In this document: positions 1-33,319 of the stretch, piece by piece
Layout: the number at the start of each line of letters is the position of its first letter
Position numbering within the stretch: the stretch's first letter is position 1
DNA from: a virus
Length of the DNA: 33,319 nucleotides
IMG/VR virus record: IMGVR_UViG_3300004280_000004
Location: 1-33,319 of that record
Reading direction: 5' to 3' (one strand)
The notes under the pieces: model-generated
Told to the model about the DNA's origin: nothing
Seen by the model: the letters and a program-made list of their open reading frames with translations, nothing else
Database searches by the model: none
Made by a program: the position numbers and the translations under genes

Positions 1-1
1 T

Positions 2-550
2 ATAGCAGCTACATCTTCTCTAAATATGGGCTTTTCAGCTCTATTATTTGGAGAAGGCGATTTAGTAGCTTCATCTTCAATAACCTTTGGTACTAGTTCA
101 GACGCTAAGCTTTCTCTTAGTGGTATAACCACTAATATAGCTGTTGGTGATTTATCTACTGCATCGGCCATTGGTACTATAGCGTCTTTAACTAATATAG
201 CTGTTGGTGCTGATGCTACTATCTCTGGTACTATATCTGCATTAACAAATACATCCCTAGAATTTGGATTTGGAACAACCACAGGAACAGCAATAGGTAT
301 ACTAAATTCTACTGCTAATATTACTATTGCTGTTACTGGTATTGGAAGAGCAATAGGTACACTAGAAAGTATTGCTCCAATAACTATTACTTCGGTGGGT
401 ACTTTAAAAGGAACTGGCGCATCCAAATCTATTAGCCAGATATTAGTGGAAACTAGAGCCAGAGGCCTGGATCTGGGTAATTATATGTTAGAACACAATA
501 ATAAAATAAGGGTTTATGGTGGGAAAGTAAATATCTCCAATAGATCTTAA
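2..550 (+). CDS. Putative virion/tail structural protein, 5' end outside window
   Basis: The frame is open from base 2, and the first ATG (26) has no ribosome binding site, so the gene very likely begins upstream of the window. The visible part is about 182 residues, almost all Ala, Ser, Thr, Gly, Ile, Leu and Val in short beta-strand-like segments. A degenerate repeat of about 20 residues occurs near the start, and the same 19 bases recur at 131-149 and 191-209. The C-terminal 45 residues are more ordinary and charged. Composition and position beside other tail-like genes suggest a fibre or virion decoration protein. No family was recognised. Confidence 0.5.
   Translation: MAATSSLNMGFSALLFGEGDLVASSSITFGTSSDAKLSLSGITTNIAVGDLSTASAIGTIASLTNIAVGADATISGTISALTNTSLEFGFGTTTGTAIGILNSTANITIAVTGIGRAIGTLESIAPITITSVGTLKGTGASKSISQILVETRARGLDLGNYMLEHNNKIRVYGGKVNISNRS
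131..209 (+). repeat. Two in-frame 19-bp direct repeats 60 bp apart
   Basis: Bases 131-149 and 191-209 are identical (actaatatagctgttggtg) and lie exactly 60 bp apart, which preserves the reading frame of the Ala/Thr/Gly-rich protein. This looks like internal duplication of a 20-residue repeat unit in a structural protein. Confidence 0.75.
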
Positions 551-577
551 ATATTAAAGCGCTAAAAAAAATAATAC

Positions 578-606
578 TTGACTTCCAAATAGTTGCCATG
601 TATAAT
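578..606 (+). promoter_or_regulatory. Sigma-70 promoter for the 627-2016 genes
   Basis: The -35 is TTGACT (578-583) and the -10 is TATAAT (601-606), with a 17-nt spacer. The expected start of transcription is near 613, just ahead of the AGGA ribosome binding site (618-621) and the ATG at 627. Confidence 0.8.
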
Positions 607-626
607 TAATATTAATTAGGATCAAA

Positions 627-974
627 ATGAACTTAAATTTTTCAAATAGAGCTAATACCAATACTTTATCTCATCAGACTGATGGGATTTTAACATCTTG
701 GGGTTTAGTATCTTTTATGGTATTAGACTTAATAGCTATAGATAAAGAAAATGTAGATGTACAAATAAGTACAAATACTTCTGGAAAAGAAAATACAGTG
801 CTTTTTCCAGTATCTGGAACTCTCATTTTTGACTTTAAAAACGAGATTATAGCGGCAGGAGATTATTTAGTTGAACTAGCATCTGTAAATACAGATAATA
901 GTAAAACACAATTAATTCATCCTGATAGAGATTCTGTATACTTTAAAATAATATCAACTAAATCGTTAGTTTAG
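627..974 (+). CDS. Hypothetical small virion-associated protein
   Basis: 115 residues. It starts at ATG 627 with AGGA five bases upstream and a strong promoter directly ahead. No signal peptide or membrane segment is seen. The sequence is rich in alternating hydrophobic and polar stretches, consistent with an all-beta fold. It is not recognised. Its place between a repetitive structural protein and a tail-fibre-like gene suggests a small virion or fibre accessory protein, by inference only. Confidence 0.6.
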   Translation: MNLNFSNRANTNTLSHQTDGILTSWGLVSFMVLDLIAIDKENVDVQISTNTSGKENTVLFPVSGTLIFDFKNEIIAAGDYLVELASVNTDNSKTQLIHPDRDSVYFKIISTKSLV

Positions 975-981
975 TAAAAGA

Positions 982-1000
982 ATTGGTTTAATAAACCAAT
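982..1000 (+). repeat. Intergenic inverted repeat before a ribosome binding site
   Basis: ATTGGTTTA (982-990) and TAAACCAAT (992-1000) are perfect inverted repeats around a single base. They lie between the stop at 974 and the AGGAG ahead of the ATG at 1018. There is no T-run, so this is not a standard terminator. It could protect or separate the downstream mRNA. Confidence 0.5.
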
Positions 1001-1017
1001 ACATAGGAGCTGGTAAG

Positions 1018-1476
1018 ATGCCTGCAACAAATAATTTCGAAGATGAGATACTAAAACTTTTATTCCAAAATGTGAATATATCCAACATGGGTGATAGCAC
1101 TGGAATAATTTCTTCTACCACCGCTGGTTCTCACTATATTAGTTTACATACTGCAGCTTTGAGCGATGTCAGTAATAATCAAAATACAAGTGAGACCTCT
1201 TATGCAGGATATGCCAGGAAAGCTGTTGCTAGGTCTAGTGCACAATGGGCCATTTCAGGGACAACTCCAACGCAGGTAGCCAATATTAATGCTATTACGT
1301 TTGGTGCATCTACTAATGGCCCTTTCACAATGACTGATTTTGGCATAGGCTATGCAGCCAGTGGATCTACAGCAGACAGTTTAAGAATATATGGTTCTTT
1401 GACTTCAAACCTTGTAATTAACAATGGTATAACACCTGAATTCGCCGCAAGCTCTCTTCAAATAACAGTATCATAA
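1018..1476 (+). CDS. Tail-fibre-like minor structural protein
   Basis: 152 residues, ATG with AGGAG at 1006-1010. The pattern is typical of a widespread small phage tail protein: an N-terminal helix (about residues 5-20), a strand with 'YISLHT' (around 41-46), 'SYAGYARKAV' (around 61-70), a conserved Trp in 'AQWAIS', then a Gly/Thr-rich beta C-terminus with 'ITFGAST' and 'DFGIGYAAS'. Such proteins are usually fibre or tail-tip associated in siphophages. The family assignment is from motif memory, so the exact role is uncertain. Confidence 0.6.
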   Translation: MPATNNFEDEILKLLFQNVNISNMGDSTGIISSTTAGSHYISLHTAALSDVSNNQNTSETSYAGYARKAVARSSAQWAISGTTPTQVANINAITFGASTNGPFTMTDFGIGYAASGSTADSLRIYGSLTSNLVINNGITPEFAASSLQITVS

Positions 1477-1485
1477 GGAAAAATA

Positions 1486-1770
1486 ATGACTAGAGTAGCC
1501 AAAGGAACGGTTATTGAAGTACGACAAGAAATTGACAGAGTAGTGCTACAGATAGGTTCTACAGAAATTGGGTTAACATATGAACAGGCATTGAAAATGG
1601 GTGAATGGCTTATGTTTAGGGGTAAGCAGGCTAAATTAACAGCAGGTGATTTTTCAAGTAATATGTCGCATATAGCAGATCTGAGTACCGTAGAGGAAAA
1701 TTACGAAAGGTTTGTAAAACCTAATAATAGATTCACCACCCCCAATAATCCTATAGGGGGTGGGAAATAA
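1486..1770 (+). CDS. Hypothetical 94-residue protein
   Basis: ATG at 1486 with AGGA at 1475-1478, ten bases after the previous stop, so part of the same operon. Residues 1-50 form a compact small-domain pattern ('GTVIEVRQEIDRVVLQIG', then 'LTYEQALKMGEWL'). The tail is Pro/Asn/Gly-rich. No family was recognised. It is likely a virion or assembly accessory protein from its context. Confidence 0.6.
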   Translation: MTRVAKGTVIEVRQEIDRVVLQIGSTEIGLTYEQALKMGEWLMFRGKQAKLTAGDFSSNMSHIADLSTVEENYERFVKPNNRFTTPNNPIGGGK

Positions 1771-2016
1771 GTGGAAGCTACAACTAATATTTCTTTAGCG
1801 ACTTCTGGAGCAGCAGAAATATTAATTGGTTTAGGTGTAACTACTGGAATGTCTCTTAATGTCTCTGGAATAGCTGATGAAGGTGGGCACTATACTTGTA
1901 CTAGAGGAATTATAGTATCTTCTGAAAAAATAGTTTCCAAAGTGTGGCCTTTTTTAGAAAATATTAAATTAAGTCAAAACTTATTTGTTAAGGTAAAATC
2001 GTTATATACAAAATAA
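1771..2016 (+). CDS. Hypothetical 81-residue protein, GTG start
   Basis: The GTG start follows the previous TAA directly, and a G-rich stretch (1756-1765) just upstream may serve as ribosome binding site, which suggests translational coupling. The N-terminal 40 residues (Ala/Thr/Ser/Gly/Leu-rich) resemble the repeats of the protein at 2-550. The C-terminus is Lys-rich. No function is recognised. It is the last gene before the shared terminator. Confidence 0.5.
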   Translation: MEATTNISLATSGAAEILIGLGVTTGMSLNVSGIADEGGHYTCTRGIIVSSEKIVSKVWPFLENIKLSQNLFVKVKSLYTK

Positions 2017-2038
2017 AAACCCCCAATTAAGGGGGTTT
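2017..2038. terminator. Bidirectional rho-independent terminator
   Basis: AAACCCCC (2017-2024), loop AATTAA, GGGGGTTT (2031-2038): an 8-bp GC-rich stem. It lies between convergent genes ending at 2016 (+) and 2043 (-). The flanking A-run on one side and T-run on the other let it work for both strands. Confidence 0.9.
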
Positions 2039-2042
2039 ACTT

Positions 2043-3953
2043 TTAGATATCGACTTGCTCGCAATCCTCCCCCATACAAGCAAATGTTTGGCTACCTAGC
2101 GTACCGTCTTCTAGTTCATTAAATTCCTCCCACGGAACTTTACCATTCACTCGTAATATATTATCATACTCGTCCCCGTCTATTTTTTGATAAGGGGCCT
2201 GTTGATATATATGATCGTCTAAAGGTAAGAATGATATTCCACTGCATATCTCAAAGTTATTCCATACCCAACTACATATATCAAAAAACTCATCCGGAGT
2301 ATAGTATACAGTTTGTGAGGGTTTATGTTCGCACCAATTCTCAGAGTAAATTTTCCAAAGTTCTAATTGTTCCAAAGCACACATCTCTTCGTTCTTTATG
2401 GAGTTCATGGGCGCGGTCTTAGGGAAGCTAAAGACTACATTTGTAGGGTTCATTACGTCGACTTCATTTGGGACTCCGTTTTCAATCATAAACTGACTTA
2501 ATGGGTCTTTTATATCCCCTCTTACTGTTCTAATATAAAAATCACTAAATCTTGGGTGTATTCCACTAGAACTATCAACTAGTTGGCTAACCGTCCCTGA
2601 GGGTTTAACGCAAGTTATAGCAACAGAGGCAGAAATTCCTAGTCTAGCTGCCCATTCTGCATTAGTACTAATAGCCTCATCTCTTAGGTCATTTAGCCAA
2701 TCCTTAATCTCATCATTCTCATAATCTCTATAATTTAACCCACTAAGAACTGGGTGATCCATAATCCCTGTTAGAGATACCCCTAGCAGTCTTTCTTCTT
2801 CTGTATTCTTTTTCCATATATCCCTTAAATACCTAAAGTCTGTTAATGTACTCTGTATTGTTCCTAGGATAGTGGCGGCCCTCACTTTATATCTTAGTGT
2901 AGATAATGTGTCTCCTTCTCTAACTACTACTTCGGTAAGGTTGCAAAATTGATCTGGGCGAAGAATAATCTCGCTACATGGATTGGTACCGAAATCAATA
3001 TCCGGATTTCTGCGTCCACTTTTACCTGCTTGGGCTTGAGCTGCACCTCTATAAAATATCCCTCTCTCTCCGGACCTACTTTCAAAGAGATTTACCATTT
3101 CTTTCATAAAGGCTTCAAAATCAGGCTTTTCTGTATAACAGACAGAATTATTACTTAACGATCTTTGTGGCTCCGTTTGGTACCAAGAACCGTTTTTAGC
3201 TCTACGCATTCGATCATCAGTTAAATTAGAAAGAGATATCATAGCAGAGCGACGAACACCCCCAACTACTACTACTTGCCCAATCTTACATACTAGATCG
3301 TGACATTCTAGTGAATTTAATGGTCTACCTTTAGCTTTCTTAAATAATGTCGTAGTGAAATTAAATAGTTCCACCAAAGGCCCAGGTCCACTAGCTCTCC
3401 CCCCAAAAGTCCTAAGTCTAGCTCCTGCTGGTCTTACATCACTAATATCCCATTTAGGAATACGCCCATTATACAGCATGGATACCAGCTCTCTGAAGGC
3501 ATTTGCCCAGCCTAGCTTTGAATCATTAACTTTAATGGTCGTTTCTGTGGGATGAAATTTATCGGCTACAGAAGGCAGTTTTGATACATACTGTCTTTCA
3601 ACAGAAAAACCAACACCCGTACCGCACATTAATATATACATAATCTCGTCAAACGCACTAGGATGGTCTATTACACAGTATGCACAATTATATCCAGCTA
3701 CATTATCTCTATTCAGAGCAGGTCCAGCACTCATCATAGCTCTCATAGAAGGCATAACCTCCAGCCCTATAATCATAGAATGAATTTCAGACCATTCTTG
3801 GGGATCAATTTTATAATTACCTTTACTCTTTGCTTGTTTATACATATAATCGGTATAACGACTTACACTTTCATCCCATGTTTCTCTTCTATTTTCCCCA
3901 TCAATATGTCTAGCATACCTTGATAGAGCAATAAATTTTTGATAATTATCCAT
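2043..3953 (-). CDS. nrdJ: Adenosylcobalamin-dependent (class II) ribonucleoside-triphosphate reductase
   Basis: 636 residues from the ATG at 3953 (GAGG six bases upstream); a TTG 12 bases further up is less likely. It reduces ribonucleotides to deoxyribonucleotides using a B12-derived radical. Visible active-site parts match the monomeric Lactobacillus leichmannii type: a disulfide Cys in 'NCAYC' (about 90-93), thiyl-radical Cys326 in 'NPCSEI' with Asn324 and Glu328, second redox Cys337 at the same 11-residue spacing, and a C-terminal Cys626/Cys631 pair. It is about 100 residues shorter than the 739-residue enzyme. Its start overlaps the upstream gene by 8 bases. It supplies DNA precursors without oxygen or a diiron subunit but needs host cobalamin. 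Confidence 0.93.
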   Translation of the reverse strand: MDNYQKFIALSRYARHIDGENRRETWDESVSRYTDYMYKQAKSKGNYKIDPQEWSEIHSMIIGLEVMPSMRAMMSAGPALNRDNVAGYNCAYCVIDHPSAFDEIMYILMCGTGVGFSVERQYVSKLPSVADKFHPTETTIKVNDSKLGWANAFRELVSMLYNGRIPKWDISDVRPAGARLRTFGGRASGPGPLVELFNFTTTLFKKAKGRPLNSLECHDLVCKIGQVVVVGGVRRSAMISLSNLTDDRMRRAKNGSWYQTEPQRSLSNNSVCYTEKPDFEAFMKEMVNLFESRSGERGIFYRGAAQAQAGKSGRRNPDIDFGTNPCSEIILRPDQFCNLTEVVVREGDTLSTLRYKVRAATILGTIQSTLTDFRYLRDIWKKNTEEERLLGVSLTGIMDHPVLSGLNYRDYENDEIKDWLNDLRDEAISTNAEWAARLGISASVAITCVKPSGTVSQLVDSSSGIHPRFSDFYIRTVRGDIKDPLSQFMIENGVPNEVDVMNPTNVVFSFPKTAPMNSIKNEEMCALEQLELWKIYSENWCEHKPSQTVYYTPDEFFDICSWVWNNFEICSGISFLPLDDHIYQQAPYQKIDGDEYDNILRVNGKVPWEEFNELEDGTLGSQTFACMGEDCEQVDI

Positions 3954-4176
3954 TGTTTTCCTCAATTTCTGTTGGCCCCTTTTGGCAATCGGGACAAATG
4001 TCCCTATTCATTACATACATCCAATTTTCAGAGATATTAGCTGCAGCTCTAATATCTAATATTTTTCCAGTCCTTAAATCTTTGTATTGAATTAAAGGGG
4101 CTACTATATTCTCGCATGTGTCACATAAAATACAATTATGTCCAGTAGAGCCTTTTACCTCAAAATTTCCAATCAT
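3946..4176 (-). CDS. Small Cys-rich, probable zinc-binding protein
   Basis: 76 residues. It has 'CILCDTC' (about 16-22) and 'CPDC' (about 62-65), two CxxC pairs that could hold one Zn in a zinc-ribbon arrangement. The start ATG overlaps the stop of the upstream FEN nuclease (ATGA), and its end overlaps the start of the ribonucleotide reductase, so it is translationally coupled to both. No family was recognised. Binding of nucleic acid or a partner protein is inferred. Confidence 0.65.
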   Translation of the reverse strand: MIGNFEVKGSTGHNCILCDTCENIVAPLIQYKDLRTGKILDIRAAANISENWMYVMNRDICPDCQKGPTEIEENNG

Positions 4177-5015
4177 AGCAAATATTCCCCAACTATTTTA
4201 TCTATATCATCACAAGCTTCTATACCTATTGCCTCTCTACAAAAACTTACAAGATCCATTAATTCTACGTTCAATAACAATTGCTCAGCACTAGCATTCA
4301 GATTCTGAATATATTTATACTTACTAGATATTGGAAGTGCATTGTAAATATCGAATATATCTCCATACTGCTCTATAAGTGCAGTAGCTCTTTTTGGACC
4401 AATTTGATCAATGCCCGGTATATTATCGCCCTTATCCCCATCTAAACATTTTAGAGTTAAATATAGTTCGGGACTAACTGGGTGATTTTTTGGGTCATCA
4501 TACCAAGTAGCCAAAGTGGTTTCCTTTCTATTTACATATGAAAATCTATTAGTATTTTCATCTATTAGAAGGTCCCAATCTCTATCCGAACTAATTAGCC
4601 ATTTATTCCTATCCGGAATAATAGAGCATAAATATGCAGCTATATCATCAGCCTCAGTATAATCATATCTTAAAACACATAAACCCTGTTCTTCTAAATA
4701 CTTTAAGGTTCTTTCATACTCTTGAATAAATACTAAGAAAGCGTCCCTATCTTCATCAGTTTGCGTCTCTCTTAGAAGCTTCCTATTGGCTTTATACTCT
4801 GGAAAAAGTTTTTCTCGGTATGAGCTGCTTCTATGGTCCGCCGCAATTATAATGTGACTACATTTATAGCTAGCTGCGAAAGATATAACTGTATTATAAT
4901 ACTCCTCGGCGAATACACTTTCTCCGCTATGTTTCCACCTGAAACCCAAATTCATAGCGTCCACTATTAGAACCCCATTAATATTTTCTATTTCTTTTGC
5001 AAATGTTAAACTCAT
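4173..5015 (-). CDS. 5'-3' exonuclease / flap endonuclease (T5 D15-like)
   Basis: 280 residues from ATG 5015, which overlaps the previous stop as TAATG. FEN-family nuclease that removes 5' flaps and RNA primers, a job done by the N-terminal domain of bacterial Pol I. The phage Pol I at 11491-13773 lacks that domain. Metal-binding carboxylates are seen in order: Asp in 'LIVDAMN', Asp in 'IIAADHRSSSYR', 'TEADDIAAYL', 'SSDRDWDLL', and the helix-hairpin-helix-type 'GDKGDNIPGI' followed by 'GPKRATALI'. Length is close to T5 D15 (291 aa). Confidence 0.93.
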   Translation of the reverse strand: MSLTFAKEIENINGVLIVDAMNLGFRWKHSGESVFAEEYYNTVISFAASYKCSHIIIAADHRSSSYREKLFPEYKANRKLLRETQTDEDRDAFLVFIQEYERTLKYLEEQGLCVLRYDYTEADDIAAYLCSIIPDRNKWLISSDRDWDLLIDENTNRFSYVNRKETTLATWYDDPKNHPVSPELYLTLKCLDGDKGDNIPGIDQIGPKRATALIEQYGDIFDIYNALPISSKYKYIQNLNASAEQLLLNVELMDLVSFCREAIGIEACDDIDKIVGEYLL

Positions 5016-5455
5016 TATTTTTCCCAATTTATTTCTTCGTTATCTAGCCATTCTTCAGCTTTCATAACCCAGCAATTTAGCTTCCCTATATATATATAGT
5101 TATCTAATATAAGAGGTTCTATATCGGTAGCTACAAATATAGCAGACCTATTATATTTAAAAAACAATAAAGGATCTTTATTGTTTGTAGGTGCTTGTTG
5201 CTGTATTTTATTCCACCAAAGTACAAAATTATTAGACTTATTGGTTAAAATCTTATCATTAAAAGCGGAATCTTGATAATTTTTCACCTCAATACAAAAT
5301 TTACAACTATCACTTGGAGGTATAAATAAATCCCCCTTTAAGTAAGCCAAAGCTCCTGAAGCAGGCACTCTTTCAAACTGATATCCTGTTTTATCCCTTA
5401 GTAAGTCCCGTACTAAGTACTCGCCTCGTGCACCTTTAGTTCTTTGATCTACCAT
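5015..5455 (-). CDS. PD-(D/E)xK nuclease, Hjc-like Holliday junction resolvase
   Basis: 146 residues. The archaeal Hjc pattern is visible: 'KGARGEYLVRDLL' with the first Glu (about 12), 'ERVPASGA' (about 34-41), 'KGDLFIP' with the catalytic Asp, and 'CIEVKNY' with the ExK pair (about 74-80). This suggests cleavage of branched DNA in recombination or packaging. No strong ribosome binding site is seen (poly-A before the ATG), and the start lies inside the broken gene at 5436-5675, so coupling is likely. A different PD-(D/E)xK role cannot be excluded. Confidence 0.75.
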   Translation of the reverse strand: MVDQRTKGARGEYLVRDLLRDKTGYQFERVPASGALAYLKGDLFIPPSDSCKFCIEVKNYQDSAFNDKILTNKSNNFVLWWNKIQQQAPTNNKDPLLFFKYNRSAIFVATDIEPLILDNYIYIGKLNCWVMKAEEWLDNEEINWEK

Positions 5456-5675
5456 TTTTTTTAATTAATAACTCCGTTAGATCTTGGATATTTTCAAATA
5501 TAACCAAAAGCTCTTGTGTACCATTTCGCAAAGCTATACGCTTTCCTAGTTCCACATTTCTATCTAATAATCTAAGTAATTCTAGCTCATTAGTAGTCAC
5601 AATGACTTCTTCTTTTTCAGCATACTCTTCATCCCACTTTTGCTCCTAGATGTTGTATGAACCTGGATTAGACAT
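5436..5675 (-). pseudogene. Small gene interrupted by an in-frame amber codon
   Basis: ATG at 5675 lies one base after the previous gene's stop and has GAGG upstream. The frame reads nine codons, meets TAG (5646-5648), then stays open for 69 more codons to TAA at 5436-5438, overlapping the resolvase gene. After the amber the product is acidic and helical (a long Glu/Leu-rich stretch). A GTG at codon 24 could give a shorter protein but has no good ribosome binding site. Possible explanations are a point mutation (for example CAG to TAG), amber suppression or a sequence error. TAG ends other genes here (for example 5677 and 16302), so global recoding is unlikely. Confidence 0.6.
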
Positions 5676-5676
5676 C

Positions 5677-5970
5677 CTATGTGTCCTCCAACAGGTCTAG
5701 TTCTAGCATAAACATAAAACCACAAATTGCATGTGCTAAATGAGGTAGACCGCTGTCATCGTCATAGTATTCCCCACACATGTGGGCAAATATATGTCTA
5801 AGACCTGCAGCTAAATATCTAGCTTTGGGATTCGTAACTAATCTCCAATTTTCTGCTTCGTACTTATCGGCACCATGCTTTAGAACTTTAGCCACTTCTA
5901 TCATACTAAGAGGGGGAAGTAAATCCATCCGTGGTTTATCATCATCAAATTTCATACCTATTTCACTCAT
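5677..5970 (-). CDS. dATP/dGTP diphosphohydrolase-like protein (MazG superfamily, DUF5664)
   Basis: 97 residues. The family pattern is clear: 'GMKFDDDKPRMDLLPP' at the N-terminus, 'EVAKVLKHGADKYEAENWR' (about 25-43), then 'RYLAAGLRHIFAHMCGEYYDDDSGLPHLAHA' with the metal-binding acidic and His residues. Relatives remove pyrophosphate from purine dNTPs or shape the nucleotide pool. The ATG overlaps the SbcC stop as ATGA, with AGG upstream. The fuller MazZ role in 2-aminoadenine phages needs PurZ, which is not in this window, so general dNTP control is the safer reading. Confidence 0.8.
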   Translation of the reverse strand: MSEIGMKFDDDKPRMDLLPPLSMIEVAKVLKHGADKYEAENWRLVTNPKARYLAAGLRHIFAHMCGEYYDDDSGLPHLAHAICGFMFMLELDLLEDT

Positions 5971-7760
5971 TCTAACCTCGATATTTTATTTTCCTTTACT
6001 ACTTCAATTTTATCTAATAAAGGATGTGCCCATCCATGAGACACTAAGAACGTATTAAGCTCCTGTTCCTTTAGTAACACCTCTACTAGTTTCTCTTTTC
6101 CTTCTTCATCTAAAACACTTATAACTTCGTCCAAAAATAATACATTAATTTTGGACTTAGATATACTACTCATTAACTTTCTTATGGCTAGAAGGGTGGC
6201 TGTATTAACTCTTGCCAGCTCCCCAGAAGATAGCGCAGTTACCTCAACTGTCCTAGCGTCGTCAGTAATTTCTACATTAAGTTTATCTTTAGAAATTACG
6301 AATTCTATAGCAAATTTACCATCGGATAAGTCAGCTAGATATTCATTTGTCAAAGATTCCAAATCTTTTACTAGATTTTCTATCTTATATGCTACTAGAC
6401 CATTTGTGGAAAAAGACTTTTTAAGAGTTTCTAAATTATTTGATAAGTTCAAAATAGATTGCATTTTTTCCTTAGAGATTTCTAATGTTTGCAAAAATTC
6501 AATCATTTGCTCCTCTATCAAAACGACCCTAGAATTGGCTTTATCTATTATGGTATTTTCTGATAAAGCCAATTTAATACTTGTATTTATTTTGTTTATT
6601 TTATCTTGTAATCCAGAAGATCTGCTCTCTAAATTACTAGCTAATATAATCTTATCATCTATATCATGATTTATCTTAGTATATAAATCTTCCCACTCAC
6701 TAATTTTATTACTCATATACCTTTTATTTAAATTCTCGGCCCGTATTCTAGTAATAACAGGGTCTAGATCATCTATTATAATTCTATAGTTATCCCTATC
6801 TAACTCTGCTTTTTTCAAAATTTCCAAAGCTTGACTATTATCAATAGTTTGTCCACAAGTTCTGCAAGAATCGGGAACATCTATATTACTTTGAATATCC
6901 CTTATAGCTATCTTAAGCCCTGCTTTAGCTTCAAATAAAGCTTCTTCTACTTTAGTAGTACTCTCTATTTTTAAATCCTTATTTTGTAACTCTGTAATGT
7001 CAATAGATTCTAATAAATGTCGATATGTATTATTTTGAGATATCAATTTATTTTTTTCAGAAATATTTTCAATTTCTACTAGTAGAGAACGCAACTCTTT
7101 CTCTTCTTTATCTGGAGAATTTGGTATATCTATATTAGGTAGTATAGTATCATTATTCGAATTGTTACGATTTAGCCAAGTTTGAATTGTATTTATTTCA
7201 CCCTCTATCATTTTTAATTCTCCAGAGGCTTCTTTAGCTGCCCCTTTAAAAATTTCAAACAATTCCGTATATCGTATCAATCCAAACAAGTCTATCAAGA
7301 ATTTCTTTCTTGTAGTATCTGTGGCAGTTAAAAATTGCAAACTAGATCTGGTACTTTGAAGTACAAGTTGACTAAATGTTTTAAAGTCTAGCCCCAGCAA
7401 AGCTTCTAAAGTTTTGTAGGTATTAGTCGCCGTATGTGAACTAATATCTTCTGTACCCTTATATAACTTTACTTTTAGATTGTTTTTTCGTTTTACATCA
7501 ATTATATACTCTTGTCCATCTATAGAAAATTCTAAATTTATGAAATAGCCATCTTTTAAATGTCTATTAGAGATATCCGCCTTTTTAAACCCTTTTGAAT
7601 TTTTGTTGTATAAAATTTCCTCAAGGATTAATGGTATAGAACTTTTACCCATGCCGTTAGTTCCTAATAGCTGGGTTACATTATATTTACAAAGATTTAG
7701 ACTATTATCTGGGCCGTAACTAAAACAGTTGCTCCACTCTAACTTTTTAAGTATAATCAT
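5967..7760 (-). CDS. sbcC: SbcC/Rad50-like recombination ATPase (T5 D13, T4 gp46 type)
   Basis: 597 residues. Large ATPase subunit of the SbcCD nuclease, which opens and resects DNA ends. Walker A 'GTNGMGKSS' (33-41), two long coiled-coil arms, a zinc hook 'CRTC' in the middle of the protein, ABC signature 'LSSGELARV', Walker B 'VLFLDEVISVLD' and the H-loop 'LVSHGW' near the C-terminus. At 597 aa it is much shorter than E. coli SbcC (about 1048) and close to phage forms. The start overlaps the SbcD gene by 14 bases. Confidence 0.93.
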   Translation of the reverse strand: MIILKKLEWSNCFSYGPDNSLNLCKYNVTQLLGTNGMGKSSIPLILEEILYNKNSKGFKKADISNRHLKDGYFINLEFSIDGQEYIIDVKRKNNLKVKLYKGTEDISSHTATNTYKTLEALLGLDFKTFSQLVLQSTRSSLQFLTATDTTRKKFLIDLFGLIRYTELFEIFKGAAKEASGELKMIEGEINTIQTWLNRNNSNNDTILPNIDIPNSPDKEEKELRSLLVEIENISEKNKLISQNNTYRHLLESIDITELQNKDLKIESTTKVEEALFEAKAGLKIAIRDIQSNIDVPDSCRTCGQTIDNSQALEILKKAELDRDNYRIIIDDLDPVITRIRAENLNKRYMSNKISEWEDLYTKINHDIDDKIILASNLESRSSGLQDKINKINTSIKLALSENTIIDKANSRVVLIEEQMIEFLQTLEISKEKMQSILNLSNNLETLKKSFSTNGLVAYKIENLVKDLESLTNEYLADLSDGKFAIEFVISKDKLNVEITDDARTVEVTALSSGELARVNTATLLAIRKLMSSISKSKINVLFLDEVISVLDEEGKEKLVEVLLKEQELNTFLVSHGWAHPLLDKIEVVKENKISRLE

Positions 7761-8682
7761 TGTATGTTTTCATCGCCCCTATTATATTATCTTCATCTAA
7801 TTCCAAAATATATCTCAAGTATTCCTCAAGTTCTTGCTCTAGAGTCATGTTTTCTATTATCAATGCAGCTTCTGTACTTCGTTTTACTACTTTCTTATCA
7901 AGCAGTTCTGAATTTACTACATTTGCCAAATCTGTTAAATCCCCTTCTAATTCATAAATTGTATGATTGTAGTCGGTTGGCACCATTTGATCTTCTGAAG
8001 AAATAGTTTGCCTGATTAGCTGAGGTAGGTCGAAAGACTTCCAATTCCAAGACCAATCTTCAGTATCTATAATCAGATACCCAGTACTTACTTCTTTTCT
8101 ATGAAAATCAATAGTCATAGGACTGCCTGGGTATACTATATTACGCTGCGTATTGTTGTGGGCATGTAAATCTCCTGCGAAAACCACCGGAAACTCTTTG
8201 AACGAATCTAAATCAATCTCTGGGTGTACATGTGGCGGAATCTCGCCTCGCACATGCGTGAACAGGGGTTTTGACTTAGATAGCTTTCTAAATACACCTT
8301 TCTTATGTAACTCGTTATAGGGTAAAATACTAAATTCTTCTGTTTCATAGCAATCCGTAATTATCTGTATAAATTTATTTATTTTTTGACTTGATCGTAT
8401 CAATAAATCTAAAAAAGTATGATTCTTTTTAGTAGCTTCATGATTTCCTGGATATATTATTGTATCAACGCTTACTTGAGATATAAAATCATAATACAAC
8501 TGTAATTCATCCAAATTTGGCATACGATCAAAAATATCTCCACCAATAATATGTAAGTCTACTAAGCTTTCTAAGTTATAAATTTGATCAAAGAAATTAT
8601 AATATCTATTTTTAGCCCAAGAAACTGGGACATTCTTCTGCCCCAGTTTTATATGCCAATCTGCTGTGAATAATATCTTCAA
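7747..8682 (-). CDS. sbcD: SbcD/Mre11-like exonuclease subunit (T5 D12, T4 gp47 type)
   Basis: 311 residues. Calcineurin-like phosphoesterase that works with the SbcC-like protein next to it. Metal-binding motifs in order: 'DWH' (8-10), 'GGDIFDR' (around 47-53), 'GNHE' (around 78-81), 'THVRGE', and 'AGDLHAH' followed by 'YPGSP'. The start is TTG directly after the stop of the ssDNA-binding protein gene (TAATTG). No in-frame ATG exists before the first catalytic motif, so the TTG start is well supported and suggests translational coupling. Confidence 0.92.
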   Translation of the reverse strand: MKILFTADWHIKLGQKNVPVSWAKNRYYNFFDQIYNLESLVDLHIIGGDIFDRMPNLDELQLYYDFISQVSVDTIIYPGNHEATKKNHTFLDLLIRSSQKINKFIQIITDCYETEEFSILPYNELHKKGVFRKLSKSKPLFTHVRGEIPPHVHPEIDLDSFKEFPVVFAGDLHAHNNTQRNIVYPGSPMTIDFHRKEVSTGYLIIDTEDWSWNWKSFDLPQLIRQTISSEDQMVPTDYNHTIYELEGDLTDLANVVNSELLDKKVVKRSTEAALIIENMTLEQELEEYLRYILELDEDNIIGAMKTYNDYT

Positions 8683-9339
8683 TTAAAACTTTTCACTTTT
8701 AGAAAAGCTATCATTGTCATCATCAAATTCTCCCTCAGTAGAATCATCCATTTCTTCTGTTTCTGTTCCCGTTATTTTCATTAGAAGAGCTTTCTGAGCA
8801 TCAGGAGTTGGACGGGCTAGAATTTCATCCATAGACTTCATATCTATGGTTGCTTCTTTTTCTTCATCCGTAAGAGGACGAGGCTTGCACTTCAAAGAAA
8901 GCAACGTATATTCTACATTATAAGCATTAGGGCCAGTCTTTTTTCTGTCATATACAATATCCCATCCATTATCTGGATCAGTAGGGTCGCCTAAGTCTTG
9001 AGCAGCTACAAGAATTTGCTGATAAAGCTTCTTCTTGTGGTTAAGAATTTTTAGTTGCCCATTATCAATGCATAAACCTGCATATGCCCAGGTACACTGT
9101 TTATCTGGAAAAAACTCTTGAACATGATCCTGTTCAAGGTTTGTAAATGATTCTGCATTTCTATCATAAGAAAGACATTCAAAAGGTAAATTTTTACCGT
9201 TTTGTCCTTCAACCCAATAAACATATCGTGGGACAATATCCCCCACTAGTCTAACGCTGTTCTGCCCCTCTAAGAACTTATAGTTTTCTAATTTGTCTTT
9301 TTGTGCTGAACCTTTTGTATCTGTAAATTTTAAAGCCAT
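8683..9339 (-). CDS. Single-stranded DNA-binding protein, gp32-like
   Basis: 218 residues, ATG with TAAGGA upstream. Coats replication and recombination intermediates. The core has 'FECLSYDRNAESFTNLEQD' with scattered aromatic residues typical of T4 gp32-type OB folds. The C-terminal 30 residues are strongly acidic (Glu/Asp-rich), the usual protein-docking tail of phage SSBs. A zinc-binding Cys set as in T4 gp32 is not obvious. It lies directly upstream of SbcCD and below its own upstream promoter region. Confidence 0.8.
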   Translation of the reverse strand: MALKFTDTKGSAQKDKLENYKFLEGQNSVRLVGDIVPRYVYWVEGQNGKNLPFECLSYDRNAESFTNLEQDHVQEFFPDKQCTWAYAGLCIDNGQLKILNHKKKLYQQILVAAQDLGDPTDPDNGWDIVYDRKKTGPNAYNVEYTLLSLKCKPRPLTDEEKEATIDMKSMDEILARPTPDAQKALLMKITGTETEEMDDSTEGEFDDDNDSFSKSEKF

Positions 9340-9351
9340 TGTGGTATTTCC

Positions 9352-9708
9352 TTATTTTTCTAGCCTGAACGTAATGTCAGTTTCTGTTGTTTTTAATAGT
9401 TGATTTTTTTGTAATCTTTTTAAATCAAATGGTTGATGTGCTATAGGAAGTGTTACTATTTCCGCAGCTAAATATAGACCATAGCTTCTAAAAGAAGCTA
9501 TGTATATATAATCAATCATTTCTCTTAAGGGGACTTTCTTCTTTATCTTATATTCAAATAGACCCTCTAAATTTATTAAATAGCTTTGGCCTTTATATTT
9601 AAAAGAACTTTCTTCCCCCATTAGTATTTCATTAAATATATTATTAATAGCAGTTAACCTACCATTACCCTTTCTATATATCTTTCCCCAATTAAATCGT
9701 GAATGCAT
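9352..9708 (-). CDS. Hypothetical protein, start uncertain
   Basis: Up to 118 residues from ATG 9708, basic and rich in Tyr, Leu and Ile. No family was recognised. The ATG touches the -10 box (9709-9714), so a transcript from that promoter would begin after the ATG. That product would need an internal start, for example ATG 9621 (89 aa), which has no clear ribosome binding site. The longer form could be made only from readthrough of the helicase gene. It sits just ahead of the SSB gene. Confidence 0.5.
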   Translation of the reverse strand: MHSRFNWGKIYRKGNGRLTAINNIFNEILMGEESSFKYKGQSYLINLEGLFEYKIKKKVPLREMIDYIYIASFRSYGLYLAAEIVTLPIAHQPFDLKRLQKNQLLKTTETDITFRLEK

Positions 9709-9737
9709 ATTATATCAAACTTGTATCTTTTTGTCAA
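9709..9737 (-). promoter_or_regulatory. Sigma-70 promoter for SSB-SbcDC-FEN-RNR genes
   Basis: On the minus strand: TTGACA (9737-9732), 17-nt spacer, TATAAT (9714-9709), in the context TTGATATAATAT also seen at 17809-17837. Downstream at 9693-9679 is AATTGGGGAAAGATA, identical to the leader at 25871-25885. Confidence 0.85.
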
Positions 9738-9747
9738 GTAACATTTT

Positions 9748-11034
9748 TTATTGGTATGTGGTTATCTTCCACCCCTGTTTGCTATAGAAGGCAAAACGGT
9801 TTCTAGCTTGATTAGATGCGGTTTTGCCTTTTAAATTAATATCTACTATAATTGTTTTATTTTTTTCTTTATGGGGCCTATTAATTCTGCCAGCTAGTTG
9901 TTCTAGCATAGGATCATTATTTATAGGCGTGCCTTGTATTAAACAACTAAGAGGATTTATAGATATTCCTTCTTTATATATAGATATAGCACCCGCCAGA
10001 ACATTAATACGATTTCCATATAGTCTTTGTTCAAGTCCTTCCCTATCTTCTACTTTAACTGTTTCTCCTGTTATGCAAATAGCATTATCACCTATTAATT
10101 TTGCTACATTTACTAAAAATTGAGTTCTTGCGGCTACTACTAATACTTTATGGCCTTTGTTTGCATATATTGTAGCTAAACTAGCTACATACTGTTGGTA
10201 TTCTTCATTGTATTCTAAATCGTTGACTCTATTAGCCCAAGGCATTCCACCATCAGGAAATTGGAACCCTGGATGGTGTATATGTACTTCAGGTGTAAGT
10301 ACATTATCATTAATAGGTTTATGTATTTCTTCACTAAAATAATCTTTGAAATATACATGTCTCCCGTCTTTTCTTTTAACTGTGCCAGATAATCCAATCT
10401 TATATCTTGCGTGGTTCTGATCTAATAATTTAGAAAAGCTTGCTGCTGGAATGTGGTGCATTTCGTCTAGTATAAGAGTCCCGAATTCTTTACTTATAAA
10501 GGGAATTTTATTGTATAAACTTTGAGTATTGCCGATAACTATAGGACTATCAGTATCAAATTTTCCTCCGCCTATTATTCCAGCTTTAAAACCAAACACT
10601 TTTTCTACTTCTTTAGCCCATTGATTTCTTAAGTTTGTTGTATGTACAACTATAAGGGTTTTCTGACCTAATTTTGCAGCTATAAATAAGCCCGTAAAAG
10701 TCTTTCCCCATCCAGGTTTAGCGTTTATTATACAGTTATCTTCCACTAAGTTATATACATCTTTTTGATCATCCCTTAAAGTTACAAGAGGTGTGGGAAA
10801 GTTAACAGGGTGTTTAACCCTATTATCTATAACTTCATATTCTTTTGGTATAAGAGAAAAAGCTCCTATAGGTATAGAAACTAACTTAGATCTAACTACT
10901 TTCATATTTTTAATAATGAAAGGAGGGTCCATAGGTAAACGTCCAGGAATTTTATAGGTCAATAAAGTGTCCAAATTTCGCTTTAACTCTGGTGTTGCTT
11001 CTAAAAATATTCTATTATTTACTACCGCTTTCAT
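9748..11034 (-). CDS. SF2 DNA helicase, UvsW-like / T5 D10-like
   Basis: 428 residues. ATP-driven branch migration or unwinding of recombination and replication forks is the known role of relatives. Motifs: Walker A 'AKPGWGKTF' (about 103-111), Ia 'VVHTTNLRNQW', DEAH-type box 'LDEMHH', motif III 'LSGTVKR', and motif VI 'QLAGRINRPHK' near the C-terminus. An N-terminal region of about 85 residues precedes the helicase core, as in UvsW. The ATG overlaps the preceding stop as ATGA. Confidence 0.9.
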   Translation of the reverse strand: MKAVVNNRIFLEATPELKRNLDTLLTYKIPGRLPMDPPFIIKNMKVVRSKLVSIPIGAFSLIPKEYEVIDNRVKHPVNFPTPLVTLRDDQKDVYNLVEDNCIINAKPGWGKTFTGLFIAAKLGQKTLIVVHTTNLRNQWAKEVEKVFGFKAGIIGGGKFDTDSPIVIGNTQSLYNKIPFISKEFGTLILDEMHHIPAASFSKLLDQNHARYKIGLSGTVKRKDGRHVYFKDYFSEEIHKPINDNVLTPEVHIHHPGFQFPDGGMPWANRVNDLEYNEEYQQYVASLATIYANKGHKVLVVAARTQFLVNVAKLIGDNAICITGETVKVEDREGLEQRLYGNRINVLAGAISIYKEGISINPLSCLIQGTPINNDPMLEQLAGRINRPHKEKNKTIIVDINLKGKTASNQARNRFAFYSKQGWKITTYQ

Positions 11035-11534
11035 ACTGCCCTTCTAGTTTTATTAAGTTTAGATTCTGAAAAATTATATAATACCCACGGCTCTTTGCCT
11101 AAGTATAAAACACCCACCCATTTATATCCTTTAGGGGAGGGTCTAGGAAGAGTAAAAGGTGAATAAATGCCAGATAGCTTAATGATTATTTTATTATTTT
11201 TAATCTCTTCTTTCATGATTTTATGATACCTTAAATCACAAAATCCTACTGTATCATAATAAAATATAAAACCACTATTATCTATATAATATTTTGGCCC
11301 TTTTGAAATTAAATTTCTAGGCTCCTTAATTAACTTACTAATTCTATATAGAGGTTTTAATGGGGTTCTTAATCTGCGCTCCCCTAAAGTATCGGCCTTA
11401 ATATTAGTATCATCTAATACTTGTTCGTCTGCAAATACAACCCCATCTCTTTTATCTATATTTATAGAATTAATTGCAAATAATGGATAACTATACAAGT
11501 ATAAGGTTTGGATATGCCTTCTCAAATTTTCCAA
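11031..11534 (-). CDS. Hypothetical protein between polymerase and helicase, TTG start likely
   Basis: About 167 residues if it starts at TTG 11534, which has GGAGAGG nine bases upstream; the frame is also open to a GTG at 11564. No ATG is available. The start lies inside the 3' end of the DNA polymerase gene, which suggests coupling. The sequence is basic, with a Pro-rich 'PFTLPRPSPKGYKWVG' section and aromatic residues late in the protein. No known family was recognised. Its place suggests a replication role, by inference only. Confidence 0.55.
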   Translation of the reverse strand: MENLRRHIQTLYLYSYPLFAINSINIDKRDGVVFADEQVLDDTNIKADTLGERRLRTPLKPLYRISKLIKEPRNLISKGPKYYIDNSGFIFYYDTVGFCDLRYHKIMKEEIKNNKIIIKLSGIYSPFTLPRPSPKGYKWVGVLYLGKEPWVLYNFSESKLNKTRRAV

Positions 11535-13773
11535 TTGAATAATCCTCTCCAATATCAAAATCACATCCTACTGGACAACCTGGTATGGATGCACCCCTAT
11601 CTTTTTGTACAAAACCTTTCAAAATTTTAGTGTACTCAGGTATTAATTTATCAGGCACTTCAGCTAATATACTATCATGAACAAGCATAAACATTTTTAT
11701 ATCTTTGTTATTATCTTTAACCCATTCATTAGTTTCAATTGCCCCCAATACATTAATATCCGAAGCCAACGATTGAATCACAAAATTAAGACCACTGCGA
11801 ATCTCGTGCTCCCTCTTAGATTTATCTGCCGAATTAACGTTAGGTAATCTTCTCTTCCTACCAAAATGAGAGTAAATAAATCCATTATCCTTAATGAATT
11901 TCCTCGTATTTTTCAACCATTTATTAAGTTGAGGAAACCTTTTGAAATAATCCTTAATATACTCATCACATTGTTCTGGAGAAATATATACCCCGGTATC
12001 CTTTAAAATAGACTTACTAATAGTATAACCTACTGCCCCATAAATAATCCCGAAATTGATAGCTTTAGTTGCAAATCGTTCATTAGTAAATTCTTCAGCA
12101 ACAGCCTCTACTGAGCAAGGTAAATTAAAAACTTCTTTAGCTACGGTGCTATGAAAGTTAGCTTTAGATTTGAATATATTCATTAAAACCAAGTCGCCAC
12201 TTAAAGCTGCCGCAAAATACATCTCCGCAGTTTGTAAATCCATAGAGACTATTTTAAAATCTTGTTTAGTTTTTATACATCCTTTAACAATAGGGTTATC
12301 TCTAGGTAACTGTTGAGCGTTTAGTTTTCCACTTGAAGAAAGTCTCCCACTAGTTGTTACGTGCTGATTAAACCCTGTTCGTAATCTTCCATCTAAATCC
12401 AGTTCGGGTATAATCTTACTAAGATAAGTGTTTTTAATCTTTCTTTTTTGCCTAATTTCGAGTATTAATTTTGGTACTGGATGCAACAAGCCTAGTTCTT
12501 TTAGTACTTCAGCATCAGTAGAATCGGCTTTCTTATCTGTTTTCTTGCCTGTAGGTTTTAACCCAATATGATCAAATAGTAAAGATCTCAATTGTTTAAC
12601 GCTATTAGGATTGAAAGTATCATTAACTATCAAACCTTTATTAGCCTTTTCAAATGCTATAATTTCTTCAAATTTATATAACTTATTTACTGCTTCAGCT
12701 ATCTCAATATCCATTAACTTTTCTGCTGCCAATAGTCTTCCCTTGTCAAAAGGTATTCCATTTTGTTCAATATCTGTAAGCATACGACAGGCTGGTAACA
12801 TTAAGCTATTATATACTCGTTTAAGTTTTTTGTTTTTAGACAAAGAACTACGAAATATATCAAACAATAAAAATGTTACTATAGCATCTATGGATGCATA
12901 GGGGTACATTATATCGAAAGGAATAACATCATAAGTAAAATCGGATTGTTTAATACCATTAGCCCTACAAAAGTTATTTTTCCAATTAACTAATGGCTTT
13001 TCATAGTCACCGTAAACTGTATATCTAATAGCTAGAAATTTAAGATTATGTGGGCTATGTTCATCTAATAAATAATGCATGAGCATAGTATCTTGAAAGT
13101 TTGGAAACTCAAAGTTAAAATGATATTCGAAAAATTTAAGATCAAATTTGGCATTCTGAAAAACTACTATTTTTTTATTAAATAATTCTTGTAGCTTTTC
13201 TACTACCGCATCATCCATACACATCGAGTCTATATAAACACCGTGGTTAGCTCTATAAGATAAACTTATTCCTAGTATATAACCGTCTCTAGGGTATAGA
13301 GCGGACGTCTCACTATCAAGTCCTATATAATTCACATCAGGATAATCAATAGCTTCTTGTATATATTCCAAAGCTCTGGACGTATCGGTTATACCTTCTA
13401 CGCACTCACTAATATCTAAAGAGGTGGTTTTCCCCTCTATTATTTTTTCTATTGATGAAGCTGAATCATCCCATATTTTTTGCATTGCTGGATTAAAAGC
13501 TATCATAGCAGGATTAATAATGGAAATAAATTTTTCACTAACTAACCTTCCAGTATATTGAGTTACTGAAGTTTCTTTAGTGTAAAATTTAAGTGCATCA
13601 GAACCAACCAAAATAATCCAGTCATAAAAATCTATGTCTATATCTATGTCTACATCTGCCCTTAGAACCTTTTTAATATTAGCATTCGAGCAAAGCTGAT
13701 ATCTATCGTATTCAAAACTAAAAGTATAACCATTACGATTTGATTTTGTTTCAATAATTGCTACCTTATCCAT
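11491..13773 (-). CDS. polA: Family A DNA polymerase with 3'-5' exonuclease
   Basis: 760 residues. Replicative polymerase. Proofreading domain: Asp153/Glu155 in 'DSETS', 'NAKFD' (207-211) and 'YASID' (292-296). Polymerase domain: 'TSGRLSSSGKLNAQQLP' (474-490), motif A 'MDLQTAEMY' with Asp512 and Glu517, motif B with Arg566, Lys570, Phe574 and Tyr578, motif C 'VHDS' (698-701). Phe574 matches E. coli Pol I Phe762. Tyr519 stands where Pol I has Arg712. There is no 5' nuclease domain; the FEN gene at 4173 supplies it. The start overlaps the primase gene by 8 bases. Confidence 0.95.
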   Translation of the reverse strand: MDKVAIIETKSNRNGYTFSFEYDRYQLCSNANIKKVLRADVDIDIDIDFYDWIILVGSDALKFYTKETSVTQYTGRLVSEKFISIINPAMIAFNPAMQKIWDDSASSIEKIIEGKTTSLDISECVEGITDTSRALEYIQEAIDYPDVNYIGLDSETSALYPRDGYILGISLSYRANHGVYIDSMCMDDAVVEKLQELFNKKIVVFQNAKFDLKFFEYHFNFEFPNFQDTMLMHYLLDEHSPHNLKFLAIRYTVYGDYEKPLVNWKNNFCRANGIKQSDFTYDVIPFDIMYPYASIDAIVTFLLFDIFRSSLSKNKKLKRVYNSLMLPACRMLTDIEQNGIPFDKGRLLAAEKLMDIEIAEAVNKLYKFEEIIAFEKANKGLIVNDTFNPNSVKQLRSLLFDHIGLKPTGKKTDKKADSTDAEVLKELGLLHPVPKLILEIRQKRKIKNTYLSKIIPELDLDGRLRTGFNQHVTTSGRLSSSGKLNAQQLPRDNPIVKGCIKTKQDFKIVSMDLQTAEMYFAAALSGDLVLMNIFKSKANFHSTVAKEVFNLPCSVEAVAEEFTNERFATKAINFGIIYGAVGYTISKSILKDTGVYISPEQCDEYIKDYFKRFPQLNKWLKNTRKFIKDNGFIYSHFGRKRRLPNVNSADKSKREHEIRSGLNFVIQSLASDINVLGAIETNEWVKDNNKDIKMFMLVHDSILAEVPDKLIPEYTKILKGFVQKDRGASIPGCPVGCDFDIGEDYSIGKFEKAYPNLILV

Positions 13774-14602
13774 ATAAATGTTCTCTTAAGTTTTGTACTC
13801 TATTTTGATCCATTGACCCTGGATCTGTTCCTTCTTGTAGTTCTATTATATTAGTACTTATATCAAATTCTTTACAAGTATTTGCAAGAGTTTTAGCGCC
13901 TTCTCTACCTGCAACATCCCCATCAAACACTATATCTAATGAATAAATCCCCATTATTTTCAATAATTTTAGTTTATTGTCATTTAGAGCGTTTACACCA
14001 AAGGAAACTATCACGTTTTTTAACCCATTGTCATATAGGTTTAACATATCGGATATTCCTTCTACTACTATAACCCTACCTTTTATAGACTTTATTGGGT
14101 TAGGGTATAAAGGCAACTGTGCTCCTTTTGGCTCAATCATGTATTTAGCTTGATCTGGATTCATATTATCTATAGATCTTGCAATAAAAGCCGAAATTTT
14201 TCCTCTAATATCCCTTATTGGGAAGACTATCCTATCCTTATACTCTGATGATTTAAAAGCCTCAAATTCACTCATAGTTTTAGTACTAATATTTCTCCAA
14301 GGGGAAGCCACTGGAGTATAATCCTTGGGAAAGTTAAGTCCAATAGTATAATCTGATACTTTCCTAATTTTCCTTTTAATATTTTCTCTTTTTAAATCCA
14401 AAATATTCTGATCAATATTAAAATATTTGAAAATATTACCCTTAAATTTGCAACTAAAACAGTTAAAAATACCCGTAACTCTATCTATTCTCATGCTAGG
14501 GTTAGAATCCTCATGTTCTGGATTAATACATCTAATAAGACAATCTACTCCAGAAACTCTGAAGTATATTTTTTTATCGTTTAACAAATCTTCTACATTC
14601 AT
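13766..14602 (-). CDS. DNA primase, DnaG-type with zinc finger and TOPRIM
   Basis: 278 residues. Makes RNA primers for replication. The N-terminal CHC2 zinc finger uses Cys25 (or Cys21), His30, Cys48 and Cys51. The catalytic TOPRIM follows with 'VVEGISD' (about residues 175-181) and 'FDGDVAG' (about 225-231). A linker with 'RIVFPIRD' resembles the DnaG RNA polymerase domain. No helicase domain is fused; the DnaB-like protein is separate. The ATG overlaps the stop of the 31-residue membrane peptide as ATGA. Confidence 0.9.
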   Translation of the reverse strand: MNVEDLLNDKKIYFRVSGVDCLIRCINPEHEDSNPSMRIDRVTGIFNCFSCKFKGNIFKYFNIDQNILDLKRENIKRKIRKVSDYTIGLNFPKDYTPVASPWRNISTKTMSEFEAFKSSEYKDRIVFPIRDIRGKISAFIARSIDNMNPDQAKYMIEPKGAQLPLYPNPIKSIKGRVIVVEGISDMLNLYDNGLKNVIVSFGVNALNDNKLKLLKIMGIYSLDIVFDGDVAGREGAKTLANTCKEFDISTNIIELQEGTDPGSMDQNRVQNLREHLYG

Positions 14603-14694
14603 AGTAAGTATAAATACATAAAGGCTATTGGTAAAGTTACCACAATAAAAAGTAAAATAGTGGCTTGTGCTGTAATAATTATATTTCTTCTCAT
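14599..14694 (-). CDS. 31-residue single-pass membrane peptide
   Basis: ATG at 14694 with GGAT just upstream, inside the stop context of the preceding gene; it ends at TGA 14599-14601. The sequence begins MRRN and continues with a hydrophobic helix (IIITAQATILLFIVVTLPIA) that would cross the membrane once, N-in by the positive-inside rule. Both ends are tightly coupled: two bases after the upstream stop and an ATGA overlap with primase. No family is known. It could anchor a replication protein or act on the host membrane, by inference only. Confidence 0.6.
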   Translation of the reverse strand: MRRNIIITAQATILLFIVVTLPIAFMYLYLL

Positions 14695-14695
14695 T

Positions 14696-14893
14696 TTATC
14701 CTATTTGAACTTCATAAAAATCACCATTGTCATAGTAAAAAATTGGGCTGCTGTGGGTGTACCCTATTTCTAATACTCGTAATGCTAATGTTATTACATC
14801 TTGTTCAGTCTTTAGGTTATAAAATTCCTTTAAATTCTTTAACCTATCTTTATTAGTTTTCCCTATAAAAGGGGTTTCCGCTTGAAATATCAT
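14696..14893 (-). CDS. Small protein, possible ribbon-helix-helix fold
   Basis: 65 residues, ATG with GGAG about ten bases upstream; the start overlaps the DnaB-like gene by 41 bases. The middle 'NKDRLKNLKEFYNLKTEQDVITLALRVLE' looks like the two helices of a ribbon-helix-helix DNA-binding protein, but the C-terminal 20 residues are aromatic and not typical. Its role is unknown. A small regulator or helicase partner is possible. Confidence 0.5.
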   Translation of the reverse strand: MIFQAETPFIGKTNKDRLKNLKEFYNLKTEQDVITLALRVLEIGYTHSSPIFYYDNGDFYEVQIG

Positions 14894-16253
14894 CGGGATC
14901 TTCTCCAGTTTCCATAGAGTCTTTTAAATCCTGTTTAGCAGTCGGACTTAGTGCACTGTTTGGGCCTATTTTCACACAAGACCAGTCTACCTCTGAGGTA
15001 AAGCCCATAGGTGGTCTACCCCTTGCTTTTTCACAAGTGAATTCCATACAAGCATCTTCATGACTATATGCATTCAGTGCATACGTTGCGTTTGGGGCAT
15101 CTAGAATACCTTTTGAGAATCTGGTGGCCCCACTATCATCCGTTTGATAGGCAGATACCAGAATAACTTTATAATCTAGAGCTATCTTCTTCAAATTTTT
15201 ACTTATTTCTATCTGCTGTTTCCAGTCATACTGCCCATCACGACTATTAACTGTTATTTGATTAATATAATCCACAATAACAACATTATAATCAGTATTA
15301 ATCATTCTAGTGTCTAATGTATTTCTTATTTTAGAAATACTTAATTCTGAGTTATATACTATGTCTATCATATTATCTCTTTTTATAGGTCTTCGTATTA
15401 ACTCCCCATGAAAAGAATCAAAATCGTAGTTTTTAGCAAAATTAGGTAGTAATTCTTCCCCATCTTCAAATCTATTAGACCACCATTTTGCTACATTCAT
15501 CCACTCTACTTTGTCTAAATCTCTTTTCTCTAAACGGGTTAAATTAGTTTCCGTAGCTATAGAGCATTGTCTTTGAAGTATCTCTATAGTAGGCATCTCA
15601 ATAGTAAAATATAATGCGGAGCCGCCTTGTAAGTGCGTATAGTTAGCAATATTACTACAAACTACACTTTTGCCCGAGCCTTTCCTACCCCCTACTAGGA
15701 TATATTCTGTGGGCCTCCAAGTATTGTTAGCATCAAAATCATTATTTAGACCTAGACGCACATATTTATCTAAGATATCTTTTGGCTCAAAAAGACTTAT
15801 TGTTTGTAAGTTTTCAGTTGGATCTTCTAAATCCACTTTGTCTTCTACTATAGATATTATTTCTTGAAGAGCATCTACATTTTCTCCAGCCGAAGACATA
15901 GCTATAGAAGTCTCTATATATCTATCTAGCTCGTCTAGAATTAGAACTTGCGCATATTCATTTTTTAAATATTCAAGTAAAGAATATGCATCTGAATCTA
16001 CCTCAATACTTTCTATAGAAAAAACTCTTTCCTGTAGAACCTTATCTCTTATGGATAATTTTAAGTCGTCGAACGAAGGTAGCTGTCGATATGTGACTAC
16101 GTGCTTATCTATTAGGGTAAATAACCCTTGAAATTCGCCCGGTAGGTAGTGCTTTCTTACATCACCCCAAGTTTCTATGTCAGACTGAGCTATTATTTGT
16201 TTGATTAAAGCACTTGCTAAATTCAATCGAAATTCTCTGTAAATAATGGCCAA
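14853..16253 (-). CDS. DnaB-like replicative DNA helicase
   Basis: Up to 466 residues. Ring helicase that unwinds the fork. RecA-like core with Walker A 'GGRKGSGKS' (about 187-195), Walker B 'VVIVDYINQI', 'VILVSAYQTDDSG' and 'CEKARGRPP' near the C-terminus, all in DnaB order. The N-terminal helical domain is present but divergent. No ATG is near the start: the frame offers TTG 16253, directly after a terminator-like hairpin, or TTG 16229 with GAGAA upstream. The latter is more plausible. Confidence 0.88.
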   Translation of the reverse strand: MAIIYREFRLNLASALIKQIIAQSDIETWGDVRKHYLPGEFQGLFTLIDKHVVTYRQLPSFDDLKLSIRDKVLQERVFSIESIEVDSDAYSLLEYLKNEYAQVLILDELDRYIETSIAMSSAGENVDALQEIISIVEDKVDLEDPTENLQTISLFEPKDILDKYVRLGLNNDFDANNTWRPTEYILVGGRKGSGKSVVCSNIANYTHLQGGSALYFTIEMPTIEILQRQCSIATETNLTRLEKRDLDKVEWMNVAKWWSNRFEDGEELLPNFAKNYDFDSFHGELIRRPIKRDNMIDIVYNSELSISKIRNTLDTRMINTDYNVVIVDYINQITVNSRDGQYDWKQQIEISKNLKKIALDYKVILVSAYQTDDSGATRFSKGILDAPNATYALNAYSHEDACMEFTCEKARGRPPMGFTSEVDWSCVKIGPNSALSPTAKQDLKDSMETGEDPDDISSGNPFYREN

Positions 16254-16283
16254 GAAAAATCGGAGGCACTACATGTACCTCCG
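16252..16283 (-). terminator. Rho-independent terminator or attenuator ahead of the DnaB-like gene
   Basis: On the minus strand a 9-bp stem (CGGAGGTAC at 16283-16275 with GTGCCTCCG at 16269-16261), a five-base loop, then ATTTTTCTT. It stands between the Myb-like regulator gene and the helicase-primase-polymerase genes. No promoter is seen between it and the helicase, so partial readthrough would set replication gene expression. Confidence 0.75.
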
Positions 16284-16301
16284 AAGTATAGCAGATATAG
16301 C

Positions 16302-17021
16302 CTAGCTAGCTGCTTTTTCTTTCCTATCAGCGCCGTTATAATCTTTGCAGTTAACACCGCGTCTAGTCAACATAGTTTTAACACCACGTTCTGTCTTTTC
16401 AATTTGAGAGGCAATTTCTTCTACAGTCTTATCAGAAATATCTCCTAGCTCAGTAAGAGCATCTACTTTTTTTACAGTGTCCCGCTGTTTTGGCACTTCT
16501 GTAATAACTTTAGCTCTAAGAAGGGAAAGACCTTTTCCACGAATTGATTGCAAAGGACGATCTAGTTCTGCTGCAATATCCTCGGCGAAAGCTCCGTCAG
16601 CCATCATCTCGACAAAAATTTCTTCCTCCCTATCAGAATAAGTTTTTACAACTTCCTTCTTTTCAGCAGGTTTAACATGGGAAGTAAGTTCCATACTAAG
16701 AATTTTCCCCTGGATTGATTTGGCTGTAAAGTCCCCACCTGAGAAAGCTTTTGCCAAGTCTGAATATGTAAATTCGCCAGAGTTATCTTCCACAAGATTT
16801 TGAAGTGCAGATTCTTGTTCTGGGCTATAAGCCCGCTTCGTGGCTGAAGCAGCTAGTTGGACGTCGTGTCCCATTTTACGAAGTTTGCTTGATACTGATC
16901 TAGTGCTAGTTTCTAGTACTTCAGCAGCCTCTTTAACAGTTTCTTGAGAAACTGGATCTTCATCTCCTACTACAGAAGACAGAGTGTCTTCTCGTTCAGT
17001 GTTCCATTTAGGTAGTGCCAT
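16302..17021 (-). CDS. Myb/SANT-like repeat DNA-binding regulator
   Basis: 239 residues, ATG with GGAG nine bases upstream, overlapping context with the ligase B stop. It contains about four helix-turn-helix modules of the form 'W/YxxEREDxLxxx...AAEVLETSTRSVSSKLRKMG': residues about 5-52, 64-112, 126-168 and 185-228. Each has an acidic first helix and a basic recognition helix. Relatives are annotated as transcriptional regulators in several large phages. It shares a module with the protein at 19741-20118. It ends at TAG just before the hairpin at 16252-16283. Confidence 0.7.
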   Translation of the reverse strand: MALPKWNTEREDTLSSVVGDEDPVSQETVKEAAEVLETSTRSVSSKLRKMGHDVQLAASATKRAYSPEQESALQNLVEDNSGEFTYSDLAKAFSGGDFTAKSIQGKILSMELTSHVKPAEKKEVVKTYSDREEEIFVEMMADGAFAEDIAAELDRPLQSIRGKGLSLLRAKVITEVPKQRDTVKKVDALTELGDISDKTVEEIASQIEKTERGVKTMLTRRGVNCKDYNGADRKEKAAS

Positions 17022-17025
17022 AATT

Positions 17026-17781
17026 CTATTCTCCGAATAGTTCTTTAAGATTAGTTATAATTGTTATATTATTGGACCGTGCCTTAGTAACTTTTGCAGA
17101 TTCTATTCCACTCTCGTTAATAAGTATTCCAACATCTTTAGTTACACTAGTTTTCACTATATAACCGTGTTTTTCTAGAACTGCCCGAGCTTCCTTTTTA
17201 TTTTTGTAAGATATTAGTTTACCACTTATACACACTATACCTAAAGGTTCTTGTGTATTTTTTGTAATTGACTTACTATCTTTAGTTTTAAAGCTAAAGG
17301 GCCAGTCTGTTTCATTAAATTCTTCCAACCATTTTAGTAGGTTTTCCGTCACTTTAGGACCGAGACCTGCTTCAACGCAGATTTCTGGTGTTATCTCGCT
17401 TAACGCTGAGATCCTTTTGCATATCTTTTCGGAAGCACTTCGGCCCATCAGTGGAATAGAGAAGCCTGGTAATAGCCCTTGCAGGTCTACTTTCTTACTC
17501 TTCTCAATCTCTAGGAAAACCTTTTCGCTCAACTTTTCTGAATTTAATGATACAGCCAGTTCTTTCTTGGTTAATGCGTAAATTTCTATAGGATCAACCA
17601 ATCCTAGTTTTTCAATTGCTTTTGGGCCAAAACCCTTTATATTAAGACTTTTGGCAAAGTGTTCTACTCTTTTTGAATTTTGAGCAGGACAAAGACTATT
17701 AATACAATAAATAAGCTGTTCCTTCTTAATCAAAGTGCTATCGCAACTTGGACATAAGATTGGAATTTGTATTTTATTCAT
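17026..17781 (-). CDS. NAD+-dependent DNA ligase, C-terminal subunit (LigB half)
   Basis: 251 residues that match only the C-terminal half of bacterial LigA: a four-Cys zinc finger ('CPSC' at 10-13 with two more Cys near 26-31), a helix-hairpin-helix region (about 45-155) and a BRCT domain (about 180-250, 'GIVCISGKLIS', 'VTKDVGILI'). No adenylation domain is present. Together with the gene at 17882-18814 it would make a whole ligase, as in T5. It has its own promoter (17809-17837) and a weak ribosome binding site. Confidence 0.88.
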   Translation of the reverse strand: MNKIQIPILCPSCDSTLIKKEQLIYCINSLCPAQNSKRVEHFAKSLNIKGFGPKAIEKLGLVDPIEIYALTKKELAVSLNSEKLSEKVFLEIEKSKKVDLQGLLPGFSIPLMGRSASEKICKRISALSEITPEICVEAGLGPKVTENLLKWLEEFNETDWPFSFKTKDSKSITKNTQEPLGIVCISGKLISYKNKKEARAVLEKHGYIVKTSVTKDVGILINESGIESAKVTKARSNNITIITNLKELFGE

Positions 17782-17808
17782 TATTATCTTTTCTTTAATT
17801 GAGGGTAT

Positions 17809-17837
17809 ATTATATCAAGGATTACCTAGGTTGTCAA
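17809..17837 (-). promoter_or_regulatory. Sigma-70 promoter between the two ligase halves
   Basis: Minus strand TTGACA (17837-17832), 17-nt spacer, TATAAT (17814-17809) in the context TTGATATAATAT. It drives ligase B, the Myb-like regulator and, by readthrough, the replication genes. The leader contains AATTAAAGAAAAGATA, a weaker form of the AATTGGGGAAAGATA element. Confidence 0.85.
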
Positions 17838-17838
17838 G

Positions 17839-17880
17839 AATTATTTTTAACCAAGTGATATAAAATGGCTAAAAATAATT
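17839..17880. repeat. 14-bp near-perfect inverted repeat after ligase A gene
   Basis: AATTATTTTTAACC (17839-17852) and GGCTAAAAATAATT (17867-17880) pair at 13 of 14 positions around a 14-base loop. It lies between the stop of the ligase A gene and the -35 box at 17832-17837. It is AT-rich and lacks a following T-run, so it may be an operator or weak terminator. Confidence 0.5.
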
Positions 17881-17881
17881 T

Positions 17882-18814
17882 TCAAACTCTTCTGACGATT
17901 CGCGGAATTATCTCACCAGCTCTAATAACTTCCACTAAACAACCAAGTTCTAGACCTAGTTCTTTTATATAGCTGATATTATGAAGAGTAGCTTTTCTAA
18001 TAGAAGCTCCTCCGATAATACAAGGCTGTAGTATAGCTACAGGAGATACAACCCCCGATTTGCCAACCTGCCATATAACATCTAGAAGTTCGGTAATAAC
18101 TCCCATCTGTTCAGCTTTTAATGCATAAGCCCCTCTTGGGTGGTGTGCAGTAAATCCTAGGTCCAAAAAATGTTTATTATTATTTACCCTATTAACCTCA
18201 CCATCTTGAGGGAACTGATCCCAATTGCTCTCTAAGACTGTTCTAAACCCCATATATAGTACTTGATCCAAATCTTTAGACCAAGTTTCATTTAAAGAGG
18301 GGCTCATTCCATAAGCTATAAAAGTAAGATTTCTACTTTTAAATTCTTCTAAGTCTTTAAGGTTTAAAGCTCCTGCAGCTACGTTCCTAGCATTAGGTTG
18401 TTTTGGTACTACAACTTCTCCGGTGATCTGCACCATCCAATCTTTTATAGGTATAGAATTAGGGGCTATAAGACTTATCTTATCTGTAATATCTATACCC
18501 TCTATTCCATCCCCACGAGTTAAAGCTTTTACCAATTTTCCTTTATTGTAAAGAATACTTATAGCAGCGCCATCTAATTTAGGGCTAGTAATGGATTCAC
18601 TAGGATAAAGGGGTTCAGGTTCGCCCTCAAAAATATTTTGAAGGGAATAAAGACGGTCTAAATGTGGGTATCTGTCAAGACTATCTTCGATAGAATAGCC
18701 CACGTTTTCCCAGTTGGTATACCTAGATAATTTATCGAATTCCTCGTTAGACATAGTTGGAATGCCCATGTAATAAGCTTTAGCAGCAGTTTCCAATAAT
18801 TTTTTAATTGTCAT
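17882..18814 (-). CDS. ligA: NAD+-dependent DNA ligase, adenylation subunit (LigA half)
   Basis: 310 residues. It carries the NMN-binding Ia domain (about 1-60, 'AYYMGIPTMSNEEFD'), catalytic Lys79 in 'SPKLDGAA', 'TRGDGIEG', 'GEVVVP', 'NARNVAAGAL', motif V 'KSGVVSPVAIL', and an OB-fold start 'CLVEVIRAGEIIPR' at the very end. It stops where the zinc finger should begin, so zinc finger, HhH and BRCT are on the separate gene at 17026-17781. The ATG overlaps the PC4-like gene by 11 bases. Confidence 0.9.
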   Translation of the reverse strand: MTIKKLLETAAKAYYMGIPTMSNEEFDKLSRYTNWENVGYSIEDSLDRYPHLDRLYSLQNIFEGEPEPLYPSESITSPKLDGAAISILYNKGKLVKALTRGDGIEGIDITDKISLIAPNSIPIKDWMVQITGEVVVPKQPNARNVAAGALNLKDLEEFKSRNLTFIAYGMSPSLNETWSKDLDQVLYMGFRTVLESNWDQFPQDGEVNRVNNNKHFLDLGFTAHHPRGAYALKAEQMGVITELLDVIWQVGKSGVVSPVAILQPCIIGGASIRKATLHNISYIKELGLELGCLVEVIRAGEIIPRIVRRV

Positions 18815-19085
18815 AGATTTTGTCTATTTGTTCCTTAAAATGATCTTCTAATATTGTTTTTGATTCTGTTAGTGCCAATATATCTAGCATAGCTTCTAGC
18901 AGCCCTTGAGTATTCGCTATAGAAAGGGGCATAGAAACGCCGTCCTTTGAGGGAAGCCAATTCCCATCAAAGTCTAAAAAATACTTTCTAAAATGAAGAT
19001 ACTCTATATCTCTAAATTCATTTATTGTAAGTCTAATTTGATTAGCGTCTGTTTCGTGCAAAACTTTATAATATTCTTCACTCAT
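18804..19085 (-). CDS. PC4/p15-like single-strand DNA-binding protein
   Basis: 93 residues. Residues about 17-75 match the PC4 fold pattern: 'IRLTINEFRDIEYLHFRKYFLDFDG', then 'WLPSKDGVSMPLSI' and a closing helix. Bacterial and phage PC4-like proteins bind single-stranded DNA and can affect transcription or recombination. The ATG overlaps the upstream stop as ATGA; its end overlaps the start of the ligase gene. Confidence 0.7.
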   Translation of the reverse strand: MSEEYYKVLHETDANQIRLTINEFRDIEYLHFRKYFLDFDGNWLPSKDGVSMPLSIANTQGLLEAMLDILALTESKTILEDHFKEQIDKIYDN

Positions 19086-19351
19086 GGGCTATCATTTTTT
19101 AAAATGTAACTCAATGGAACAATAGATATAACATTTCTTGGATTTAATAATCTAAAACTATCTGTATCCCAGCAGAATAATAAAACAGTGTCCTCAGTCT
19201 TCTTAGACCTATTAGGCTTGTTTTTTATATAAGGAGTACTAAAATCTAAAGTACAGACATTATATTTCTGTTTATTAGAAACAGTACTCTTATATGTTAT
19301 TATTGCGTCTCCGCACTCTAGTACTCTTTTTCTAAAATCATCTAATTGCAT
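19082..19351 (-). CDS. Hypothetical 89-residue protein
   Basis: ATG with AGGA at a good distance. The C-terminal half ('TVLLFCWDTDSFRLLNPRNVISIVPLS') has the strand pattern of a small beta-barrel seen in several phage proteins, but no function is known to me. It is the first gene of a coupled run with the PC4-like and ligase A genes. Confidence 0.6.
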   Translation of the reverse strand: MQLDDFRKRVLECGDAIITYKSTVSNKQKYNVCTLDFSTPYIKNKPNRSKKTEDTVLLFCWDTDSFRLLNPRNVISIVPLSYILKNDSP

Positions 19352-19406
19352 AACTATACTTCCTCGTACGTGAACTTTTGTTACGTCTAGGAAATAGTTG
19401 AATGCC

Positions 19407-19772
19407 TTATTTAAATTTTTTCAGTTTTCTTCTTGTTACTTTGTTTTCCTCTTTTGTAGATATCACCCATGCATCTATAGTTTCATATCCTGCAATACTA
19501 GCAGCAGATACTTTACTTGTATTAGAAATATCTATATATTTAAATATAGAATCTGAATTATCAGATAAATTTCTAATAATTACTAAAATAGGATTAATCA
19601 TATTTACTTTTTTGTGATCAATAACTACTTCTTCATAGTTACTAATATCTGATAAAGCTATTTTAGTAACTTTAAATGTATCCTGATTATCTGCAGATAA
19701 ATGGTTGTCTTTTACAACAACCTCCTTATCTTTATAAATTTCAGTCTTCCTCCACATCGGTCTCTGATCCAT
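19407..19772 (-). CDS. Hypothetical 121-residue protein
   Basis: ATG 19772 with a strong AGGAAAG ribosome binding site placed inside the end of the upstream Myb-like gene (32-base overlap). The protein is charged, with alternating strands and a basic C-terminal tail ('RRKLKKFK') that could bind nucleic acid. No family was recognised. Confidence 0.6.
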   Translation of the reverse strand: MDQRPMWRKTEIYKDKEVVVKDNHLSADNQDTFKVTKIALSDISNYEEVVIDHKKVNMINPILVIIRNLSDNSDSIFKYIDISNTSKVSAASIAGYETIDAWVISTKEENKVTRRKLKKFK

Positions 19773-20118
19773 TTGCTTTCCTTACAATACCAGCTAAATA
19801 AGTAGCTGCCTTACCCGATAATTTATTAATAATCTCTATATCAGGCTGCTCTCCCATATCCGTTATAGCATCTATAAGTGATTCTTGTTGATCTGCTTTA
19901 GATACTCTCTTACTAGTACTTCCGCTTGAAGGGGATTTTGAATCTGGTGTTTTCTTAATATATACTTCAGCTTTAGAGAGTATAATACGAACACCATTAG
20001 CGGACTCTTCTAACTCTTCAGCGATCTGCTTTACGATCTCCACACTAGTTTCTGAAGTAGGTTCTGCATCTTCGTACATTTTGATTACTTGTTCTCGTTT
20101 TTCGTTTGTCCAAGCCAT
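19741..20118 (-). CDS. Myb/SANT-like small regulator
   Basis: 125 residues from ATG 20118, which has GGAAAG upstream. The frame is open further up to a TTG at 20205 but without a ribosome binding site. The N-terminal module 'WTNEKREQVIKMYEDAEPTS' followed by 'VKQIAEELEESANGVRIILSKA' matches the first module of the regulator at 16302-17021. A Ser/Lys linker and a second helical segment follow. It is the first gene after a strong promoter, suiting a regulator made early. Confidence 0.65.
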   Translation of the reverse strand: MAWTNEKREQVIKMYEDAEPTSETSVEIVKQIAEELEESANGVRIILSKAEVYIKKTPDSKSPSSGSTSKRVSKADQQESLIDAITDMGEQPDIEIINKLSGKAATYLAGIVRKANGSETDVEED

Positions 20119-20231
20119 TTTCTTTCCATATTTTTTAGTTTTAGTTTTAATACCTGGGCAAGTACCCAGTGTATCTCGTTGTTGTGCGTAGAATCTATCT
20201 CCCAAAATTTGTCTCTCTTCTCAAGTTTTCA
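20119..20231 (-). promoter_or_regulatory. Long 5' leader with a short hairpin
   Basis: About 113 bases separate the expected transcription start (near 20231) from the ATG at 20118. The leader holds a short GC hairpin, CTGGG (20172-20168) with CCCAG (20162-20158), loop TACTT. An alternative reading is that translation begins at TTG 20205. Confidence 0.4.
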
Positions 20232-20237
20232 AATTAT

Positions 20238-20266
20238 ATTATATTATAATTTTAACTATTTGTCAA
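20238..20266 (-). promoter_or_regulatory. Sigma-70 promoter for the Myb-like regulator and ligase A genes
   Basis: Minus strand TTGACA (20266-20261), 17-nt spacer, TATAAT (20243-20238), embedded in a very AT-rich stretch just after the membrane protein gene at 20278. Confidence 0.8.
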
Positions 20267-20277
20267 CGAAAATTTTT

Positions 20278-20556
20278 TTAATTGTCATTATTTTCTTCTG
20301 CGGCTAAGATATCTCTTACTACATTGCTTATTATTTTACCACTGAATCCAGGAACCAATAAACCTATAAAAAATGCTGGTGCAAATAATAGAGATATCAA
20401 GTATAGAGGTATATAGACTAATTTACTCATAGGAGCTAGCCCTCTCTCTTCGCGATTTAAATTTAATAATGCTACAATCGGCATTCCCCAACTAATATGA
20501 ACTACGAAGGCTGTTGTTAGTGAGAATGTTAAATAATAAATCATATATTGTCCCAT
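20278..20556 (-). CDS. Small membrane protein, two helices
   Basis: 92 residues. Two hydrophobic segments (about 6-30 and 45-69) are joined by a charged loop 'NLNREERGL'; the tail is acidic. A start at ATG 20556 or 20544 is possible, neither with a strong ribosome binding site, and both within or next to the upstream gene's end. No family was recognised. It is not near the lysis cassette, so a holin role is less likely. Confidence 0.6.
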   Translation of the reverse strand: MGQYMIYYLTFSLTTAFVVHISWGMPIVALLNLNREERGLAPMSKLVYIPLYLISLLFAPAFFIGLLVPGFSGKIISNVVRDILAAEENNDN

Positions 20557-21191
20557 CTAATGCCATATTCTTCTAAGTGCTTTAATGAGCCAATATCATA
20601 TGCTGCACTTACTGCATAGAAACCTCCTCTAGTATCCGATATTTTTTCAGATTTTTCAAAAACATACATTCTATAGGCTTTAGAGCCGTAGTTTTTTTCA
20701 TAGTCTCCAAGTATTTCTTTCCGTATTTCCGCAGGGCCATTATAAACCGCACTCCATACTTTTTCGCCTATAGAAAAGGACATAGAAATACATTGATCTG
20801 GTAACATAGCTACCTTTCTCTTCTCTTCTCCTGTATGTTTAATGGGGAGACCTAGTTTTTCTACTTGGGCTTTAACAAATCCACTACTTCTATATAGCCT
20901 AGCAGCTATTTTGGTGATGTTTGCTCCCTCGATATAATCCTGCGCGATAGTAGCCAATTCATATTGTGTAGCTGCTTTACCCTTATTCTCCGCTTTGCGC
21001 GTAGCTTTGTGTTTTTCATACTCTAAGTGCTCCTCTATTATTTTTGAGAGTCTAGCTGTATTGTAAGATATGTGCAAAATAGCGCAAGCTTCTTTTTTGC
21101 TTATTGGTTTTTCTTTTTGTTCCATCAATTTAATAACATGTACTATGTTGGCAGAATCTAGTTTTTCATACTCTTTCTTTTTAACAGACAT
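20541..21191 (-). CDS. Helix-turn-helix DNA-binding protein
   Basis: 216 residues, ATG with AGGA upstream. Two HTH-like segments: about 30-55 ('SKKEACAILHISYNTARLSKII') and about 85-118 ('NITKIAARLYRSSGFVKAQVEKLGLPI'). The C-terminal half is a mixed domain with 'EKVWSAVYNGP' and 'YRMYVFEKSE'. The pattern is that of sigma-like or resolvase-type HTHs in phage regulators, but no named family is certain. Confidence 0.6.
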   Translation of the reverse strand: MSVKKKEYEKLDSANIVHVIKLMEQKEKPISKKEACAILHISYNTARLSKIIEEHLEYEKHKATRKAENKGKAATQYELATIAQDYIEGANITKIAARLYRSSGFVKAQVEKLGLPIKHTGEEKRKVAMLPDQCISMSFSIGEKVWSAVYNGPAEIRKEILGDYEKNYGSKAYRMYVFEKSEKISDTRGGFYAVSAAYDIGSLKHLEEYGIRWDNI

Positions 21192-21202
21192 TTTGTTCCT
21201 TT

Positions 21203-21523
21203 TTATATATTAAATGATTCTCCACACCCGCAGGCGTTTTTAACATTAGGATTTTTAAAAACTAATCCAGAATTTAATCCCTCTTTAACGAAGTCAATCT
21301 CTGTCCCTTCTAGGTATACTAAACTTTTAGGGTCTACATATATATTTATACCGTGAGATGTAAATTTCTGTTCTTCTATTAGCTGTAAATCTGCGGGTTC
21401 TACTACATACATCATACCACTACAACCCGCCCCCTGAACTTTTATCCTAAGACCTGCTCCATGACCTCTATTGCGAAGATATGTAGCAGCATGATCGGCT
21501 GCTTTTTCTGTTAAGCTAATCAT
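21203..21523 (-). CDS. iscA: A-type iron-sulfur carrier, IscA-like
   Basis: 106 residues, near the 107 of E. coli IscA. The three cluster ligands are present: Cys34 in 'GAGCSGM' and Cys98/Cys100 in 'ACGCGESF'. 'IDFVKEGLNSG' and 'NPNVKNACGCGESF' nearly match the bacterial protein. It receives Fe-S clusters from a scaffold and passes them to target proteins. The ATG overlaps the IscU stop by 8 bases. The gene appears less AT-rich than most neighbours, which fits acquisition from a bacterium. Confidence 0.93.
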   Translation of the reverse strand: MISLTEKAADHAATYLRNRGHGAGLRIKVQGAGCSGMMYVVEPADLQLIEEQKFTSHGINIYVDPKSLVYLEGTEIDFVKEGLNSGLVFKNPNVKNACGCGESFNI

Positions 21524-21896
21524 GTTTGTTCCGATAATCTGCTACTGCTGATTTGATTGCGTCCTCTGCTAATACTGAACAGTGAATCTTAACTGGTGGC
21601 AATGCAAGCTCTTCAGCAATCTCCGTATTACGGATCGATGCAGCCTCGTATAGTGTGCGCCCCTTGACCCATTCCGTAAGAAGGGAAGAAGACGCTATAG
21701 CACTACCACACCCGTACGTCTTGAATTTAGCGTCGATTATTGTTCCATCCTCTGCTACTTTAATTTGTAGACGCATTACATCCCCACAGGCCGGGGCACC
21801 TACCATACCTGTACCTACCTCGCTACTGTTAGAGTCCATCTTTCCTACATTCCGTGGGTTGCTATAATGATCTAGAACTTTGTCGCTGTATGCCAT
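21516..21896 (-). CDS. iscU: Iron-sulfur cluster scaffold IscU
   Basis: 126 residues from ATG 21896, whose AT overlaps the ThyX stop (TAATG). Cluster ligands Cys37, Cys63 and Cys106 plus Asp39 and His105 sit at the same positions as in E. coli IscU. The HscA-binding 'LPPVKIHCS' (99-107) is intact, so it could use the host chaperone system. Long stretches read like proteobacterial IscU, unusually close for a phage gene. Base composition looks richer in G and C than the surrounding phage genes. Confidence 0.95.
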   Translation of the reverse strand: MAYSDKVLDHYSNPRNVGKMDSNSSEVGTGMVGAPACGDVMRLQIKVAEDGTIIDAKFKTYGCGSAIASSSLLTEWVKGRTLYEAASIRNTEIAEELALPPVKIHCSVLAEDAIKSAVADYRNKHD

Positions 21897-22570
21897 TATT
21901 CTGTTGTATCTGCTAAAGCTTGCCAGCATATAGGCCATTCAAACCTAAGTATATCATTAATCATATTTGCCACCTCTCTGGTTTCTTTTTGAGTGTCCTT
22001 AGCACAGCGCAACTTACATACTCTATGGAACGCTAGAAGCGATCCTGACCACCACCATTCGGTGGTAGAGCTAAGCGGAAGTATCATGCGGGCCTGTTCT
22101 GGACATACCCCCGAAGAAAGCAACTCTTTGTATAGCTTTTTTGATGCTACATTATGAGCTTCTACTGCGGTATTTGGATGAACGTCTGTCTTAAGAGTAC
22201 TACCATGGGAAACACTCAAAGAATCTATAAATTCTGTTTGAGAGGAGCCTTGTTTGCTGTCACCCCCTCTCGCTCGCCAATCTGTGGGTATATAAAATTC
22301 CGGATCGTAATCAACATACCGTCTAGATACCTCATTCCATACTAAGCCCACTTGGTGTTTTACTAGTTGACGCGCTACAAACACTGGAGCCTTTATCCTG
22401 AATTGCACAAAGCAATGAGCAAAAGGTGTCCAATGACCATGGCGGGCTAGATATTTAATAAGCCCTATATCCCCCTTGGCCATGGCCTCGTGTTCTACAT
22501 TGTAACTAACTCTAGCTGCATTAACAACTGTAAGATCGTTACCCATCTTATCCAAAAGTTCAACTTTCAT
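21896..22570 (-). CDS. thyX: Flavin-dependent thymidylate synthase ThyX
   Basis: 224 residues. Makes dTMP from dUMP using FAD and methylene-tetrahydrofolate. The ThyX motif region reads 'RQLVKHQVGLVWNEVSRRYV' (about 68-87), where the classic RHR-x7-S becomes KHQ-x7-S, a form known to me from phage enzymes. The FAD-side 'HWTPFAH' (about 46-52) and the substrate-binding 'PEQARMILPL' (about 156-165) are present. The ATG has GGGA upstream. It is coupled to IscU. Confidence 0.92.
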   Translation of the reverse strand: MKVELLDKMGNDLTVVNAARVSYNVEHEAMAKGDIGLIKYLARHGHWTPFAHCFVQFRIKAPVFVARQLVKHQVGLVWNEVSRRYVDYDPEFYIPTDWRARGGDSKQGSSQTEFIDSLSVSHGSTLKTDVHPNTAVEAHNVASKKLYKELLSSGVCPEQARMILPLSSTTEWWWSGSLLAFHRVCKLRCAKDTQKETREVANMINDILRFEWPICWQALADTTE

Positions 22571-22573
22571 TAT

Positions 22574-22813
22574 TTATTCCCATTCACTTTTACTAAATTC
22601 TGCGCCCATAGCGGTGTTTATATTTTTGTCTTTTTTATTCATTTCAAGCACAGATACTTCCCTCATATTTCTTGATTTCTGGTCAAAAGTCACCATTGTG
22701 CTACTATCCGTATCCCAAATCCACCAACATGAATATCGCAAGCTCCAATTATATTGCTTGGTTAGAATAAGCCACGCTAGCTTAGCTCTATTTTTAAAAC
22801 TATTTTGTTCCAT
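22574..22813 (-). CDS. Hypothetical 79-residue protein
   Basis: The ATG is preceded by AAAAGGA and, 6 bases further up, the shared AATTGGGG leader. The first half has several Trp residues ('YSCWWIWDTD'); the second half is charged. No family was recognised. Being the first gene after a strong promoter, it may be made early. It leads into ThyX, IscU and IscA. Confidence 0.6.
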   Translation of the reverse strand: MEQNSFKNRAKLAWLILTKQYNWSLRYSCWWIWDTDSSTMVTFDQKSRNMREVSVLEMNKKDKNINTAMGAEFSKSEWE

Positions 22814-22840
22814 TCCTTTTTCCCCAATTTCTTAAAAGAT

Positions 22841-22869
22841 ATTATACTATATGCTAAGCTAGAAGTCAA
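22841..22869 (-). promoter_or_regulatory. Sigma-70 promoter for ThyX-IscU-IscA genes
   Basis: Minus strand TTGACT (22869-22864), 17-nt spacer, TATAAT (22846-22841). The -35 lies in the end of the upstream zinc protein gene. The transcript would begin with or next to AAGAAATTGGGGAAA (22833-22819). Confidence 0.85.
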
Positions 22870-23047
22870 GAGCTTTATTAGCTAAGCTACATTTTCCAGA
22901 ACAAAACACTTTGTCTATTTCTTCTCTATATAAGGTATAATATTTTATATCATATGAATACGTATTATTAGCTTGGTATAACTTAAATGCATTTATACCA
23001 CAGATATCGCAAGCTCTATAAGGTTTATTATCTATTTTAGTCTGCAT
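22859..23047 (-). CDS. Small zinc-finger-like protein
   Basis: 62 residues with 'CDIC' (about 13-16) and 'CSGKC' (about 49-53), four Cys that could hold one Zn. The rest is Tyr-rich. The ATG overlaps the upstream stop by 11 bases. Function is unknown. Similar short treble-clef proteins often bind nucleic acid or partners. Confidence 0.6.
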   Translation of the reverse strand: MQTKIDNKPYRACDICGINAFKLYQANNTYSYDIKYYTLYREEIDKVFCSGKCSLANKALDF

Positions 23048-23423
23048 TGTAGAATGAATTTATTTTATTTAAATCTGCATTTTTAAGTATAATGCTATCA
23101 ATATAATCATACTTATATATTTGTGCAAAAGCTAATTTAGAAGTGCCTTTAACAGCTAACCAACGATAGTGATTCCGATTATTTAAATTAATATCTAATG
23201 GACTAAATAGCGAAGAAACTAATTCCCAATTTCCATAGCTATTTTCTATAAGGATAATGGGTTCTATCATTCCATATGAGGCCAAATTAGTACATAATTT
23301 CGAATATGAAGAAGTCATTGTGACAGATACTAAAGTGATACAATTAAAAATATTTTTTATCTCTATTGGTGCGACACTCTCACCCTTTACTTCTTTATAT
23401 TTACTCTCCAGTACTTTGTTCAT
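23037..23423 (-). CDS. Possible ParB-like domain protein
   Basis: 128 residues. 'LASYGMIEPIILIENSYGNWELV' followed by 'NHYRWLAVKGTSKLAFAQIYKYDYI' resembles the layout of the ParB N-terminal fold (a strand with 'PIIL', a strand, then 'RW.A....G.....A'). The usual Arg-rich 'GERR' box is replaced by 'NHYRW'. It begins within the o-spanin gene's end. The family call is tentative and its role unknown. Confidence 0.45.
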   Translation of the reverse strand: MNKVLESKYKEVKGESVAPIEIKNIFNCITLVSVTMTSSYSKLCTNLASYGMIEPIILIENSYGNWELVSSLFSPLDINLNNRNHYRWLAVKGTSKLAFAQIYKYDYIDSIILKNADLNKINSFYNAD

Positions 23424-23820
23424 TCCAAACCCTTATTTGTTGGTTAATTCTATTTAGTAAGGCCCGCCATTGACTCTCACGCGCTCTTGCCTTTATTAAT
23501 GCTTTATTTAATTTCTCTAGATTAACTGCATCTAATCCTATTTCAAGATTAGAGTCGAAATCTATTTCGTATTCTCCACATATGTCCCAAAAGTTTTGAT
23601 CATAGTCAGTTTCTGGAATATCTACACATATTCTACTGTTTTTGACCGTTAGTTTAGTAGTTCTAGGCCAGTCCATTTTAGGTATAGATACAGGTATAGA
23701 TTCGGGTGCAGTATACTCAGCTATAACAGGGTACTTCAAAACAGTATTAACTAATATAGTGGGCTCTGGTGTTTGCCAACTACAGCCAGATATTAATAAT
23801 ATAGGTATAAGTATTTTCAT
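23401..23820 (-). CDS. Outer-membrane lipoprotein, o-spanin (Rz1-type)
   Basis: 139 residues. Short signal peptide ending in a lipobox 'LLISGC' with the lipidated Cys near residue 13, a Pro-rich stretch after it, then a long charged and partly helical C-terminal part. Its place directly after an inner-membrane coiled-coil protein, with an ATGA overlap, matches a two-component spanin that fuses the inner and outer membranes at lysis. It is longer than lambda Rz1. It implies a Gram-negative host. Confidence 0.75.
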   Translation of the reverse strand: MKILIPILLISGCSWQTPEPTILVNTVLKYPVIAEYTAPESIPVSIPKMDWPRTTKLTVKNSRICVDIPETDYDQNFWDICGEYEIDFDSNLEIGLDAVNLEKLNKALIKARARESQWRALLNRINQQIRVWNEQSTGE

Positions 23821-24206
23821 GGTTTATTACCTGTAATTATAAGGACGGTATCTTTTAGAGCATTATTTAATACTTTAAGGGTGGCAGATTCACGACCTTG
23901 TTTTAACTTAGAGATATCATGCTTTTTTTCACTAAGCCTCTGTACTTTCTCTAAAATAAGGCTTCTTTCCTCACTATAAATCTGATCTAATCGTACTCTA
24001 ATTTTTTCCTTTTTTAGTAACTCTTTTGTTTCCTTTTCCGCAGATATCTGAGATTGAATAGCTAATCGCACATCTGCTTTAGCTTGAGTTAGATCGGCTT
24101 TTAACTGACCATTTTCTAAATATATATTAGAAACTACATATAATGCCCCCATTACTGAAACTATTACTATAGCCGCGAAACCTAATTTTAAATATGTCCC
24201 TATCAT
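23817..24206 (-). CDS. Inner-membrane i-spanin (Rz-type)
   Basis: 129 residues. One N-terminal transmembrane helix (about 8-28), then a long coiled coil rich in Glu, Lys, Gln and Leu to about residue 110, the standard i-spanin layout. AAGGAG lies just upstream of the ATG, which directly follows the stop of the hydrolase gene. It pairs with the lipoprotein at 23401-23820. Confidence 0.8.
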   Translation of the reverse strand: MIGTYLKLGFAAIVIVSVMGALYVVSNIYLENGQLKADLTQAKADVRLAIQSQISAEKETKELLKKEKIRVRLDQIYSEERSLILEKVQRLSEKKHDISKLKQGRESATLKVLNNALKDTVLIITGNKP

Positions 24207-24581
24207 TTATAGCTCCTTTAGAAATACATGGTTTCCAATAATAATTTTTTCTTTGTGGTAATGATCTTTTCTAACTACATGATAAAATACAGACCCTCTA
24301 GTAATATCTATATAGTCTCCATTAAGTACCCTAATAGATATACTTACTGCTTTATTCCAACTTTTTACATCTTTTAATTTGAAAAAAGTTCGGCCCTGCC
24401 AATACCAGCTAAATTGCTTTTTTTGGGTTATTACACTGCAAGGATCATCTGGCCATCTAGAATCTGCAACTCTATTAAGTACTACTTGAGATACTGCGAT
24501 TTGACCTTGGTATGGCTCGCTTCTGGCCTCATAATAGATGTTTAGGGCCAAACAAAGAGTAGCTGTAGCCCCCAGTATCAT
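24207..24581 (-). CDS. SleB-type cell wall hydrolase
   Basis: 124 residues. The Hydrolase_2 / SleB pattern is clear: 'CLALNIYYEARSEPYQGQIAVSQVVLNRV' with the catalytic Glu in 'YYEARSE', then 'RWPDDPCSVI', 'QFSWYW' and 'DITRGSVFYH'. It cleaves peptidoglycan glycan strands. No clear signal peptide is seen, as the family motif begins near residue 10. The start overlaps the upstream stop as ATGA. It is a second peptidoglycan hydrolase beside the GH24 endolysin. Confidence 0.88.
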   Translation of the reverse strand: MILGATATLCLALNIYYEARSEPYQGQIAVSQVVLNRVADSRWPDDPCSVITQKKQFSWYWQGRTFFKLKDVKSWNKAVSISIRVLNGDYIDITRGSVFYHVVRKDHYHKEKIIIGNHVFLKEL

Positions 24582-24802
24582 ATTAGCCCATGTTTTTCTA
24601 CGAATGCACTATCTATAACCATTTTTTTAAGTTCTTTTTCAATTATGGTGGACCATTGACGGATCAAATAGCTGCCTTCCATAATATCTGGGTATTTATC
24701 TTGTAACTCTATTTCTAATTCTTTATATTTTTCGTGTTCTAGTATGTCCTTATTATTCTGATAATGAATCTGTAGTGATTTAGCATCAAAAGATGATATC
24801 AT
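24578..24802 (-). CDS. Hypothetical 74-residue lysis-region protein
   Basis: ATG 24802 with GGAG at the right distance; an upstream GTG/TTG extension to 24868 is unlikely because it would overlap the holin-like gene. The protein is helical and charged, with no membrane segment. No family was recognised. It stands between the holin-like and SleB genes and is coupled to the latter. Confidence 0.6.
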   Translation of the reverse strand: MISSFDAKSLQIHYQNNKDILEHEKYKELEIELQDKYPDIMEGSYLIRQWSTIIEKELKKMVIDSAFVEKHGLI

Positions 24803-24818
24803 AATACTCCTATAGTTT

Positions 24819-25178
24819 CTACTTTCTTCCCATCCAACTTGTAAAACCCATGTATGCACCCACAACACCTGCTAAAGATACAAAAAATAGCCCTAATAAA
24901 TCAGCTACTGCTATTATCCTAGAATCGGGTATGAAAGGCATAAATAATACACATGCAACTAGAATCAGGAAGACTAGAGCTACCCAAGCCATCATTTTTT
25001 GACTATCTGCTTTTTCTTCTCGCAATTCTAGTTCTAATCTCTCTTGATTTCTCTTTAAATCATCATTAGTATAGCGTACCTTATCATCAAATTGAAATGA
25101 TGCGGAACCAGATGATTTATCTTCTTCTTTCTCCCCCTTATCTCCTATATTAATATTATACTCATTAGATTCAGCCAT
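24819..25178 (-). CDS. Holin-like two-helix membrane protein
   Basis: 119 residues. The N-terminal 60 residues are charged and partly coiled coil; then two transmembrane helices (about 62-83 and 88-115) end in a short basic tail. AGGGG precedes the ATG. Position next to the endolysin and the topology suggest the holin that permeabilises the inner membrane, though an antiholin or other role is possible. Confidence 0.65.
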   Translation of the reverse strand: MAESNEYNINIGDKGEKEEDKSSGSASFQFDDKVRYTNDDLKRNQERLELELREEKADSQKMMAWVALVFLILVACVLFMPFIPDSRIIAVADLLGLFFVSLAGVVGAYMGFTSWMGRK

Positions 25179-25206
25179 TCTGCACCCCTAAAACCTCTTG
25201 GCTTAT

Positions 25207-25662
25207 TTAGCCCGATATATTCTTATAATTCTTCCAGTTTTTAGATTCAAACAGCAAAGCTTCCGCCGCTCTTCTTCTAGATAAGCCCAATAATGCATTT
25301 CCTCCTGCCATATTCCACCTCATAATCTGATTAGGAACATCCCAAAAATCTCTGCTTTTAAGTCTTTTGAGCAAAGTGCTAGAAACTAGATTAGCAGGCC
25401 CTAGATTATATACCCAAGAAGTAAGGGCATCAAATTGGTCTTGAGTAAATTCAATATCCAAACCTTCTATATATCCTTGGTATTCTTCCAATTCATGTTC
25501 GAACATAGCATTAGCTTCTTTTTCTGTAGCTATCATACCTTTTTTAACACCTTTAGTATGGCCATAGCCTATAGTCCAAACCCCAACTGAATCTTGATAA
25601 GATTTAAGTTTAAGAGACTCAAAATGCTTTATTAAATCCTTTCCTGTATTGCTAATCTTCAA
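25207..25662 (-). CDS. GH24 endolysin (T4-lysozyme family)
   Basis: 151 residues from a TTG start. It degrades peptidoglycan at lysis. The catalytic Glu (in 'HFESLKL', about residue 15) is followed by Asp in 'YQDSVG' and Thr in 'VWTIGYGHT', the E-8aa-D-5aa-T triad of the family. 'NLGPANL' and 'RRRAAEALLF' are also typical. There is no signal or SAR segment, so it needs the holin for release. No in-frame ATG precedes the catalytic motif. Confidence 0.93.
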   Translation of the reverse strand: MKISNTGKDLIKHFESLKLKSYQDSVGVWTIGYGHTKGVKKGMIATEKEANAMFEHELEEYQGYIEGLDIEFTQDQFDALTSWVYNLGPANLVSSTLLKRLKSRDFWDVPNQIMRWNMAGGNALLGLSRRRAAEALLFESKNWKNYKNISG

Positions 25663-25720
25663 AATAGGTAGTGCCTTATTATAGCCAATTTTTTGACTCT
25701 TTTATTTAAATTCAACGTAT

Positions 25721-25749
25721 ATTATACCAATGTCGTGCCACAAAGTCAA
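25721..25749 (-). promoter_or_regulatory. Sigma-70 promoter for the lysis cassette
   Basis: Minus strand TTGACT (25749-25744), 17-nt spacer, TATAAT (25726-25721). The transcript would start near 25714 with a leader of about 50 bases before the TTG at 25662. Confidence 0.8.
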
Positions 25750-25830
25750 GTAAAATTTTTATGGGCTTTAAAATATTAGGGGAATCGTTAATACTGATAG
25801 TAGAACATGAGCATGTATCAAAAATATGTC

Positions 25831-25859
25831 TTGACAAGCTAGTAAAAATTTCATATAAT
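25831..25859 (+). promoter_or_regulatory. Sigma-70 promoter for the bS21-PurM operon
   Basis: TTGACA (25831-25836), 17-nt spacer, TATAAT (25854-25859). It faces away from the lysis promoter, so 25663-25959 is a divergent promoter region. Confidence 0.85.
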
Positions 25860-25866
25860 ATATATT

Positions 25867-25959
25867 AAGAAATTGGGGAAAGATAAAGACGTAACAACAT
25901 AGTCGAGAAATGCTTAGTCCCCTAGTTTGTTTAAAAGCATTTAATAAGGAATAAATAAA
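25867..25959 (+). promoter_or_regulatory. Structured 5' leader with shared AATTGGGGAAAGATA element
   Basis: The transcript begins near AAGAAATTGGGGAAA (25867-25881). AAATGCTT (25908-25915) pairs with AAGCATTT (25935-25942); the loop carries TCCCC (25918-25922), which can pair with GGGGA (25875-25879) to make a pseudoknot. AGGA follows at 25947-25950 before the ATG at 25960. The fold suggests control of translation or mRNA stability. No known riboswitch was recognised. Confidence 0.45.
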
Positions 25960-26202
25960 ATGGGAAAAATAGTTCCATTCACAGGCGAATTTTATACAAG
26001 AGAGAGAAAATCTGAAGAGATTTGTGAGGATATAGCTTGTTCTATAGCTTCTAGGTTAAAAACCGAACATGATTTTGATACAGAAGATCCCGAATTCTTA
26101 ATTAATATGGCTTGGTTAATAAAATTTATTGAGGTCATTGTTGATGATAAACTTGGCCTCGCAAATGAACTATCAAGGGACTTAAAGGATAATAATGGTT
26201 AG
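25960..26202 (+). CDS. Hypothetical 80-residue protein
   Basis: ATG with AGGA nine bases upstream. It begins MGKIVPFTG, an opening also seen in small proteins of T4-like marine phages, and continues as an acidic helical protein. No function is known. It is the first gene of the operon and overlaps the bS21 gene by 8 bases. Confidence 0.6.
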   Translation: MGKIVPFTGEFYTRERKSEEICEDIACSIASRLKTEHDFDTEDPEFLINMAWLIKFIEVIVDDKLGLANELSRDLKDNNG

Positions 26203-26374
26203 TGTTGTCGTAGGAAAGGGCGGTTTTGAAGCTGCTATGCGAAAATTTAGAAAAAAAATAAGTGAATCAGGTGTATTAAAAGACGTTAGAGATAAAGAGT
26301 TTTATGAGAAGCCTTCGGAAGTTAGGAGAAAGAAGCATAAAGCCGCTATAGCGAGACAAAAAAGAGAGATATAA
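26195..26374 (+). CDS. rpsU: Ribosomal protein bS21
   Basis: 59 residues. It carries the S21 core: 'VVVGKGGFEAAMRKFRKKI', 'SGVLKDVRDKEFYEKPSEVRRKKH', then a basic helical tail. The 'REFYEKP' box and run of basic residues are diagnostic. It is shorter at the C-terminus than E. coli S21 (71 aa). bS21 sits on the 30S subunit beside the anti-Shine-Dalgarno end of 16S rRNA and helps initiation, so a phage copy could bias host ribosomes toward phage mRNA. It overlaps the gene before it and almost touches the PurM start. Confidence 0.92.
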   Translation: MVSVVVGKGGFEAAMRKFRKKISESGVLKDVRDKEFYEKPSEVRRKKHKAAIARQKREI

Positions 26375-26375
26375 T

Positions 26376-27215
26376 GTGGATCAAGAAAAAGCAGATACTT
26401 TCGGAAAATCTTTAGGATTTAGTCAGTATGCGGCAGTAGAACGAATACCTTTTAGTAGTGTAGATTTAGTTATGAGCTGTGATGGTGTAGGGACTAAATT
26501 ACTAATTGCGGAAGAATTAGGTATATATAATACAGTTGGCATAGACCTAGTAGCTATGAGCGCGAATGATATTTTAGCCCAGGGCGGAATACCTCACTGG
26601 TTTATGGACTATTATGCTACTGGCGAATTAGATTTAGATAAATCTAACCAAATTTTAGATGGCGTAAAAAAAGGGTGTGAATTAGCTAATTGTAAACTTG
26701 TAGGTGGGGAAACTGCCCAACTAAATCCTATGTTTCTTAGAAAAGAATGGTTCGATTTGGCAGGATTCGCTGCAGGTACTTTAAGGCGACGATTTGACGC
26801 GGAACGCGTCCGGATTGGAGATAGGCTAATAGGGATTCCTAGTTCTGGTTTGCATTCTAATGGTTTCACTACTATTAGGAATAGTTACAGTACTTGGGAA
26901 CCTTGGATGTTAGAACCCACTAGAATATATGTAGATGAAATGTTTAGGAATTTCAAATACATAAAAGCTGCCGCACATATCACAGGCGGAGGAATTCATG
27001 GTAATCTAAAAAGGATTACTCAAGGTAGGAAATATACCCTCCATTTTGACTTTAGCGACTTTTGGAACGGTATTCTTACCAATACAGGGCTTACCCCTAT
27101 AAAGATGCTTAATACGTTTAATTGCGGTTGGGGCATGATTCTAATAGTGGAAGGTCTGAATACACAACTATTAGATATTCCAGATGCCGTGGAGATAGGC
27201 AAAATAATTTTTTAG
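26376..27215 (+). CDS. purM: Phosphoribosylformylglycinamidine cyclo-ligase, shortened
   Basis: 279 residues from a GTG start with AGAGAG upstream. Closes the imidazole ring (FGAM to AIR) in purine synthesis. Conserved blocks: 'SCDGVGTKL' (about 34-42), 'GIDLVAMSANDI' (about 55-66), 'DYYATGELD', 'GGETAQ' (about 110-115), 'SSGLHSNG', 'PTRIYV', 'HITGGG', 'FNCGWGM'. It is about 65 residues shorter than E. coli PurM (345), mostly at the N-terminus where the substrate/ATP loop region lies. Viral purM occurs in cyanophages. Activity is uncertain because of the shortening. Confidence 0.9.
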   Translation: MDQEKADTFGKSLGFSQYAAVERIPFSSVDLVMSCDGVGTKLLIAEELGIYNTVGIDLVAMSANDILAQGGIPHWFMDYYATGELDLDKSNQILDGVKKGCELANCKLVGGETAQLNPMFLRKEWFDLAGFAAGTLRRRFDAERVRIGDRLIGIPSSGLHSNGFTTIRNSYSTWEPWMLEPTRIYVDEMFRNFKYIKAAAHITGGGIHGNLKRITQGRKYTLHFDFSDFWNGILTNTGLTPIKMLNTFNCGWGMILIVEGLNTQLLDIPDAVEIGKIIF

Positions 27216-27227
27216 GAGAAAAGTAAA

Positions 27228-27443
27228 ATGTTACCACCACACATTATCATTCCAGAAGATTGTGGGAGTTTTAATACAAAATTACATAAATATGTTCCAG
27301 AAGCTGAATTAATTAAACAGAGGTTCATTCATAGTAAAGAAATTAAAGAGTATAAAGCTCATAATCTTAGGTTAATAAGTGAACATTTAGTTGATACACA
27401 TGAATTAAGATCACAGCTGAAATTACTACTAGCTAGACTTTGA
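27228..27443 (+). CDS. Hypothetical 71-residue protein
   Basis: ATG with AGGAGAA upstream. Mostly helical and charged ('IKQRFIHSKEIKEYKAHNLRLIS'), with no motif recognised. It is the last gene of the operon, just before the promoter of the structured RNA. Confidence 0.6.
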   Translation: MLPPHIIIPEDCGSFNTKLHKYVPEAELIKQRFIHSKEIKEYKAHNLRLISEHLVDTHELRSQLKLLLARL

Positions 27444-27475
27444 AAAATATTTAAGTAATTTTGCAAAATATATCT

Positions 27476-27504
27476 TGACAAAGTTCCAAAATTATGGGAT
27501 AATA
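27476..27504 (+). promoter_or_regulatory. Promoter of the structured RNA, extended -10
   Basis: TTGACA (27476-27481), 17-nt spacer, GATAAT (27499-27504) preceded by TG at 27496-27497, an extended -10. The expected start is near 27511. No coding gene follows for more than 600 bases. Confidence 0.8.
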
Positions 27505-27510
27505 TGTTTT

Positions 27511-28034
27511 CAAAAGTTGAGAAATTCATTATTTTTCAACTTCTGAATCAAGACTTGGTACGCTGAGTCTTAGATGAGATCTAGCTCAATAAATTATTAA
27601 CTCCTGAATAGGTCGCTAATAATGAAAGGGATTATGAAAAAATGCTTCATATTCCTTCCTTATAGGAACCACTAGATAAACTGAGAACGAATACTTTTCT
27701 TTCAATCAAAGGGAAGTAGGCTATTTGAAAAACGACCTGATGAAAGTTAGTGAAATTACTCGCCACTTTCTACCTGACCATAGGGGGACTTAGGGCTAGG
27801 AAAAGGAATCCACCGTATTTGAATAAGTTAGTTCAAAGAGTTAGTTAATAGTTGAAGTATAGCAACGACTATTAGCAGTATTAAAGATATAATCTTGAAA
27901 TACACTTAGTAGGTGCAATCTTTGCTACTTACTAAGAAGTGTAGCTATACGCTACAAATGCAATAGCCCAAATGGCTCATATAGAGGCTCTAAACTATGA
28001 CCATTAAAGTACCTCTTTATTGAGGTATTTTTTT
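27511..28034 (+). ncRNA. Large structured non-coding RNA of about 520 nt, class unknown
   Basis: The stretch has no credible gene but has a promoter, a terminator and many stems. Seen stems: 27515-27521/27536-27542; 27550-27555/27566-27571; 27593-27599/27617-27623; 27634-27638/27646-27650; an 11-bp stem 27692-27702/27708-27718; 27742-27747/27765-27770; 27818-27823/27832-27837; 27846-27852/27868-27874; 27884-27888/27892-27896; 27902-27911/27930-27942 (GAA bulge); 27941-27945/27951-27955. Two possible pseudoknots: loop 27525-27529 with 27544-27548, and loop AGGTCG (27610-27615) with CGACCT (27733-27738). GGCTATT (27719-27725) pairs with AATAGCC (27962-27968), closing the 3' half. Size and phage setting recall ROOL and GOLLD RNAs, but identity to either cannot be shown here. 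Confidence 0.75.
28010..28034 (+). terminator. Rho-independent terminator of the structured RNA
   Basis: TACCTC (28010-28015), loop TTTATT, GAGGTA (28022-28027), then seven T (28028-28034). It fixes the RNA's 3' end. Confidence 0.88.
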
Positions 28035-28050
28035 GTGTAAAATTTACACA
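28034..28050. promoter_or_regulatory. Perfect 8+1+8 palindrome, possible operator
   Basis: TGTGTAAA (28034-28041), A, TTTACACA (28043-28050). It is symmetrical around one base, directly after the terminator T-run and 34 bases before the -35 of the next promoter. The form suits a dimeric repressor or activator site. An accessory hairpin of the terminator is the alternative. Confidence 0.45.
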
Positions 28051-28083
28051 CTCCTACATTTTAAGACCTATGAAAAATATTTC

Positions 28084-28112
28084 TTGACTTTTTACAGAAT
28101 TATCTCTATACT
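28084..28112 (+). promoter_or_regulatory. Late-type promoter 1 for the adhesin genes
   Basis: TTGACT (28084-28089), 17-nt spacer, TATACT (28107-28112), then ATATAAA. Bases around it (TTCTTGAC and TATACTATATAAA) are shared with the promoter at 32101-32129. Confidence 0.8.
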
Positions 28113-28168
28113 ATATAAATAATGATTATAATATCCATAGGGGAATAGGGTGGGAAGAGGGCCAAAAC

Positions 28169-29482
28169 GTGACTAGCCAAACAGATATAGCCGCTCTTGG
28201 AGCAGATCATTTATGGGATTTTGACGGGGATGCTGTTGACGGGTTAGGAGGTACATCAGGTACTAATAATGGTTGCATATTTACAGATGCAGCGATTGCC
28301 CTTGATGCGTCCAATTGTATGACAACTAACGGACTAACAGATAGAATAGAAATAGCCTCTACAACTAACATAAATAATAGTGCGCAAGCTAGAAAAGCTG
28401 TTTGCGGTTGGTTTTCTCCAACATCCTATGATCAACCGCCCTCTAGAATTTATGGGGAGGGTACTCAAGCAACGGTATATCAGTTTATTATGGGATATGG
28501 AAATCAATTAACTTTCGAATGTGTCGAACCTACAAATTTCGCTACAGGTCTGCAGGTATATGGGCCTTCCTTGACCCCTGGACGAGCATATCATATGTGC
28601 GGTATTTTTCTTGGAAGTTCTTGGGGTAATGAGGTTAAACTTTTTGTTGATGGAGTTGAGCAAACTTTAGCTAGCCCTGTGAATAGACAACCAGGAACGG
28701 CAAGCTTGGATGCAAGAACAGCTGCACAGTTTGGAGACCCTTCAGCGACTGTCGGAGTTGGGGGCAATATAGTGCTCCAACAAGCCTCAAGAAATGGTAA
28801 ATATCAACATTGGGCCACATGGGGTGACGAGGCTGATGCAGACTTAACGGATACTGAAATTAGAACTATTTTATTTGAAAAACAAGCCCTTTCAGATAAT
28901 ACGGTTGAAACGGCTACTATATCTACAATGCAAGCAGATCTTAATACAATAGGAACTTCTCAGTCTACTCCGGGACTTATGCCAAATGCAGCTCTTAATA
29001 TTGAAGTTCTACCTATTTCTGGAGGAGGTGATTTTACTTTAACTACCAGTCTGCTATTTGATCCTTTATCATCCTGTCACTTCAGATATAATGGGACATT
29101 AGATAACTTAACTTTAGTTAATATTGGATCCGGAAATGCATCAATAGTTTCAGCACCCTTTGGTGGCACTGTTATTATTGCTACTAGACAAACATTAACA
29201 ATTACTGTTTTAGATGCCACTACACTCGCCCCTGTTGTTGGGGCTAGAGTATTTATTATAGCAGATACTGGAGGGGATTTAGCTGTGGGAACAGTAATAG
29301 CTAATGCTATAACAAATTCTTCTGGGGTTGCTACAGCTACTCATGATTTTACCAATGATCAACCTATAATTGGAAAAGTTCGTAAAGGCTCATCTACCTT
29401 GTTCTATAGCCAAGGAGCTATTCCTGGGCCTCTAACCAGTACTGCCCTTGTTTCGACTATTCTATTGGTTCCAGATGAATAA
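28169..29482 (+). CDS. Adhesin/tail-fibre-like protein with LamG-like and Ig-like domains
   Basis: 437 residues, GTG start with AAGAGG upstream. Residues about 10-245 look like a concanavalin/LamG sandwich ('HLWDFDGDAVDG', 'VKLFVDGVEQT', 'HWATWGDEA', 'ILFEKQAL'). Residues about 270-345 form a beta section, and 345-437 an Ig-like domain ('TITVLDATTLAPVVGARVFI', 'GKVRKGSS'). The same layout ends the protein at 29690-32002, so the two are paralogues. Likely a virion surface or host-binding protein. No signal peptide. Confidence 0.7.
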   Translation: MTSQTDIAALGADHLWDFDGDAVDGLGGTSGTNNGCIFTDAAIALDASNCMTTNGLTDRIEIASTTNINNSAQARKAVCGWFSPTSYDQPPSRIYGEGTQATVYQFIMGYGNQLTFECVEPTNFATGLQVYGPSLTPGRAYHMCGIFLGSSWGNEVKLFVDGVEQTLASPVNRQPGTASLDARTAAQFGDPSATVGVGGNIVLQQASRNGKYQHWATWGDEADADLTDTEIRTILFEKQALSDNTVETATISTMQADLNTIGTSQSTPGLMPNAALNIEVLPISGGGDFTLTTSLLFDPLSSCHFRYNGTLDNLTLVNIGSGNASIVSAPFGGTVIIATRQTLTITVLDATTLAPVVGARVFIIADTGGDLAVGTVIANAITNSSGVATATHDFTNDQPIIGKVRKGSSTLFYSQGAIPGPLTSTALVSTILLVPDE

Positions 29483-29690
29483 ACATAATTTAATTACTTA
29501 CTATAAAGATGGTATATTATATGGCATATTCACTTTGCATGACATTATAGACACGGAACCACAAACACCTGTTTGGACAGCTAGTTTTCCTGCTACAAGT
29601 GATAGGGATAAAATACCTAGACAAATGTTAATAAATAATCTAGATGCACAATATGAGTACTGGTGTGATAATGGAAAAGGTGCTAACTAA
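29475..29690 (+). CDS. Hypothetical small protein between the two adhesins
   Basis: 71 residues from ATG 29475, which overlaps the previous stop by 8 bases; its own TAA overlaps the next ATG (TAATG). Tyr/Asp/Asn-rich, mixed alpha-beta, no motif recognised. Such small proteins beside fibre genes can be chaperones or attachment factors, but this is not shown. Confidence 0.6.
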   Translation: MNKHNLITYYKDGILYGIFTLHDIIDTEPQTPVWTASFPATSDRDKIPRQMLINNLDAQYEYWCDNGKGAN

Positions 29691-32002
29691 TGCCCGCCCC
29701 TTTATATAGGTCAGGCTACACTCAATCTTTCTCCGGCGCAGAGGATCTTACTTTTGATATAAGTGGCGCGCAGAGCGGAGATTTCATGATTGTTTTTCTT
29801 CATGAATCTCTAAATGCCAACACAGAACTGTGGGAAGATGATGGAGGGGATGGCAATGGCTGGACTCTTGAGGTTCAGAATGAAACCACTGCCGGACGTA
29901 ACATGGAGTGCGCCATATTCTGGAAGTTTCATACCGGCACAGAATCTAACCCTACTTTTGATTTTGATACCGGTGGTAATAATTTCCCCATGGCGGGAGT
30001 TATGCTCTTTTACTCTGGAGTTGCTACAGGGACTCCTTTTAACGGGCCAACATACTCGAACGGCACTAATGACGCAGCCCCACCTAACCCCTCAGTTTCG
30101 GTAACCTCCACACAAACTAGAGTAGTATGTTTTCATGCCGCTACTCATGATGATATTAGCTCAGTTGGAGCACCTACAGGGTTTACTATTCGTGATTATG
30201 TCTACGGAGGTTCCGCACAGCATAATCAAGACCATAGGGACACGTTTTCCGCTGATATACAGATAGACTCTATTGGCACGTACTCCCCCCCTGACTGGCA
30301 GCACGGATTTGCTAATACTACTCCGGAATACCAGACATATTCTATTGCCTTAATTCCTGCTGTCGTCGGAGGTGCTTCGGTAACTGGAGGAACATCTACA
30401 GCTAATTTTTATTGGGGAAATTCGGGCCTAACAGTAACAGGATCTGGTTTTGAGGCGACCCAAGGAACGGGAAAGGTAGAGTATTGGTCCGACATTTCAG
30501 GAACGGTCAAGACTGCCCAAACAGTCACAACATGGGGTGATACAGGTCTTGTTATTAACTCTGTTCAAGGGTCTTTAGGGAATGAAACTACGGTATATCT
30601 CGTTGTAACAAATGATACCGGACAGGTTAGTTCACCATTTGGTGTTTATGTAGGGTTACTAGGATACGAGTCTTTATTAATAAATGATTTGAAGTGTGAC
30701 CATCTATGGGCTTTTCAAAACAATTATACCGATACTGGATTCACAGGCCCTCAGAGAGATGCTAATGTTGCTGTTATTGGAACTTGGACGTTCAGTTCAG
30801 TTCCAATAAGAGACGGTGCAACTCACGCCGCAAATTTTAACAATGTTAGTAACGCAAGAGAAACAACTCAGTCTCCAAACATGAATATAACAATTAATTC
30901 TGTGGAAAGGACTTTGTCTTTTTGGTTGGTACTAAATGGGACACAGCCATCTTTGGGAGCTATATATAAGGAAGGTGGTGCGGTTCAAAACATAGCATTT
31001 CTCACTGGCTACGGAAATACGCTTTGTTTTCAGGTAGCAGATCAGCCAGGTAATGCAATTAACGCGCAAGCATGGTCTGATTTTAGGCTTGTTCCAGGAC
31101 GACCATATAATATAACAGGCAGGTATTCTCTCTCAGAAACGCCTAAAATAGTCGATCTGCACATTGATGGGGTTCTTCAATCAAACTCTTCTGGTAATCC
31201 ACCAGGAACTGGATCTTTTGACTCACACTCAGGTTCCGTATGTTTTAATAATCCAGATAACAGTCTGGAAACCGGTGGCACTGACATTGCTTATTCGGGT
31301 ATGGAAGACGCCAAGGTGTCTGATTTTGCATCTTGGGGAGATAACTCAACAGGAACTAATAAAGGTTTTATTGACTCAATAACAGGTATTAGAGACATTC
31401 TATTTCGTAGAGGGGCTTTGCCGGATGATACCATTGTTTCTGGGACTCAAGCATCTATGCAAACAGCCCTTGACTCTACCGCCAATTCTAGGCGTAATTG
31501 GCCTTTAAGCTATAGAATAGAGGAAGTTTCTGGGGGTGGTAATTTTGAGTTGACAATGAACAATAAGGTTTTTGACCCCCTAATAACTATGGATTTAGAA
31601 TATAGAGGAACAGATACTTTGACAATTGTTCGTCCAATAAATTCTAACTTTAACGAAGCTAAAAGCTTCTCTCCTTTAGCAGGTACCATCGAAATAATTG
31701 ATCTTGTGCCTATTACCGTCAAAATAAGAAATATAGAAGATAATTCTGCCATACCTGGAGCAAGGATTAGATTACTTACTGCTTCGGGTGGACCTGAAGC
31801 AGCGGGAGTTTCTGTTTTAGAAGGGGTCACTACTGGAAGTGGTGAGCTTATAGGAACATATAGATATAAAGGAGCTCCTCAACCCCTAACGGGCAAAGTA
31901 AGGCAAGGAACTCTAGCTCCCACCTATAGATCTTCGAGTATTTCAGATAGTATAACAATAGATGGTTTAAATTTAACTGTTTTTATGATTAAAGACAGTT
32001 AA
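29690..32002 (+). CDS. Large multi-domain adhesin/tail-fibre-like protein
   Basis: 770 residues. Domains in order: an N-terminal beta domain rich in Asp/Gly/Trp (about 1-225, 'GDFMIVFLHESLNANTELW'), an IPT/TIG-like domain (about 230-325), a LamG-like sandwich (about 330-590), a linking beta section and an Ig-like C-terminal domain (about 675-770, 'PITVKIRNIEDNSAIPGARIRLL', 'GKVRQGT'). The last part is paralogous to the protein at 28169-29482. The first 970 bases look richer in G and C than the rest, which suggests a domain swap. Host receptor binding is the likely role. Confidence 0.7.
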   Translation: MPAPLYRSGYTQSFSGAEDLTFDISGAQSGDFMIVFLHESLNANTELWEDDGGDGNGWTLEVQNETTAGRNMECAIFWKFHTGTESNPTFDFDTGGNNFPMAGVMLFYSGVATGTPFNGPTYSNGTNDAAPPNPSVSVTSTQTRVVCFHAATHDDISSVGAPTGFTIRDYVYGGSAQHNQDHRDTFSADIQIDSIGTYSPPDWQHGFANTTPEYQTYSIALIPAVVGGASVTGGTSTANFYWGNSGLTVTGSGFEATQGTGKVEYWSDISGTVKTAQTVTTWGDTGLVINSVQGSLGNETTVYLVVTNDTGQVSSPFGVYVGLLGYESLLINDLKCDHLWAFQNNYTDTGFTGPQRDANVAVIGTWTFSSVPIRDGATHAANFNNVSNARETTQSPNMNITINSVERTLSFWLVLNGTQPSLGAIYKEGGAVQNIAFLTGYGNTLCFQVADQPGNAINAQAWSDFRLVPGRPYNITGRYSLSETPKIVDLHIDGVLQSNSSGNPPGTGSFDSHSGSVCFNNPDNSLETGGTDIAYSGMEDAKVSDFASWGDNSTGTNKGFIDSITGIRDILFRRGALPDDTIVSGTQASMQTALDSTANSRRNWPLSYRIEEVSGGGNFELTMNNKVFDPLITMDLEYRGTDTLTIVRPINSNFNEAKSFSPLAGTIEIIDLVPITVKIRNIEDNSAIPGARIRLLTASGGPEAAGVSVLEGVTTGSGELIGTYRYKGAPQPLTGKVRQGTLAPTYRSSSISDSITIDGLNLTVFMIKDS

Positions 32003-32010
32003 ATTTAAAC
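31965..32010 (+). terminator. 16-bp perfect inverted repeat at the adhesin gene end
   Basis: GTTTAAATTTAACTGT (31965-31980) and ACAGTTAAATTTAAAC (31995-32010) are perfect complements around a 14-base loop, overlapping the last codons and stop. Only ATTTTA follows, so termination may be weak. It could also stabilise the mRNA 3' end. Confidence 0.55.
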
Positions 32011-32100
32011 ATTTTACCTATTAAAACGATTTTATTAAGATATTTTTCCACCTTTATTTAGCCATAGTATTCCCTTACCTAAACCTTAGAAAAATAATTC

Positions 32101-32129
32101 TTGACATTCTAAGCCCCAACATCTATACT
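32101..32129 (+). promoter_or_regulatory. Late-type promoter 2 for the last structural genes
   Basis: TTGACA (32101-32106), 17-nt spacer, TATACT (32124-32129), ATATAAA. Nearly the same as the promoter at 28084-28112, including the AATA-TTC-TTGAC upstream context. Confidence 0.8.
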
Positions 32130-32182
32130 ATATAAAATATAGAAAAGTAATATTCCATGACGGAGTCGGTAAGGAGAATATA

Positions 32183-32524
32183 ATGGCTAACTTTGTGAAG
32201 ATAGCGGCCGTAAGTTTTATTGGTAGTACGGTTAGCTCAGAATTAAAAATTGATTATAGAGATGTAATAACGGCTATAGAAGTCCCCGTTGGTTTTCTAG
32301 GGACATCATTGTCGGCTAGCTTTGATTTTGTTGGTGATGGAGCTGTTTATGTGCCGGTATATAATGAAGCTGGAACTCAGGTATGTAAAATAGTTCATCC
32401 AGGCAGTTTGAATGCATCATACTCTGTAAGTCAAGATGATTGGGATATAACTGATAGATTGAAGTTTACTAGTAGTGTACCCGAAACAGTAACATTAAAA
32501 ATTATAACTAAAACGAGGAAATAA
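32183..32524 (+). CDS. Hypothetical small virion protein
   Basis: 113 residues, ATG with AAGGAG upstream. An all-beta pattern with 'VGDGAVYVPVYNEAGTQVCKIVHPG'; a small capsid or tail decoration protein is possible. No named family was recognised. It lies behind promoter 2 and ahead of a larger structural gene. Confidence 0.6.
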   Translation: MANFVKIAAVSFIGSTVSSELKIDYRDVITAIEVPVGFLGTSLSASFDFVGDGAVYVPVYNEAGTQVCKIVHPGSLNASYSVSQDDWDITDRLKFTSSVPETVTLKIITKTRK

Positions 32525-32564
32525 TCGGAACATAGGTTCCTAAGTATGAAGGAGATAAAACGTT

Positions 32565-33319
32565 ATGGCAATGGTAGATGGAGATTGGAGTGTCGATCGC
32601 GCAACTGGAAATATTAGATATATAGGAGGAGATCATGATAACTCCCCTACATATGCTACTGTTATCCAGTTTCACCGATGGCTACAGGATAAGGCTGACG
32701 ATGCGTCCTCAGTAGGAAATGATGAAATTGATATCACAGATTTGGACCCTTCTGCTCGTTCAACAGATAATATTATTAATTTACTTGCATCTTATAATAT
32801 AGATAAAAATGCAAGTGAGCATTTATATGATGGATCAATAATTCAAGGAACTGGCGGAACTGAAAGAATATTCGATGGAATTGTTAATTTCGGTACCATT
32901 GGTATATCCATTCAAATACAACAAAATGGTGCGGTTATTGCCGATGATTTTTGGAATTCTAATTCGGGCTTGAATCCTGATAGTACACAGGGTATTTCGC
33001 ATAGATTCATGGTTGAAGTCAAAACTGGGGGTGCGGATATAGACGGTAGACGTTTACTTGGAACTACTAGAGTGTTTGGGAAAACTTTTTCGGAATTTCC
33101 AATTAACGGCACCTCTAGAGGAAATAATGTTTTAGCATTATCCAATGCGGATGATTTGAATAATGCTACTGCTGCTGCAACTATTGAAGGTTATACAGCT
33201 ATAAGTAACACAAATGAAGGTTATATTGGTATAGATGCTAACGAGAATGGGGTAAATGAATTTTATTACTCCGCATTTGACTTAGATCTACCCACTAGGG
33301 TGATTAATGATTTTCATGA
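32565..33319 (+). CDS. Virion structural protein, 3' end outside window
   Basis: At least 251 residues, ATG 32565 with AAGGAGA upstream; open to the last base. The opening 'MAMVDGDWSVDRATGNIRYIGGDH', then 'YATVIQFHRWLQDKADDAS' and 'EHLYDGSIIQ', resembles a virion protein that I recall from many marine phages. It is rich in Asp, Asn and Gly. A role in the tail or neck is inferred from position. Confidence 0.6.
   Translation, partial: MAMVDGDWSVDRATGNIRYIGGDHDNSPTYATVIQFHRWLQDKADDASSVGNDEIDITDLDPSARSTDNIINLLASYNIDKNASEHLYDGSIIQGTGGTERIFDGIVNFGTIGISIQIQQNGAVIADDFWNSNSGLNPDSTQGISHRFMVEVKTGGADIDGRRLLGTTRVFGKTFSEFPINGTSRGNNVLALSNADDLNNATAAATIEGYTAISNTNEGYIGIDANENGVNEFYYSAFDLDLPTRVINDFH

What the first reader, a model, noticed from the sequence alone, without database searches (positions are those of the whole stretch)
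27511..28034. Stand-alone, highly folded RNA of about 520 nt in a phage, class unknown
Seen: 600+ bases with no credible gene, an extended -10 promoter at 27476-27504, a rho-independent terminator at 28010-28034, and at least eleven local stems, two possible pseudoknots (27525-27529/27544-27548 and 27610-27615/27733-27738) and a long-range 7-bp pairing (27719-27725/27962-27968). Known: ROOL and GOLLD are large ornate phage RNAs that assemble into cages. Inferred: this may be a divergent member or a new class. Unlike many of those, no tRNA is visible nearby.
Basis: partly seen in the sequence, partly recalled or inferred. Interest (0 to 1): 0.88.

Follow-up and report, generated by a model that had tools for sequence, protein, structure and literature searches.

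The report
Stand-alone cap half of GOLLD RNA
A phage carries a short, separately transcribed RNA that matches only the front half of GOLLD, a giant phage RNA that assembles into hollow cages, suggesting that the cage-forming RNA can be cut down to its cap domain.

Summary
In detail: 27511-28034 (+) is non-coding, unusually foldable (z -5.5), and lies between a strong promoter and an intrinsic terminator. It matches no Rfam family. Relatives give it an identity. The related phage contig G004 carries a GOLLD RNA (RF02032), and its 5' domain resembles the window RNA. I built two covariance models from GOLLD 5' domains, leaving the window out. The module that ends the 5' domain (R1) hits the window once, at 27831-27911 (40.7 bits, E 1.8e-8); all 19 base pairs the window retains are standard. 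The upstream four-way junction (R2) finds 27577-27685 only weakly (18.9 bits, E 3.5e-4 in a 681-base search without filters). Order and spacing match GOLLD. In 23 of 23 other loci with R1 at 40 bits or more, the GOLLD 3' domain follows. In the window 123 unrelated bases and a terminator follow instead. In cryo-EM the 5' domain is the cage's cap; the 3' domain forms the wall and the joint. This is a cap-only relative of GOLLD, invisible to the Rfam model, which covers only the 3' domain. It is a single example on a partial contig: a separately encoded 3' domain cannot be excluded, and ring assembly is an inference.

The parts
27475..27503 (+). sigma-70-type promoter, TTGACA-N17-GATAAT with extended TG
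   Evidence: 11 of 12 consensus matches; the -10 and the next bases are shared with a promoter 5' of the GOLLD locus in G004 (28 of 28 bases). The same element also heads an mRNA in G002, so it is a house promoter of this phage group
27511..28034 (+). the non-coding RNA as a whole, about 524 nt
   Evidence: promoter and terminator, fold z -5.5, no ORF of 60 aa or more
27511..27575 (+). 5' leader of two long hairpins (27511-27545 and 27547-27575)
   Evidence: minimum-energy fold; no equivalent recognised in G004, status unknown
27577..27685 (+). four-way junction of the GOLLD 5' domain: P1 AUCUAG/CUAGAU, AUAA, enlarged H1, GAAAG, H2, H3, then AAACUGAG
   Evidence: best hit of model R2 (built without the window) in a filter-free search of 27440-28120: 18.9 bits, E 3.5e-4; not found with default filters. 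Same folds in nine GOLLDs and the window
27692..27718 (+). hairpin that follows the junction; a hairpin lies at the same place in G004 and L040
   Evidence: fold and alignment
27771..27830 (+). segment with GGGGGAC...GGAATCCACC, shared with G004 (GGGGACAU...GGAAUCCACC) and partly with L040
   Evidence: alignments
27831..27911 (+). module that ends the GOLLD 5' domain: AAAG.GU, stem A, CA, stem B (GUAU/AUAC, AAAG/UCUUGAA), AGUA
   Evidence: only hit in the window of model R1 (built from nine GOLLDs without the window): 40.7 bits, E 1.8e-8; all 19 retained pairs standard, 3 changed on both sides
27912..28005 (+). tail of the RNA, in place of the about 410-nt GOLLD 3' domain; unrelated to it by sequence
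   Evidence: RF02032 gives no match in this record; tail against the G004 3' domain scores 21 with shuffled mean 21.4
28006..28034 (+). intrinsic terminator
   Evidence: 10-bp stem followed by a T run

Best explanation
The RNA is a stand-alone GOLLD 5' (cap) domain: an independently transcribed phage RNA of about 520 nt that has the GOLLD 5'-domain junction and end module but lacks the GOLLD 3' domain and the linker that sometimes holds a tRNA. Most likely mechanism (inferred): it is transcribed from its own promoter during infection and folds on its own, as the 5' region does as a separate domain in the GOLLD cryo-EM structure. Copies then join side by side through the cap contacts into an open ring or bowl. 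They do not form a closed cage, because the wall and the joint between half-shells are made by the 3' domain. Homology to the 5' domain and absence of the 3' domain from this transcript are shown by computation; transcription, assembly and use in infection are not shown.
For: Blind hit of R1 at 27831-27911, E 1.8e-8 in the window, the only hit there. Across about 964 kb of fetched loci every hit of 40 bits or more other than the window is a GOLLD locus. More than 100 loci chosen by a DNA pattern of the same motif gave one strong R1 score (L167, a GOLLD); the rest were 17.1 bits or less. R2 finds 27577-27685 as its best place. R2 and R1 lie 145 nt apart in the window, against 131 in G004, 155 in MAL1 and 162 in V10. 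Ruegeria phage V10, which was in neither model, shows R2, R1 and RF02032 in that order. Both modules covary strongly in GOLLDs. The 3' domain is absent: RF02032 finds nothing in the window, though it gives 115.8 bits in the relative G004. In 23 other loci with R1 at 40 bits or more the 3' domain follows the module. Separate 5' cap and 3' wall domains: PMC12286853.
Against: One example only; no second cap-only RNA was found in the viral-contig scans. R2 is weak in the window and needs filters off. Plain sequence alignment to G004 (score 58) is only slightly above the best unrelated control piece (55). The tail has no explanation. Nothing shows transcription. The contacts between copies could not be checked, because the sequence used for the structure was not at hand.
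Confidence: 0.68

Rival explanations
1. Split GOLLD: the same phage encodes the 3' domain as a second RNA elsewhere in its genome, and the two halves assemble in trans into a cage.
For: The break lies at the junction of the 5' and 3' domains, which are separate domains in the structure. The contig is a 33-kb fragment; related T5-like phages are 110-128 kb.
Against: No RF02032 match in the 33 kb at hand. No split GOLLD was met among the loci studied; every strong R1 hit elsewhere had its 3' domain in cis.
Confidence: 0.13
2. Decaying GOLLD: a recent deletion removed the 3' domain and the remainder is a relic without function.
For: Single example; the relative G004 has a full GOLLD; R2 is weak, as decay would cause.
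Against: All 19 pairs retained in R1 are standard, three of them changed on both sides relative to the common pair. Promoter and terminator are intact and the fold is far better than shuffles. The tail is not a remnant of the 3' domain.
Confidence: 0.1
3. Unrelated large structured RNA that shares a short motif with GOLLD by chance or convergence.
For: Only about 80 nt match strongly, and whole-length sequence similarity is low.
Against: R1 E 1.8e-8 from a model that did not contain it, a second module at the right distance, and a related phage with a true GOLLD.
Confidence: 0.05
4. Assembly artefact: the contig joins a GOLLD 5' half to foreign sequence.
For: Metagenomic contig; no second contig covers the junction (the identical contig L005 covers only the polymerase region).
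Against: The fused RNA ends in a good terminator with normal phage genes on both sides, and the module sits more than 5 kb from the contig end.
Confidence: 0.04

Closest known systems
GOLLD RNA (Rfam RF02032), 5' domain
   Same: Same end module and four-way junction in the same order and spacing; phage-encoded; strong local fold
   Different: About 520 nt instead of about 800 or more; no 3' domain, no linker tRNA, no tRNAs nearby; ends in a terminator 123 nt after the 5' domain
GOLLD RNA of phage contig G004 (IMGVR_UViG_3300035698_001446, 13.97-13.1 kb, minus strand)
   Same: Related phage (DNA polymerase 63% identical); same promoter type; 5' domain aligns over about 240 nt
   Different: Complete GOLLD with 3' domain (115.8 bits) and an embedded tRNA-like element
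ROOL RNA
   Same: Large ornate RNA of phages that forms cages (PMC12286853)
   Different: No ROOL match in Rfam, even at E 10; [quoted passage not shown]
Phage ICP1 abundant non-coding RNA of about 800 nt
   Same: Phage long non-coding RNA without nearby tRNAs (PMC7567579)
   Different: R1, R2 and RF02032 find nothing in ICP1

Membership tests
GOLLD (RF02032) | conserved 3' domain, matched by the Rfam model | tested here: not met
   no match in the window at the gathering score, up to E 10 in the region, or in the whole record; G004 control 115.8 bits
GOLLD (RF02032) | module that ends the 5' domain (stem A - CA - stem B - AGUA) | tested here: met
   R1, blind: 40.7 bits, E 1.8e-8; 19 of 19 retained pairs standard
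GOLLD (RF02032) | four-way junction of the 5' domain with GAAAG between H1 and H2 | tested here: met
   R2, blind, filters off, 681 bases: 18.9 bits, E 3.5e-4, best hit. Weak: no hit with default filters; H1 enlarged and its GNRA-type loop lost
GOLLD (RF02032) | length about 800 nt or more | tested here: not met
   about 524 nt from promoter to terminator
GOLLD (RF02032) | tRNA in the linker or tRNA genes nearby (frequent, not universal) | tested here: not met
   no tRNA in 33 kb; contig incomplete
GOLLD (RF02032) | self-assembly into a 14-mer cage | not testable with these tools
   needs in-vitro transcription, mass photometry, cryo-EM
ROOL | match to the Rfam covariance model | tested here: not met
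HEARO | match to the Rfam covariance model next to an IsrB-type protein gene | tested here: not met
   no Rfam match; neighbours are a PurM-like gene and genes without family matches

The most novel reading that the evidence does not exclude
There is a natural class of cap-only GOLLD RNAs (or split GOLLDs) that Rfam searches miss because RF02032 models only the 3' domain. These RNAs assemble into open rings rather than closed cages, so enclosing a cargo is not the only use of the GOLLD fold.
Probability: 0.4. Interest if true: 0.85.

Novelty: new variant of a known kind. Interest (0 to 1): 0.7.

Why it matters
GOLLD cages have no known function; the leading ideas involve enclosing a linker tRNA or other cargo. 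An RNA that keeps the cap domain but has neither linker nor 3' domain would separate the roles of the two domains and suggest that the cap is under selection by itself. It also provides a short RNA on which to test ring assembly. And it shows that the present Rfam model, which begins after the 5' domain, would overlook such RNAs.

Tried and rejected
Direct BLAST of the RNA against phages and plasmids: only chance hits of 40-50 bases, including an intergenic stretch of Vibrio phage pVp-1 that is too short. Neighbour-gene searches for syntenic relatives: the 71-aa ORF has none and the PurM-like gene leads only to G004. The promoter plus 5' 28 bases shared with G004: a house promoter of the phage group, not RNA homology. 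Pairwise alignment with G004 as proof of homology: beats 2000 shuffles but hardly beats real control pieces (58 against 55), so it is not relied on. A closing helix between ACUGAG (27680-27685) and CUUAGU (27905-27910): no support in GOLLDs by permutation. Tail as a shrunken 3' domain: not supported. Pattern hits L020, L223 and L246 as further cap-only RNAs: all lie in protein genes or read as coding sequence; L246 reaches 25.1 bits with R1, which marks the level of chance for pattern-selected DNA. Cap-only RNAs in named T5-like phages and ICP1: none.

Full report
What was claimed.

The observation. It holds. No ORF of 60 aa or more lies between 27444 and 28168, and inside there are only ORFs of 20-39 aa. 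A promoter with 11 of 12 consensus positions and an extended TG lies at 27475-27503, and a terminator at 28006-28034. The strand folds to -144.8 kcal/mol, z -5.5, with no shuffle as good. The opposite strand also folds well, z -4.3, so strand rests on promoter, terminator and homology. Rfam has no match at its own thresholds and only chance matches up to E 10. There is no tRNA in the window.

Where it lies. The window is a 33-kb fragment in IMG/VR. Its genes (SbcCD, D5-like regulator, DnaB-like helicase, NAD ligase, DNA polymerase, class II ribonucleotide reductase) are those of T5-like phages; the polymerase is about 42% identical to that of Demerecviridae. Closer relatives are contigs G002 (71%), G003 (63%) and G004 (63%).

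The lead. In G004, about 2 kb from its PurM-like gene (58% identical to the one next to the RNA in the window), there is a GOLLD RNA at 13564-13106 minus: RF02032 over its full length, 115.8 bits, E 1.3e-33, under the gathering score of 150, with a tRNA-like stretch inside. The part upstream of the model's first position resembles the window RNA over about 240 nt. By itself this is weak: the score of 58 beats 2000 shuffles, but the best of 88 real control pieces reached 55.

The blind tests. A pattern of the GOLLD 3' domain fetched 80 viral loci. Just before the 3' domain many of them carry the same two-stem module: AAAGGGUAG, stem A, CA, stem B with conserved xARAG/UCUUGAA, then AGUA. Nine copies without the window were aligned (A2). 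The structure covaries strongly: 88% of cells paired, 47 cells changed on both sides against 18 in shuffles, and slid controls far lower. The covariance model R1 from these nine finds exactly one place in the window, 27831-27911, 40.7 bits, E 1.8e-8. Blind means here that the window was not in the model; the motif itself was first noticed by comparing the window with G004. Over 964 kb of loci, every hit of 40 bits or more other than the window is a GOLLD locus. More than 100 loci chosen by a DNA pattern of the same motif gave one strong R1 score, L167, itself a GOLLD; all others stayed at or below 17.1 bits. A later pattern-chosen locus in a protein gene reached 25.1 bits, which marks chance for such selected DNA. 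The window keeps 19 of the 25 consensus pairs (stem B is shorter), all 19 standard, three with changes on both sides.

The second module. About 130-160 nt upstream, GOLLDs carry a four-way junction P1 - AUAA - H1 - GAAAG - H2 - H3 - P1' - AAGCCGAG. Nine copies without the window (A4) covary (93% paired, 37 cells changed on both sides against 11 in shuffles). Model R2 recognises most GOLLD loci in the set. In the window it gives no hit at this place with default filters; without filters on 27440-28120 its best hit is 27577-27685, 18.9 bits, E 3.5e-4, the place already pointed out by eye. The window's H1 is enlarged and has lost the GNRA-type loop. A hand-made descriptor of the junction matched only this place in the window and nowhere in 1.18 Mb of other phage DNA, but it was written with the window in view and counts for little. 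The distance between the two modules is 145 nt in the window, 131 in G004, 155 in phage MAL1 and 162 in phage V10. V10, which was in neither model, has R2, R1 and RF02032 in this order, a clean positive control.

What is missing. In 23 other loci with R1 at 40 bits or more (about 20 of them distinct) the 3' domain follows: it starts about 24-27 nt after the module in most, and RF02032 confirms it where searched; the remaining loci were fetched by the 3'-domain pattern itself. In the window RF02032 finds nothing. Only 123 nt remain after the module, they do not resemble the G004 3' domain (score 21 against a shuffled mean of 21.4), and they end in the terminator. The linker that in GOLLD may hold a tRNA is gone with the 3' domain.

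How it may work. [quoted passage not shown] The window RNA up to 27911 is 401 nt, the size of a cap domain. I infer that it folds and self-associates as a cap, giving an open ring or bowl. Shown: homology of two modules, their order and spacing, absence of the 3' domain, promoter and terminator. Inferred: transcription, ring formation, benefit to the phage.

Limits. There is one example. The contig is incomplete, so a 3' domain encoded elsewhere (split GOLLD) cannot be excluded. The literature at hand (21 papers with the word; the passages read are) describes no GOLLD without a 3' domain, but most subscription papers, including the original 2009 description, are not held.

Verdict. A stand-alone GOLLD 5'-domain RNA: a new variant of a known kind. 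It should not be filed as GOLLD proper, since the defining 3' domain was tested and not found.

Noticed in passing
L017 (G004) 3607-4137, minus strand: GOLLD RNA with an embedded tRNA-like element that scores 115.8 bits, under the Rfam gathering score of 150, so routine annotation misses it
   Followed up: yes
L022 (Roseobacter phage DSS3_MAL1) about 1800-2980 and L247 (Ruegeria phage V10) about 820-1640: Complete GOLLD RNAs, with 5' modules and 3' domain, not annotated in the GenBank records; the MAL1 tRNA-Arg lies inside the RNA
   Followed up: yes
GOLLD loci in general (L021-L102, L113, L167, L220-L237): RF02032 begins after the 5' domain; R1 and R2 show that the 5' domain has its own widely shared, covarying modules (R2 in most of 80 viral GOLLD loci) from which a 5'-domain family could be built
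   Followed up: partly
L018 (G002) 1382-1670: Permuted tmRNA gene together with several tRNAs in the phage contig most similar to the window by DNA polymerase
   Followed up: no
window 26376-27215 (+): PurM-like (AIR synthase) auxiliary metabolic gene upstream of the RNA; a relative in G004 lies near its GOLLD
   Followed up: partly
window 28169-29482 and 29690-32002 (+): Large proteins without Pfam or PHROGs match downstream of the RNA; the first resembles a protein of Maribacter phage Panino (34%)
   Followed up: no
window 27475-27523 and G004 14037-14064 (-): Identical 28-base promoter and leader stretch in two related phages, a group-specific house promoter also seen in G002 at 813-845
   Followed up: partly
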